From an uncultured bacterium (GTDB lineage Bacteria > Verrucomicrobiota > Kiritimatiellia > PWTM01), in the NCBI GenBank assembly GCA_938005705.1, contig CALLML010000003.1, positions 1 through 64,000 of the forward strand: DNA of 64,000 nucleotides, written 5' to 3'. This document shows, in pieces, positions 1-64,000 of the stretch (position 1 is the stretch's first letter; every line of letters begins with the position of its first letter). A model generated the notes under the pieces. The model did no database searches, had not been told where the DNA came from, and saw nothing but the letters and a program-made list of their open reading frames with translations. A program made the translations under genes and the position numbers.

Positions 1-1134
1 GGCACCGCCATGGCGTGCGGACGCAAGACCAACAACGGCATGTTGGGCCGGCTCCCAGACGGCACGCCGCTGCCGAGTATCGCCGAGTTGTTTCGAGACG
101 CAGGACGTCGAGTCGGCATTCTCTCCTCGGTCCCGATCAACCATGCGACCCCTGCCGCTTTCTATGCGAAGGCCGGAGCGCGCGGGGATTATTATGAGAT
201 TGGACTGATGGCCATCGCTTCTCGTTTTGACGTTTTGGGCGGAAGCACCTTTTCCGATGCGAGCGGCAGAAATAATCCGCAACGCCCCATCGAGAGTCTC
301 TGGGAAAAGGCCGCGGCGGCGGGCTACGCCATCATCCGCACGCCGGATGAACTCCGCGCTGTCGGCCTGGGAAAGCGGGTCATTATAGCACCGAACAATC
401 TCCACGTTGGCGTTCGCATTCCCGCGGCGCCCCCGTTCGATCCGGCTCGGGACATCTCCCTGGCCCAGATGACGGCGAAAGCGCTCGAACTCCTTGAAAA
501 CCCCGCCGGTTTCTTCCTCATGGTGGAGGGCGGAGCGATTGACTGGGCCTCCCACGCGAACGATACCGTCGGCGTCATCGCTGAAACGCTGGCCTTTGAT
601 GATGCGGTGGCGGTCGTGAAAGCTTACGCGGAATCGCATCCGGACACACTGCTGATTGTTACGGCGGATCATGAGACCGGCGGGCTGCGTTTCCGGGCGG
701 GATATACCGCGGAGCGCGCGCGAGAGCTGCTGAATCGCCAAACTCTGTCGCGAGAGGCGTTGATCAAATGGTTGAGCGATGATGCTGAAAAAGCCCACGG
801 AGGTCCGGACGCGGCGTGGCTAGCGGCCCGGGAAAAGATCGCAAAGGGGCTGGGATTACCGGACGAGGAGCGGCTCCTCACGCTGGAAAAGGACTTCCGC
901 AAACTGCTCACCGCTGATGCCGGCCAACGCGCCGATGTCGCGGCGGTGCTCGTTCGCGTCGCCTCCGCAGTGCGCGACGAGCTCGCGGGCATCCAGTGGA
1001 CGACCGGTCACCACACGGCGGACGATGTGCCGCTCTTCGCGTCGGGACCGGGTGCGGAACGATTCGCCGGCACGCAGGATAACACGCGCATCTTTGAGCA
1101 TATCCAGGCTCTGTTGCAGGCGGCAGCCCCTTGA
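1..1134 (+). CDS. alkaline phosphatase family protein (5' truncated by window edge)
   Basis: Motifs MVEGGAIDWASHANDT, VTADHETGG and TGHHT typical of bacterial alkaline phosphatases; ORF is open to the window start. Confidence 0.85.
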   Translation, partial: GTAMACGRKTNNGMLGRLPDGTPLPSIAELFRDAGRRVGILSSVPINHATPAAFYAKAGARGDYYEIGLMAIASRFDVLGGSTFSDASGRNNPQRPIESLWEKAAAAGYAIIRTPDELRAVGLGKRVIIAPNNLHVGVRIPAAPPFDPARDISLAQMTAKALELLENPAGFFLMVEGGAIDWASHANDTVGVIAETLAFDDAVAVVKAYAESHPDTLLIVTADHETGGLRFRAGYTAERARELLNRQTLSREALIKWLSDDAEKAHGGPDAAWLAAREKIAKGLGLPDEERLLTLEKDFRKLLTADAGQRADVAAVLVRVASAVRDELAGIQWTTGHHTADDVPLFASGPGAERFAGTQDNTRIFEHIQALLQAAAP

Positions 1135-1227
1135 ATGGACTTTGGGGACGGAAAGCAGAAAAGCCTTCAAAACCGGTTGCCTTTTCATCGTCCTCCCGGT
1201 CGGCCTTCGCTATAATACACCGCAATT

Positions 1228-1533
1228 ATGGCCATCCCGCAAAGAGAGCCTTTCGGGGAACTTCGGCGACTGGCCCGATTGTTTTGGGATCATCCGCTTT
1301 CCGAGGCGGACTTCGAGCGGCACGCCGTGTGGGTGGCGGAGCGCGTCCTTGATTTTGGCGATCTGGAGGACGTGCAGTCGCTTCAACGGCGCTACGGCCG
1401 GGAGCGGTTTTTGGAACTCGCCGCGCAGGCCGTCTGCGTTTCGCCGCGCACCCAACGGCTGTGGACCTGCATCCTCGAGCAGGAGGGCTATCCATGCACA
1501 CGGAAATTCTCCCGTCCGGCGCATCGGCGTTGA
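1228..1533 (+). CDS. DUF6922-like small protein, putative partner of AbiEii-like nucleotidyltransferase
   Basis: RLFWDHPLSEADFERHAVWVAERVLDFGDLEDVQSLQRRYG..LSP-like pattern; directly upstream of an AbiEii-like ORF. Confidence 0.55.
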   Translation: MAIPQREPFGELRRLARLFWDHPLSEADFERHAVWVAERVLDFGDLEDVQSLQRRYGRERFLELAAQAVCVSPRTQRLWTCILEQEGYPCTRKFSRPAHRR

Positions 1534-2128
1534 TGGAGCGTCTTTCGGCGGATCCGGCGTCGGTGCTGCGCGGATGGACGCTGGCCGGCGGCGCCGGATT
1601 GGCGCTGCGCCTCGGCCACCGATATTCCGACGACCTCGATTTTTTCCGAAATGATCCAATCGATATCCCGAAACTTCTCCGAAATCTGCGGGCGCACGGC
1701 GAGTGCGAAGTGTGGCAGGAGGATCCGACACCCAGACGGTGAGGTTGGCCGAAACCAAATGCTTATTCTTTCTTTCACGCGGCCGATCCCTTTTTATTCC
1801 CTGCGGCGTCGTTTCTGGGTTTTTTCTGGCCGATCCGCGGGATATCGGACTCATGAAACCGGCCGCCGTGTCGGGGCGTGGCGCGCGAAAGGTTTTCGTG
1901 GATTTGTTTGTCCTGCTGCGTTCTCCGCCTTCGCTGCGGGATTACTTCGAGTGGCTGCCGAAAAAATACGGCCCGGGTCGCGCCGACGCCTATCACATTC
2001 TCAAAAGCCTGGTGTATTTCGACGATGCCGAACGCGAGCCGATGCCGAGGATGCGGATTCCGTTCGACTGGAACGAATGCCGCCACTTTTTTGAGCGAGA
2101 GGCGCGGCGAATCATCCTGGACGCCTGA
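1494..2128 (+). pseudogene. AbiEii/AbiGii-family nucleotidyltransferase split by a frameshift
   Basis: Frame of 1461-1742 encodes LAGGAGLALRLGHRYSDDLDFF; frame of 1703-2128 encodes DTQTVRLAETKCLFFL..LADPRDIGLMKPAAVSGRGARKVFVDLFVLL, the usual continuation of the same family. Confidence 0.7.
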
Positions 2129-2466
2129 GGCGCGGTGGAGCGGCGGGGAAAGGCGCCAATGGTTATCCCCCGGACGCGCCGTGAAGATTTGTGGAACGAT
2201 GCCCTTGAGCAGCCCCGCCTTGGGGGGGTACGCTCGGAGGGCTGGTTCGATTTTCTTTTTGACCGCAGATTTCGCAGATGAGCGCGGATAGGGGTTCTCG
2301 CCCCCCTTTTATCTGCGTACATCTGCGTCATCTGCGGTTCGATTCCTCACCCCGGCGCGGAACGGAGTCCGCGCCCTACCATTTTCTCCGCTCTCCGCGT
2401 CCTTCGCGCCTCTGCGGTGAAACCTTTCTGACCCGCCGTTCGGCCTTCGCGGTTGAACGCTGTCGG

Positions 2467-3429
2467 TTATCCGCGGCGCCGGCGCAGCAGCGAATACGCG
2501 CCCGCGCCGCCGATCAGCAGCGCTAGGCTCGAAGGCTCCGGAACCAGCTCGACATATTTCGCCGCCATGCGCGAGCCGATCGTTTGCGTGCTGGCCTCGT
2601 TGAAATGAACGGTGTTGGGGACTATGTTCAAATCGTCGGTATTAATCCAGCCGTTGCGCGGCCCGGCCTCTCCCACCGCCACCTGTGCGGCCCGAACGAT
2701 ATTGAAGCCTTCCTCGTTATATCCATTAGCCCTCCACCAATCCGTAACCTGCGCCGTCGAGAGCCGCACCGTCACCGCGACCATTTCCGAATTCCACTGA
2801 TTGCGAACTCCGGTAAAGAGGTCCGTGAGGTTCTGCTGGTAGGCGTTCGCGTAGGTCCGATCTCCCTGATCGCCCTCGCCTTGAATCCAGAGAAAGCCTT
2901 TGACCGACGCCGTGTGCCCCGCATCGGTCAGGGCGGCGAGTGCGGCGTTCACCTCGGCCAGCATGCCGTCATAGATCTGGTTTCGGTCGTTGACATTCCA
3001 GCCTTCGCGATCCGTGCGTTGGGCAAGCGAGGTGGAGTTGAAGGTGTATTTGACGATAGCGATGTTGCGGGTGGGCAGAGCGGCAGCGAGGTCATGGCCC
3101 AGCGTGATTTCCGGCCCAAAACCGGAACCGCCGGATGGAACCCGGCTCGAAAATACGGAGGTCGAACCCTTCGCCTGCGGAGCGAGATTCCCCCACGTGC
3201 CATTGCTGCTGAGCACGCCATTGGAACTGTTGTCGGGCCACCACCCGAAATTATACCAGAACTTCACGTTGGTCTGCGGCGATTGAAGCTCCACCGGCAG
3301 ATTCGCCGCGTTGTTGTCGTAATTGACTCCCTGCGACTGTCCCGCGAGGATAAAGACATCGTAATCCAGGGCGAGCACCGGCGCGATGAGCGACAAAAGC
3401 GATAGGAGCCATACGGGAACGCGTTTCAT
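2467..3429 (-). CDS. sialate O-acetylesterase/SGNH-like secreted protein with PEP-CTERM sorting tail
   Basis: VFILAGQSQGVN, FLWIQGEGDQGD; C-terminus VPEPSSLALLIGGAGAYSLLRRRRG; N-terminal signal peptide from MKRVPVWLLSLLSL. Confidence 0.75.
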   Translation of the reverse strand: MKRVPVWLLSLLSLIAPVLALDYDVFILAGQSQGVNYDNNAANLPVELQSPQTNVKFWYNFGWWPDNSSNGVLSSNGTWGNLAPQAKGSTSVFSSRVPSGGSGFGPEITLGHDLAAALPTRNIAIVKYTFNSTSLAQRTDREGWNVNDRNQIYDGMLAEVNAALAALTDAGHTASVKGFLWIQGEGDQGDRTYANAYQQNLTDLFTGVRNQWNSEMVAVTVRLSTAQVTDWWRANGYNEEGFNIVRAAQVAVGEAGPRNGWINTDDLNIVPNTVHFNEASTQTIGSRMAAKYVELVPEPSSLALLIGGAGAYSLLRRRRG

Positions 3430-3515
3430 GGCGACAACTCCGAGAACACAACACCCACGGCGGCAGATAATGGGCTCCGCCGACGTGGGTGTCGCTAACA
3501 TCCGCTTGATAATTT

Positions 3516-4277
3516 TCAGGCCGCGATACGGCGACGACGACGAACGACAACGGCCGCCCCCACCGCGCCCATGATCATGGCCATGCCGGAGGGCTCTGGA
3601 ATCACAATGTTATCAACGTAGATGCCGTCAACGTTGCTATTGCTGGAGCTGTAAGCAGTGAATGAAATATGGGTCAACTGTGTCGCCGTGTAGCGGAAAT
3701 TCCACGTGCTTGTGCCACTATTAATGGTCAATTGCGTGAAACTGCTGTTTCCAAAACTTCCGCCTTTGACGAAAATCTGCTGCGTGTTAGTGCTCACATC
3801 CACTTGAATTCGGAAGCGATACCACGTGTTCGCCGCGAAAGAAGTCGTCTGATCGAAATTTGTTTGAGTACCATCATTGAAGGTGTACCAGTCAAACACG
3901 CCTGGATCGTCATATCCATATCCCGCGCAACGATCGGTTAATGCAGTGCCTTTCGCCAAATACGGTGCGATGTTGGTCGTGTTTTCGCTGTTGATCGCGT
4001 AGAAATCGAACTCCATGGCGCCGGTGCCCGTGATTATCTCAGCGATGGGCAGGGCATAGGTGGTGATATTCGCGCCAGTGCCTGTTGTATCTCGGATTCT
4101 CAGACGGTTGCTGCCATCAAAGGCGACAACATCCGTGGTGGCGCCGGATACATTCCAACCGCTAAGAGGGTGTGACCCCTCGAAATCCAGCACCAAAACC
4201 GCCGACGCGTTCAATGCGGCGGCTGCGCAAAGCACGACGATCCATTTGACGGCTGTCTTATGTATGGCTTCTTTCAT
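3516..4277 (-). CDS. PEP-CTERM sorting domain protein, extracellular
   Basis: Signal peptide MKEAIHKTAVKWIVVLCAAAALNASA; C-terminus VIPEPSGMAMIMGAVGAAVVVRRRRRIAA. Confidence 0.75.
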   Translation of the reverse strand: MKEAIHKTAVKWIVVLCAAAALNASAVLVLDFEGSHPLSGWNVSGATTDVVAFDGSNRLRIRDTTGTGANITTYALPIAEIITGTGAMEFDFYAINSENTTNIAPYLAKGTALTDRCAGYGYDDPGVFDWYTFNDGTQTNFDQTTSFAANTWYRFRIQVDVSTNTQQIFVKGGSFGNSSFTQLTINSGTSTWNFRYTATQLTHISFTAYSSSNSNVDGIYVDNIVIPEPSGMAMIMGAVGAAVVVRRRRRIAA

Positions 4278-4470
4278 ATTTACCCTTTTCGTTCGGCGAT
4301 TCGCCTTCTCGAACCGCCGCCCTTTCTTACTCTGACGCCCACCCAAAGCGCCTTCTCCCCCAGCGGTTATTCGAATCCTGCGCGCGTTATGTGCCGCAGC
4401 CGCTCGAAATTCGGAAGCGAAATGTTAGGCAAACAGTTGCTTTCTAAGAATAACGTGATAGAAAGTTCGC

Positions 4471-5622
4471 ATGGACGTTCCGGAAAAAACGACGCGGGCT
4501 CGCCGCGTGACGTTGCGGGACGTGGCGATCCTGGCAGGGGCGCATGTCGGTACGGTTTTGAAGGCGTTGGCGGGCGCGGGCGCGATGACGGAGGCGACGC
4601 GGGCGCGGATTCGCGCGGCGGCGGAGAAACTCGGCTACACGCCGGATCCGATGCTGCGGGCGCTGGCGAACTATCGCAACGCGCTGCGCGAGGAATCGTT
4701 TCACGGCACGCTGGCCTGGCTGCTGCTAGACCAGGATCGCGATCCCATCACGGCGCGAACTTTGGCTGCGTTGTGGGCTGATGCAGAGGCAGCGGCCCGG
4801 AAAATGGGATACCGGTTAGAAGCATTTCGTCGGGAGGGCCTTCCGCCGGGCCGATTGGAGGCGATCCTGCGGGCGCGGGGTATCGCGGGGCTTCTCATTC
4901 CGCCGCTGAGATTGCCCGGGCAGTCTCTCGAGATGGACTTCGCAGAATTCGCCGTCGTGGCGATCGGGTCTTCGATCATGGATTCGCGCCCGCACCGGGT
5001 GCAACCCCAACAGTATCTCAATATGCGGCGGCTGCTCCAGGCGCTGCGCGAGCGCGGCTACCGCCGTATCGGTTTCTGTCTGCACCGTCGTTTAGATGAG
5101 CGGACGCAAAGCGCTTACAGCGCCGGTTTTTGGATCGAACAGCGGGCCTGGCCGCCCGCGGAGCGATCGCCTTTGGCGCTGTTGAGGGAGGACGCCGCGG
5201 GCGGAGAGGCGGCCTTTCGAAAGTGGTTCAAGGCCCATTGTCCCGACCACCTGATCGGCATCCCGGGCATTCTCAGCGGCTGGTGTGATGCCGCGGGTTT
5301 TCCGCGGATTCCGATTTCCTTTTTCGGCGACCCGCGTTTCGGGTATCTGCCGGAACAACAGCGGGGCGGAATCTTGATGGACGAGCAATGGCCGATCATC
5401 TGCGCGCGCGCGCTGCGAATGCTCGACGATCAAATCCGGCACGGGGAGCGAGGGCCGACGACGACTCCGATGATTCTGGAGATTCCGGGGGCGCTCACGC
5501 GAGGCGGTCGGAGGATTGTTGAACGTGGGATGTGGGACGTGGGGAAATCGGCGGGCAGGAGACCCGGCTTTGCTGGCGCTACGCCGGGCCAAGCTGTCCG
5601 CCCTATCGGGATTGATGCGTAA
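4471..5622 (+). CDS. LacI-family transcriptional regulator
   Basis: N-terminal HTH RVTLRDVAILAGAHVGTVLKAL..TRARIRAAAEKLGYTPDPMLRALANYR; periplasmic-binding-like C-terminal domain. Confidence 0.8.
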   Translation: MDVPEKTTRARRVTLRDVAILAGAHVGTVLKALAGAGAMTEATRARIRAAAEKLGYTPDPMLRALANYRNALREESFHGTLAWLLLDQDRDPITARTLAALWADAEAAARKMGYRLEAFRREGLPPGRLEAILRARGIAGLLIPPLRLPGQSLEMDFAEFAVVAIGSSIMDSRPHRVQPQQYLNMRRLLQALRERGYRRIGFCLHRRLDERTQSAYSAGFWIEQRAWPPAERSPLALLREDAAGGEAAFRKWFKAHCPDHLIGIPGILSGWCDAAGFPRIPISFFGDPRFGYLPEQQRGGILMDEQWPIICARALRMLDDQIRHGERGPTTTPMILEIPGALTRGGRRIVERGMWDVGKSAGRRPGFAGATPGQAVRPIGIDA

Positions 5623-5651
5623 TACGACCGAAATCCCGCGAAAAATCACGG

Positions 5652-5694
5652 ATCGAATGGGGACGCGGGGCTCGTGGTCCCGCGTCCCTTCCAC
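5652..5694 (-). ncRNA. group II intron domain VI-like hairpin with 3' end
   Basis: Minus strand GTGGAAGGGACGCGGGACCACGAGCCCCGCGTCCCCATTCGAT: 10-bp stem, unpaired A seven nt from the CGAT end, directly after the domain V-like element. Confidence 0.7.
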
Positions 5695-5728
5695 ACCACC
5701 GGACGTGCGGTTTTCCACATCCGGCGGT
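5695..5728 (-). ncRNA. group II intron domain V
   Basis: 34-nt ACCGCCGGATGTGGAAAACCGCACGTCCGGTGGT: 9 bp + 2-nt bulge (CG at 24-25) + 5 bp + 4-nt loop, CGC at positions 3-5 with a G.U wobble, which is canonical DV geometry. Confidence 0.8.
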
Positions 5729-6079
5729 TGAATGACCTGATGCACGTCCCAACCACATGCGCCAGCTTTATCAGACTTGGGCCTCGCGCCCGTTTCCCGA
5801 CCAGAATCCACCGGCTGTTCTTCGGATCGCCGTCGGGGACGGGTCCTTCCAGACCTTGCCCCGCTGTCGATTTGTGGTCCTTTCACCCGATCTTTCGGGC
5901 GTCGTGGTCGTTGTATAACCGTCGTTCTTCGGCCCTTCGCTCCGCTCAGCTTTCACCGGGCGTCTTCGCTTCTACGGTCTCTGCTGACTACAGCCGGTAT
6001 TGGGGCACGACGGCGTCCTCCGCGATGAGCCGTCCCGGTTCGACACATAGGGTATGGCAGTTGGCCATGAAGTAGTAGA

Positions 6080-6614
6080 CGACCACGGGTTCGAGCCGCC
6101 ACATGCGGACGGAAGACCGCGAAATCGAAATCATTGTTGGCGTTCGGAAAATAGGCGATGCCGCCCCGCTCGCGCGCGCAGGTCTCGCAGATGAACGTCA
6201 TCCCGGTGGGCAGCCGCGGGTGGACGGCGATCGCGGACACATCGATGCCGTTGGCGCGCAGCAAATCGCGGAAGGCGCGACCCGGCCCGGTCCAGCCCGC
6301 CGAACCGGTCAGCGCCCAGGTAAGCCGCCGACGGCGACTCGAAGTCCTGCCCGCGCCAGCAACGGCGCCATATTGCCCGGGCCTCCGGCCGTGGCCGAAC
6401 CGCCCACGATCCACACGTCATACTGTTACGGCGAGTAGTTCGGCAGGTCTTCCGTGTGGCACTTGACCAGCCCGCCCGGCCCCACCAGCCGGTCCGCGAA
6501 ATCGAACTCCGGGCGGCGGAGATCGAGCACCAGCGTATTCAAGATGAGCACATCAGCCCGCCGGTTCATGGGGCGCTTCTCCGGACTCCGGAACTCGCCG
6601 ACACGTCGGGACAC
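6080..6614 (-). pseudogene. PfkB-family carbohydrate kinase pseudogene (limits approximate)
   Basis: ADVLILNTLVLDLRRPEFDFADRLV..NYSP, in-frame TAA, QYDVWIVGGSATAGGPGNMAPLLARAGLRVAVGG, frameshift, YLGADRFGG, frameshift, GIDVSAIAVHPRLPTGMTFICE..GGIAYFPNANNDFDF. Confidence 0.7.
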
Positions 6615-6633
6615 GAAGCGATGGCCCGCCGAC

Positions 6634-7440
6634 TCAATCCAGGGCTTCCATCTCGTCCAAATGACTGAGCACTTTGTGGAAGGCCTCAGCCACGCGCAGC
6701 GCCAGTTCCCGTCCGTTGGGCAGACGCAGGGGCATGGTCATGCCCGTGTGCCAGCCGCAATGCTTCGTAGCCACGGGAAACTGGGCAAGGTCATAGGTGA
6801 CGCGGCTGTCGGTGCAGGACCATGGGCAGCCGTCTCCGTAAGCGTTCTTCGCGGCGATCGCCGTCATCTCCGGCAACGGCCACGCCTGCCAGATGCTGGT
6901 TTCAACGCCTTCCGCCACCAGCGCGCGCACCAGCTTGTCGCGAAACTGTCCGGCATCGGGCACGTGTCCCTGGGCCTCCATGTCGAAGCGAACGGTATAG
7001 TTGTAGTAGTTGTGGCCGAAACGGGTGTCGGGGACGGTCGGGCGGATGAGCGCGGGGCAACCTTCCAGCGCCTCGTGCAGGGTGAGCGCGTTTTCGCGGA
7101 TGGTGGCGAGATAGTCGTCTAATCGGGCCAGTTGCGCGCGCACGAACGCGGCAACGAGCTCGGTGCTGCGGTACTTCCACCCCATGCCTTAGGAGGGATG
7201 CGGATCGCCCACCGAAGGCCGGCTGTGCTCGCCGAAATAGTGCAGTTTCCGGCCGCGCTCGAAGAGCTCGGAATCGTTGGAAACCAGAAATCCGCCTTCG
7301 CCGCAGCAATGAATGTTGTTGTGGTTGCAACTGAAGGTCGCCAATTCGCCGAAAGTCCCGACCTCACAACCGTCCGATGCTTCTTCCAAGCATTGCCGGC
7401 CGGGTAACTCGCAGACGGCGTGAAAGTCGTCCCTCCAATG
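6634..7440 (-). pseudogene. DegT/DnrJ/EryC1/StrS-type aminotransferase pseudogene, N-terminally truncated (right limit approximate)
   Basis: CLEEASDGCEVGTFGELATFSCNHNNIHCCGEGGFLVSNDSELFERGRKLHYFGEH..PHPS, in-frame TAA (7186-7188), GMGWKYRSTELVAAFVRAQLARL..; both parts are in the same frame. Confidence 0.7.
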
Positions 7441-7927
7441 CAATCGCAGGCCAATAAAGGGTCGGGTTCCACCCCGACCATACGGCTTCACAGAGGCGGG
7501 GGGGAGACCTCCCTTCACGCGTTGCATGGAAGGGCGCGGTTTCACCCGCGCGGTTGGCGGTCGCGTTTGCACTGGACTCAAGGCAAGGGGCCGGCCTCTC
7601 CAGCCGATATTCGGGCCGCCCTTCTCCTGTTCTGATGTTGGCTCATGCTCTTCGCCGCATCATTCTTTTCTTCCCCAATTGCTCCAGATCTGGATACAGA
7701 TATCGCCCAACGAAAACGAGTCAAATATGGTCCGTTTCTCTTCCTCAGGGCAGACAAAGTCGCCCCGAACAAAGAATCGCCATAGTAATTCGTAGAAGCT
7801 CACCCAACGGATTATACTGATTCGTTGCCTCTCGCCTTCACATTTTGTGCCCCCCCGCGCTTCTCCTCAGAAAGCAAATGCATTTGACCCGGAATCGTTT
7901 TACTCGCACATTGTGAGACCGGTTCAC

Positions 7928-8740
7928 ATGCAAACTCAACCGCCATCCATTACGATCGAAGACGCGGAGGTCCTTCGGCAGGAGCCTTGGCAGGGTGGCT
8001 ACCATCTGCTCGTGTTGAGGGCCCCGTTCATCGCCCCTCGCGTTCAGCCGGGACAATTCGTACATACTCGGCTTACAGCGCCGGCGGATGCGATTCTTCG
8101 CCGACCTTTCAGCGTGTTCAAGGCAGACGGTGATACGCTCCAGATTCTGTACAAGCCCGTGGGACGCGGCACCTCGGCGATGTGCGCGCTGCGCCCGGGC
8201 GATTCGCTGAGTCTCATTGGCCCGCTCGGACGCGGTTTCCCTCTTCCCCGCCCCGACGCCGTGCCGGTGATTGTCGCGGGCGGCTACGGAATGGCTGCTC
8301 TCTACTTGCTCGCTAAAACTTGTCCCCGTCCGGGCCTGGCCTTTTTCGGCGGCGCCACCGTGGAGGATATCCTTTGCGTGTCCGATTTTGAAGTGCTCGG
8401 ATGGGAAGTCCGCGTTGCCACTGAAGATGGTTCGCGCGGCGTGCACGGTCTGGTCACTGCACCACTGGATGCCTTCCTGGCGAACCCCTCGCGCCCTTCC
8501 ACGATTGAATTGTTTGCCTGCGGGCCGAACGGCATGTTGCGAGCCATTGCAGAACGCGCCCACCATTATTCGCTACCCGCCTGGGTCTCGATGGATCGGA
8601 ACATGGGGTGTGGCCTCGGGGCCTGTCTGACCTGTGTGCAAAAAGTGCGTGGGCCCAACGGTCATGCGGTCTGGGCACGCGTATGCAAAGAAGGACCCGT
8701 CTTCGACGCACAAACTATTCTCTGGGAGGACGAGGCATGA
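7928..8740 (+). CDS. pyrK: dihydroorotate dehydrogenase electron transfer subunit (PyrK-like)
   Basis: FAD/NAD reductase motifs RRPFSVF, GPLGRGF, VAGGYGMAALYLLA; C-terminal CGLGACLTC..C [2Fe-2S] motif; overlaps pyrD by ATGA. Confidence 0.85.
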   Translation: MQTQPPSITIEDAEVLRQEPWQGGYHLLVLRAPFIAPRVQPGQFVHTRLTAPADAILRRPFSVFKADGDTLQILYKPVGRGTSAMCALRPGDSLSLIGPLGRGFPLPRPDAVPVIVAGGYGMAALYLLAKTCPRPGLAFFGGATVEDILCVSDFEVLGWEVRVATEDGSRGVHGLVTAPLDAFLANPSRPSTIELFACGPNGMLRAIAERAHHYSLPAWVSMDRNMGCGLGACLTCVQKVRGPNGHAVWARVCKEGPVFDAQTILWEDEA

Positions 8741-9687
8741 CCACCGAGCGCCGTCCGCCCCTGGACGCGGAATTTCAGCCCGATCTGTCCGTGGACATCG
8801 GCCCGTTGCGCCTCCGTAATCCGGTCATGACCGCCTCCGGTACATTCGGTTACGGAACGGAATATGCAGACCTGGTGGATTTTGAGAAACTTGGCGCGAT
8901 TGTCGTCAAAGGAATCAGCCTCGATCCTTGGAGCGGCAATTCCACCCCGCGCACCGTCGAGGTTGCCAGCGGCTTGATCAATGCGATTGGTCTGCAGAAT
9001 CCAGGGGTGGAGAAATTCATCCGCGAGCACCTGGCGCAGCTCAAACGATTCTCGACGCCGGTTATCGTCAACATCTGGGGGCGCACCGTGGAGGAATATG
9101 CCGCTGTTGCACGCCGATTCGATACGGAGGAGGGCGTCGCCGCGCTGGAAATCAATGTCTCCTGCCCCAACATCAAGGAGGGCAGCAAACTGTTTGGAAC
9201 CGACCTAACCGCCTTCCGAAAGGTCGTGGCTGCCGTGCGGGAGGCGACGCGAAAGCCCATGATCCCCAAACTGGCGCCCAACGTTTCAGATATCGGTGCT
9301 TTTGCACGGGCCGCCGAGGAATCGGGCGCTGACGCAATTTCGCTGATTAATTCCGTGCCGGCCATGGTCGTGGATGCAAAAACCCGCCGCCCGAGACTGG
9401 CGAACATCACCGGCGGACTCACCGGCCCCGCAATTCGTCCCATCGCCCTCAAACTTGTCTGGGAAGCCGCCCGCGCCACAAAGCTCCCGATCATCGGCAT
9501 GGGCGGTATCACCGAAACAGAACACGCGGCGGAGTTCATGATCGTTGGCGCGACCGCGGTGGCGGTGGGGACCGCCACCTTCGCCGAACCGCGAACCGCC
9601 ATGCGTATCGTCGAGGGACTGGCCGACTACCTGCGGCGTCAGGGCATGAAGTCCGTTCGTGAACTCATCGGATCTCTTCGCTCATGA
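8737..9687 (+). CDS. pyrD: dihydroorotate dehydrogenase B catalytic subunit
   Basis: LRNPVMTASGTFGYG, EINVSCPNIKEG, PKLAPNVSDI, GMGGITETEHAAEFMIVGATAVAVGTATF. Confidence 0.92.
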   Translation: MTTERRPPLDAEFQPDLSVDIGPLRLRNPVMTASGTFGYGTEYADLVDFEKLGAIVVKGISLDPWSGNSTPRTVEVASGLINAIGLQNPGVEKFIREHLAQLKRFSTPVIVNIWGRTVEEYAAVARRFDTEEGVAALEINVSCPNIKEGSKLFGTDLTAFRKVVAAVREATRKPMIPKLAPNVSDIGAFARAAEESGADAISLINSVPAMVVDAKTRRPRLANITGGLTGPAIRPIALKLVWEAARATKLPIIGMGGITETEHAAEFMIVGATAVAVGTATFAEPRTAMRIVEGLADYLRRQGMKSVRELIGSLRS

Positions 9688-11273
9688 AGTGGCGCGCCCG
9701 GTCCATCGCGTTCTGGAGCTTGCTGGTCATCTTCATCTTTGGCGCCCTCGTTTGGCTTCTCCGGGCCCCTTCGCGGCCGTTTCTTGCCTATCGTGCCGTG
9801 CCTGTCTTCGCCGACTTCGTCAGCGTGCACGATTACCCGGCAGGCCGCGCCGATGATCTGCTGAACAACCCCCTGCTCATCATCTGGCTGCAACAGTACG
9901 GCGTTCTGGCCAAAGACCTTGCGTCCTGGCGTGACGATTCGGCCGTGCGGCGCTGGATTCGTCGGCTTGCGGATCGTCAGTTGGTCATCGCATCGTATCC
10001 GGCTGACGCCGGACGGCGGGTATGGTTTTTTTCATCCCGCCTTGAAACGCGCGCCACTCGTCTCCGCTGGATGCTGAAACTCGGAGCGCTGCCCGCGTTC
10101 AAGCCAATCGGGCAACATCAGGGGCGGACGATCTGGATGCTCGATTCGAGGATGACGACAGGCCCCAATCGGCTCACTATTGCATTTGAGGAGGGGCTGC
10201 TCATCGGCTGTTGGTCTGAACATCCGAGTGATATTCGAATGGCGCTGGATACCTACGACGGGGCAATTCCGTCTCTCATTACGACAAAAATACCGACCAT
10301 CCTCGAAGCGAACCGCGAGATTGCCGACCGCTTCTGGTGGCGGACGCCACTCTTGGGCGGCCGGACGGACCTGCAGGGAAACATTACCCGCGCCGATGCC
10401 GGCGGCGTGACGATCCGGATGATCACTCCCATCGAGCACCATCGTTTGTATTCTCCGCCGGATCGCGCCATGGGGCAGATCAATCCTCTCGCCTTTTTCG
10501 GGGTCGAACCCGCTGCCGTGCTCCAATCGAACCCCTCGTGGATCGCAGAGCTGGTGAAAGGCCGACTGCCGGCACCGACGGATGAGCTGATCACGTCTGC
10601 GCTCACCGAAACCGATACTCCTTGGATTGTGGCGCTATTCGACGGGGAATATTCGGGCCGACTCTGGAGACTGCGAATCCCGACGTTCGTATTTGCCGCC
10701 CCCGTGAAGGACTCAAATTTCGCTCCTGCGCGTATTCAAGCCCACCTTGACCGCCTCAACGCCGTTAATCAAACCTCCCTTCTGCTCGGCCCTGTACCGG
10801 GAGCGAGCAACATTTTTTCCCTCGGCATGGCCGACGGCTCGATCTATGCAGCGCTGCCCATGGAAGAACAAGCAGCGATCGCATTTCACAACGGATGGAT
10901 GTATGTCTCCAGCAATCTCGATGCCTTGCGCAAGCTGATCGGATATGATTCGACCGCGCATTCGCCGAATACTCGCTCCGATCCACTGCCGACGGGAACC
11001 GTTTCCCACGTTCATATAGATCTGGCGCGTGCCGGCGCCGCCATGCGATCCAGTCTTTCGGTGGCCGCGCTGGCGTTGATGATGCAAAATCGCGATGGAA
11101 CGCGTGAGACGCGCGCATGGATCAACCGTATCCGCGAATGGATAACCGTGTGGATGACCAGCGGCCGTCTGGAGGGGATTCTTCGTTTGTCCGCTTCCGG
11201 CGCTTTCCAGTGGGAGATCGAATGGCAAACGACGGCGGCCGATGATAAAAGGGTTATAGAGAACGCTCGATGA
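9684..11273 (+). CDS. conserved unknown protein with N-terminal membrane anchor
   Basis: 529-aa ORF, hydrophobic N-terminus, translationally coupled start and stop with pyrD and pgpA; family not recognised. Confidence 0.6.
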   Translation: MKWRARSIAFWSLLVIFIFGALVWLLRAPSRPFLAYRAVPVFADFVSVHDYPAGRADDLLNNPLLIIWLQQYGVLAKDLASWRDDSAVRRWIRRLADRQLVIASYPADAGRRVWFFSSRLETRATRLRWMLKLGALPAFKPIGQHQGRTIWMLDSRMTTGPNRLTIAFEEGLLIGCWSEHPSDIRMALDTYDGAIPSLITTKIPTILEANREIADRFWWRTPLLGGRTDLQGNITRADAGGVTIRMITPIEHHRLYSPPDRAMGQINPLAFFGVEPAAVLQSNPSWIAELVKGRLPAPTDELITSALTETDTPWIVALFDGEYSGRLWRLRIPTFVFAAPVKDSNFAPARIQAHLDRLNAVNQTSLLLGPVPGASNIFSLGMADGSIYAALPMEEQAAIAFHNGWMYVSSNLDALRKLIGYDSTAHSPNTRSDPLPTGTVSHVHIDLARAGAAMRSSLSVAALALMMQNRDGTRETRAWINRIREWITVWMTSGRLEGILRLSASGAFQWEIEWQTTAADDKRVIENAR

Positions 11274-11758
11274 GATTTTTCCGTGTCATTTCACTCGTCC
11301 TAGCCACGGGCTTCGGCCTCGGTTACAGCCCCATCGCGTCAGGCACCACTGGGTCGCTGCCTGGCGTGGCACTTGCGTGGATTCTTTGGTCGCTGATTCC
11401 TTCTCCCATCCACCAAATATTTCTGGCGCTGTTTCTCGTCCTGGCAGCCGTTCCGATATGTTCATACGCCGAGTCGTTCTATCACATGAAGGACGATCGC
11501 CGGATCGTCGCCGATGAGTATTTAACGTTTCCTGTCTGCGTCATCGGACTCCCGATTATCGAACACCCCCTACTCCTGGCGGTGGCCTTCGTCACCTGCC
11601 GAGGCTTCGATATCCTGAAGCCGTGGCCGGCGTATCAATCCCAACGTCTCCCCCGAGGCTGGGGCATTGTGGCGGATGACGTTTTCGCGTCGTTGTACAG
11701 TCTGGCCATCAATCATGTGATCTGGCGCATGTGGTCCTCCATGAATCCCGTATTTTAA
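11270..11758 (+). CDS. pgpA: phosphatidylglycerophosphatase A
   Basis: ATGFGLGYSPIASGTTGSLPGV, DDRRIVADEYLTFPV, FDILKPWPAY, GWGIVADDVFASLY. Confidence 0.88.
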   Translation: MRFFRVISLVLATGFGLGYSPIASGTTGSLPGVALAWILWSLIPSPIHQIFLALFLVLAAVPICSYAESFYHMKDDRRIVADEYLTFPVCVIGLPIIEHPLLLAVAFVTCRGFDILKPWPAYQSQRLPRGWGIVADDVFASLYSLAINHVIWRMWSSMNPVF

Positions 11759-11989
11759 CTCCCAGGCGACCGCGTCACTTCAGCGGCCGTTTCTCCGGAT
11801 CGCCACAGATTGACGACGACCTCAACGGGCCTCCGCCTCCCTGAACCGCAGAGGTTCGATGAAAATGCCATAGCCCGACTCGGATGGATGGACGCATGGT
11901 TCCGTCAGCTGACCAGCCGCAAAATGGCGTTTGATGTCAACGCGTTCCGACTTGCGCGGAAAAGCCACCGGATACATCATGCGCTACGG

Positions 11990-12628
11990 ATGACGGATCA
12001 CACTCTTATATTGCCTCTTTTGGCTTCGTATCTCGCCGGATCCATCCCCTTCGCTTTCATCGCGGCCCGGCTGAAAGGCGTGGACATTCGAACCGTGGGT
12101 AGCGGCAATGTCGGCGCAACGAACGTGTTTCGTGCCGTCAGCCGGCCTCTCGGCATGATCGTTTTTATTCTCGACGCCGCCAAAGGGTTCGTTTCCGCTT
12201 ACACCCTTCCCCGTTTGTTTCTGTCTCCACCAGACGGCGCTTCCTTTTTCGCACTGGGGTTGACCTGCGGCGTTGCCGCGATCCTAGGACACACCTGGCC
12301 AGTTTGGCTGCGTTTCAAAGGCGGCAAGGGGGTTGCGACCGGCGCCGGGGTGCTCCTCGCAGTGGCCGCTCCCATAGCGGGTATCGCTTTTGCGGCGTGG
12401 CTGATCGCGTTTATCCTCTCCCGATATGTTTCCATGGCCTCGATGGCTGCAGCCCTGGCGGCCGCCCTGGCCTCCTGGGCCATCCACGGGTCGGCGGACA
12501 TTCGCCCTTATCTGCTGACGCTCGCAGCGCTCTTCATCGTCTGGCGCCATCGCTCAAATATTCGCCGCCTCATCGCCGGCATTGAGCCTCGGGCCTGGGA
12601 CCGGCCGTCGGAAGGAGCCCCCGGATGA
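11990..12628 (+). CDS. plsY: glycerol-3-phosphate acyltransferase PlsY
   Basis: YLAGSIPFAFIAARLKGVDIRTVGSGNVGATNVFR, GHTWPVWLRFKGGKGVATGAG. Confidence 0.92.
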   Translation: MTDHTLILPLLASYLAGSIPFAFIAARLKGVDIRTVGSGNVGATNVFRAVSRPLGMIVFILDAAKGFVSAYTLPRLFLSPPDGASFFALGLTCGVAAILGHTWPVWLRFKGGKGVATGAGVLLAVAAPIAGIAFAAWLIAFILSRYVSMASMAAALAAALASWAIHGSADIRPYLLTLAALFIVWRHRSNIRRLIAGIEPRAWDRPSEGAPG

Positions 12629-13620
12629 GTCGCGTCACAGTCATCGGCGACGGCGGCTGGGGAACGGCTTTGGCGCTGACGGCATTGCGCAACGGTCACC
12701 AATGCACCGTTTGGGGGCCCTTCCCGGACTATCTGAACGAGATTGCCCAACGGGGCGAGAATGTCCGATACCTGCCCGGCGTTCCGCTCCCTTCTGAGAT
12801 TCATTGGACGCCGTACCATGCCGAGGCGCCGGCAGACGCTGAGGCGGTCATTCTCGCTGTGCCATCCCGTTATTTCAACGATGTTGTCCGTTTCTTTGCG
12901 CCCTATATTCCGCGTGAAGCACTCGTCATCAGCGTTACCAAAGGCCTGGAGCCGGGCACCGGTCGGCGTATGACGGAGGTGGCCAGTGCGCTCCTTGAAC
13001 GAGACGATGTCTGTGCGCTGTCCGGCCCCAGCTTCGCCGAAGAAGTGGCGCGCGGCCATCCGACGGCGGTTGTCGTGGCGGGATATCATCTCGCCGCCGT
13101 CCACGCGGTCCAACGCTTGTTCAGCGGCCCGACATTCCGCGTTTACACCTCCCGGGACGTCATCGGGGTCGAACTCGGTGGCGCGCTAAAAAATATCATT
13201 GCAATCGCGGCAGGCGTGAGTGACGGCATCGGGTTCGGAGACAATGCCCGGGCTGCGCTGGCCACCCGCGGACTGGCGGAAATGGCGCGGCTGGGCCAGG
13301 CGCTCGGAGCCCGCCCCGAAACATTCGCCGGCTTGAGCGGTATGGGCGACTTGTTGCTCACCTGTACGGGAAGAGCCAGTCGCAATCGCCGAGTTGGCGA
13401 GCGACTCGGACGGGGCGAAAGTCTCTCCGACATTCTGGCGAGCATGTGCCAGGTGGCCGAAGGCGTTCAAACTTGCGAGACTACACGCATCCTGGCCGCT
13501 CGGTACAACGTGTCTATGCCAATCACCGAGGCCGTTTATGCGATCCTGCGGGAAGGGAAACCCCCTGCGAATGCCGTGCGCGAACTCATGCAGCGGGACC
13601 TGCGAGCGGAACAGGATTGA
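12625..13620 (+). CDS. gpsA: NAD(P)H-dependent glycerol-3-phosphate dehydrogenase
   Basis: VIGDGGWGTALALTALRNGH, KGLEPGTGRRMTEV, LSGPSFAEEVARGHPTAVV, ELGGALKNIIAIAAG, GLSGMGDLLLTCTGRASRNRRVG. Confidence 0.93.
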   Translation: MSRVTVIGDGGWGTALALTALRNGHQCTVWGPFPDYLNEIAQRGENVRYLPGVPLPSEIHWTPYHAEAPADAEAVILAVPSRYFNDVVRFFAPYIPREALVISVTKGLEPGTGRRMTEVASALLERDDVCALSGPSFAEEVARGHPTAVVVAGYHLAAVHAVQRLFSGPTFRVYTSRDVIGVELGGALKNIIAIAAGVSDGIGFGDNARAALATRGLAEMARLGQALGARPETFAGLSGMGDLLLTCTGRASRNRRVGERLGRGESLSDILASMCQVAEGVQTCETTRILAARYNVSMPITEAVYAILREGKPPANAVRELMQRDLRAEQD

Positions 13621-13670
13621 CGGCGCATTGTTATCCACAGGTCACTATCAAAACGAGGGATCAAAGAAGC

Positions 13671-14720
13671 ATGAATATGCATCGGATTATTTGGATTTTT
13701 GCAGTAATTGCGGGGCACACCGTGACCGGATGCGCAACACGCGGATCACCGGCGGGACCGAAGCCATACACGACGGCGGACCTTGAACGCCTCCGTGCAA
13801 CTGCCAAGGATCCGCGCATCTTTTTCATGAACGCCTATCCCGAGGAGTCCGGCGATATCGTTTTCACAAACGCGAACCGACTATATCAGGAATTGAAGGT
13901 CACGTTGCCGTTCGCATCACCCGTTAACACGGTACTCCCGTTGCTGAGCCTCTTGGCCGGTCCGACGCGACCCGTCAGTGCGCTGACCGATACGTCCGCT
14001 CCTTTGAGCTGGGTCCCGCTAGACCGTCGACGCGCGATGGGATTCGAGACGCTAGGTCCCGAACTGAATCTTGCTCAAGCGGAGCAAGTCATAGATGATG
14101 TTCCCGGCGTCGCCGCCGTCCTCCCGGAATTGCGATTCGGCGACTTGCGCATGGAGATGGTGCTGGTCTACGCCCGCGCTGCTACGGGTCCACTCTGGCC
14201 GGTCACCCGGGATCCGCGGACCGCAAACGCCAACCTCGTAATTGGAACGAACATCCTGCGGGCGTTCGCGTGGGTGCAGTGGGATTTTCCCAATCGCCGG
14301 ATCCACTTTTCATCGGCGGGGGCGTATGAGGGCGCTGAAGAAGATCGGCTAGCGTCCCTTCCACTAAGCAGCGCCACTGGACCTTTGATCGTCAATGGCG
14401 AAATTGAAGGCCGACCGCGGCCCATCCTGCTAGATGTCGCAGGTGATTTTGAAATGGTTATGGACGCGCCCCCCGCGGACGTGGTCCGTCACGTGACCCT
14501 CGGTGATCTGGTTTTTCGTCGGCTTGCCGTTAGCACGCCACGCTCGGTCGGCGTCGCCGGCGGACCGGCACGGCTCGGCTTGCGCGCCCTGGCCCCTTAT
14601 CGCCTCACGTTGGATAACCGGCGAAAACTGGCATATATTGAGCGCGCTGTCGTCGCGCACGAGCACGAGGGGGAAGACGAGGAGGATGATAACTTTGATG
14701 CGATGGATGGAACGGAGTGA
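13671..14720 (+). CDS. lipoprotein with aspartyl-protease-like (retropepsin-like) repeats
   Basis: Signal/lipobox-like IIWIFAVIAGHTVTGCATRG; two halves with ALTDTSAPLSWV and ILLDVAGDFEMVM resembling hhhDTG positions; acidic C-terminal tail. Confidence 0.5.
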   Translation: MNMHRIIWIFAVIAGHTVTGCATRGSPAGPKPYTTADLERLRATAKDPRIFFMNAYPEESGDIVFTNANRLYQELKVTLPFASPVNTVLPLLSLLAGPTRPVSALTDTSAPLSWVPLDRRRAMGFETLGPELNLAQAEQVIDDVPGVAAVLPELRFGDLRMEMVLVYARAATGPLWPVTRDPRTANANLVIGTNILRAFAWVQWDFPNRRIHFSSAGAYEGAEEDRLASLPLSSATGPLIVNGEIEGRPRPILLDVAGDFEMVMDAPPADVVRHVTLGDLVFRRLAVSTPRSVGVAGGPARLGLRALAPYRLTLDNRRKLAYIERAVVAHEHEGEDEEDDNFDAMDGTE

Positions 14721-14765
14721 CCGCTTTCTTGGTCGGTCACCACCGGTACGGGGCGAAGGCGACTT

Positions 14766-15335
14766 ATGTCGGAGCAAAACCAGAGAAAGAAGATGAGCAT
14801 GGCAACCGCTCCCCATCCCGGCGACAACGGGTTCACTCGGTTGCCGGGGGGAGAGATCATCCCCAAGGGCGATCCACGGTTGGAAGCGGTGGGCGCCTTG
14901 GACGAATTGGTCAGCGCGCTGGGAGTTGCACGGGCTTCGCTGAATGACGAAGTGTTACGCACGGATGTCCTGCGAGTGCAAAAAGAACTTTTTCTTGTTG
15001 GCGCGGAATGCGCCGCGGGGCTCGAGCGAGCCGCGCGTTTGACCGATCGTATTTGCTTGGCGCACTGCGAAACCATGGACGCGTGGTGCATCGCCCTGGA
15101 AAGCCGTATAGTCCTTCCCCGCGATTTCATTGTGCCGGGTGAGACACTGGCGGCGGCGCACGTGGACCTCGCCCGTGCCGTCGCTCGCCGATGTGAACGG
15201 CGGATTGCGGCGCTCTCGACCGCCGGCCATCTGGCGAATCCCTATATCTTGCGCTGGATGAACCGCCTTTCCACCGCCCTTTGGCTCCTGGCGCGCGTCG
15301 TGGAAAAGCAGTCGCGTCCGCTCAGGGAATCATGA
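14766..15335 (+). CDS. PduO-type ATP:cob(I)alamin adenosyltransferase
   Basis: GDPRLEAVGALDELVSALGVARA, LSTAGHLANPYILRWMNRLSTALWLLARVVE. Confidence 0.85.
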   Translation: MSEQNQRKKMSMATAPHPGDNGFTRLPGGEIIPKGDPRLEAVGALDELVSALGVARASLNDEVLRTDVLRVQKELFLVGAECAAGLERAARLTDRICLAHCETMDAWCIALESRIVLPRDFIVPGETLAAAHVDLARAVARRCERRIAALSTAGHLANPYILRWMNRLSTALWLLARVVEKQSRPLRES

Positions 15336-16273
15336 GCGAGACAACCGCGAACCACAATGCGACCGTCAAAGGCGCTGATGTCACCACGTTTCAGCTCGGT
15401 GGTGTATTGCCTCGATTCACCGACTGCCGCTCCGCCCAAGAAGTCCGCGACGTTTTGCGAAATGCGCAGGCCCGCGGGGCGCCTTACTTAATCCTTGGCG
15501 GCGGTTCGAACCTCCTAATTTCCGATAAAGGCTTTGACGGCGAAGTCGTTCGCTTTCTATCGCCGGCAGAGGCCATCAGCCGATTCGGCGACGACGTGGA
15601 GGCGGCGGGGGGCGTGGAGCTCGACACCCTGGCCCTTTTTTGTGTTGAAGAGGGGTTGGATGGGATGCTCTTTGCCACCGGCATCCCCGGCACCGTAGGT
15701 GGAGGCACCGCGGGGAATGCCGGGGCATTCGGCGAAGCGATAGCCGACCGCATTGTGTCCTTGCGGCTGTTTCATCCGATTCGCGGCCCACGGCAAGTGC
15801 CACGCGAAGCCATCCGGTTTTCCTACCGACAATCCTCCTTGGCCGATTCGGGGGAACTCATCGAGTCGGTCCGGCTGCGGCTACGAAAAAACGATCGTGA
15901 ACGCCTGCGCGACGAGCGCGCTCGCATACTTCAATGGCGAAAGGATCGTCATCCCGACTGGAGAAACGTACCCTGCGCCGGCAGCTTTTTCCGAAATATT
16001 GAACCATCATCCGCCGTGGGACATCGCCAATCCGCCGGCTGGTTTTTGGAACAAGCAGGCGCCAAAACCATGCGGGTCGGCGGTGCCGGCGTCTATGAAC
16101 GGCACGCCAACATCATCATCAAACTAGCCGACCATTGCACCGCCCAGGACGTTTATACCCTCAGTCAACAGATGGCCAAAGCTGTAAGGCAGCGGTTTCG
16201 CATTCTTCTTCAGCGCGAAGTACGGCTGATCGGCACGTTCGACGAGTCTGAGGATCAGGTCAACGCGCGATAA
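15332..16273 (+). CDS. murB: UDP-N-acetylenolpyruvoylglucosamine reductase
   Basis: [74 protein letters not shown]. Confidence 0.9.
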
Positions 16274-16878
16274 AGCTCGTTTACTTTCTCCCAGTTCACC
16301 ACGTTCCACCACGCGGCAATGTAATCCGGACGCCGGTTCTGGTATTTGAGATAGTATGCGTGCTCCCAGACGTCCAGAGTCAGTAGAATCCTGCCGGGAC
16401 ACTCGGAGACGCCGCGCATGATCGGATTATCTTGGTTCGGGCTCGAGCAGACACACAGTTTTCCATCATCCTTTACTGTCAGCCAGGCCCATCCGGACCC
16501 GAATCGAGTCGCGGCCGCCTTCGTAAAAGCCTCCCGGAACGCTTCGAAGCTGCCGAACGATTGATTCAGCGCTCTGACCAGTTCCGACGAGGGTTGTCCG
16601 CCTTTGGGCGACATCATCTCCCAAAACAGGTTGTGGTTGTAGACCCCGCCGCCGTTGTTGCGAACCGCCGTACGAATATCATCCGGAACCGCGGCCAGAT
16701 TGCCCAGCAGGTCCGCCAGACTCTTCGTCTGCAATTCCGGATATTTTTCGAGTGCGGCGTTCAAGTTGTTCACGTAGGCCGCGTGATGTTTCCCGTGATG
16801 AATCTCCATCGTACGAGCATCAATATGCGGCTCCAGCGCGTCTGTCGCATAAGGCAATTCAACCAGCTTGTGAGCCAT
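16255..16878 (-). CDS. Fe/Mn superoxide dismutase
   Basis: [73 protein letters not shown]. Confidence 0.93.
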
Positions 16879-17042
16879 GATCCTGTCCTCCAGTTTATTT
16901 TATCGGTTTTGTTTTATCTGCATTACGATTGAAATATACGACAGGAAAGTCGGATTTCCAGTGCACGCGTAGAAAATGTCGTCGCGCAATTCCGATGATG
17001 AAATGAACGGGATGAATACGCCCTTTAGCATCCCCCTCGGTC

Positions 17043-17064
17043 AGCGCGCACCCGCGTGCGCGCT
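17043..17064. repeat. perfect 9-bp hairpin AGCGCGCAC-ccgc-GTGCGCGCT
   Basis: Exact inverted repeat with 4-nt loop in an intergenic region. Confidence 0.8.
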
Positions 17065-17320
17065 CTGGGGGGCTCGTTCAGTTTACTCGGACCGCAGATT
17101 TCTCGGATAGGCACAGAAAGGCGATGTTTCCCTACTCTCCTGTTTTTATTTTCGCATCTTTTGCGCCTTTTGGTTTTCATCCATCCGCGTTCAAGCGCGT
17201 CATTTGTGGTTCATTCCGGCTTTTAGCCCCGAATGAAACGACCATACACATACACGAACGTCCCAAAGAAACACAGAGGAGGGCTTGTGCAACTTCACCC
17301 GCCCGTCTCCCGACAATCCG

Positions 17321-19012
17321 CTAGTAACGAAAAGCGCTTCGGCCGAGAAACTCGCGAAGGATGGAATTGGGCGGCACCGGCTCATGACGCGCCGGAACGA
17401 AACTGTCGAGGAACATCATCAGGCGACGGGCCTCGCCATAACAGGCGTGGTAGGGCTTCACTTCCCTCAATAAGGGTTCGACAAAGGGACGAAGCACCGC
17501 CAGCTCATAATCCAAGGCGGAATTGAAGGCGATATCCGCTTCATTTTGATAAGGGAACACCCACAGCCGCTCACCTCGGCGGACCCTGGGCCACATATCA
17601 AGCGTCGTCACCGCATCGTTGCCACGAAACATGTTATCGCGGACCATCCGCCGCAACAGGCGGTTGTCCGTCGTGGCGATGCGGTTATGGTAGTCAAGGT
17701 TCAATTGCGTCAGGGCGCTGATGTAAATCTTGAATTTACGGTCGGGCAGCAAGGCGTGAGTCAATCGCGGATTCAACGCGTGAATACCCTCGATGAGGGC
17801 GATCTGATCGGATTCGAGACGGAGTTTCCGGCCCCGGAACTCGCGGGCGCCGGTGGCGAAATTAAACGAGGGAATCTCAACTTCTTCGCCACGATCAAGC
17901 GCCGCGAGATGGCGGTTGAAAAGTTCCAGGTCCACCGTCTCCAGATGCTCAAAATCCGGTGCGCCCGTTTCATCCCTTGGCGTTCGTGCACGATCCACAA
18001 AATAATCATCCACCGAGATCGTCACCGGCTTTAGACCGTTCACCCGCAACTGAACCATCAATCGCTTGGAAAAAGTCGTCTTTCCCGACGATGAAGGGCC
18101 CGCGATTAAAATCCACTTGATGCGGTCTCGATGATCCCGAATGTGGTCAGCGATCTGCGCGATCTTTTTCTCGTGTAACCCTTCCGCGATGCGGATGATA
18201 TCCGCGATCTCGTTATTGGCAATGGCACGATTGAGATCGCCAACGGTCCGCAATCCTAGAATACGGCCCCATTCCTTGTGCTCGCGAAAAATCTGGAACA
18301 AATGGGGTTGCGGCTCGAACGGCGAGAAATTCGGCGCCCGCTCCATATCGGGAAACTGGATCACGAAACCCGGCGGATAGGGAATCAAACGGAAATACTC
18401 CAGCGCACCGGTGTGATCGGCCAGGACACTGTGGGCAAGATCGGTAAAGCCCTCGCACTCATACACGACAATCTTGGGCGGATTTTGAAAACGCAGTAGG
18501 TCGAAAATATCGTCCCTACCCTGGGCCTCGAAATGCCGGATCGCTGTCTCGAACGCGATCTTCCTCCGCTCGATGGGCGCATCACGCCGGACCAGTGCCC
18601 GCAGTTCGGACTCGATATCCGCCAGCTCTGTGTCCGAAATGCTGTTGTGTCCTTTTCGGGCGAACGAACAGTAGAATCCCGGACCGAGTGAATGTTCGAC
18701 GGAAAACAATGCGTCAGGAAAACGCTCGCGCACCACTTTCGCAAGCAAAAACGCGACGGAATGACGATAGATGCGCCAGCCGGCACGGTCGCGGAGGGTC
18801 AACGGCCGGACCCGGCTATCGACCTCCAGTTCATAACTGCGCGTTACGACATCGTTGTTGACCATTGCGCCCAAATACGCCAACCCCTGATCGTCGTAAT
18901 CCCCGATCGGTAAATCGCGGACCCGCGTGCCCACGGCGCATTCCATCGGAGGACGCCCCTCAATTTCGACGGTAATTTTCTGACTCATTTGAAACATTGC
19001 GTCGCCTTTCAC
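17321..19012 (-). CDS. nucleoside (uridine-type) kinase with N-terminal TGS/ThrRS-like region
   Basis: N-terminal TGS-like start and ThrRS-editing-like HSVAFLLAKVVRERFPDALFSVEHSLGPGFYCSF; P-loop IAGPSSSGKTTFSKRL; DDYFVDRARTPRDETGAPDFEHLETVDL. Confidence 0.85.
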   Translation of the reverse strand: MKGDAMFQMSQKITVEIEGRPPMECAVGTRVRDLPIGDYDDQGLAYLGAMVNNDVVTRSYELEVDSRVRPLTLRDRAGWRIYRHSVAFLLAKVVRERFPDALFSVEHSLGPGFYCSFARKGHNSISDTELADIESELRALVRRDAPIERRKIAFETAIRHFEAQGRDDIFDLLRFQNPPKIVVYECEGFTDLAHSVLADHTGALEYFRLIPYPPGFVIQFPDMERAPNFSPFEPQPHLFQIFREHKEWGRILGLRTVGDLNRAIANNEIADIIRIAEGLHEKKIAQIADHIRDHRDRIKWILIAGPSSSGKTTFSKRLMVQLRVNGLKPVTISVDDYFVDRARTPRDETGAPDFEHLETVDLELFNRHLAALDRGEEVEIPSFNFATGAREFRGRKLRLESDQIALIEGIHALNPRLTHALLPDRKFKIYISALTQLNLDYHNRIATTDNRLLRRMVRDNMFRGNDAVTTLDMWPRVRRGERLWVFPYQNEADIAFNSALDYELAVLRPFVEPLLREVKPYHACYGEARRLMMFLDSFVPARHEPVPPNSILREFLGRSAFRY

Positions 19013-19078
19013 TCCTACGTATTATCCACATTACTTGCCGCAGTGCCGGCCGCAAAGCGTAAAACATCGAGATACAAC

Positions 19079-19678
19079 ATGAACAGAGCACAGGTGCCTT
19101 TCGAATCCTGGCTTCGGGAGGCCTTTTCCCTATATCGAAAATATTTTGTGACCCTGCTTTTGAGCCACATGGCCCTGCTCGGTGTCGCGGTTTTTTCGCT
19201 CGGCATCCTCGCCGGCCCCATGGCCGCCGGTGTGGTTCGAATCACGTTAGACCTGCTGGACGATCGGCGCCCGGTTCCGCAACCCGGCGATATCTTCCAA
19301 GGTATGCGATATTTTCTGCCCTCCTTCCTCCTCGCGATCGCGGTAGGCCTGGGCAGCTGGGCAGCCACTCGCCTCCTCCAGTTCCTCCATCTCGGTCCGC
19401 TGGCCCTTTTCGGACCGGTTCTTCCGCTCACGGCAACATGGCTCGCGCTTTTTCTAATCGTCGAGAGTGGAATGGAATTCGGACCGGCGATTCAAACGAG
19501 TTGGGAGCGCGTGAGGCCGATATTCTGGCCTATCGCAGGCCTCCTCGCCATCGGCTGGGGGATCACCTTGATCGGGCTTCTCCTCTTTTACGTGGGCATC
19601 TCCGTCACCCTTCCGTTTTACACCTGCTTGACCGCCGTCGCCTGGCGACACCTGGATGAAATGAGACCAGTCTCATGA
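19079..19678 (+). CDS. multipass membrane protein of unknown function
   Basis: Several hydrophobic segments; start/stop overlap with trpA. Confidence 0.55.
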   Translation: MNRAQVPFESWLREAFSLYRKYFVTLLLSHMALLGVAVFSLGILAGPMAAGVVRITLDLLDDRRPVPQPGDIFQGMRYFLPSFLLAIAVGLGSWAATRLLQFLHLGPLALFGPVLPLTATWLALFLIVESGMEFGPAIQTSWERVRPIFWPIAGLLAIGWGITLIGLLLFYVGISVTLPFYTCLTAVAWRHLDEMRPVS

Positions 19679-20478
19679 GCCGTATTCGCGAGATATTCCA
19701 GCAGTTGCGCCGGGCAGACCGCAAAGGATTCATCGTCTATCTCACCGCAGGCGATCCTAGTTTGCCCGCAACGGTGGAACGCGTACTGGCGCTGGTGGAC
19801 GCCGGAGTGGACGTGGTGGAACTAGGCATGCCGTTTTCCGATCCGCTCGCGGATGGACGGGTGAATCAGGCGGCAGCGGAACGGGCCTTGGCCGCCGGCG
19901 TAACGCTTGCGGGCGTGCTTGACGCCGTGCGCGCGATCCGTCGTCAGTCCCCGGTTCCCCTTGTCCTTTACAGTTATCTCAATCCGCTTCTCGCCCGTGG
20001 CCTTGAGAACACGCTGATGCGTGTTGCCGAAGCAGGTTTCGACGGCGTGCTCCCGCTCGACCTGCCCCCTGAGGAGGCGGAAGTTTTTCAACCGGCCTTT
20101 CAGAAGAGCGGATTGGACCATATCTGCCTGGTCGCCCCCACCAGTGACGACCAACGCGTGGAAAGGATCGTCCGGTATGCGAGCGGGTTTGTCTATTGTA
20201 TTTCACGCGCCGGCGTCACCGGCGCGCAAGAGCAAATAGCGGACGACGCCGCCGCAGTGACGGCGCGCACACGCCGCCATACAGCTCTGCCGCTTGCCAT
20301 CGGATTCGGCATCTCCACCCCCGATCAGGCTCACATGGCCGCCACCCTCGCCGATGCGGTCGTCGTGGGCAGCGCATTGGTTCAGCGATGGCACGAGGCC
20401 GATACGAAGAAGGATGGAACAGCCGAACAGGTGCGATCCTGGGTGAAAGAGATGGCGGAGGCAGTGCATGGGCGATGA
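19675..20478 (+). CDS. trpA: tryptophan synthase alpha chain
   Basis: FIVYLTAGDPSL, VDVVELGMPFSDPLADGRVNQAAAERAL, PLDLPPEEAE, PLAIGFGIST, ADAVVVGSALVQ. Confidence 0.92.
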   Translation: MSRIREIFQQLRRADRKGFIVYLTAGDPSLPATVERVLALVDAGVDVVELGMPFSDPLADGRVNQAAAERALAAGVTLAGVLDAVRAIRRQSPVPLVLYSYLNPLLARGLENTLMRVAEAGFDGVLPLDLPPEEAEVFQPAFQKSGLDHICLVAPTSDDQRVERIVRYASGFVYCISRAGVTGAQEQIADDAAAVTARTRRHTALPLAIGFGISTPDQAHMAATLADAVVVGSALVQRWHEADTKKDGTAEQVRSWVKEMAEAVHGR

Positions 20479-21553
20479 TTCTTTCTGGGTCTTTATCCTC
20501 GCCGGCGGACGAGGCGAACGATTCTGGCCGTTGAGCACGCGGCGCCGCCCCAAGCAGTTTCTATCGCTGGTCGGCGATCGCCCACTTCTCGCGAAGACGC
20601 TCCAGCGTCTGGCGCCGGTCGTCCCGCCCGCGCGCACGTGGGTGATAACCAATGCCGAGCACGTGGACGCATCCCGTGCTCTGCTGCCCGATCTGCCTCC
20701 CAATCAGATTGTCGGCGAACCGATCGGACGCGACACGGCTGCTGCCGTGGCGCTGGCGTTGGGATTAGTTCTCTCGCGTGATCCGAATGGCATTTTTGCA
20801 ATTCTGCCGGCGGATCATGTCATCGATGAGGGCCAGGCTTTTCCTGAAACATTGCGCCGAGCCTTGGATCTGGCCCGACGCCGAGAGGCGTTGATTGTCG
20901 TTGGAATTCGCCCGACGGCCCCCCTACCCTCTTTTGGCTATATTGAGGCGGGCGCACCACTGGAACCCGCCCACAGCGCAGTTTGGAGCGTCAAACGATT
21001 TGTGGAAAAACCGGATGTCGAAACCGCGCGTCGCTATCTAAGTGCCGGAAATTATTATTGGAATGCCGGCATTTTCGTGTGGTCAGCGCCGGTCCTGCTC
21101 GCCGAGCTGCAGCGCCATGCACCCCGCCATGCCGAGCTGGCCGAACGCGTCGCGGCGGCCGCCCATGGGTCCCATTTCGAGGATACGGTGCGGACGGCGT
21201 ATGAGGCTATCGAAAAAATCTCGATTGACTACGCCCTGATGGAGAAAGCGGATCATATTCTGATGATCCCAGGAGATTTCCAATGGGACGATGTCGGCAC
21301 CTGGACGGCCTTGCGGAACCATTTTTCCCCCGACTCGGACGAAAACGTCTTCGTAGGCGACGCCGTAGCGCTCGACGCCACGGGAAACACCGTCTATTCG
21401 CCCGGCCGATTGACCGCCCTGCTAGGCGTGAAGGACCTAATCATCGTGCAGGCGGAAGGCGTCACGCTAATCTGCCGGCGCGATCAGGCCGACGCGATCA
21501 AGAAATTGGTCCAGCACTTGCATGGGCTAGGGCGCTATGAGGAGCTTCTATGA
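20468..21553 (+). CDS. mannose-1-phosphate guanylyltransferase
   Basis: FILAGGRGERFWPLSTRRRPKQFLSL, AILPADHVID, FVEKPDVETARRYL, YYWNAGIFVW, SIDYALMEKA, WDDVGTWTAL. Confidence 0.9.
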   Translation: MGDDSFWVFILAGGRGERFWPLSTRRRPKQFLSLVGDRPLLAKTLQRLAPVVPPARTWVITNAEHVDASRALLPDLPPNQIVGEPIGRDTAAAVALALGLVLSRDPNGIFAILPADHVIDEGQAFPETLRRALDLARRREALIVVGIRPTAPLPSFGYIEAGAPLEPAHSAVWSVKRFVEKPDVETARRYLSAGNYYWNAGIFVWSAPVLLAELQRHAPRHAELAERVAAAAHGSHFEDTVRTAYEAIEKISIDYALMEKADHILMIPGDFQWDDVGTWTALRNHFSPDSDENVFVGDAVALDATGNTVYSPGRLTALLGVKDLIIVQAEGVTLICRRDQADAIKKLVQHLHGLGRYEELL

Positions 21554-22005
21554 ATCCTCCGACCCAAATGCCGTCGCGACTGCTCGGAGTGGACCTCGGT
21601 CAGCGGCGCGTGGGCGTGGCGGTCAGCGATCCCACAGGTACCGTGGCGACACCGCTCGCCACGATCGAATATCGAGGTCCTCATCATTTGGCGATTGAGC
21701 TGCGTCGTTTCGTCCGCGAGACCGGTGCACAGGGACTGGTGATCGGCGTGCCTGTGAGATCCGACGGGGTGGAAGGGCCGGAGGCCGCGGAGGCGCGCAC
21801 GGCCGCCGAACGCATCGGCAAGGCATTGGGATTGCCTGTAGCGCTATGGGATGAGCGCATGACGACCCGCATTGCGGAACGGACATTGATCGAAAGCGGC
21901 GTACGTCGCCGACAGAGGCGCCAGGTGGTGGACTGTCTTGCTGCACAGATTCTGCTCCAAAGTTTTCTCGACGCGCGGGCGCTGGCGAAGGAGCGAGCGG
22001 GATAG
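21550..22005 (+). CDS. ruvX: RuvX/YqgF-type putative Holliday junction resolvase
   Basis: LLGVDLGQRRVGVAVSDPTGTVATPL, LVIGVPVRSDG, LWDERMTTRIAERTLIE. Confidence 0.88.
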   Translation: MNPPTQMPSRLLGVDLGQRRVGVAVSDPTGTVATPLATIEYRGPHHLAIELRRFVRETGAQGLVIGVPVRSDGVEGPEAAEARTAAERIGKALGLPVALWDERMTTRIAERTLIESGVRRRQRRQVVDCLAAQILLQSFLDARALAKERAG

Positions 22006-22058
22006 AATATTGATTTTCGTTATTTAAAAAATAGTGGGCCGACGGCCCCGCGATTTTC

Positions 22059-23237
22059 ATGAAGACGCTTAAACACGCCACGGTCTTTTTGCTGGTGATC
22101 GGCCGTATTCTCTTGGCCACCGCCGCCGACGTGATTGTGGGGGATGACGCGAGTCTGCGGAACGCCATCGTCGCTGCCGCTCCAGGGACTCAGATCAGAA
22201 TTTTGCCGGGTTTATATAAGGGCGGCATGCATTTTCGAGAGATTCACGGGTCCGCGAATCAGCCCATTGTCATTCGTGCGGATGACCCGAGAAACCCCCC
22301 GCGGATCATGGGCGGCGGCAATGCCTTCCATTTTGTCAATGCGACTTATCTTGAATTGCGCGACCTTGTTTTGGGCGGCACTTCCGACAACGGATTGAAC
22401 ATCGACGACGGCGGCGATTTCAACACGCCTGCGCACCACGTGGTATTGCGCAATCTGACGATCCAGGACGTGGGACCGACGGGCAATTGCGATGGCATCA
22501 AACTCTCCGGCGTGACCGACTTCCGAATTGAAAATTGCCGTATTGAACGCTGGGGAGATGCGGGCCAGGGGATCGACCTGGTGGGATGTCACCGCGGCAT
22601 CATTGAAGGCAATACCCTTCGACATGGGCGGCCGCATGTGGGCGGCGTTGGCGTTCAAGCCAAAGGCGGTTCCTCCGAAATCATCATTCGGCGCAACCGG
22701 TTCGAACATGCAGGTGCGCGGGGTGTGAATATCGGGGGCAGTACGGGGCTCCCCTTTTTCCGTCCGGAATTCCGGGGCTATGAGGCGCATCGGATCACCG
22801 TGGAGGGCAATTGCTTCATCGGATCGGTCGCGCCGGTGGCTTTTGTGGGAGCTGACGACGCCCGAGTGCGTTATAACACCATCTACCATCCCGAGAAATG
22901 GGCGCTCAGAATCTTGCAGGAGAATCGGATGGACGGTTTTGTGCCGTGCCGAAACGGCGTGTTCGAATGCAATATCGTCATTTTCCGTTCTGACCGGTGG
23001 TCCGAGGGCGGAGTGAATATTGGACCACACACCGCGCCGGAGACATTCCGCTTCTCTCACAATATGTGGTTTTGCGAGGATCAACCGGATCGAAGCCGCC
23101 CGCGCTTGCCTGCAGATGTAACGGAGGAGGTCTATGGCCAGGACCCTAAATTCCGCGATCCGTCCCGTGGCGATTTCACACCTCTCGACGGTAGCCCCGC
23201 AGAAGGATACGGCGCAACAGCATTGCCCGCGCCATAG
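22059..23237 (+). CDS. secreted right-handed parallel beta-helix protein
   Basis: Signal peptide; repeated I.GNTLRHG../I.RNRFEHAGARGVNIGG../VEGNCF rungs. Confidence 0.75.
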   Translation: MKTLKHATVFLLVIGRILLATAADVIVGDDASLRNAIVAAAPGTQIRILPGLYKGGMHFREIHGSANQPIVIRADDPRNPPRIMGGGNAFHFVNATYLELRDLVLGGTSDNGLNIDDGGDFNTPAHHVVLRNLTIQDVGPTGNCDGIKLSGVTDFRIENCRIERWGDAGQGIDLVGCHRGIIEGNTLRHGRPHVGGVGVQAKGGSSEIIIRRNRFEHAGARGVNIGGSTGLPFFRPEFRGYEAHRITVEGNCFIGSVAPVAFVGADDARVRYNTIYHPEKWALRILQENRMDGFVPCRNGVFECNIVIFRSDRWSEGGVNIGPHTAPETFRFSHNMWFCEDQPDRSRPRLPADVTEEVYGQDPKFRDPSRGDFTPLDGSPAEGYGATALPAP

Positions 23238-23317
23238 ACAGCGCTTTGTTACGCGCTGCCCACAGACGGACCGTGGGACCGCCTTCGCCCTTGCCAATTC
23301 CATATCGTCCCGTTTAA

Positions 23318-24834
<1,517 letters not shown>

Positions 24835-24872
24835 TGCGTCCGGGCCGGGATCATTTACGGGGAGATGGCGAA

Positions 24873-27461
24873 ATGGATAAGAATGCAGTCTGGAAATGGT
24901 TGATTCTCGTTTTTCTGCTGGCGGTTTCGATGGCGGTGATCTATCCGCCGACCGACCGTTTTAATGCCGACGGCAAACTGGTGCGCGCCGGCAAACTCCG
25001 TCTGGGTCTGGACCTCCAGGGCGGGACGAGCTTCATCGTCGAAGTGGACGAGGACATCCTTCGCGAGCAAATCCGGGAGAGTGGTGAAGAGATCGCGGCC
25101 GATGCCCTGGAAAACCGCGTGCGCGCTCAAGCGAAACAATCGCGCGACGCCAGCCTCGAAGCCATTCGCAACCGTGTGGACGGCCTGGGTATCGCCGAAC
25201 CAGCGATTTATCCCCAGGGCGACACGCGTATCGTGATCCAAATGCCGGGCATTGATGCCGCCAAACGCGATGCCGCCCGCAAGAGCATCCAGAGTGCGGC
25301 TTTTCTGGAATTCCGGCTGGTCCACCGCAACAGCGAAAAATGGGTGAATCAGCTTTTTTCCGAAGGCGCAGCCCCATCGGGTTTCCGCATTCCGGACGGT
25401 GGCGGGAAATGGTATGTGCTGGACACGTCCGTGGCGCGGCGAGAGGGTCTGGATCGCGCATTTTGGGAAGCGGTGCGTCGCTTCCGTCCCCGTGAAGGCG
25501 CTGAATTCATGCTGCAACGCGACCGCACGGAGGACGGGCGAGTTATTTATCGCCCTTATTACATCGAGACACAGCTCCAACTTACGGGCAAGGCCATTCA
25601 ATCGGCCATGATGGATTACGATCACCTCAATCGCCCCAAAATCTCGCTCGAATTCACCCGTGACGGCCGCCGTGCCTTCGGGCAGGTCATTCGCGATTAC
25701 CGACCCAACGGCGAGAAGAACCGCGGCAATCCTGTCGGCCGCCAGCTGGCTATCATTCTGGACGGCACGCTCTATTCCGCGCCCGTGATCGCTTTCGAAC
25801 GGGAAGAACCGGTCCGACGTGCCGAAATCACCGGATCGTTCACCCGCGCCGAGGCGCAGCAGTTGGTCAATGTCCTCCGTTCCGGCGCCCTGCCGGCCGC
25901 GATGCGCATCGTGGAAGAGCGGACGGTGGACCCCACACTCGGACGCGATTCGATCCGTTCCGGTATCCGTGCGGCAGTGATCGGCGGCATAGCTGTCCTT
26001 GTATTTATGCTGGCCTACTATCAGTTCGCCGGCATGGTGGCCAACCTCGCCCTCCTGCTGAATCTCCTGCTGCTGCCGCTCGGTGCGCTCGTCGTGTCGG
26101 GCTTTATGGGTGTCTTCACCCGCTCGCTCGTCGGATCACAAGTCACACTGCCGACGTTAACGCTGCCCGGCGTCGCCGGTATTATCCTGATGCTCGGCAT
26201 GGCCGTGGACGCCAACGTGCTGATCTACGAACGCATTCGTGAAGAACTGAAGGCCGGCAAACATTTTTTGCCCGCCCTCGATGCCGGTTATGAGAAGGCC
26301 TTCACCACTATCCTCGACGCCAATCTCACGACCCTGATCGCCGCTATCATTATGTTCTGGCAAGGATCCGGTCCGGTCCGAGGCTACGCGGTCACACTCA
26401 GCGCTGGCATTCTGGTCAGCATGTACACGGCCGTATGGGTAACCAAAATGTTGTTCCACGTCCTCGCGGATCGCTTTCACCTCGGACAACTTCGCATGCG
26501 TGAATGGGTGAAAACGCCCCATGTGGATTTTCTGCGCTGGCGACGGTCCGCCTTCGCCTTGTCGGGCGCCTTACTGCTGGTTTCCCTCGCCGTGTTTTAT
26601 TTCCGCGGCGAGCGCAATTTCGGCGTGGATTTTCGAGGCGGCTCTTCCATTGTGATTGCGTACGATTTCAAAGGGGAGACGGACCGCATTTCGGTTGGCG
26701 ATATCCGATCGGCGTTGACAGAGGCCGGCATCCGCGATGCGCAAATCCAGTACCAGGACATGGGCGAAACGGAAAATCGCGCAGCCCGTCAAGTGCTCGT
26801 GATTAACACCGATTTCGCCTCCGCAGACCGGGTTGTCGAAACACTGACCGCTCGTCTTGCGGAACGATCTCCTCGCATCGTGCAACGAGAGAACGTTGGC
26901 CCCCAAATCGGCCGTGAATTGAAGCGAAAAGGAATGGTAGCACTGATCTGGGCGATGATCGCCATGGTCATCTATATTGCGTGGCGATTCGAATTCGGCT
27001 ACTCGGTCGGCGCGATTGTCGCCTTGCTCCACGATGCACTTATTTCCGTCGGCCTCTTCTGTTTGCTAGGACGACAGTTATCCATGCCGAGTATCGCCGT
27101 CGTGCTGACAATTATCGGCTATTCGGTGAACGACACCATCGTCATCTTCGACCGCATTCGCGAGTCGCGGCGCCTCTATCGCGACCGGCCGCTGACGGAT
27201 TTGGCCAATCTCAGCATCAATGCGACGCTCAGCCGCACATTGTTGACGTCATTGACCACCCTTCTGAGCGTGTTGGCGCTCCTGCTGTTCGGCGGTGGCG
27301 CCATCCGCGATTTTGCGTTGCTGCTCATGTTCGGCATCATAGTCGGCACCTATTCGACCATTTTCATCGCCACGCCCATCGCTCTTGCATGGCATCGTGA
27401 ATCGCCGGCAAAAGTGGCGATGCCTCCTCGTGAGGGGCGGAACGAAAAACGTCGTTCTTGA
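24873..27461 (+). CDS. secDF: fused protein translocase SecDF
   Basis: SecD LRLGLDLQGGTSFIVEVD, LGMAVDANVLIYERIREEL; SecF NFGVDFRGGSSIVI, VIGYSVNDTIVIFDRIRE-type motif (IIGYSVNDTIVIFDRIRESR) in one ORF. Confidence 0.93.
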   Translation: MDKNAVWKWLILVFLLAVSMAVIYPPTDRFNADGKLVRAGKLRLGLDLQGGTSFIVEVDEDILREQIRESGEEIAADALENRVRAQAKQSRDASLEAIRNRVDGLGIAEPAIYPQGDTRIVIQMPGIDAAKRDAARKSIQSAAFLEFRLVHRNSEKWVNQLFSEGAAPSGFRIPDGGGKWYVLDTSVARREGLDRAFWEAVRRFRPREGAEFMLQRDRTEDGRVIYRPYYIETQLQLTGKAIQSAMMDYDHLNRPKISLEFTRDGRRAFGQVIRDYRPNGEKNRGNPVGRQLAIILDGTLYSAPVIAFEREEPVRRAEITGSFTRAEAQQLVNVLRSGALPAAMRIVEERTVDPTLGRDSIRSGIRAAVIGGIAVLVFMLAYYQFAGMVANLALLLNLLLLPLGALVVSGFMGVFTRSLVGSQVTLPTLTLPGVAGIILMLGMAVDANVLIYERIREELKAGKHFLPALDAGYEKAFTTILDANLTTLIAAIIMFWQGSGPVRGYAVTLSAGILVSMYTAVWVTKMLFHVLADRFHLGQLRMREWVKTPHVDFLRWRRSAFALSGALLLVSLAVFYFRGERNFGVDFRGGSSIVIAYDFKGETDRISVGDIRSALTEAGIRDAQIQYQDMGETENRAARQVLVINTDFASADRVVETLTARLAERSPRIVQRENVGPQIGRELKRKGMVALIWAMIAMVIYIAWRFEFGYSVGAIVALLHDALISVGLFCLLGRQLSMPSIAVVLTIIGYSVNDTIVIFDRIRESRRLYRDRPLTDLANLSINATLSRTLLTSLTTLLSVLALLLFGGGAIRDFALLLMFGIIVGTYSTIFIATPIALAWHRESPAKVAMPPREGRNEKRRS

Positions 27462-27477
27462 ATTCCGTAAAACGACG

Positions 27478-29211
27478 ATGAAACGTTGGATACCGCCTGC
27501 GTTCACGCCGTCGGATGCGGAGGCGGAACGGGACGCCGCACGGTGGCGCGTGCCTCGCGCCCTAGCGCGCTTATTGCGCGCCCGTGGATTTGACGATGCG
27601 GAGGAGGTGGATCGTTTTCTGCGACCCCGGTTGAGCGCTCTGGACGATCCGTTGCGCCTGCCGGATATGCCCCGAGCCGTCGAACGCATCGAACGCGCCA
27701 TTGAAGTGAAAGAAAAGATAGTCGTTTTCGGAGATTATGACGTTGACGGCATCAGCGCAGCGGCAATCCTAACACGATGTCTGACCGCCTTGGGCGGCTA
27801 TGTCCGAACGTTCCTCCCCCATCGCGTGGATGATGGCTACGGACTTCGCACTGATACTGTGCGCCGGTGCATCTCCGAACAGCGCCCCCAACTGATCGTC
27901 ACCGTGGATTGCGGTGTCAATGCGGCTGAGGCCGTTGCCCTGGCCCGCGCCCAAGGTGTGGATGTGGTGGTCACGGATCATCATGTGCCCTCGCTGTCTC
28001 AGCGGCCCCACGCTTGTGTGGTCAACCCCAAACTCGCATCCACGCCAGAGCCGTGGGCGAATCTCGCCGGCGTCGGCGTAGCCTTCAAATTGTGCCATGC
28101 GCTGCTCAAATCGGCGCGCAACCGGGGAAAGGAGTCGGCACACCGCGTGGATTTGCGGCAATGGCTCGACATCGTCGCGATCGGTACAATTGCGGACGCC
28201 GTGCCGCTGACGGGCGAAAACCGTATTCTGGCACGCCACGGTCTCGATCGGCTGAACCGCGCGCCGTCACCCGGTCTGCGGGCGTTGCTGGACATCGCCT
28301 CGGTCAGAGGAGAAATCGGTAGCCACCACATTGGTTATATCATCGGTCCCCGACTGAATGCTGCCGGACGTCTCGACACGGCGGAAAAGGCCTTTCAACT
28401 GTTGCTCTCGGATTCGCCGGATACGGCGCGTCCGCTGGCGGAAGCACTGGATGCCGCCAACCGCGAACGGCAACGGATCGAAGCGGACACCCTGGAGGAA
28501 GCAAAGGCGTGGGTGGATGAACATTTCGATCCCGATCGAGATTTCGCAATCGTCGTCGCCGGACGTAACTGGCATCCCGGCGTCATCGGACTGATCGCCT
28601 CCCGGCTGGCACTCCGGCACCAACGGCCGGTGGCGGCCCTTACGATCGCTGACAATGGCGTCGCCCGCGGATCCTGCCGAGCTATCGAAGGATTTCACCT
28701 TGTCGAAGCGCTCCAAACCTGTGCGGACATGCTAGACCATTTCGGCGGACATGCGCAGGCCGCCGGCCTGGCGTTGCGCGCGGACCGTATCGGGGCTTTT
28801 CGGGATCGTTTTCTTGCATATGCGCGCGACCGCCTCACCGGAACCGATTTGCGCCCATCTTTGCGTATTGACCAATGGATTCCGCTGGCGGATGCCGATG
28901 AACCGCTAATGGATGCGTTACAGGATATGCGGCCTTTCGGTCAGGCCAATCCAACGCCCGTGTGGGCGGCACGCGGCATCCACGTGTTGCGCCGTACCGC
29001 CGTTGGCGCCGATGGGCGGCATTTGCGCATGACGCTGGCCGATGGCGGCACTCAACGCGAAGCCATCGCGTTTCATTCCGACGCCAACGCCTTGACGGAA
29101 GGCCCCCTCGACATCGCCTTTGAACTGCACTACAACGACTTCAACGGGCGTCGTACCCTCCAACTCCATCTGCTGGACTTTCGCCCTTCAAATACGCATC
29201 ATTCGTCCTGA
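27478..29211 (+). CDS. recJ: single-stranded-DNA-specific exonuclease RecJ
   Basis: VVFGDYDVDGISAAAIL, TVDCGVNA, VVVTDHHVPS, IGPRLNAAGRLDTAEKAFQLLL, FGGHAQAAGLALR. Confidence 0.93.
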   Translation: MKRWIPPAFTPSDAEAERDAARWRVPRALARLLRARGFDDAEEVDRFLRPRLSALDDPLRLPDMPRAVERIERAIEVKEKIVVFGDYDVDGISAAAILTRCLTALGGYVRTFLPHRVDDGYGLRTDTVRRCISEQRPQLIVTVDCGVNAAEAVALARAQGVDVVVTDHHVPSLSQRPHACVVNPKLASTPEPWANLAGVGVAFKLCHALLKSARNRGKESAHRVDLRQWLDIVAIGTIADAVPLTGENRILARHGLDRLNRAPSPGLRALLDIASVRGEIGSHHIGYIIGPRLNAAGRLDTAEKAFQLLLSDSPDTARPLAEALDAANRERQRIEADTLEEAKAWVDEHFDPDRDFAIVVAGRNWHPGVIGLIASRLALRHQRPVAALTIADNGVARGSCRAIEGFHLVEALQTCADMLDHFGGHAQAAGLALRADRIGAFRDRFLAYARDRLTGTDLRPSLRIDQWIPLADADEPLMDALQDMRPFGQANPTPVWAARGIHVLRRTAVGADGRHLRMTLADGGTQREAIAFHSDANALTEGPLDIAFELHYNDFNGRRTLQLHLLDFRPSNTHHSS

Positions 29212-29259
29212 TCTCGATCAAGCGCCTGCCCCCAAGGTCAGTTCTCGGTATCCCGACCG

Positions 29260-30198
29260 ATGGGAAGCGAAGTGACCGCAAAAAATGACGAAAGGGAGTT
29301 GGCTGAGCCGATGGCTGCCGAAACACGCGTCGCAACGGATGATTACGAATTGCTGGACAGCGGAAACGGACGCAAACTGGAACGGTTTGGTCCGATCGTA
29401 CTGGATCGGCCTTGCACGCAGGCGGTATGGCGGCCTCGCCTCGCGGCCTCGGCCTGGGCAGCGGCGGATGCCGCCTTCGACCGAGAGTCCGGAAACCGCT
29501 GGCACCGACGCGAACGGTTACCGCCTTATTGGGTCATTCGAATCGAGGGGCTGCGCATCAAGTTGTCGGCGACCGATTTCGGTCACCTCGGCATATTTCC
29601 GGAACAACGTGCATGCTGGCGCTGGATCACGCAGAATCTCGTGAGCGGCGACGCACGTCCCGCGAACTCCTCTCTGGCCGTGCTGAATCTTTTCGCTTAC
29701 TCCGGCGTCGCCACATTAGTGGCGGCGCGGACGGGGGCGAGCGTATGCCATCTCGATGCCTCTCGGGGTATGGTCACCTGGGCGCGTGAAAATGCGGCAC
29801 TCAACCATCTGGAACACCATCCGATTCGATGGATTGTCGAGGACTGCCATAAATTCCTTCATCGGGAAATTCGCCGCGGACATCGCTATGCGGCGATTAT
29901 TCTCGATCCGCCGACCTTCGGGCGAGGCCAAGGGGGCGAACTTTACAAGATCGAATCGGATCTGCCGGAAACGCTTGAATTGTGTCGACAGCTGCTCAAC
30001 GACACCCCACGTTTTTTGCTGCTCAGCGCCCATACACCGGGTTTTTCGCCGCGGGTGCTGGAGAATCTCTTAGCTCAGGCTCTCCAGGGCCTCGCAGGAA
30101 TCGTTGAATCGGGGGAAATGCTTTTAACCGGCAATCCCGACGTGTTGCCTTTACCCAGCGGGGCCTGGGCGCGATGGTCCGCGATGCCAGAAAAATGA
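29260..30198 (+). CDS. class I SAM-dependent rRNA methyltransferase-like protein
   Basis: [64 protein letters not shown]. Confidence 0.8.
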
Positions 30199-30204
30199 AT
30201 GTGA

Positions 30205-30292
30205 TGGCGGAGGGGGAGGGATTCGAACCCCCGGTCCCTTGCGGGACTCCGGTTTTCAAGACCGGCGCAATCGACCACTCTGCCACCCCTCC
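30205..30292 (-). tRNA. tRNA-Ser (anticodon UGA)
   Basis: GGAGGGGTGGCAGAGTGGTCGATTGCGCCGGTCTTGAAAACCGGAGTCCCGCAAGGGACCGGGGGTTCGAATCCCTCCCCCTCCGCCA; long variable arm. Confidence 0.95.
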
Positions 30293-30364
30293 GGAGGTCG
30301 CCCAGCATAGTGTGGGCTTATCGGACGGGCAAGCCGCAGCTGGCGCGACGTCGTCAAAAAATCC

Positions 30365-31078
30365 TCAGGCACTCGGGTTCTCCCCGGCGATGACGCCATC
30401 GGCCAGGCACAGGTGGCGATCGCATCGGTTCGCGACATGAGGATCGTGGGTAACGACCACCAACGTTCGCCTCCGCTCCCGCACCAGTGCGAACAGCACA
30501 TCCAGCACACGAGCGCCTGTCTGAGAATCCAAATTTCCCGTCGGTTCATCGGCCAAAATCAGCTCAGGATCGTTCATCAGGGCGCGCGCAAGCGCGGCGC
30601 GCTGCTGCTCGCCGCCGGACAATTCGTCAGGCCTGTGTTTCACACGCCCCGACAGCCCCACCCGTTCGATCAACTCCGACGCTCGCCGACGCAAGGCCGG
30701 GCCGCTTCTCCAGGCCGCCGGGTGACACAGCGCCGGCAACATAATGTTTTCGACCAGATCCAGCTCTGGAAGCAAATGAAAGGCCTGAAAGACGAAACCG
30801 ATCCGCGAAGCACGGAGGGCCGCACGTTCTCGCCCGCTCATCCGGTAAAGGTCTCTGCCGCCGAAAAGAACCGTCCCCTCGGTCGGGGCGTCGAGCGCTC
30901 CCAGCACATTGAGCAAGGTACTCTTCCCCGCGCCGCTGGCGCCGACAATCGCGAGAGCCTCGCCCCGTTTCACGGAAAGCGTGACGCCGCGCAGCACAGG
31001 GACTTCGACCTTGCCCAGCCGGTAGGATTTCCACACCTCCCCCGCTTCGATCAGCAACTCAGTGAACGTCTCACTCAT
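30365..31078 (-). CDS. LolD-like ABC transporter ATP-binding protein
   Basis: [55 protein letters not shown]. Confidence 0.85.
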
Positions 31079-32297
31079 AGCGCAAGGCCCTCGCCGGATC
31101 GAGACGAGCGGCGCGAAGCGCCGGGATTAAACCCGCCAGCGTGCAGATGATCATCACTGACGCGGCAATCGCCCACAGGTCGGAGGTCTGGGTATACGAC
31201 GGAATCTCGCTGAGGTGATACAATTCCGGCGGCAGCAGGTCCAATCCGAGCCGCGCCGAGAGAAAGCGCATCAGGGTGTTGCGATACCGCAAGGTCCACA
31301 GGCCCGCCCCGATGCCCGCCGCCGTGCCGATCGCGCCGGCCAGCCATCCCTGCCACATGAACACCCGCATCACCGCACCCGAGGAGAATCCGAGCGCCTT
31401 CAAAAGCCCGATTTCGCGCGTCTTTTGAACCGTCACCGTAATCAGAGTGTTCGTGATGCCGAACGCCGCCACGATCGTGATGAAGATCAACAGAAAGAAC
31501 ATCATATTTTTTTCGACGCGGACGGCCGTGAAAATCTGGCGGTTCATGTCCATCCACGTCCGGACATCAGCGCCGGGTCCCAAGCACTCCGACAGCCTCC
31601 GGGCGATGGCAGCGGCGGCGAACGGATTGCGCGTCATCACCGCGAAACCGTGTACACCGCGCTCCAGTCCAAAGAGGTCACGCGCCTTAGGAATCGAACA
31701 CAGCGCGTAGCCGGCATCGAAATCGAACATGCCCAGGTCAAAGATGCCGCGCACCACAAGCTCCTCCGGCAATCGAATCTCCTGGGCCCGTAAAAAACTC
31801 TGAGGTGAATAAACCACCACGGCATCTCCGACGCGCACGCCCAGTCGCCGGGCCAGATCGCGACCAATGACGAGTCCGTCGTCTTCCACGTCAAAATGGC
31901 CGACAGCGATGTGGTCGGGCACGCGGCTCACGGCCGGCTCGCGCGCGGGATCTACGCCGCGCAGAACAGGCGTGAACACCGCGGAATGATGGGTAATAAA
32001 GGCCAAGCCCTGGACAAACGGCGCGACCCCCGTGACGTCGGCATCCGCTTCAATACGCGCCATCCATTCTTCCGGCTCCGCCGCCGAAGCATCCACATAC
32101 ACCAACAGATGCGCATTGAAGGCGAGAATTTTCTCTCGCCACATGCGGTCGAATCCGCTCATGACCGAGAGGACAATCACCAGCACGGCCACGCCGATCA
32201 ACACTCCCAGCACCGAAAGAATGGTCACTACTGAAAGGAACGAACGCTTCGGGCGCAAATATTTGAGGGCGAGAAAAAGAGAAAAAGGTAGGCTCAT
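31071..32297 (-). CDS. LolC/LolE-like ABC transporter permease
   Basis: [102 protein letters not shown]. Confidence 0.87.
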   Translation of the reverse strand: MSLPFSLFLALKYLRPKRSFLSVVTILSVLGVLIGVAVLVIVLSVMSGFDRMWREKILAFNAHLLVYVDASAAEPEEWMARIEADADVTGVAPFVQGLAFITHHSAVFTPVLRGVDPAREPAVSRVPDHIAVGHFDVEDDGLVIGRDLARRLGVRVGDAVVVYSPQSFLRAQEIRLPEELVVRGIFDLGMFDFDAGYALCSIPKARDLFGLERGVHGFAVMTRNPFAAAAIARRLSECLGPGADVRTWMDMNRQIFTAVRVEKNMMFFLLIFITIVAAFGITNTLITVTVQKTREIGLLKALGFSSGAVMRVFMWQGWLAGAIGTAAGIGAGLWTLRYRNTLMRFLSARLGLDLLPPELYHLSEIPSYTQTSDLWAIAASVMIICTLAGLIPALRAARLDPARALRYE

Positions 32298-33772
32298 CCG
32301 CCCTTTTCCTTCATCTGGGGAAATAGGATGACGTCCCGGATCGAATCCGCGCCCGTCAGCAGCATCACGAGCCGGTCCACCCCCAGCCCCATCCCGCCGG
32401 CCGGCGGCATGCCGTGTTCCAACGCTAGCAGAAAATCTTCATCCACTTTGGAAGCATCGCCGTCTGCTTGCGCCTCGAAGCGTCGGCGCTGCTCCAAAGG
32501 ATCATTCAGCTCGGAGTATCCTGGGGCAATTTCGCGACCGTCGATGACCAACTCGAACACATCCACGACATTCGGATCATCATCGCAGCGCCGTGCCAGT
32601 GGAATGAGAACAGACGGCAAACGGGTAACGAAGGTCGGAGTGCGGAGTGTTTTTTCAACCAGTTTTTCGTAAATCTCATGCGTGATGGCAGATTTGTCCC
32701 AATCCTCAGGGATATCCAGTCCCATGCCCTGAGCCCGAAGGCGGGCGGCCGCGACCTCGAGGGTATCCCAATCGGCACCGGCGACCTCGCGGATCAAGTC
32801 CGCATACGGAACCTCGCGCCACGGCGGCGTCAAATCAATCGGGCGCTCTGGAGGCCCCACGGTCCACCCGCCGACAACACATTGCGCTACGTGCAGAATC
32901 AACTCCTGTACGAGGACCTGGACTGTGCGCAGATCGCCATAGGCCGCATAGACCTCAAGCATCGTGAATTCGGGATTATGCGAGCGGTCGAGGCCTTCAT
33001 TACGAAAATTCCGATTCAACTCGTAAACGCGATCGAACCCGCCTACCAGTAGACGCTTGAGGTACAGCTCTGGGGCAATGCGCAGAAACATGCGGGCGTT
33101 CAGGGCATTATAGTAGGTTTCAAACGGTCGCGCGGCCGCTCCGCCCGCCAAAGGCTGGATCATCGGCGTTTCGACCTCAAGAAAACCGCGGCCGTCCAGA
33201 AAAGCCCGGATTTCACGCAGAATCGCGGCTCGTTTAACAAACCGTTCCACCACGTCGGGATTCGCCATCAGGTCAAGGTACCGACGGCGATACCGTGTTT
33301 CGACATCCTGAAGCCCGTGCCATTTTTCCGGCGGAATGCGCAAGGATTTAGCCAGCAGCGTCCATGAACGCACCTGGATCGTCGGTTCTCCGGTTCGCGT
33401 TTTGAAAAGGACACCCTCGGCGCCAATCTGATCGCCCAGATCCACGAATCGAAATGATTCGTACGCTTCATCGCCCAGGATATCCTTTTTCAGATAGATC
33501 TGAAATTTTCCCGATCCATCTTGCAAGTGCGCGAAGAGGCTCTTACCCATGTGGCGAATGGCCATAACTCGGCCCGCGGCGCGCACCTCACGCCCTTCCA
33601 CAAAATCGGCGTGAATTTCCGCGAGGCGAGCCGTTCGCGGATAAGCGCCACCGTAACCACGGTAGCCCCGTTTTTCGAGTTCGGCCAGATTTGCGAGACG
33701 TTGCCGCCGATACTCGTTGTCTTCGATCACAGAGGTTTCAACGGATTGTTCAGACATCTTCGGTTGGTCCAT
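32294..33772 (-). CDS. lysS: lysyl-tRNA synthetase (class II)
   Basis: RYRRRYLDLMANPDV, FLEVETPMIQPLAGGAAARPF, YELNRNFRNEGLDRSHNPEFTMLEVYAAYGD, GLGVDRLVMLLTGADSIRDVILFPQMK. Confidence 0.95.
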   Translation of the reverse strand: MDQPKMSEQSVETSVIEDNEYRRQRLANLAELEKRGYRGYGGAYPRTARLAEIHADFVEGREVRAAGRVMAIRHMGKSLFAHLQDGSGKFQIYLKKDILGDEAYESFRFVDLGDQIGAEGVLFKTRTGEPTIQVRSWTLLAKSLRIPPEKWHGLQDVETRYRRRYLDLMANPDVVERFVKRAAILREIRAFLDGRGFLEVETPMIQPLAGGAAARPFETYYNALNARMFLRIAPELYLKRLLVGGFDRVYELNRNFRNEGLDRSHNPEFTMLEVYAAYGDLRTVQVLVQELILHVAQCVVGGWTVGPPERPIDLTPPWREVPYADLIREVAGADWDTLEVAAARLRAQGMGLDIPEDWDKSAITHEIYEKLVEKTLRTPTFVTRLPSVLIPLARRCDDDPNVVDVFELVIDGREIAPGYSELNDPLEQRRRFEAQADGDASKVDEDFLLALEHGMPPAGGMGLGVDRLVMLLTGADSIRDVILFPQMKEKGG

Positions 33773-33969
33773 AATCTCGCGACACTAATGGCGCCCGCCG
33801 GCCACGTCAAGGGGGAGCGAGCCGATGGTGCTGCGGAGAATGAGCGGCAAATAAAGGTGTCGGCGAATGGAGGCAAAAATCGTTTACCCTACGACCCTGC
33901 ACCATTCGCTGATTTTTCGCCGCATCACCGGCGCAAAACGACGAAAAGTCAGCAGATCATGCCCCCTCT

Positions 33970-34024
33970 GTCTACCCGCCGCCTTTTTCGCGGTGTGAAA
34001 GAAGGCGGCCTGTACGGGGTAGAC
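33970..34024. repeat. two-stage imperfect hairpin upstream of lysS
   Basis: Outer GTCTACCC (33970-33977)/GGGTAGAC (34017-34024); inner GCCGCCTTTTT (33978-33988)/AAGAAGGCGGC (33999-34009), 11 bp with one G.U. Confidence 0.7.
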
Positions 34025-34795
34025 CAGCTTGTTCGGCGACCCCGGCGCAGGGCCCTTGGATGCAAGCCGTTTTCCCTTCCTCTGCGAATGGCCGCCTTCC
34101 AAGCTTCCCCTGCAGCGTGGCCGGCTTGACGGAGGCCTATACCCGCTTTTCCAAACGGCGGAAAAATGCAAACGGACAGACAAAACCGGGAGTGTGGCGA
34201 TACAGGTATGGACGGGCTCGAGAATGGCCTCTGGGTTGACCCCGCCACTGTGTCCCGCGCGACGTTGGACGCATAATAAAGTGGCCCACAACGTTGAGCT
34301 GTTGTAGTTACAAATGTCGCATTTGGACAGAGCGGATGTATCTCGCCTATTATGGACACGACGAGACCGGCACGGGATCGTTTTGATACAAGTCCGGCGA
34401 GGTCATTGCATCGTTGGATGGGGACGGAGAAAACGGCGAACGGCGTTCGGCCCCTCTGTGGCGGCAGCCGCTGGTGACCCCCAAAAAGCACCGTGACGGC
34501 GGATGCCGGCCGCCGAAAAACCGCGATCCTCGGTTGTGGCTACAACCTGAAGTTGCACCGACGAAAAGGTCGATCCCATATACTGTCCAGCTGTTTTTTT
34601 CATTGATGGTTTGCGTTATCGCCTGTAAAATGATTCGTGATCTGATCCCATGGTCCTAAGCTCGAGTACTTTCCCATTAGTTACCGAAAAAAGCGCCTAT
34701 TCAATCTTGCCAGCATCGAGACGGCGAAGTTTAATGCGGTTTTCATTGAAGGGCAAACGTCTCATCCGCAATAACCGCGCGGAGCAGTTTATGAG

Positions 34796-34886
34796 GGAGA
34801 GGTGCCAGAGTGGTTGATTGGGCACGCCTGGAGAGCGTGTGACCTCCAAAAGGGGTCCGAGGGTTCGAATCCCTCCCTCTCCGCCA
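34796..34886 (+). tRNA. tRNA-Ser (anticodon GGA)
   Basis: GGAGAGGTGCCAGAGTGGTTGATTGGGCACGCCTGGAGAGCGTGTGACCTCCAAAAGGGGTCCGAGGGTTCGAATCCCTCCCTCTCCGCCA. Confidence 0.95.
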
Positions 34887-35007
34887 GTTTTTGCTGGGCA
34901 GTTCGCGAGAGAGGGCGGGCGGCGTCCGGCGAATTTGGGAGCAAAGCAATCGGAGAAAACGGGGCTTAAGGGACGTCGCACGGTGCCCGAATGATGTCAG
35001 GTCGTTC

Positions 35008-35910
35008 TCATTCACCGCACGGACGAGGAGGACGGAGCCTCGGCAAAACATGCTCGGCTGGTTCCTCATCCTTTTCAACGATAGCGCGGATAACTTCTCC
35101 GGCGGCGATGAGGCCGAATATGCCGGTTACAAATGAAACGCTTCCCAAGGGGGGGCGTACGCGTCCACGGCGAAATTCCGCATGGTCTCCTGCCCTTACC
35201 ATCGTGCGCAAAGCCGACGGGGGATGTTCCAGCGAATAAACACAGCGAATGCCTTGCCGAATACCCCGGCGCGCGAGTCGCTTACGCAAGAGGCGCGCCA
35301 AGGGGCATTCGCGCGTTTCAGAGATATCGCCCACCCGTATGGCGAAAGGGTCTAAACGGGTTGCGGCGCCCATGCTCGACACGGTGAATACCCCCGCCCT
35401 CACGGAGGCCGTCAGTAGATGAATTTTCGGCGAAAGGCTGTCAATCGCATCCACCAGCGCGTCCGGACAATCCGCCACAAGGTCGCCGGCATTTTCGAGT
35501 CCCAAAAAGATCGGTTGCGTCTCCACTTCGATGTCGGGGTTGATGTCTCGAACGCGCTCTGCGGCGACATCCGCTTTGAGGCGTCCGACCGTGGATTCGA
35601 GGGCATACAGCTGACGGTTGATGTTGGAAGGTCGAACGCGGTCGAAATCCACAAGCCGAAGACGCCCAATACCCGCGCGCGCCAAGGCTTCCGTCGCATA
35701 AGACCCCACGGCCCCGAGACCGGCGACAACGACAAAAGCCTTACGAAGGCGGGATAGGGCGGAAGCGCCCAACAGGAGTTCTGTGCGAGAGAATCGTTCA
35801 TCTGCGGCGCTGACAAAAGAAGCCGTGTCGTCCTTGCTCTGGGACATTGGAGAATCGTGATCGCCATCATCCATAGGCGGGTTCTCCGAATACGCGGATC
35901 GCATTCTCAT
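35008..35910 (-). CDS. ThiF/TcdA-like tRNA threonylcarbamoyladenosine dehydratase
   Basis: RTELLLGASALSRLRKAFVVVAGLGAVGSYATEALARAGIGRLRLVDFDRVRPSNINRQLYA; GIRCVYSLEHP. Confidence 0.85.
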   Translation of the reverse strand: MRMRSAYSENPPMDDGDHDSPMSQSKDDTASFVSAADERFSRTELLLGASALSRLRKAFVVVAGLGAVGSYATEALARAGIGRLRLVDFDRVRPSNINRQLYALESTVGRLKADVAAERVRDINPDIEVETQPIFLGLENAGDLVADCPDALVDAIDSLSPKIHLLTASVRAGVFTVSSMGAATRLDPFAIRVGDISETRECPLARLLRKRLARRGIRQGIRCVYSLEHPPSALRTMVRAGDHAEFRRGRVRPPLGSVSFVTGIFGLIAAGEVIRAIVEKDEEPAEHVLPRLRPPRPCGE

Positions 35911-36655
35911 ATGTCACCCGTCGCACTTCATCTTCCTTCCGCTGAAGGATATCCGCGATCGCACGGATGATTCGCGGCAGATGAGCCGGTTCGCTCAAAG
36001 GGCGTGAGCCATCCATGGGAGGGGGGAGACCCGCGGCGGGAATGTCCGGTGCGTCCGTTTCGACTAGCAGCCGATCGAGAGGCACCGCGACCACAGCGCG
36101 GCGCCCTCGGAGGTTCCGCTCCCACGTAATCGATCCGGAAAAAGAAAAATAGGCGCCAGCGTCGATAAGTTCCTTCATTAAATCCGGAGGACCAGAATAG
36201 GAATGCAGCACCACTCCCGCCGGAAAAGGACCTTCCTGTTTGAGAAAGTGTGCGAGCCGACCCCATGCTTGGCGGGCGTGAAGACTGGCCGGACGATTCT
36301 GGCTACGGGCCAAGCGCAATTGCGTTAGAAAGATCTCTTCCATTTCGTCGGCATCTGCTTTTCTTTCGCCGCACAGTCCGATTTCGCCCACAGCCGCGGT
36401 TGCATCAGCCTGGATTCGTTCGACGAGACGCTTTTCCCATTCGTTCGACCTTCCGGCGAGATACCAGGGATGCAATCCATACGCCGGTTGAATGAAGTCA
36501 GAATGCGCCGTCGCCAATTCAGCGACGCGAGGCCAATCTTTTTCGGAAATACCACAGCAAAGCACCCGCCTCACGCCACTTATCCGCGCGCGTTCAATGA
36601 GTGAGTCAAGATCGCATATGCGCGCGTCCTGCAAATGGGCATGCGTGTCAAACAT
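35867..36655 (-). CDS. tatD: TatD-family metal-dependent hydrolase
   Basis: MFDTHAHLQ, YGLHPW, AVGEIGLCGE, VVLHSYSGP, LLVETDAPDIPA. Confidence 0.87.
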   Translation of the reverse strand: MFDTHAHLQDARICDLDSLIERARISGVRRVLCCGISEKDWPRVAELATAHSDFIQPAYGLHPWYLAGRSNEWEKRLVERIQADATAAVGEIGLCGERKADADEMEEIFLTQLRLARSQNRPASLHARQAWGRLAHFLKQEGPFPAGVVLHSYSGPPDLMKELIDAGAYFSFSGSITWERNLRGRRAVVAVPLDRLLVETDAPDIPAAGLPPPMDGSRPLSEPAHLPRIIRAIADILQRKEDEVRRVTYENAIRVFGEPAYG

Positions 36656-36941
36656 ATCACGACACTCTCGATCCCGATACTATCCGAAACGGTTGTCCGT
36701 GAATAGCGACACCCCCGCGGCTGGACGCCAATTGGAAGCCAGGGCAAGTTTCCGGAGCGCGAGGTGGTGGAGGACGAAACAAAACGCCGCCCGGAACCGC
36801 TGTACAGGCTAAACCAAAAAAACCTGATGCGGTTAAAGAACCCCGCCTCCGTCGTCCACGTGAAGAACAAAAACCGTGAAAAACATTCGTCCACTCTTGG
36901 CCTCGCGCCCTTCCCAACGGGGGACATCGGCGGCGCGTGAC

Positions 36942-37018
36942 TGGCGGGGACGACGGGACTCGAACCCGCAACACCCAGATCGACAATCTGGTACTCTAAC
37001 CAATTGAGCTACGTCCCC
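36942..37018 (-). tRNA. tRNA-Asp (anticodon GUC)
   Basis: GGGGACGTAGCTCAATTGGTTAGAGTACCAGATTGTCGATCTGGGTGTTGCGGGTTCGAGTCCCGTCGTCCCCGCCA. Confidence 0.96.
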
Positions 37019-37079
37019 TGCTGCACGGAAGATTGAGAGGGCATCCTAGCGAGAAACATGCAATTTGCAAGCTTCTTTG

Positions 37080-40000
37080 TCAGGCTGGGGCGGCCTGCGA
37101 CTCGCGGGGTGTTCCATCGGCCACCCATGTTTCGGGCCGGCCTTCGGCGTTGAATCGGACTGATACGATTTTCGAAATGCCTTGCTTCTCCATCGTCACT
37201 CCGAACAGCCGATTGGCGGCCGATATGGTCTGACGGTTGTGCGTGATGATGATAAATTGCGACTGGCCCACAAAATCCTGCACCACACGGACGAAGCGGC
37301 CAATGTTTGCGTCATCCAGCGCCGCGTCCAGCTCGTCTAGCAGACAGAAGGGACTAGGCTTGACAAGATAGAGCGCAAAGAGGAGCGCGACCGCCGTCAT
37401 CGTCCGCTCGCCACCGGACAGCAACGATACCGATTGCAGCTTCTTGCCAGGCGGACGTGCAATGATTTCGATGCCGCATTCAAGGACATCCTCTTCGTCC
37501 ACCAGCACGAGTTTTGCCGAGCCGCCCCCGAAAAGCTTTTCAAACATGATCCGGAAATTTTCATTCACCTTGTCGAAGGTTTCACGAAACATAGCGGTGG
37601 TGGTCTGGTTGATCCGTCGGATCATGTCAAGCAACTGCTGTTTGGCCTTCAGGAGATCGTCCTGTTGTTGCGTGAGAAAGGCATGGCGTTTTTCGAGGTT
37701 TTCATATTCCTCAATGGCAATGAGGTTGACCGCTCCAAGCGATTCGAGTTTCGCACGCAATTCGGCCGCCAGCGCATCGCGGGCTTCACGGTCGGGCGGC
37801 ATGCCGCCGAACTCCTCCCATTGCGGCTCCTCTGCGCGTGCGATGTCTTCCACCGAAACCCTATGATCGGCCCCGACGCGTTCAATCAGCGCCTGGCGAC
37901 GGGTCGTCACCTCGGCGTACTCGACATCCAACTGATTTCGCTCGCGACGTGTGGCATCGAGGGCCACCCGTTGTTGACGCGCCGCATGTTCCATCGCGGC
38001 CATAGCGGTCATTCGGGATTCCCGGTTCTGGCGAGCGTTTTCCAGGTCCGCTTCCGCTCGGGCGACATTATCTTCGTAGCCGCTCATGCGTTCGCGCACC
38101 TCCGCGATTGATGCTTCAAGCTCGGCCACACGCCGATCGTGGACCTCCGCCGCCGCCGCGCGCTGGCGCGCGGCGGCTTCGAGCTCCTCTATGCGTTGGC
38201 GTTGGGACTCCCGGCGCTGAGTCAATTGTTCGACGGCGGCGCGGCGATCGTTCCATTCCATCCGCGCGTCCGTGGCCGCGCTCAACGCCCGACTCCGCTC
38301 ATGTTCCATTTCCCGCAGCGTTTCGGCGGCCTCCCGCTGTTCCATCCGTAGGGCTTCGATCCGTCGGCGCGCGTCCTCGATATCGTTCTGGATCTGCGCA
38401 CGAAGATCGTCATCGGTTGTCTCGTCACGCCCCAATGCCTCAATTTCGAACACCACCGTGTCGAATCGCTGCTTCAACTTTTGGGCTTCCTGTTCCAAGG
38501 CGTGCCGTTCTCCCTCAGCCAGGGCCAGCCGTCGTCGGACCTCCGCCGTCGTATTTCGTGCCTGCGCCACCTTTTCGGAGGCCACAGCTTCCTCCGCGCG
38601 ACCCTTTTGAAGTTCCCGCTCACAGACCGAAATTTCCTGGTCCAAGCATTCGCGGCGCCCCTGCCATTCCGACAGCAGGTGGTGACGCTCCAAGGGATGG
38701 GGCGCCCCGTTTTCCGCCATCCAGAATTCGGCGGGTCCGTCGCCCCGATACACAGCACCACCCCGGGTGATCAGGGTGATGCCGGGGGGCAACTCAGCCG
38801 GTATCTCCGCGGCCGACGCCACAACACGCACGCCTGAAAGGAGACGAGACAGTAGCGGGCGGATCTCCTCGTCCGTTTGAATATGATGCAGAAGTAGTTC
38901 GCCCGGCCCCTCCGCCGCCGAGACCGACGGGCCTTTGACGGGCAGTAGCCGCACGGCGCCCGCTCGCTTCTCTTCCAAGGCCCCAAGCAGATCGCGGACG
39001 GCCTTGGTATCTGAAACCAAGAGCCCATCGAGCCAGGGCCGAAGCGCCGCTTCGACCGCGATCCGGTATTCCGTCTCGACCTGTAATCGGGCGGCGAGCG
39101 CGCCCAACAACGACCCCTCCGCCGGGGAACCGGCGCCCAGCAGCCAGCGCGCGCCTTCCGAATACCCCTCCGCTTTTTTCTCCTGACGCTCCAGCATTTC
39201 GATTCGAGCGACCAGTGCCGACCATTCCGCGCGCAGGTCGGCCTGTCGTCGAGCCAGATCGTCTGCCCGCTGGGAGGCCGCCGTCTTTTGTTCGCTCGCC
39301 GCCGATTCTCGTTCGCTCGCTGCCATCGCCTCGGCCTGAAGAGCATTGATGCGCCGCGCCAGCCCCGCTTCGCGCCCTTCCAACTGTTCCTGCGCACGTT
39401 GCAGATCCGCCTTTTCCGCATTCAGTTTCTCACGGCGAATCAGGGCCGTCCGCACTCGGGCCTCGATATCCGAAAGCTCCGCCTGCCGTCGTGAAATGCA
39501 CTGTTCGAGACTCAGCATCTCGTCTCGCAAGTCCTGAACTCGGCGCTGGGCGGACTCGATCCGCTGTTCGACATCCTTCATCCGGGCGGACGTTTCTTTC
39601 CATCGTATTTCGGACGCAGCACGTGCCGCAACGGCCGCTTCCATCGCGCCATCATCGGTCTCCACCATCCGGCGCAACGCTTCCGCCTGGGCATGAAAGG
39701 ATTCAGCTTCGTTTCGGTCGCGCGCGGCGATCCCCCTCAACTCGCGGATGCGTTCTTCATTGACGGCGATCGAGTCGTGCGCATGGTCTTTTTCGGCCCG
39801 GGCACATACGACTCTTTCACGAAGGGTCTCGAGTTGGCGTTCAAACGATTCCATTTCCACACGGGCGGCGTCGAGCCGTTGTTCGGAATCGCGCAAAGCC
39901 GCTTCCTCCGCTTCTTCGCGTTCGCGCAAGGAAGCCCGACGAAGATCGAGGGTGCGAATCTGATCATCGAAGGCGATCAGCCGCTGGCGTGCCAGATAGA

Positions 40001-40679
40001 GTTCGACGGCGCGGACCTGTCTCTGCAACGCCTGGTAGCGGCGCGCCTTGCCTGCCTGGCGCTGGAGAGAAATAATCTGACGTTTGATTTCGCGAATAAG
40101 ATCGCCCAGCCGCAGAAGATTCGCCTCGGTATGTTCGAGTTTGCGCAGTGCCTCTTTTTTGTCCGTCTTGAACTTGGTAATGCCGCTGGCCTCTTCGAAA
40201 ACGGATCGGCGATCTTCCGGACGCGAACTCAACACGCGGTCAATACGCCCTTGTTCCATCAGCGAATAGGAGTTCGTGCCGATGCCCGTGTCCATGAACA
40301 GCCGCTGAATGTCCTTCAGCCGGCAGGGCGTCTTGTTGATTAAATACTCGCTTTCGCCGGAACGAAACACGCGGCGAGTCACGGTGACTTCATGGTAGTC
40401 CAGGCCGAGGACGGACTCGCACTCGGCCAGCGTCAGGCTTACTTCAGCCATTCCCAAGGCCGGATGTGATTCAGTCCCGTTGAAAATGCAATCTTCCATC
40501 TTCGCGCCGCGGAGGGCGCGTGCGTTTTGTTCGCCGAGCACCCAGCGAACCGCGTCAGCGATGTTGCTCTTGCCGCAACCATTCGGGCCCACAATAGCCA
40601 TGATACCCGGCCCAAACTCGAGTTTTATAGGGTGGGCAAAACTCTTGAACCCCACCATTTCCAGTTGTTTGAGGTACAA
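37080..40679 (-). CDS. smc: chromosome segregation protein SMC
   Basis: MYLKQLEMVGFKSFAHPIKLEFGPGIMAIVGPNGCGKSNIADAVRWVLGEQNARALRG; coiled coils; C-terminal LSGGERTMTAVALLFALYLVKPSPFCLLDELDAALDDAN. Confidence 0.96.
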   Translation of the reverse strand: MYLKQLEMVGFKSFAHPIKLEFGPGIMAIVGPNGCGKSNIADAVRWVLGEQNARALRGAKMEDCIFNGTESHPALGMAEVSLTLAECESVLGLDYHEVTVTRRVFRSGESEYLINKTPCRLKDIQRLFMDTGIGTNSYSLMEQGRIDRVLSSRPEDRRSVFEEASGITKFKTDKKEALRKLEHTEANLLRLGDLIREIKRQIISLQRQAGKARRYQALQRQVRAVELYLARQRLIAFDDQIRTLDLRRASLREREEAEEAALRDSEQRLDAARVEMESFERQLETLRERVVCARAEKDHAHDSIAVNEERIRELRGIAARDRNEAESFHAQAEALRRMVETDDGAMEAAVAARAASEIRWKETSARMKDVEQRIESAQRRVQDLRDEMLSLEQCISRRQAELSDIEARVRTALIRREKLNAEKADLQRAQEQLEGREAGLARRINALQAEAMAASERESAASEQKTAASQRADDLARRQADLRAEWSALVARIEMLERQEKKAEGYSEGARWLLGAGSPAEGSLLGALAARLQVETEYRIAVEAALRPWLDGLLVSDTKAVRDLLGALEEKRAGAVRLLPVKGPSVSAAEGPGELLLHHIQTDEEIRPLLSRLLSGVRVVASAAEIPAELPPGITLITRGGAVYRGDGPAEFWMAENGAPHPLERHHLLSEWQGRRECLDQEISVCERELQKGRAEEAVASEKVAQARNTTAEVRRRLALAEGERHALEQEAQKLKQRFDTVVFEIEALGRDETTDDDLRAQIQNDIEDARRRIEALRMEQREAAETLREMEHERSRALSAATDARMEWNDRRAAVEQLTQRRESQRQRIEELEAAARQRAAAAEVHDRRVAELEASIAEVRERMSGYEDNVARAEADLENARQNRESRMTAMAAMEHAARQQRVALDATRRERNQLDVEYAEVTTRRQALIERVGADHRVSVEDIARAEEPQWEEFGGMPPDREARDALAAELRAKLESLGAVNLIAIEEYENLEKRHAFLTQQQDDLLKAKQQLLDMIRRINQTTTAMFRETFDKVNENFRIMFEKLFGGGSAKLVLVDEEDVLECGIEIIARPPGKKLQSVSLLSGGERTMTAVALLFALYLVKPSPFCLLDELDAALDDANIGRFVRVVQDFVGQSQFIIITHNRQTISAANRLFGVTMEKQGISKIVSVRFNAEGRPETWVADGTPRESQAAPA

Positions 40680-40816
40680 GGCCGTCTATCCTTTCCGCTC
40701 TGCCAACGGAATCGAAAGAAAACTTTCTTACCGGTCCAAATCATCTTTTAACACAATATCAGGGGGGCGAACGATATGCAATGCGGATATATAGGGGTAT
40801 TTTGTAGGGGGCCGCT

Positions 40817-40856
40817 GTCCTTGAGCGGCGGGTGTCAGAGTGTGCGCTCCAAGGAC
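40817..40856. repeat. 11-bp bulged inverted repeat GTCCTTGAGCG..CGCTcCAAGGAC
   Basis: Arms 40817-40827 and 40845-40856 complementary with one bulged nt; intergenic between smc and the 41166 gene. Confidence 0.6.
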
Positions 40857-41165
40857 GGTTTAACGTCTTAATTTGACCGCGAATGCCGCGGCGCGGATAG
40901 GTGGTGTTTCATTTCGTTGCATTTCCGAGCCTTTCGTAGTTGATTCTCTCCGCATTGATCCAAATCATTTGTGGTTCATTCATTTTTCGCAGATTATTGT
41001 TCTGTAATGTTCATGGGGATAATATGGAGGCGTTGTAGCGTCACGGCCTCAGCAAGTCTTGTATCATTCGGGCGTGGAACGCGAGCTTGCTCACGCCGTG
41101 GGAAATGAGATCGAGAACTTCAGTAGATGGGTTCGAGGTTCCCATTTTGAAGAGGAGGGCAAAAT

Positions 41166-42485
41166 ATGATGCGCATCCGCGAGATTGCTCTGTTGACCAT
41201 GGCAACCATTGCCTGTCCGGTTTGGATTCCGCTGGGATATGGGGGTGAAGTTCGGATTGAGCAATATGGCATTGCCTGGTTTTTCGATCGCGAAGCCGAG
41301 GTGGGACGTTACATCACTGGAGACTGGTGGGTGGTGGGCCCCATCACTGTCGTATCGGTGACGCCGGCGCCTGCAGAGGGGCGCAACGGTTCGGTGGTCA
41401 ATCCGCCGGCGGGTTCTACCCAGGGATATGACGACCGCATGCAGGGTTTTAACGCCCTTTTGCGTGCTTCATTCCCGTTGCACTTGAACCCGGGTCAATC
41501 GCTGGTCAGCGTTGCGAGCCTCGAGAAGGTCGGCGATCGCACACCGGAGACGGTGCCAGGGCAACATGCGCGGGGGCCTTTGCGAACGGCCGCTGTGTTG
41601 ACCTGCGTGGAGACTCCCCCACCGCCGGATTCCTTTCGTCCGGCGTACGTGGGCGTCTGGCGCGAGACGTTCCGCGTTTCGCAGCTTCGCCGTGAACGGT
41701 TGCCGCGGCTGGTTCCCCCCGGCGGCGTACTGCCGGATACCAAGGGCTTGGAACGACAGTTGGAGCGCATCTGGCTCGATCATCAGCGGGAATGGGTCAA
41801 TCGGATGATGCATCCGCTCGAGAACATGCCCGATTACGGGCGGGAGATCACGAACGTGGTGTCGGAGACGGCTGTGCGGTTGTTGCTGGACGATCCCGAG
41901 GGCCGCTACGAAACGTTGCTCCTGAGATTCGTGCAGAAGGGCATTGATTATTATGGGGCGGTGGTCTCGGATTCGAATCTTTGGATCGCCAACGGCGGCC
42001 ACAATTCCGGCCGCAAATGGCCCATTCTATTTGCAGGCATCCTGCTGGACCACGAGGGTATGATGCACGTCAAGGCAGCATTCCAGGAAGACCAGCAAAC
42101 CTACTACGGGCCGGGATTTCGCGGACAAAAGGCTTTGTGGACCATCACCTTGCATAATCCGAACTCGCGTCACGAGGAAGTGGACCCGGCCACTTGGCAC
42201 ACCTTCGGTCGGGGCGACAACAATGGCACGAAGGCGGAAGGGTATCGGCGGCTCAACGGGCCTACGTGGGTCGGCCAGGCGCTCGCCGCCCGATTGATGG
42301 GGGCCGAGGAATTGTGGAACCACCCGCCGTTTTTCGATTACGTGGATCGTTGGTGCGCGGAGGAGGGCGCCCACGCTGCCCGAGGCTTCGTGAAGGCGAT
42401 GTGGGACATGTATCGCCCCCAAGCAGATGAGATTGGCGCGAAGATGCGACGGGTACGACAGGGCGGCCAGGAGGGTAGATTCTGA
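41166..42485 (+). CDS. secreted protein of unknown function
   Basis: RBS-like agaggagg upstream, N-terminal signal-like segment, 439-aa ORF; family not recognised. Confidence 0.6.
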   Translation: MMRIREIALLTMATIACPVWIPLGYGGEVRIEQYGIAWFFDREAEVGRYITGDWWVVGPITVVSVTPAPAEGRNGSVVNPPAGSTQGYDDRMQGFNALLRASFPLHLNPGQSLVSVASLEKVGDRTPETVPGQHARGPLRTAAVLTCVETPPPPDSFRPAYVGVWRETFRVSQLRRERLPRLVPPGGVLPDTKGLERQLERIWLDHQREWVNRMMHPLENMPDYGREITNVVSETAVRLLLDDPEGRYETLLLRFVQKGIDYYGAVVSDSNLWIANGGHNSGRKWPILFAGILLDHEGMMHVKAAFQEDQQTYYGPGFRGQKALWTITLHNPNSRHEEVDPATWHTFGRGDNNGTKAEGYRRLNGPTWVGQALAARLMGAEELWNHPPFFDYVDRWCAEEGAHAARGFVKAMWDMYRPQADEIGAKMRRVRQGGQEGRF

Positions 42486-42573
42486 AACGTCCATGAACCC
42501 AAACCTGGCGGAGAGGCGGGCTCGGACGTCGACCACGCCGCACCAGCCCCGGCGTCGCTAAAACTGCCGATGC

Positions 42574-43790
42574 TCAGGTCAGGAGAGATTGTATATCCGC
42601 AACAAAGACGCGGCGCGTGCCTCCCACAAGTCCGTTGAATACCACATAACGCCCGGAATGATCCCACGCCGGATGGGGATCCAGCCGCAACGCCCGGTCG
42701 GGGCAAGGCTGACGGACGGGGATGCGGGCGATCGTCTGTTCCTCGCCGGTGGTCGGGTCCACCCAGCGCAAGGGAACCGATCCGTCCGCAAACGCCGCCT
42801 TTTCGTTTTCATAAGCGTCCGTCAGCAAATGGCGTCCGTCCGGCACCACAGTGGGATGGCCGGAATCGGTTGTGGCATCAAGCATCTTGCGCAGATTGCT
42901 GCCATCGGCATTGAACTGGACAAACCGCAATTCGACGCGGTCTATGTTCAGATTCAACGAAATGCAATGACCGTCCGGAAACCAGGTGGCGTGGTATCCG
43001 CCCTTTTCCAATTTTTCCGGACCGATCGCGCAATGCACCGGCCCGTCGTCCAGGCCCATGACGATCCAGGCGAATCGCATGGCATCATGGCCAATTTTGA
43101 ATATGTTGAACGGACGCAGTTCTGTCGTCGGGAACCAACGGAGACTCAACATGCCCCGATCGCCCTGCGGATTGAATTTGCTGTGGAAGCCGTAAATCTC
43201 CTGCCGTTCCGGTTCGGAGATGCGCACAGGCGGATTGGCCCGCCGAATGGCCTCCGCAATCGAGATCAACAACCGCACGCGACCGGTGGCGGTGTCCGTG
43301 AGATAAAAACCATCGTCCTCGACAGGACCGATATTGCGCGGCACCGCCTCGTCCGGGACCTGCACTCCATAGCCGGGCGGTGTGACGCCCACTGTGGTCA
43401 TGTTCGCAGAAATCAACCACCGCCCGTCGGCGGAGGCGTGATAGACGGTCCCTTCGAGCCGTTCTTTCCGACCCCTCAGGGGATCTAGTTCCATGCGAAG
43501 GGTTGCTACATCCGGTTGTCCACGTCGTTGTAAAAAAGCTCGGGGCGGCCCCGCCCCAGTTGAGGTTGGCCCCCATCTGAGGCTCCCATCCACAGGTTTG
43601 GGCTACGACCCGGTCTTCGCCGGTTTCCAAGTCGAGCAGACATATCGAGCCGAGCTCGCCAGGCCGCGGCTGACGATCCTCGAACGGCATCTGGAATACC
43701 ACCAGGTGACGGCCCGACGGACTGATCGGGCTCGTGTCGAAGAAGCGATGAATGCATCGAAGTTCATTACGCCCCTCCCCCACCCCATGT
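42574..43790 (-). pseudogene. oligogalacturonate-lyase/TolB-like beta-propeller protein, interrupted by two frame changes
   Basis: Frame ending 43861: DTSPISPSGRHLVVFQMPFED..ICLLDLETGEDRVVAQTCGWEPQMGANLNWG; middle frame: ELFYNDVDNR; frame starting 43593: DVATLRMELDPLRGRKERLEGTVYHASADGRWLISANMTT... Could be sequencing indels. Confidence 0.6.
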
Positions 43791-43871
43791 TTTCCCGAGC
43801 TTGGAAAACATGGCGACAAAAGTTTCCAAGCCTTGGAAAAAATGGGGCGAAGGGCTTCCAAGGTTTGGAAG
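43785..43871. repeat. cluster of three TTCCAAg..cTTGGAA-type palindromes
   Basis: CATGTTTTCC-cgagctt-GGAAAACATG; TTTCCAAG-c-CTTGGAAA; CTTCCAA-ggt-TTGGAAG within ~87 bp. Confidence 0.8.
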
Positions 43872-43881
43872 AAGCGAAGTG

Positions 43882-45591
43882 TCAGGCTTTTGGATTTAAC
43901 TCAATCAGGTGACTGTGGCCTACATACTCGCGATTCATCCGGACCCGTGGCAGCATCAGGTCTATGAAGCGGTGCGCGACGGTCTTTTTGTAATCCCACT
44001 TTTCAGACTGCCGCAGCAATAGCAGGCAGACATAAACGTCAACCCACATATCCACGAGGTGCGGGGCGACCAGTTCACGGTATTCCGGATCGGCGTTTTG
44101 CAGAAATTGCTGCGACTCGCGCAGCAACGCGAGCGGCTCGCGGACGCGTCCGCGCTGTTCGGCGATCTCAGGATCGGCGACAGACCGATTCATCTCCTCG
44201 TCTATGAGGGCGTCAAGGTCGCCGCGCAACAAACGGGGGAGCGCCCAGTTGATCTGAATCTGGGAAGTGCCTTCATAAATATTGGTGATTCGGACGTCGC
44301 GGTAGAGCCGTTCGACGGGATATTCTTTCATGTAGCCGTTGCCGCCGTGAATCTGGATGGCATCGTAGCAGACGCGGTTGGCGATCTCGGTGGCATAGTA
44401 CTTGGCGATCGGCGTCAACGCCTCGGCCATCCGCCCGTACCGCTTGGCCTCCTCGCGCAGGCCTCGGGCTTCGGCCCCCTGGTGTAGGTCCACAATTTCG
44501 CAGGTCTTGTAGAGCAAGGCGCGGGACGCTTCGGTGTACATGCGCATGTTCGACAGCATGGCGGCGACCTGGGCAAACTGGCGGATGGGGCGGCCGAACT
44601 GTTCGCGCTCATCCGCGTATTTCAAGGCCTCGACGAGGGCGGCCTGGGCGATGCCTTGGGCCTGCGCTCCGATGGCGAGCCGCGCCGCCAGCATGAGCCA
44701 AGCGGTGTAGCGGGCCAGCCCCATGCCCCTGGTTCCAATGAGATAGGCGGGGCATTCGTCGAACGCCAGTTCACACGTCGGCACGCCGTGAATACCCATC
44801 TTATGTTCGATGCGACGCACCGTGACGCACGGATTCTTTTCGACCAGGAAGAAACTCAATCCGCGACCGCCGCCTTTTTTGGCGGGGTCTTCGCTGCGTG
44901 CGAGCACGAGAATCACATCGCCGCAGCCGTTGGTGATAAAACGCTTTGTTCCGCTGATCTTCCACAGGCCCGTGACGGGATCCTGTGTGGCGGTGGCGCC
45001 CTCCGGTTCTTTCGCGCGGGTCTGCACCGCGGCCAAGTCGCTGCCGGCGTCCGGCTCGGTCAACGCCATCGCGCCGGTGAACTCCCCCGTGCTCATGCGG
45101 GGCAGGTATTGCTCCTTGAGACTTTCATCGGCGAACTCAGCGATGGTCTCGGCGATGCCGCCCTGTAGCCCAAAGAAATTCATCAGCGAGGCGTCCGCCT
45201 GCGACACCACTTCGATGGCGGCGGTATAAACCGTTTCGGGAAACTGGAGGCCGCCGTAACGGCGGGGAATCGTCATCCCCATGAGCTGGGCATCGCGCAG
45301 GTCTTTGAGATTGCGTTCCGTCGGTTCGGACAAAATCACGCGCCCGTTCTCCAGACGGCATCCCTGTTCGTCCACCTCGGCCGCGCGCGGCGCAAAGCGA
45401 TTCGCCGCCAGTTCGCCCACGGGATCGCGCAGCATTTCGAGATAAGTCGTCCGGGCCTCCTCGACGGACCCATAGGGGCAGTCCGAGTCTTCGCCGATAC
45501 GCTCTTTCATGGCGATGAGGGCGTCCCAGTCGATCAGATGTTCCATGATAAAGGCCAGATCCCGATTGTCCGTGTAAAAGTTTGGCATCAC
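43882..45591 (-). CDS. acyl-CoA dehydrogenase
   Basis: ALTEPDAGSDLAAVQTRA, KRFITNGCGDVILVLAR, QFGRPIRQFAQVAAMLSNMRM, DAIQIHGGNGYMKEYPVERLYRDVRITNIYEGTSQIQ. Confidence 0.92.
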   Translation of the reverse strand: MMPNFYTDNRDLAFIMEHLIDWDALIAMKERIGEDSDCPYGSVEEARTTYLEMLRDPVGELAANRFAPRAAEVDEQGCRLENGRVILSEPTERNLKDLRDAQLMGMTIPRRYGGLQFPETVYTAAIEVVSQADASLMNFFGLQGGIAETIAEFADESLKEQYLPRMSTGEFTGAMALTEPDAGSDLAAVQTRAKEPEGATATQDPVTGLWKISGTKRFITNGCGDVILVLARSEDPAKKGGGRGLSFFLVEKNPCVTVRRIEHKMGIHGVPTCELAFDECPAYLIGTRGMGLARYTAWLMLAARLAIGAQAQGIAQAALVEALKYADEREQFGRPIRQFAQVAAMLSNMRMYTEASRALLYKTCEIVDLHQGAEARGLREEAKRYGRMAEALTPIAKYYATEIANRVCYDAIQIHGGNGYMKEYPVERLYRDVRITNIYEGTSQIQINWALPRLLRGDLDALIDEEMNRSVADPEIAEQRGRVREPLALLRESQQFLQNADPEYRELVAPHLVDMWVDVYVCLLLLRQSEKWDYKKTVAHRFIDLMLPRVRMNREYVGHSHLIELNPKA

Positions 45592-45633
45592 GAATCTCCG
45601 TTGGAATGATGATTACAGCGCTTCGTCTCCGCA

Positions 45634-46605
45634 TCAACTTTTCAGCAACTGAATCAGCTTTGGTATTACAGCCTTGAGGTCGCCGACGATGCGATAGTGG
45701 GCGATCTTGAAGATCGGCGCGTTCGGGTCAGTGTTAATAGCGATGATCTTGCCGGAGTCCTGCATACCGACGCGATGTTGGACCGCACCGCTGATGCCGC
45801 AGGCAATATAAAGGTCCGGTTTTACGGTAGCCCCTGTCTGGCCGATCTGATGATCGGCGGGCAGCCATCCGGCATCCACCACGGCACGAGTCGCACCGAT
45901 TTCCGCGCCTAGTGCCGAGGCCAGGTCGCGAATCCATGAGAAATTCTCCAGACTGCCGACGCCCGCACCGCCGGCGACAATGACGCGGGCGCCTTTCAGG
46001 TTGATGGTCTTTTTCGCCACGTCCCGTTTCAGCACCTTCGCGGCGCCGACAAAATCGGGAGCGACGGAAACCGCCTTCACCGCACCGGTGCGTCCAGCAT
46101 CGAACGACGCGGCATCCGCCGCCCCGTCGCGCAGCGCGATGATGAGCATTCGTCCGTCAGCCGCTGCATAATCGGTCACCACTTTCCGGTCAAATTCGAT
46201 GCGGCGCGCGGTCCGGTCATCACCCGCCAGCCGGACGTCGTCGGCGTAGAGCACGCCGGCGCTTGAGAGCACCCCCGCAACGGAGGCGGCCAGATCCAGT
46301 CCGAGCGTCGTGGCGGGAAACAGCGCCGCCGCCGGCGCCTGCTCGACCAGCCATCCGGCCGTGAGGGTTCGAAAAGGACGGCTGATGTAGCCGGCCAGTG
46401 CCGCATGATCAGCTGCATACACCTCGTCCGCGCCGTATCCGAAGAGTTTGGCGGCGGTCTCGCTGACGCCCCGGCCCGCCGCCAAGGCGACGACCCGACC
46501 GTCCAGACCGGCGAGCGCGCGCGCCTTGGACATGCACTGGAGGCAGATGTCGTGAATTGCGCCGTCCTCGATTTCCGCAAATACTGCGATCTTTGCCATG
46601 ATCAT
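45634..46605 (-). CDS. etfA: electron transfer flavoprotein alpha subunit
   Basis: IVAGGAGVGSLENFSWIRDLASALGAEIGATRAVVDAGWLPADHQIGQTGATVKPDLYIACGISGAVQHRVGMQDSGKIIAINTDPNAPIF. Confidence 0.95.
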   Translation of the reverse strand: MIMAKIAVFAEIEDGAIHDICLQCMSKARALAGLDGRVVALAAGRGVSETAAKLFGYGADEVYAADHAALAGYISRPFRTLTAGWLVEQAPAAALFPATTLGLDLAASVAGVLSSAGVLYADDVRLAGDDRTARRIEFDRKVVTDYAAADGRMLIIALRDGAADAASFDAGRTGAVKAVSVAPDFVGAAKVLKRDVAKKTINLKGARVIVAGGAGVGSLENFSWIRDLASALGAEIGATRAVVDAGWLPADHQIGQTGATVKPDLYIACGISGAVQHRVGMQDSGKIIAINTDPNAPIFKIAHYRIVGDLKAVIPKLIQLLKS

Positions 46606-47399
46606 TTCCCTTTCAACACTTCATTGAGCATCGTCTTCAATGCCGCCACGTCTTCCGGGTCCACCTGGCGCGACTCGATCACCCGCGGCGGCACGGACTC
46701 GCGGCGCGTTACGCGCGTCGTGACCAGCGCTGCCGGATCAGCCACGCCAAGTTCGGCGGGCGTTAACACCGGGATCGGAGTTTTTTTCATCTTCAGTTTC
46801 AACATCGCTTTCGCGGGGCGTGGCGAGCGCGGATCATCTTCCAGGAGGGCCACGCCGATGGAGATGACCGAAGGCAAGGGCGTCTGCACGGTTTCATAGC
46901 CCATTTCGATGGCCCGTTTGACCACCGCCTGACCGCCGGCGACGGCTTCGACGGCGTCCACCCATGCCACATGATCCCACGCGAGCTCGGCAGCAAGCAT
47001 CGCGCCGAGCATCGCATTTTCGCCATCCACTACCGAAGTGCCCGTCAGCACGAGGTCCGGCGCGTCGGTCTTTTTCACCGCGGCGGCGAGCAGCACCGAC
47101 AACGCACGGTCGTCGAGGACACTGGCATCGGCATCCACCTGCACCGCCGCATCCGCGCCGCGATAGAGACACTCGCGCAACACCTCCACGCCGCGTGGGG
47201 CGCCGACGGCGATGGCCGTTATTTTACCGCCCTGCTGATCCTTGATGCGCAGCGCGACCTCAAGAGCATTGAGGTCCTCCGGCTCGAAGCGGGTTTGAAG
47301 CGCGCCCGGTTTGATATGGCCGGCCTCGTCGAGGATCGAACCGATCAGGTCGCGCGTGTCCCAGACCTCGCGAACGATGACGACGCAGTTGCAGGACAT
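46602..47399 (-). CDS. etfB: electron transfer flavoprotein beta subunit
   Basis: LNALEVALRIKDQQGGKITAIAVG, LTGTSVVDGENAMLGAMLAAELAWDHVAWV. Confidence 0.93.
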   Translation of the reverse strand: MSCNCVVIVREVWDTRDLIGSILDEAGHIKPGALQTRFEPEDLNALEVALRIKDQQGGKITAIAVGAPRGVEVLRECLYRGADAAVQVDADASVLDDRALSVLLAAAVKKTDAPDLVLTGTSVVDGENAMLGAMLAAELAWDHVAWVDAVEAVAGGQAVVKRAIEMGYETVQTPLPSVISIGVALLEDDPRSPRPAKAMLKLKMKKTPIPVLTPAELGVADPAALVTTRVTRRESVPPRVIESRQVDPEDVAALKTMLNEVLKGK

Positions 47400-47491
47400 G
47401 ACTTGTTCCTTTCGAATCTCTTTGGCTGTGATAAAACTTTCTTATACTGGGCGCCGCCAGTCCATCGCCATTCGCCGCGGCGCCAACGCGA

Positions 47492-47797
47492 TCATCCAAA
47501 CCGGTATTTCACGCCCTTCCCGCCCTCGGGATACAGCCAACGGATGCCGTCAAACGGACAGGCCTTCCGACAAGTTCCGCACTCCAAACAGTTTTCGTGC
47601 GAGACGGTCACCTGGTTCGGGTGGTTCGGATCGGCCTTGTAAACCTCCGCAGGACAGATCACCAGGCAAACCTTCTCCTTGCACTGGGCGCAGATGGCCT
47701 GGTCCACGACGATGTGCGGATGAGCCGCATCCGGCTCATATTTGGTGCGGTACAGCTTGTCTGCCAGGCTCATTTTATCGGATATTCCGTCGCTCAT
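47492..47797 (-). CDS. fixX: ferredoxin-like protein FixX
   Basis: CAQCKEKVCLVICPAEVYKADPNHPNQVTVSHENCLECGTCRKACPFDGIRWLYPEGGKGVKYRFG; next to fixC. Confidence 0.92.
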   Translation of the reverse strand: MSDGISDKMSLADKLYRTKYEPDAAHPHIVVDQAICAQCKEKVCLVICPAEVYKADPNHPNQVTVSHENCLECGTCRKACPFDGIRWLYPEGGKGVKYRFG

Positions 47798-47824
47798 ACT
47801 CGATCTCTCCGCCGCCGTTGCGAG

Positions 47825-49153
47825 TCAGGCCAGATGCCGGGCCCGGATTATGTCACGGACAAACCGAAACTTGGGCAGACCTCGGAGGAACGACCGAATG
47901 GCCTGCCGCTGGTTTTCCTGCTTGGATGCTTCGGTAACCGTGAAGAAATCAATCAGCAGGCGATTGACTTTGCGAGGGTACAACGAGAGCAGGTTCGGAC
48001 AGTTTTCCAGCACTTCCGGCACGCGGCGAAAGCGCCGGAGGTCCTTCCAGGCCACTGTCTTGCGAATCCTCGTTTCATAGGCGGTGAGCGCATCGCGCGA
48101 AAAATTTCCCGCCCGCTTGGCCTCAATCGCGGTCTCGCCCGCGGCCCGTCCGGATTCCATCGCATGATTGGTGCCTTCCTTGTAAAGGGACATATTCACA
48201 AAACCGGCGGCATCCCCCGCGATGATCACGCCCGGACCCGTCAGTTCGCCGACGGCGTTGTAACCGCCTTCAGGAATCATGTGCGCGGAATACTCCAGCA
48301 ATTCGCCGCTCGCGATATAGGAACGGACAACAGGATGAGCCTTGAAACGTTCCATCACCTCATAAGGGCTGAGACGGGCTCGGGCGAGGGTCTCAATGCG
48401 GGCCGCGAAGCCCAGGTGAAGGGATTCACGCGCCGTGTAGAGGAAACCGCCGCCGATGATACCCTCGAAGGGAACGCCAAAGAAATCGAGCGCGGCCCCC
48501 TCATTCGATTCCAGATTGAATCGATCCTCAATACGGCCGCGGGGAAGGGCAATGATTTCCTTCACGCCGACGGCATAATCCTGTTTCACGCGGCCGGACC
48601 GCAGATTCAAATCCTTGCGCGCTTGTTCGGTCACCAGCGCGTTGGCACCGTCAGCAAGAATGACGATATCCGCAAAGAACTCTTCTCCACCTCGCACTCG
48701 CACCCCGACCACTCGCCGCTCATCGCCCCCGCCGTCGTAAACCAGCGATTCCGCCACGGTGCCTTCCAGAAGCGTAGCGCCAGCCCCTTCAACCTGCTGG
48801 GCGAACCAGCGATCGAATTGGGATCGGTGCACAATAAAAGTGTTGTTGAACGGGGGGCGTGTCCATTCCTCGGCCCCGAACGACAGTCGCATATGTTCTC
48901 CGACTCCGAGAAAAATCAATTCGCGACGGGCCACACATCGCTCAATCGGGGCCTTCTCGAAGAAATTTGGGATCATGCGGTTGAGCACGGTGCCATAGAG
49001 CAATCCGCCCACGTTCTTGGCCCCGGCATACTCCCCGCGCTCGATCACGATGGTCTCCAAACCGGCAGAAGCCATCGTATAGGCTGCGGACAGTCCCGCC
49101 GGACCCCCGCCGATCACCATGGCGTCCACTTTGACTTTTTCGTCGTTGATCAT
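47825..49153 (-). CDS. fixC: FixC/ETF-quinone oxidoreductase-like flavoprotein
   Basis: DAMVIGGGPAGLSAAYTMASAGLETIVIERGEYAGAKNVGG; GVIIAGDAAGFVNMSLYKEGTNHAMESGRAAGE. Confidence 0.9.
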   Translation of the reverse strand: MINDEKVKVDAMVIGGGPAGLSAAYTMASAGLETIVIERGEYAGAKNVGGLLYGTVLNRMIPNFFEKAPIERCVARRELIFLGVGEHMRLSFGAEEWTRPPFNNTFIVHRSQFDRWFAQQVEGAGATLLEGTVAESLVYDGGGDERRVVGVRVRGGEEFFADIVILADGANALVTEQARKDLNLRSGRVKQDYAVGVKEIIALPRGRIEDRFNLESNEGAALDFFGVPFEGIIGGGFLYTARESLHLGFAARIETLARARLSPYEVMERFKAHPVVRSYIASGELLEYSAHMIPEGGYNAVGELTGPGVIIAGDAAGFVNMSLYKEGTNHAMESGRAAGETAIEAKRAGNFSRDALTAYETRIRKTVAWKDLRRFRRVPEVLENCPNLLSLYPRKVNRLLIDFFTVTEASKQENQRQAIRSFLRGLPKFRFVRDIIRARHLA

Positions 49154-49434
49154 CAGGCGATTATCGTCCTACGGCCGCGCTCATGACTCGCGGCGCGCGG
49201 CAATAAAGCCCAAAACGGGTTTGCGAGTCAAGCCGTTCGCGAGGGATCGACATGCTCTACCCCCGGACGCAACATTGGCAAACCATACGTCGGCGAAGAA
49301 GGAGGATTGCCGTTGGAGGCAGGTCCTACAGGCTCCGATGCGTTCTTGAACGCATTCGCCTTCAGATACAACCAGCCACGGCAGGCGTGCCGAGTATTTG
49401 ACCGATTGCCGGCAAGCGCGTAAATTCAACTCGA

Positions 49435-49520
49435 GCTCACGGGGTGTCGGACGCTGTTTCGGCCGGCTGAGATCAGACCCGTGGAACCTGAACCGGATCA
49501 TGCCGGCGGAGGGATGGAGC
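49435..49520 (+). promoter_or_regulatory. TPP riboswitch aptamer (THI element)
   Basis: GCTCACGGGGTGTCGG..GGCTGAGATCAGACCCGTGGAACCTGAACCGGATCATGCCGGCGGAGGGATGGAGC: CUGAGA, ACCUGA and GGAUnAUGCCGGCGgAGGGA core elements. Confidence 0.96.
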
Positions 49521-49531
49521 GGCGTACAGCG

Positions 49532-49561
49532 GGCGAAGTCACCTCCGGACTTCGCCTTTTT
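49532..49561 (+). terminator. intrinsic terminator in the TPP riboswitch expression platform
   Basis: GGCGAAGTC-acctccg-GACTTCGCC-TTTTT, perfect 9-bp stem plus U-tract, 14 bp before the thi4 start. Confidence 0.9.
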
Positions 49562-49575
49562 GGTCGAGAAGCAAG

Positions 49576-50349
49576 ATGAAGGAAGAGACGATCAGTCGGA
49601 TTATCGTCGAACGCTACGGAATCAAGCTGCAGAAAAATTTGGAGACGGATGTGGTAATTGTCGGCGCCGGACCCTCCGGGCTCGTGGCCGCGCATGACCT
49701 CGCCCGGCGAGGGCGGCGCGTGGTGATCGTGGAACGTAAGCTGGCGCCCGGGGGCGGCATTTGGGGCGGCGGCATGTTATTCAACGAAATCGTCGTGCAG
49801 GAGGAGGCGTTGGACGTGTTGAAGGATTTTGACGTGCGCGCGGATCGGACGGAGGAGGGCCTCTACGCCTGCGATGCCGTTGAGCTGGCGGCGGCGCTGA
49901 TTCTGGGCGCGGTGCAGGCGGGCGCATGCCTCCTGAACGGGGTGAGCTGTGAGGATGTGGTCATGCGCGATAATCGCGTGTGTGGAGTCGTGATTCAATG
50001 GACTCCCGTTGAATTGGCGAAAATGCATGTGGACCCGCTGGTCATTCGCTCGCGCGCCGTGCTCGACGGTACGGGCCATCCGTGCGAGGTTGTGTCCATC
50101 GTAGCGCACAAGGCTGGGGTTCGGCTGGATACGCCAACCGGCGGCGTCGTGGGGGAGCGGCCTATGTGGGCCGAGCGCGGGGAACAAAGCACCGTGGAAC
50201 ACACGCGCGCATATTATCCTGGCCTCTATGCTTCCGGCATGGCGGCGAATAACGTCATGGGCGGTTTCCGCATGGGGCCGATCTTCGGCGGCATGCTGCG
50301 CAGCGGTCGCAGGGTGGCGGAGATGATCGACCATGACCTCGCTGGCTGA
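49576..50349 (+). CDS. thi4: Thi4-family ribulose-phosphate/ADP-thiazole synthase
   Basis: [89 protein letters not shown] riboswitch upstream. Confidence 0.92.
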
Positions 50350-50965
50350 ACCGTTCGGCCTCTACCTGGTGCTGACACGGCCGCGCGTCGGCTATGAAGG
50401 GTGCGCGGAGGCCGCCGTGGAGGAGGGTGTGGGCGTTGTGCAATTGCGGATGAAGGGGGAGCCTCGCGATGCCGTTGCGGAAATGGCGCGGCGCCTTCGC
50501 GCGCTGACGCGTGGTACGCAAACGCGCCTGATCATCAATGACGACGTGGAAGTCGCAGTCGAGTGCGGCGCGGACGGTGTGCATGTGGGACAGAAGGATA
50601 CCCCGGCGAATGAGGCGCGCCGCCGTCTGCCTCCTGGCATGTGGGTCGGGCTTTCAACCCACAATGCCGAACAAGTGGCGGAAGCGGAGGTGTTGGCGCC
50701 GGATTATATCGGCATCGGACCCGTTTTTCCGACGCCGACAAAATCCCCCCCCGACCCGGCGGTGGGTACGGACGGATTGCGGGAGTTATTGCGTCGGACG
50801 AGCCGCCCTGCCGTGGCGATCGGCGGCATCAACGAAACCAATCTACGCGAAGTCCTCACCGCGGGCGCGTGCAATTTCGCCGTCGTTCGAGCCGTTTGCG
50901 ATGCGCCGCGGCCGCGGGAGGCGTTAAGGCGTCTGATGGACATCTGGAAGCAGTGGGGGACATAA
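50333..50965 (+). CDS. thiE: thiamine-phosphate synthase
   Basis: [81 protein letters not shown]. Confidence 0.92.
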
Positions 50966-51244
50966 ATATGGTCCTGCGAGGTCATCGTCCGAAATTCATG
51001 GTTTCAAAATTGTGCAGGAGCAGACTTGTATTTTTCCCGTATCCTCACGGCACTCCCGATCGTCTGAGCCCCTGGGGTCTGACCGATATCGAGTTGCGCG
51101 GGCATGATCTACTTCTCTGTCAGAACGGTCTCCCATATTTTGGAAGGCATTGGGTGACTCCCCGAGACGGAAACGTTGTCGGACGGCGCTATGAATGCGA
51201 AAAGAAATTAGCCTCTGAACGCCGTTCCGAATTATGTCATTTCT

Positions 51245-52918
51245 TTATTTCAACACCGCGCCGGTGTTGGCGCTGGTGGCCGTGCGCGCATAGCGGGCCA
51301 ACCACCCGCTGGTGAAACGCGGGGCCGGAGGTTGCCACGCGGACCGACGCCGCGCCCATTCCTCCTCGGTTAGCCGCGCGTCAAGCCGACGCGCCGGAAT
51401 GTCGAGCTCGATGATATCGCCATCCCGCAGCAAACCGATGGGGCCGCCCTCCGCCGCCTCGGGTGAAACGTGTCCCACACAAGCACCGCGCGTGCCTCCG
51501 CTGAAACGGCCGTCGGTAATGAGCGCCACCTTGCCGCCCAGTCCCTGCCCCATGATGTAGCTCGTGGGCGCCAGCATCTCCTGCATGCCCGGTCCGCCTT
51601 TGGGGCCTTCATATCGAATCACGACTACATCTCCGGGCTTCACACGCCCTTTCAAAATCCCTTCGCAGGCGTCCTCCTGCGATTCGAAGATCACCGCCGG
51701 CCCCGTATGCCGCAGCATGGCCGGGTCCACGCCCGCCGTTTTCACCACCGCACCATCGGGCGCGAGGTTCCCGCGCAAGATGAACAGCCCCCCCTCCGGA
51801 CTGTAGGCGTTCTCGATAGGACGGATGCACGCCGGATCGCCAATCTGGGCCCGGCGAATCTGCTCGCCGAGCGTACCCCCCGAAACGGTCTTCGCGCTCA
51901 GGTCCAGCAAGCCCTCGATACGCGAAATCTCCTTCAAAATCGCCGAGACGCCGCCGGCGCGATCCACGTCCTCCACATGGTAGAGAGACGATGGCGAGAC
52001 CTTGCAGATGTTCGGGCATCGCCGGGAGAGCTCGTTGATGCGGTCGAGATCGTACGGCACGCCTGCCTCCTGCGCGATAGCCAGCGTATGCAATACCGTG
52101 TTGGTGCTGCCGCCCATCGCCATGTCGAGAACAAAGGCATTGTCAATAGCCTGACGTGTGACGATGTCCCGCGGCAGAGGTCCGCCCTCGATCGCCATTC
52201 GCACGATGCGGCGAGCCGCCATTTGCCAGAGCTTCTTGCGGCGGGGATCCACCGCCGGAATGGTGCCGTTGCCGGGCAGGGCCAGTCCGATGGCCTCGCA
52301 GAGACAGTTCATGGAGTTGGCAGTAAACATGCCCGAGCATGAACCGGGGCCCGGACAGGCGGCGCATTCGAGGGCGCGAAGTCCCTCGTCATCCAGCCGG
52401 CCCGCCTGGTGGGCCCCGACCCCTTCGAAAACGCTGATCAAATCGGCCACACGTCCATCGGGCAGATGTCCGGCCAGCATGGGCCCGCCGCTGGCGAAAA
52501 TCGTCGGGATATTCACCCGCAAGGCGCCCATGATCATGCCCGGCACGATTTTGTCGCAATTCGGCAGGCAGATCACGGCATCGAAGGCGTGAGCGCGCAA
52601 CATCGTCTCGACCGTATCGGCGATCAACTCGCGGCTTGGCAGCGAAAACTTCATTCCGGTGTGGCCCATCGCAATGCCGTCGCAGATGCCCATCGTGTTG
52701 AACTCGAAAGGTGTGCCGCCGGCGCGGCGGATGGCTCGCTTGACGAGGTCGGCGGCTTTCCGCAAGTGCACGTGGCCGGGGATGATGTCCGTATAGGCGT
52801 TGCACACAGCAATAAACGGCTTGCGGATATCGTCATCCGTCAGCCCCGTCGCACGGAGCAGACTGCGATGAGGGGCGCGCTCCGGGCCTTCCTTCACAAT
52901 GCGGCTGTTCATATCCAC
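51245..52918 (-). CDS. ilvD: dihydroxy-acid dehydratase
   Basis: [108 protein letters not shown]. Confidence 0.95.
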
Positions 52919-53019
52919 GATTCTCCCGTTTTAACTTCGGCCGACACTTCACGATCAATCATTCAAACACGATTGAATGAAGCCCGCACGTAAAAAGAGA
53001 AGGGAATGGGGCCGAAACG

Positions 53020-54780
53020 TCACGCGATCCGATATTTGGGCCGCGGTTGATAGCTTGTGTGGAGCAATTCGTGGGCCTTATGACTGAGCGGCGCGCCGAG
53101 GAATTCTGCGTAAAGCTTCTGAATATACGGATTCTGGTGCGAACAACGTTTCGCGCTCGTCGCATCATCCTGATAGATGCCGGCCGCGCGCTTGCGCCGC
53201 ACTTCGTCGTCCGCCCCGTAGGGCTGACCGCCACCGCCGACGCACCCGCCGCGACACGCCATGACCTCGATGAAGTGGTACGGCAACTCGGTTCCCTTCT
53301 TTCGCGCCTCACGGACGCGGTTAAGCACGGTCTCGATGTTGCTCATCCAGTGGGCGGCCGCCACACGTATTTCATGTCCTCCAAACCGGACCGTTGCCTC
53401 TTTGACGCCCTGAAGGCCGCGGATTTCGGTGAAGTTCACGTCCTCCAGCTCCCTCTTCGTCACCAGATAATGCGCTGTTCGCAGGGCCGCCTCCATCACA
53501 CCGCCGGTGGCACCGAAGAGCACGCCGGCCCCGGTGTACTGGCCCAGCAGCGAATCGCATTCCTCATCCGGCAGATTGGCGAAGTCGATGCCGGAGGCTT
53601 TGATCATGCGCGCAAGCTCGCGCGTGGTGATCGAAACATCAATATCCTGGAGCCCGCTGGAGAACATTTCCTTCGAGCGGCTGATCTCGAATTTCTTCGC
53701 CGTGCAGGGCATGACCGACACCATGAAGATTTTTTCCGGGGGAATGCCCATCACCTTGGCGTAGTATGTCTTGGCCATCGCGCCGACCATCAGGTGCGGC
53801 GATTTGGCGGTCGAAAAACTGCTGATGAAATCGGGTGCGAATTTCTCCATATAGTCCACCCACGCCGGACAGCAGCTCGTGATCAGCGGGAGTGTTCCCT
53901 TGCCGTGTACGAACCGTTCCACAAATTCGGTGCCTTCTTCCATGATGGTTAGATCAGCGCCGAAATTGGTGTCGAAAACGGCCTCGAATCCGAGTCGCCT
54001 CAGCGCCGCGTAGGTTTTGCCGGTGAGGAGGGTGCCGGGCTCAAAGCCGAACGCTTCGCCGATGGCCACACGTACGGCCGGCGCAATTTGCACCACGCAG
54101 TGCTTTTCCGGATCCTGAAGCGCCGCCCAGACTTCGGGCGCATGGGTGCGCTCGTAGATCGCGCCGACGGGGCAATGCGCGCTGCACTGGCCGCATTTGA
54201 TGCAGGGACTATCGTTCAGGAGGACATCCGCCGCCGGCGCGATGCGGGTCTGATCGCCGCGTCCGAGAAACTCGAGTGCCCACACATTCTGCATCTGCTG
54301 GCAGACGATCGCGCAGCGTCCGCACTTGACGCACTTTTCGGGGTTAAGCACCAGCGAAGGCGTGGAGGTGTCGGGCGGAATCTCCGCCACCCGTTTTTCG
54401 AACCGCACCTCCCGTATACCGAAATCCGCGGCAAGTTTCTGCAACTCACAATTGCCGTTGCGCGGGCACTGCAGGCAGTCGTTCGGATGCGTGGAAAGAA
54501 TCAGCTCCAGCACGGACTTTCGGACCTGATAGATTTCCGGATCGTGGGTCGTGATCTTCATGCCAGGGCCCACGGGCGTGGCGCAAGCGCGCAGCATCTT
54601 GGGCGAACCCTCCACCTTGACCACACACACCCCGCAGGCGGCCCACGCCGGCAAGTCAGGGTGATAGCATAGCCGCGGGATTTTCACCTGCACTTGTTGG
54701 GCGGCCTTCAGGATGGTCGTGCCCGGCGCGACATCGAGATCAATACCGTTGATTTGAACGCGAATCTTTTCGTTGGCCAT
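53020..54780 (-). CDS. hydA: [FeFe]-hydrogenase catalytic subunit (HydA-like)
   Basis: H-cluster motifs TSCCPAWVDYMEKF, MPCTAKKFE, MACRGGCVGGGGQPYG; N-terminal 2Fe-2S, HxxxC-type and two 4Fe-4S motifs; C-terminal small-subunit-like tail. Confidence 0.94.
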   Translation of the reverse strand: MANEKIRVQINGIDLDVAPGTTILKAAQQVQVKIPRLCYHPDLPAWAACGVCVVKVEGSPKMLRACATPVGPGMKITTHDPEIYQVRKSVLELILSTHPNDCLQCPRNGNCELQKLAADFGIREVRFEKRVAEIPPDTSTPSLVLNPEKCVKCGRCAIVCQQMQNVWALEFLGRGDQTRIAPAADVLLNDSPCIKCGQCSAHCPVGAIYERTHAPEVWAALQDPEKHCVVQIAPAVRVAIGEAFGFEPGTLLTGKTYAALRRLGFEAVFDTNFGADLTIMEEGTEFVERFVHGKGTLPLITSCCPAWVDYMEKFAPDFISSFSTAKSPHLMVGAMAKTYYAKVMGIPPEKIFMVSVMPCTAKKFEISRSKEMFSSGLQDIDVSITTRELARMIKASGIDFANLPDEECDSLLGQYTGAGVLFGATGGVMEAALRTAHYLVTKRELEDVNFTEIRGLQGVKEATVRFGGHEIRVAAAHWMSNIETVLNRVREARKKGTELPYHFIEVMACRGGCVGGGGQPYGADDEVRRKRAAGIYQDDATSAKRCSHQNPYIQKLYAEFLGAPLSHKAHELLHTSYQPRPKYRIA

Positions 54781-54810
54781 AGAAAAATTTCCTTTTTTGT
54801 GCGCAAATGT

Positions 54811-56598
54811 TCAGCCCCGGCTCACCGCCTCAAACTTGCAGACCCGGTAACATTCGCCGCACTTGATGCAACGGGCGGCATCAATCACATGGATCTTGCG
54901 TCGCTCGCCGGATATACAATTGACCGGGCAATGTCGCGCGCAAAGCGTGCAGCCAATACATTTTTCAGGCAAAATATAGTACGTCACCAGGTCGAGGCAC
55001 TTGCTGGCAGGGCATTTCTTGTCTCGAATATGGGCTATATATTCCTCCGGAAAATGCCGAAGGGCGGAGAGCACCGGATTCGGCGCCGTCTGACCCAGGC
55101 CACAGAGCGATGCCTTCTGCAACGCGTGGCCGATGATTCGCAGCTGATCGACGTCCTCATCCGTTCCCTGCCCTTTCGTGATCTTCGTCAACAGATTGAA
55201 CATCGAACGTCCGCCGACACGGCACGGCGCGCATTTGCCGCACGATTCATCCACAGTGAATTCAAGATAGAACTTGTTGACGTCCACAATGCAGTCATCC
55301 TCATCCATGACAATAAGGCCGCCGGACCCCATGATCGAGCCGAGGGCGCCGAGTGACTCATAATCAATCGGCGTATCGAGGTACGCGGCGGGGATGAGAC
55401 CGCCTGAGGGGCCGCCGGTTTGTGCCGCCTTGAATTTTTTGCCGCCTTTGATGCCGCCGCCGATGTCGAAGATGATCTCGCGCAGCGTCGTGCCCATGGG
55501 CACCTCGATCAGGCCAGAGTTGACAACTTTGCCGGTGAGCGCGAAGACCTTCGTACCCTTCGAGGTGGCCGTACCAATCGAGCCGAACCATTTTCCACCG
55601 CGAAGCATGATCACGGGAATATTGGCCAGCGTTTCGACGTTGTTGATGACCGTCGGTTTCCCCCACAATCCGCGCACGGCAGGGAACGGCGGACGGGGAA
55701 TCGGCATGCCGCGCTTACCTTCAATAGAGGCGATCAGCGCGGTTTCTTCGCCGCAGACGAAGGCACCGGCGCCCAGACGCAGCTCGATGTCGAAATCGAA
55801 ACCGCTGCCGAGGATGTCGCGGCCCAGAAGACCATATTCGCGGGCCTGTGTGATCGCAATTTCAAGCCGTTTGATGGCCAGCGGGTATTCGGCGCGGATA
55901 TAGATATAACCCTGACGAGCGCCGACCGTACGGCCGGCGATCGCCATCGCCTCCAAAACGGAGTGTGGATCGCCCTCAAGGGTGCTGCGATCCATGTAGG
56001 CGCCAGGGTCGCCCTCATCGGCGTTGCAGATGATGTATTTCTCGTCGCTAGGGACTTCTTTTGTGAAAACCCACTTGCGCCAGGTCGGGAAACCGGCGCC
56101 GCCGCGCCCCCGAAGCCCGGATTCACGCAATTCGGCGATGACGTCCTGTGGCTTCATCTCAAAGAGGACCTTTTCCAGCGCAGCATATCCATCCCGCGCA
56201 ATGTAATCGTCAATGCTCTCCGGGTCGATGTAGCCGCAATTGCGCAAAACGATTCGAAATTGCTTGTGATAGAACGCGCTTCCTTCCAGACGGGTAAGCC
56301 GCCGGCTTTCCTCTTGATCATATCGCAGGCGGGTGACCGGACGACCTCGGAGCACGTGTTCGAAAACAATTTCCGCCGCGTCGTCGGGCTTCACATTCAC
56401 GTAGAGGGTCTCATCCGGCAGGATTTTGACCACGGGGCCCTTTCGGCAGAAACCGAAGCATCCGGTTCGCACCACCTGGGTATCCTGGTCCGCGCCGCGA
56501 TCACGGATTTCTCGGCGAAAAGCATCACAAAGGTTTGTTCCCAAATCGGATCCGCATCCTTCGCCGCCGCAAACAAGAACAAATTTCTTAAAGGCCAT
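54811..56598 (-). CDS. hydB: HydB/NuoF-like subunit (NADH-binding, FMN)
   Basis: N-terminal 2Fe-2S domain; GLRGRGGAGFPTWRKW, CNADEGDPGAYMDR, GEETALIASIEGKRG, ESCGKCAPCRVG; C-terminal two 4Fe-4S CIGCTLCARHCPVNC and CIKCGECYRVC. Confidence 0.93.
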   Translation of the reverse strand: MAFKKFVLVCGGEGCGSDLGTNLCDAFRREIRDRGADQDTQVVRTGCFGFCRKGPVVKILPDETLYVNVKPDDAAEIVFEHVLRGRPVTRLRYDQEESRRLTRLEGSAFYHKQFRIVLRNCGYIDPESIDDYIARDGYAALEKVLFEMKPQDVIAELRESGLRGRGGAGFPTWRKWVFTKEVPSDEKYIICNADEGDPGAYMDRSTLEGDPHSVLEAMAIAGRTVGARQGYIYIRAEYPLAIKRLEIAITQAREYGLLGRDILGSGFDFDIELRLGAGAFVCGEETALIASIEGKRGMPIPRPPFPAVRGLWGKPTVINNVETLANIPVIMLRGGKWFGSIGTATSKGTKVFALTGKVVNSGLIEVPMGTTLREIIFDIGGGIKGGKKFKAAQTGGPSGGLIPAAYLDTPIDYESLGALGSIMGSGGLIVMDEDDCIVDVNKFYLEFTVDESCGKCAPCRVGGRSMFNLLTKITKGQGTDEDVDQLRIIGHALQKASLCGLGQTAPNPVLSALRHFPEEYIAHIRDKKCPASKCLDLVTYYILPEKCIGCTLCARHCPVNCISGERRKIHVIDAARCIKCGECYRVCKFEAVSRG

Positions 56599-56606
56599 AT
56601 CACGCC

Positions 56607-57020
56607 TCACTCTTTTCTTTCGCCGCTCGGCGCATTCCATAGATCGGCGGCGGGTTTGTCGTAAATGTGATCATCCAGGAGCTGTCCGCCGATCAGATGT
56701 TCGCGGACGATTCGGCGGGCAATTTCCGAATTGACCCTTCCGTACACCACCGTCGGCAGGCCGGGGGCTGCCACCTCGACGGTTGGCTCGGAAAAACAGA
56801 GCCCGATGCAACCGGTCCGCTGAAGCTTCACATGATCCATCCTGTTTGCCGCCAGTTCGGCGGCAAACGCATCAAAAGCCTCTTGGGCGCCCGCTGCCAC
56901 GCCGCAGCTGCTCATTCCGACCACCACTTGCGCCGCCGGAATCACCGATGGGGATGGATGCCGTTCAGCTATTTTGGCTTCGCGCATTTTTTTCAAGTCG
57001 TCCCGTGTCAGTCGGCCCAT
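56607..57020 (-). CDS. small [2Fe-2S] thioredoxin-like ferredoxin of the hydrogenase operon
   Basis: VVVGMSSCGVAAGAQEAFDAFAAEL..VKLQRTGCIGLCFSEPTVEV; between HydC-like and HydB-like genes. Confidence 0.8.
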   Translation of the reverse strand: MGRLTRDDLKKMREAKIAERHPSPSVIPAAQVVVGMSSCGVAAGAQEAFDAFAAELAANRMDHVKLQRTGCIGLCFSEPTVEVAAPGLPTVVYGRVNSEIARRIVREHLIGGQLLDDHIYDKPAADLWNAPSGERKE

Positions 57021-57065
57021 GTCAGCTTCCTTTCCTTCTTATCGGAATCTTCGAAAATTTCTCGT

Positions 57066-57650
57066 TCACTTTGCGGACAGCGATTGGCCTCCGTATTTCG
57101 CGAGGATGTCGGCCAGATGCTCTTTGGTCATACGTCCATACACCTGACCATCCACCGTCAACACGGGCGCCAATCCGCAACATCCCAGACAACGCACCGC
57201 CTCAACAGAAAACTCGCCATCTTCCGTAACGGTATTCAGTCCAGTCCCCAACAAGGTCTCCAACTCCTGGATGAGGTCCTCCGCCCCCCTCAGATAGCAC
57301 GCCGTCCCCATGCACACAGAGATCAGATGCCGGCCAGGCCTTTTCAAGCGGAAGAAATGATAAAACGTGATGACGCCGTAAATTCGGGCCAGCGGAACAC
57401 GCAGCAAATCCGCCACCTGAAAGGCAATGGCTCGCGGGATATAGCGATAGGTCTCCTGAATCCGGTGCAGTACCATGATTAAATTGCCGGGCTTGTCCCG
57501 CCACCGTATGATAAAATCGGTCAATTCAGGGGTCAGTTTCTCGGTGCCGACCGATCCCGTCCCTTCTGTTTTCTCCCGGGCATTGGAATGCCCACTATCG
57601 TCAGGCCGGATAGTCAATCCCTCGCTCGATTCCTGCCTCTCCGCAATCAT
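57066..57650 (-). CDS. hydC: HydC/NuoE-like [2Fe-2S] subunit
   Basis: LIMVLHRIQETYRYIPRAIAFQVADLLRVPLARIYGVITFYHFFRL..ISVCMGTACYLRGAEDLIQ..VEAVRCLGCCGLAPVLTVDGQVYG. Confidence 0.92.
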   Translation of the reverse strand: MIAERQESSEGLTIRPDDSGHSNAREKTEGTGSVGTEKLTPELTDFIIRWRDKPGNLIMVLHRIQETYRYIPRAIAFQVADLLRVPLARIYGVITFYHFFRLKRPGRHLISVCMGTACYLRGAEDLIQELETLLGTGLNTVTEDGEFSVEAVRCLGCCGLAPVLTVDGQVYGRMTKEHLADILAKYGGQSLSAK

Positions 57651-57793
57651 GCCGCTTCTCCACTTTCCTTTTTTGTCATATCAACTCTGAAAACAAATAA
57701 TGAGAGCTATCAGTCCAATATAGCAGAAATGAACCCAAATACAATAAAAAATTTAGCAAAGAATGCGCTATATTGTTGACAAATCGAACTATA

Positions 57794-57811
57794 TTGTGAT
57801 GAATTTCACCA
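57794..57811 (+). promoter_or_regulatory. putative Rex operator
   Basis: TTGTGA-TGAATT-TCACCA, one mismatch from the general Rex box TTGTGAnnnnnnTCACAA; starts 24 bp upstream of the rex ATG in the rex/hyd divergent region. Confidence 0.75.
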
Positions 57812-57817
57812 GGAACG

Positions 57818-58462
57818 ATGAATGTGTCGGCTAAAGATACGATTTCTAGGCTCCTGAGGTGTCGGGCGGTATTGGAAAAGCTCAAGCTCTTGGGCATGGT
57901 CAAAGTCTACTCTGACAATCTGGCGGCGGCGGTGGGCGTTTCAGCGGCACTGGTGCGCAAGGATTTCTCGATCTTCGGTCTGACGGGTCATCGGCGCGGG
58001 GGCTATCGAATCGACGACTTGCTGTCGCAACTGAATCGGATTCTGGGACGCGATCAGCCACTCAAGGTCTTGATTGTGGGTTGCGGCAAGATCGGAACCG
58101 CACTGATGAACTACCGCGGATTTGGCACCCAAGGCGTACGGATCATCGCCGGATTCGACGTGGATCCAGAGAAAATCAATCCGAATGCTGTTCCGCCAGT
58201 TTACCCGATGGACGACTTTGAGCGGGTGATGAACGCGGAGCAGATTCGCGTGGCTATTCTTGCGACGCCGGAGAACACTGCCGCTCACGTGGCCGAGCGG
58301 ATGATCATGGCGGGCATCCGCGGTATATTGAATTTCGCGCCCATACCCCTTAAAGGCGGACCATCTTGTCTGGTACAAAACATCGACATCGCCCTCGAAC
58401 TTGAAAACCTTTATTATTTTGTACGCTTGGGGGAGGCGACGGAGGAGCGGCGCGGGAAATGA
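57818..58462 (+). CDS. rex: redox-sensing transcriptional repressor Rex
   Basis: ISRLLRCRAVLEKL..DNLAAAVGVSAALVRKDFSIFGLTGHRRGGYRIDDL, VLIVGCGKIGTALMNY, GIRGILNFAPIPL. Confidence 0.93.
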   Translation: MNVSAKDTISRLLRCRAVLEKLKLLGMVKVYSDNLAAAVGVSAALVRKDFSIFGLTGHRRGGYRIDDLLSQLNRILGRDQPLKVLIVGCGKIGTALMNYRGFGTQGVRIIAGFDVDPEKINPNAVPPVYPMDDFERVMNAEQIRVAILATPENTAAHVAERMIMAGIRGILNFAPIPLKGGPSCLVQNIDIALELENLYYFVRLGEATEERRGK

Positions 58463-58620
58463 GCGGTGACGTCCCGTGGCAACACCCCCGCGAGACGTTA
58501 GCGAGGGGGGCATAGTCATAGTCATTGAGCGCCTCTTTTTCTGCGCGCAAAAGGGGATCCATAATCGAGAGGGGCGTCTGCGTTTGACATACCGGGGAAG
58601 ATTGCTTATTAGTATCAGTT

Positions 58621-59016
58621 GTGATGGCGAATCGATGCACGACGGGACGAGGGCGGGGCCAATCCGTGAGAAGGCGTTCCACCACAAGGAATCAGGTTTT
58701 GGTTTGCTGTGAGGATCAAGAGCCCGAATATCAACCGGAAACATTCCGTTTCTGCCCCCTGGGCGTCCAGTTTTTGACACGCCATCGGTTGCCGGAATAC
58801 AAGCAGATCGAATTAAACCTGGTCGGCGGACCCGGTGCTCAACTGCCTCACCCGGCGCGTTGTGAGGGCGTTGTGGTGCATAGTGAATACGACCGTCATC
58901 GTCGGCGATTCCGCAACTGGATTCTCTTCATCAATCTATCGGACGATATTCGTGGCCACTTCCGCTGTCTCGCTGAAAAGTCAGGCTGGTTATGTCCGCA
59001 CTGCGAGAACTTCTAG
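58621..59016 (+). CDS. PilZ-like domain protein (start uncertain)
   Basis: Hydrophilic ORF with ..FRFCPLGVQFLTRHRLPEYKQIELNLVGG..CEGVVVHSEYDRHRRRFRNWILFINLSDDIRGHF resembling PilZ folds; overlaps pilT start. Confidence 0.4.
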   Translation: MMANRCTTGRGRGQSVRRRSTTRNQVLVCCEDQEPEYQPETFRFCPLGVQFLTRHRLPEYKQIELNLVGGPGAQLPHPARCEGVVVHSEYDRHRRRFRNWILFINLSDDIRGHFRCLAEKSGWLCPHCENF

Positions 59017-60083
59017 ATCGCGCGACACAGGTGGAGGCGTCGGACATTCATTTGGCGCCGGATCGCCCTCCGGCCTTTCGTGTGCGAGGCGAATTGGTTG
59101 AAAGCGGTTTTCCTCCAATGCCTTCGGGCGAGCTGGCAACAATTGTCGCCGATTTGATTCCGCCTCATCAGCGGGACGCCTATGAACGAGAGCACGAAGT
59201 GGATTTTTCCCTTATTGAACCGGGGGTCGGCCGCTTTCGCGTCAACGTCTTTCACGGTGGTGGTCTGCCGCATATGGCGCTACGGCATGTGAAGGAGATC
59301 ATACCAACGATTGAGGAACTGCATCTGCCGCCTATTCTCAAGAAACTGGCACTGGCCACTCGCGGCATCGTGTTAGTTTGTGGGGCTTCGGGTTGTGGAA
59401 AATCCACGACACTAGCGGCCATGATTGAGCATATCAATCGCTCCGAACATATGCGCATCCTGACCGTCGAGGATCCGGTAGAATATCTTTTTGTGGACCG
59501 TCTTTCGCTCATCTCCCAACGAGAAGTCGGGCTGGACACGCTATCCTTTCACCATGCCCTTACGCATCTCATGCGGCAGGACCCCGACGTTATCATGATC
59601 GGCGAAATGCGGGACGCGGAGAGTTTCCGAGCAGCGCTACGCGCCGCCGAAACCGGTCACTTGGTGTTCAGCACCTTGCATTGCTCCACGGCCGCGCAGG
59701 CGCCTCAGCGAATTCTGGATATGTTCCCCTCTTCCGAGCGCGAACCGCTGCGCCTCGCGCTGGCCGACACCCTGTACGCGGCATTCTGTCAACGGCTCAT
59801 TCCCGCCACGGCCGGCGGCGTTCTGCCCGCGGTGGAGATTCTGATTAATACGCCGATTGTAAGAAACCTGCTGATCAAGGGTTCGTTGGAGAAGCTCCCT
59901 GCTGCTATCGAAACGGGCGGCGAAGATGGTATGCAAACTTTTAACCAAGCCATCTACAATCTCGTCCGTCGGGGTGATATTACCGAGGCAGAGGCCTTGA
60001 GGCACGCCGACAACCCCGAAGCCCTGCGGATGAACCTCCGGGGCATTTTCCTCGACGAGGCACGTCGAATTCTTTCGGAGTGA
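58992..60083 (+). CDS. pilT: PilT/PilU-type twitching motility ATPase
   Basis: VCGASGCGKSTTLAAMIEHINRSEHMRILTVEDPVEYLF, RQDPDVIMIGEMRDAESFRAALRAAETGHLVFSTLHC. Confidence 0.92.
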   Translation: MSALRELLDRATQVEASDIHLAPDRPPAFRVRGELVESGFPPMPSGELATIVADLIPPHQRDAYEREHEVDFSLIEPGVGRFRVNVFHGGGLPHMALRHVKEIIPTIEELHLPPILKKLALATRGIVLVCGASGCGKSTTLAAMIEHINRSEHMRILTVEDPVEYLFVDRLSLISQREVGLDTLSFHHALTHLMRQDPDVIMIGEMRDAESFRAALRAAETGHLVFSTLHCSTAAQAPQRILDMFPSSEREPLRLALADTLYAAFCQRLIPATAGGVLPAVEILINTPIVRNLLIKGSLEKLPAAIETGGEDGMQTFNQAIYNLVRRGDITEAEALRHADNPEALRMNLRGIFLDEARRILSE

Positions 60084-60089
60084 CTGAAC

Positions 60090-60380
60090 TCAGAGCCGCC
60101 CTTCAGCGCGGAGCTGCGCGTCAATTTGAGCTTCCGCCTCCAGCCAGTTGGACCGTGGGTCGCTGTGCGCGCCTTTCTTCAATGCCAGGTAGTAGGCCGC
60201 CTCCGCAATCATCCGATGCCGCTCTTCTGGCGTTACACGCGCCGGGCTCTTGGCAGTCGCTTTCGATACCTCCGCGGATTCAGGCAAAGGTGGCGTCGGC
60301 GCAGCCTCACCGGCCGCTCGACGGCGCGCCACTCGGCGGGGTCCGCTGCTTCCCGCAGGATTCTTTTTTGTTGGTGCCAT
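60090..60380 (-). CDS. DUF2934-like small protein
   Basis: RHRMIAEAAYYLALKKGAHSDPRSNWLEAEAQIDAQL. Confidence 0.75.
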   Translation of the reverse strand: MAPTKKNPAGSSGPRRVARRRAAGEAAPTPPLPESAEVSKATAKSPARVTPEERHRMIAEAAYYLALKKGAHSDPRSNWLEAEAQIDAQLRAEGRL

Positions 60381-60477
60381 GGCCCAGTTCTCCTTTACCG
60401 TGTGTGGCGCCGTATTCTGTTCTGCACGGACGCCTTTATGATTTTAGACAACACGTTCTCGATTATATAGTAGGGCC

Positions 60478-62283
60478 GTGTTACGTCAATGCGTGAGAGT
60501 GCAATTGAACACAAAACTAACCATCGAACAGGAATTATCGGATTGGTTGAAGAGAGCGTTGGAACAGGCCGGGGGCCAGAGCTTGCCGGCGGATGCCGAT
60601 GTCTCCGTTTCGCCGACCGTTCGCGAAGAGTTCGGCGATTATCAGTGTAACGCGGCCATGACCTTGGCAAAAGCGTTCCAGCAAAAGCCACGCGATCTCG
60701 CAACGGCCGCGATGGCCGCGGCGGATTCGCATCCCGCCGTAGCGCGGGTAGATATCGCCGGCGCCGGATTCATCAATATTCATTTGTGGGATGACTGGCT
60801 GGCCGAGGCCGTTGCGGCGCTCAGCGTCGATGCGCGCCTCGGGGTTCCCGTTTTGGGTGCTGGGCGAACGGTCATTCTCGATTATTCGAGTCCAAACGTG
60901 GCCAAACCGATGCACATCGGGCATATCCGCTCAACGGTCATCGGCAATGCGCTGGATCGAATGTATCGTTTTCTTGGATTTCGCGTTATCGCCGACAATC
61001 ACCTGGGCGACTGGGGGACGCAGTTCGGCATATTGATCCACGGGTTTCGACATTTTGCCGATCGGGCCGCATATGAAAAGGAACCCATCGAAGAGCTCGA
61101 ACGCATCTATGTAAAAAGCTACGAACGAACTCAGACCGATCCGGCGTGGCTGGAGGCCGCCCGTGCGGAACTGGTCAAGTTGCAGCGCGGTGACGCGGAG
61201 AACCTCGCACTCTGGCGATCGTTTGTGGATCACAGTTTACGTGAGTTCGAACGGATTTATGCGCGTCTGGGGGTGCGATTCGATCTCGTACGGGGTGAGA
61301 GTTGGTATAACGATCGGCTGCCGGAGCTCGTAGCCCGATTGGAGGCACTCGGATTGGCGCGCGAAAGCGATGGCGCGCTATGTGTATTCTCAGATGGCGC
61401 GATGCCGCCCGATGAAGATCCTTTGTTGCGTCATGAGGGTGGTGAATGGAAGCCCGCCCCGTGTATTGTGCGCAAGAGCGATGGTGGCTTCAATTACGCC
61501 GCAACGGATCTCGCCACCATTCTGAGCCGCGAAGAAGAATTCGCGCCTGACGCCATCATCTACGTCACGGACGAGCGCCAGCAGCTCCACTTTCGCCAAG
61601 TGTTTCATATCGCCCGCAAGATCGGGGCCCGCGCGCGACTCGTGCATGTCTGGTTCGGCCTAATGCGACTGCCTGAAGGCACGTTTTCGACACGCCAGGG
61701 CAACGTTATCAAACTCGAACGGCTGCTTGATGAAGCCGAGGCGCGTGCGCTCGCCATTGTCCGGGAGAACGACCCGTCCATGCCGGAAGACCAGCAACGC
61801 GAAGTCGCCCGCTGTGTCGGCATTGGCGCGGTGAAGTATGCGGACTTGAGCCAAAATCCGCAAAGCCTCGTCACCTTCACATGGGACAAGGCCCTGACGC
61901 TGGAGGGCAATTCCGCCCCCTATCTTCAATACGCCTATGCGCGGATATCCAGTGTTCGCGTCAAATATGCCGAACGATTTCCCGGGAACGATCCTGACGC
62001 CTATCCGATTCGTTTTTCGGCGCCGGTCGAACGCCGGCTGGCGCTCCAATTACTCCGTTTTCCCGACGCCTTGCGGCGCGCCGCTCTGCAGTACCGTCCA
62101 AACGTGCTGGCCGACTATCTTTACGAAACAGCCCAAATTTACAGCCGTTTTTATCAAACCGCGCCCTTTCTTCGGGCCGAAGAGGGGTTGCGCGAAAGCC
62201 GAGTGCGACTGTGCGGCATCACCGCACGAGTCTTGAAACAAGGGCTGCAGTTGCTCGGCATCGAAACACTTGACCGCATCTGA
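60478..62283 (+). CDS. argS: arginyl-tRNA synthetase (start uncertain)
   Basis: DYSSPNVAKPMHIGHIRSTVIGNALDRMYRFLGFRVIADNHLGDWGTQFG; FNYAATDLATI; STRQGNVIKLERLLDEA; ALBP/DALR C-terminus. Confidence 0.95.
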   Translation: MLRQCVRVQLNTKLTIEQELSDWLKRALEQAGGQSLPADADVSVSPTVREEFGDYQCNAAMTLAKAFQQKPRDLATAAMAAADSHPAVARVDIAGAGFINIHLWDDWLAEAVAALSVDARLGVPVLGAGRTVILDYSSPNVAKPMHIGHIRSTVIGNALDRMYRFLGFRVIADNHLGDWGTQFGILIHGFRHFADRAAYEKEPIEELERIYVKSYERTQTDPAWLEAARAELVKLQRGDAENLALWRSFVDHSLREFERIYARLGVRFDLVRGESWYNDRLPELVARLEALGLARESDGALCVFSDGAMPPDEDPLLRHEGGEWKPAPCIVRKSDGGFNYAATDLATILSREEEFAPDAIIYVTDERQQLHFRQVFHIARKIGARARLVHVWFGLMRLPEGTFSTRQGNVIKLERLLDEAEARALAIVRENDPSMPEDQQREVARCVGIGAVKYADLSQNPQSLVTFTWDKALTLEGNSAPYLQYAYARISSVRVKYAERFPGNDPDAYPIRFSAPVERRLALQLLRFPDALRRAALQYRPNVLADYLYETAQIYSRFYQTAPFLRAEEGLRESRVRLCGITARVLKQGLQLLGIETLDRI

Positions 62284-62298
62284 ACATCACCTGGGCAA

Positions 62299-62682
62299 TC
62301 AAGGCGACGGAGATTCGTCTTTCAGCAGCTCATCCACAAGTGAGGTCAATTCCGAGATGCGGAAGGGCTTCGCCAGAACGCGATCGGCGCCCATCTGCCG
62401 AGCCGTCTTAAGAACATCCATCTGCCCCGCGATACCGCCGCCGGAGACCGCAATCGTCCGAAACGAATGTCCCTCGCGTCGGAGTTCGCGGAGCGTTTCC
62501 AAACCATCCTGTTCGGGCATAAAAATATCGGTGATAACGATTTCTGGCGGCGCCTCGCGAAAGGCACGCAAGCCTTGGGCACCATCAGATACGGCCACGA
62601 CTTCATGACCGACTCGTCGCAGTGCTCGGATCATGAGCTTCCGAATATCTTCGGTATCTTCAATAATCAGGATACGTGCCAT
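62299..62682 (-). CDS. single-domain response regulator receiver
   Basis: MARILIIEDTEDIRKLMIRALRRVGHEV..PEIVITDIFMPEQDGLETLRELR..VLAKPF. Confidence 0.9.
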   Translation of the reverse strand: MARILIIEDTEDIRKLMIRALRRVGHEVVAVSDGAQGLRAFREAPPEIVITDIFMPEQDGLETLRELRREGHSFRTIAVSGGGIAGQMDVLKTARQMGADRVLAKPFRISELTSLVDELLKDESPSP

Positions 62683-62686
62683 CGGA

Positions 62687-64000
62687 TTAGTTCCATCTCT
62701 TACCAGCAGCCGATAAAATTCGACGCAAGTCATTCTCACGTAATGGTTTACTAATATAGTCGTCCATACCAGCATCCAAGTATTTTTCGCGATCCCCCCG
62801 CATCGCATGAGCCGTAACTGCGATCACGCGCGGGCGGCGATCGGCCGGCCATTCTGCGAGAATCCGTCGTGTCGCCTCCACGCCGTCCATGACCGGCATC
62901 TGGACATCCATCAGAATTACATCGTAGTCGCGTTCCCGCAAACGTGCCAACACTTCCTCTCCATTTCCCGCGACGTCGGCGTGGATACCCATGCCCTCCA
63001 GCATACGCAATACCACTTTCTGGTTGACGGGGTTGTCCTCCGCGACCAGCACGCATTTCGGCAGCGGACCGCTCGGCTGGTCAGTCTCGCCGGTGTCTGC
63101 GGGTTGCAAAATGGCGCTTAGCACAAGCTGAAGATCGTCGTGTTTTACGGGTTTGCTCAATACGGCGGAAATCATCGGACCATTCTGAAAATCCCCCTTT
63201 TCATTCGTTGAAGGCTTCCACCGCCTGCGGCCCGACGAGCACAGAATCACAGGCATCGTTTGAGTTGTTTTGATATTCCGCATTTCTTCTATTGCCGCGA
63301 TAACGTTCGAACCGGCCGATTTCTTGTCCACAATGGCCACATCGAATGATTCACCAGCCCCCAGCCATCGCAGAGCCTCGGCAAACTCTCCTGTTGACTG
63401 TACACGGAATCCCCACTCCGTCATGTGGCGTTCAAAAGCCATCCGACTCGTCTCATCATTGTCCACGATCAGCGCCGAACGGCCGGCAAAGTGCGCGCGA
63501 AGCTCACCATTCGAAGTTTCGGGCAGTAAAACGTCCACGGTGACGGTAAACGTGAATGTCGAGCCCTGTCCCGGTTCGCTTTCCACCCAAAGCCTCCCCC
63601 CCATCAGTTCCGCCAGGCGCTTGCTGATGGCAAGTCCAAGCCCTGTGCCTCCATAGCGCCGCGTTACCGATGTATCCAACTGGCTGAAGGGGCGGAACAA
63701 TTTTCCCATCTGTTCCGGCGGAATGCCGATACCCGTATCCCTTACGGCCACTCTCAGTTCACATTTGCCACCCTCCATGTGGACGGCGGACACTGTTGTT
63801 TCCACAAATCCTTTATCTGTAAATTTGACGGCATTGCTCAACAGGTTCCCCAATACCTGTCGCATGCGAATGAGATCGCCCGCGATGCGGGCGGGCACGC
63901 CCTCTCGCACGCGGGTTTTCAACGTCAGGCCTTTTTTCTCGGCGTTGACGCGCACCATGCCGACGGTGGAATCCAGCCACTCCGCGGTGCAAAATGCTCG
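62687..64000 (-). CDS. hybrid sensor histidine kinase/response regulator, truncated at the window end
   Basis: HATPase RMRQVLGNLLSNAVKFTDKG, DTGIGIPPEQMGKLFRPFSQLDTSVTRRYGGTGLGLAISKRLAELMGG; receiver VLVAEDNPVNQKVVLRML..DVILMDVQMPVMDGVEATRRI. Confidence 0.92.
   Translation of the reverse strand, partial: RAFCTAEWLDSTVGMVRVNAEKKGLTLKTRVREGVPARIAGDLIRMRQVLGNLLSNAVKFTDKGFVETTVSAVHMEGGKCELRVAVRDTGIGIPPEQMGKLFRPFSQLDTSVTRRYGGTGLGLAISKRLAELMGGRLWVESEPGQGSTFTFTVTVDVLLPETSNGELRAHFAGRSALIVDNDETSRMAFERHMTEWGFRVQSTGEFAEALRWLGAGESFDVAIVDKKSAGSNVIAAIEEMRNIKTTQTMPVILCSSGRRRWKPSTNEKGDFQNGPMISAVLSKPVKHDDLQLVLSAILQPADTGETDQPSGPLPKCVLVAEDNPVNQKVVLRMLEGMGIHADVAGNGEEVLARLRERDYDVILMDVQMPVMDGVEATRRILAEWPADRRPRVIAVTAHAMRGDREKYLDAGMDDYISKPLRENDLRRILSAAGKRWN

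What the first reader, a model, noticed from the sequence alone, without database searches (positions are those of the whole stretch)
5652..5728. Intact group II intron domain V + VI on the minus strand with no reverse transcriptase
Seen: a 34-nt element folding exactly as a domain V (9 bp, 2-nt bulge, 5 bp, 4-nt loop; CGC at positions 3-5 with a G.U wobble), followed at once by a 10-bp hairpin with an unpaired A seven nt before a CGAT 3' end. Known: this DV geometry and a bulged branch-point A 7-8 nt from the 3' splice site are hallmarks of group II introns. No RT/maturase ORF or convincing domain I was found upstream (minus strand, ~5.73-6.1 kb). So this is either an ORF-less intron, possibly trans-served by a maturase elsewhere, or a 5'-truncated remnant.
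Basis: partly seen in the sequence, partly recalled or inferred. Interest (0 to 1): 0.72.

Follow-up and report, generated by a model that had tools for sequence, protein, structure and literature searches.

The report
Broken remnant of a jumping intron
This is the tail end of a mobile self-splicing (group II) intron that lost its front half and its reverse transcriptase, one of about fourteen mostly damaged copies in this bacterial genome; it is an ordinary genomic fossil.

Summary
The domain V + VI pair at 5652-5728 (minus strand) is real. Rfam Intron_gpII matches it end to end (33.9 bits, E = 2e-4, below the gathering score of 40). It recurs about 13 more times in the same genome, and it sits directly behind the reverse transcriptase (RT) of complete introns in related genomes. 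The element therefore runs 5989-5652, about 338 nt against about 1.9 kb in complete relatives. Domain I and the 5' end are missing, and the RT was lost by internal deletion. At 5990 the intron abuts codon ~232 of a decayed PfkB-type kinase gene whose remaining part is gone. It is a 5'-truncated, RT-deleted remnant, not an ORF-less intron that could splice. Other copies are mostly broken too, and many sit at contig ends because near-identical copies collapsed in assembly, so the lack of an intact RT in this MAG does not show that the cell has none. Truncated copies are the usual state of bacterial group II introns, so interest is low.

The parts
5695..5728 (-). Domain V, 34 nt, CGC triad, CG bulge
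   Evidence: RF00029 match; aligned copies and complete introns
5652..5694 (-). Domain VI with unpaired A 7 nt from the 3' end, ending CGAT
   Evidence: RF00029 match; fold; covariation
5729..5789 (-). Site of the internal deletion that removed the RT; complete relatives have an open frame of 437-498 codons here
   Evidence: C57 homology ends near 5790 and complete-intron homology resumes at 5732
5790..5950 (-). Domain IV leader just upstream of the lost RT start
   Evidence: 78% identical to C57:3303-3146, where a decayed RT start follows
5924..5989 (-). Domain III/IV segment (GTCAGCAGAG...GTAG), 5' limit of the intron homology
   Evidence: RF01998 22.6 bits at 5932-6021; 80-85% identity to four complete introns starting at 5989
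5991..6569 (-). Host sequence: decayed, C-terminally truncated PfkB-type kinase pseudogene abutting the truncated intron
   Evidence: tblastn with intact homologues of related genomes covers residues 15 to about 232, with stops and frameshifts

Best explanation
The feature is the 3' end of a mobile, RT-encoding group II intron whose relatives' RTs are closest, among solved structures, to class IIC enzymes. This copy is dead. It lacks the 5' splice site, all recognisable domain I and the RT/maturase, so it can neither splice nor move. Most likely an intron copy landed in or beside a PfkB-family kinase gene, either already 5'-truncated by incomplete reverse transcription or cut later by a deletion that also removed the end of the kinase gene, and its RT was lost by an internal deletion. 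Domains V and VI look intact because decay has not yet reached them, not because they act here. Shown: homology, missing parts, the junction and the multicopy family. Inferred: the order of events and the lack of function.
For: RF00029 match and fold; 13 further places in the same genome; 81-94% identity over 54-87 nt of the domain V/VI stretch, and 80-85% over the domain III/IV piece, to complete introns with an open RT frame; C57 carries the same leader followed by a decayed RT start; no D1D4-3 match upstream of the window copy and no intron 5' end in the window; intron homology starts at 5989 where kinase homology stops at 5991; the kinase C-terminal half is not found in the assembly; RT pieces elsewhere in the genome are all broken.
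Against: Domain V/VI is unusually well preserved for a dead element. RF00029 is below its gathering score, so Rfam alone would not call it. The order of truncation and deletion is not determined. No exact empty site was available for comparison.
Confidence: 0.93

Rival explanations
1. A functional ORF-less intron spliced or moved with a maturase encoded elsewhere in the genome.
For: Domain V/VI fits the model end to end; a multicopy intron family exists in the genome, and reads from further RT-bearing copies may be lost at contig ends.
Against: No domain I: kinase sequence begins 2 nt upstream of the domain III/IV piece, and no D1D4-3 match or intron 5' end is present. No intact RT in the assembly.
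Confidence: 0.03
2. The 3' piece of a split intron that is spliced in trans with a separately transcribed 5' half.
For: Trans-splicing group II introns are known in organelles (own knowledge; listed in PMC4424553). Intron 5' ends exist elsewhere in the genome.
Against: The 5' ends elsewhere belong to their own copies or to contig breaks. The break here abuts a pseudogene in its sense orientation, with no intact 3' exon: about 29 nt downstream the convergent LacI-type gene ends.
Confidence: 0.02
3. Two unrelated hairpins that resemble domains V and VI by chance.
For: The Rfam score is below the gathering cut-off.
Against: 81-94% identity to the sequence directly behind group II RTs in relatives, 13 further places in the genome, compensatory changes.
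Confidence: 0.01

Closest known systems
Complete RT-encoding group II introns of related genomes (L048 = G161, L049/L079 = G221, L077 = Phycisphaerales MAG JADYYE010000180.1)
   Same: Same domain V/VI (81-94% identity over 54-87 nt), same domain III/IV segment (80-85%), same order.
   Different: They carry D1D4-3 and an open RT frame of 457-498 codons; L049/L079 and L077 also show the 5' end GTGYGYCCAGCATGG. The window copy has none of these.
Truncated or inactivated bacterial group II intron copies (reviewed in PMC4424553)
   Same: An inactivated copy with a missing 5' part and a lost RT, in a genome with many related copies.
   Different: Nothing essential; domain V/VI is somewhat better preserved than the rest.
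Bacterial ORF-less group II introns (PMC4424553)
   Same: No RT in the element.
   Different: Those retain a complete ribozyme; this one lacks domain I and the 5' splice site.
GsI-IIC group II intron (RT structure 6ar1)
   Same: The relatives' RT matches it best among solved structures (391 bits); some copies and relatives start just behind a hairpin, as IIC introns do at terminators (PMC4424553).
   Different: Class was judged from the RT of relatives only; the window copy has neither RT nor domain I.

Membership tests
Group II intron (origin of the sequence) | Domain V of canonical geometry with catalytic triad | tested here: met
   canonical shape possible but 2.8 kcal/mol above a bulge-less fold in this copy
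Group II intron (origin of the sequence) | Domain VI with bulged A 7-8 nt from the 3' end | tested here: met
Group II intron (functional) | Domain I and 5' splice site GTGYG | tested here: not met
   No D1D4-3 match in 5400-7200; no 5'-end match in the window; kinase homology up to 5991
Mobile group II intron | Intron-encoded RT/maturase | tested here: not met
   No RT frame in the element; no RVT_1 in the assembly, with positive controls in relatives
ORF-less group II intron served in trans | Complete ribozyme core without an ORF | tested here: not met
Class IIC / class C introns | Class C RT and insertion behind terminator-like hairpins | tested here: inconclusive
   Relatives' RT best matches GsI-IIC; hairpins seen before the 5' end by eye in L077, L079, C57 and C69; no RT phylogeny made; the window copy has no 5' end
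Splicing-competent intron | Ligated exons or lariat in RNA | not testable with these tools
   Needs RNA from the organism

The most novel reading that the evidence does not exclude
The genome hosts internally deleted, RT-less group II introns that keep both ends (such as the 737-nt copy on contig C16) and that multiplied as non-autonomous elements using an RT in trans, the window copy being a further-decayed member.
Probability: 0.1. Interest if true: 0.4.

Novelty: new member of a known kind. Interest (0 to 1): 0.12.

Why it matters
It matters little on its own: it is one decayed copy of a known kind of retroelement. It is a useful caution that a well-preserved domain V/VI does not imply a working intron, and that 'no RT in the genome' cannot be trusted in a fragmented MAG whose intron copies sit at contig breaks.

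Tried and rejected
Rfam at the gathering threshold gave no intron hit in the window; the lower threshold was needed. RF01998 alone gave nothing significant in the whole genome. A first domain V/VI alignment (A1) included a row in the wrong orientation (G005), a distant one (C32) and a badly cut one (G067); it was replaced by A2. The idea that the rest of the kinase gene was moved elsewhere by recombination between intron copies was tested and not supported: no match in the assembly, with the caveat that the assembly is 92% complete. A palindrome seen in the 3' flanks of other copies (GGACGGCTTCCACGCCGTCC) does not occur beside the window copy. An annotation look-up of the Phycisphaerales record failed.

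Full report
Observation. Rfam RF00029 matches it over the whole model at 33.9 bits, E = 2e-4, below the curated cut-off of 40; at the cut-off nothing is listed. The strand folds far better than its shuffles (z = -5.7). Across 12 homologues 90.9% of cells pair, against 35-47% with slid partners, and six pairs change on both sides. A C-to-U change in this copy makes a bulge-less alternative slightly more stable than the canonical shape.

What lies upstream. The low-threshold scan also places RF01998 (group-II-D1D4-1) at 6021-5932, 22.6 bits, weak on its own. Comparison with complete introns supports it: blastn finds 64-70 nt at 80-85% identity to four of them, every match starting at window 5989. 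The stretch 5950-5790 is 78% identical to another copy in the genome, C57:3303-3146, where it is followed by a decayed RT start (MPNEEPTASVTLETVLARENQRAA then a stop). In the window the sequence passes from this leader to domain V within about 60 nt, so the RT was lost by internal deletion.

Complete relatives. A search of 288 genomes of the class with the RT C-terminal fragment of contig C16 found introns with open RT frames, and genome contigs gave one in a Phycisphaerales MAG. In L048, L049 and L077 the order is D1D4-3 (77-95 bits), D1D4-1, an open frame of 457-498 codons, then domain V/VI. In L049/L079 and L077 the 5' end GTGYGYCCAGCATGG is also visible. The RT is a group II RT/maturase by TIGR04416 (384 bits, cut-off 300) and is closest among solved structures to GsI-IIC RT (391 bits). 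Against this plan the window copy lacks the 5' end, the D1D4-3 segment and the RT.

The junction. Three relatives of the same family have an intact PfkB-type kinase in an open frame of 406-421 codons. The window has residues 15 to about 232 of it on the minus strand, with stops, frameshifts and an internal gap, up to 5991; intron homology begins at 5989. The remaining 189 or so residues were seen neither on the far side of the intron nor elsewhere in the assembly. Domain III/IV sequence thus abuts a broken gene, and there is no room for domain I.

The rest of the genome. The window lies in a 2.76-Mb, 149-contig assembly of 92% completeness. DNA search gives 13 further places, 12 of them the domain V/VI end, and an Rfam search adds C32, which is a divergent domain V/VI. 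Ten of 14 domain V/VI copies lie within 700 nt of a contig end, against 7.6% of the assembly (binomial p about 5e-9), and several 5' ends stop 115-133 nt into the intron at a contig end (C24, C33, C69). This is what collapse of near-identical copies produces. RVT_1 finds nothing in the assembly, though the same search finds RTs in three relatives; RT pieces are present in C16, C19, C26 and C87, all incomplete. So 'no intact RT' holds for the assembly and cannot be extended to the cell.

Conclusion. The element is best read as a dead, 5'-truncated and RT-deleted group II intron copy. [quoted passage not shown] The window copy belongs to the first group. Shown: identity, missing parts, junction, multicopy family. 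Inferred: the order of truncation and deletion, and the absence of function.

Noticed in passing
L026 / L100 (G000:C16:23107-23843, minus): A 737-nt intron copy with both ends, a domain I piece, the GIIM domain and domain V/VI but no RT palm: an internally deleted derivative. Near-identical 5' ends recur on C24, C33 and C69 and near-identical 3' ends on C102 and C149, so this deleted form may have multiplied.
   Followed up: partly
L028 (G000:C87) and L029 (G000:C1): Two further RT-less copies with different internal deletions share about 140 identical nt at their contig ends, including a long inverted repeat (ACATCCCCG...CGGGGATGT) and a GGCGCGAGCTTGCTCGCGCC palindrome; the first repeat also occurs on C144 and the second on C63.
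   Followed up: no
L017 (G000:C149) and L033 (G005:C42): 1636 bp are 100% identical between two assemblies placed in different genera, at nearly the same contig coordinates: probably one metagenome contig assigned to two bins.
   Followed up: partly
5' flanks of L077:268, L079:1662, L024 (C57:3459), L104 (C69): The intron 5' end lies just behind a short hairpin in several copies and relatives, as expected of introns that target terminator-like hairpins; seen by eye only.
   Followed up: partly
window 49430-49532 (+): TPP riboswitch, 62.7 bits, above its gathering score.
   Followed up: no
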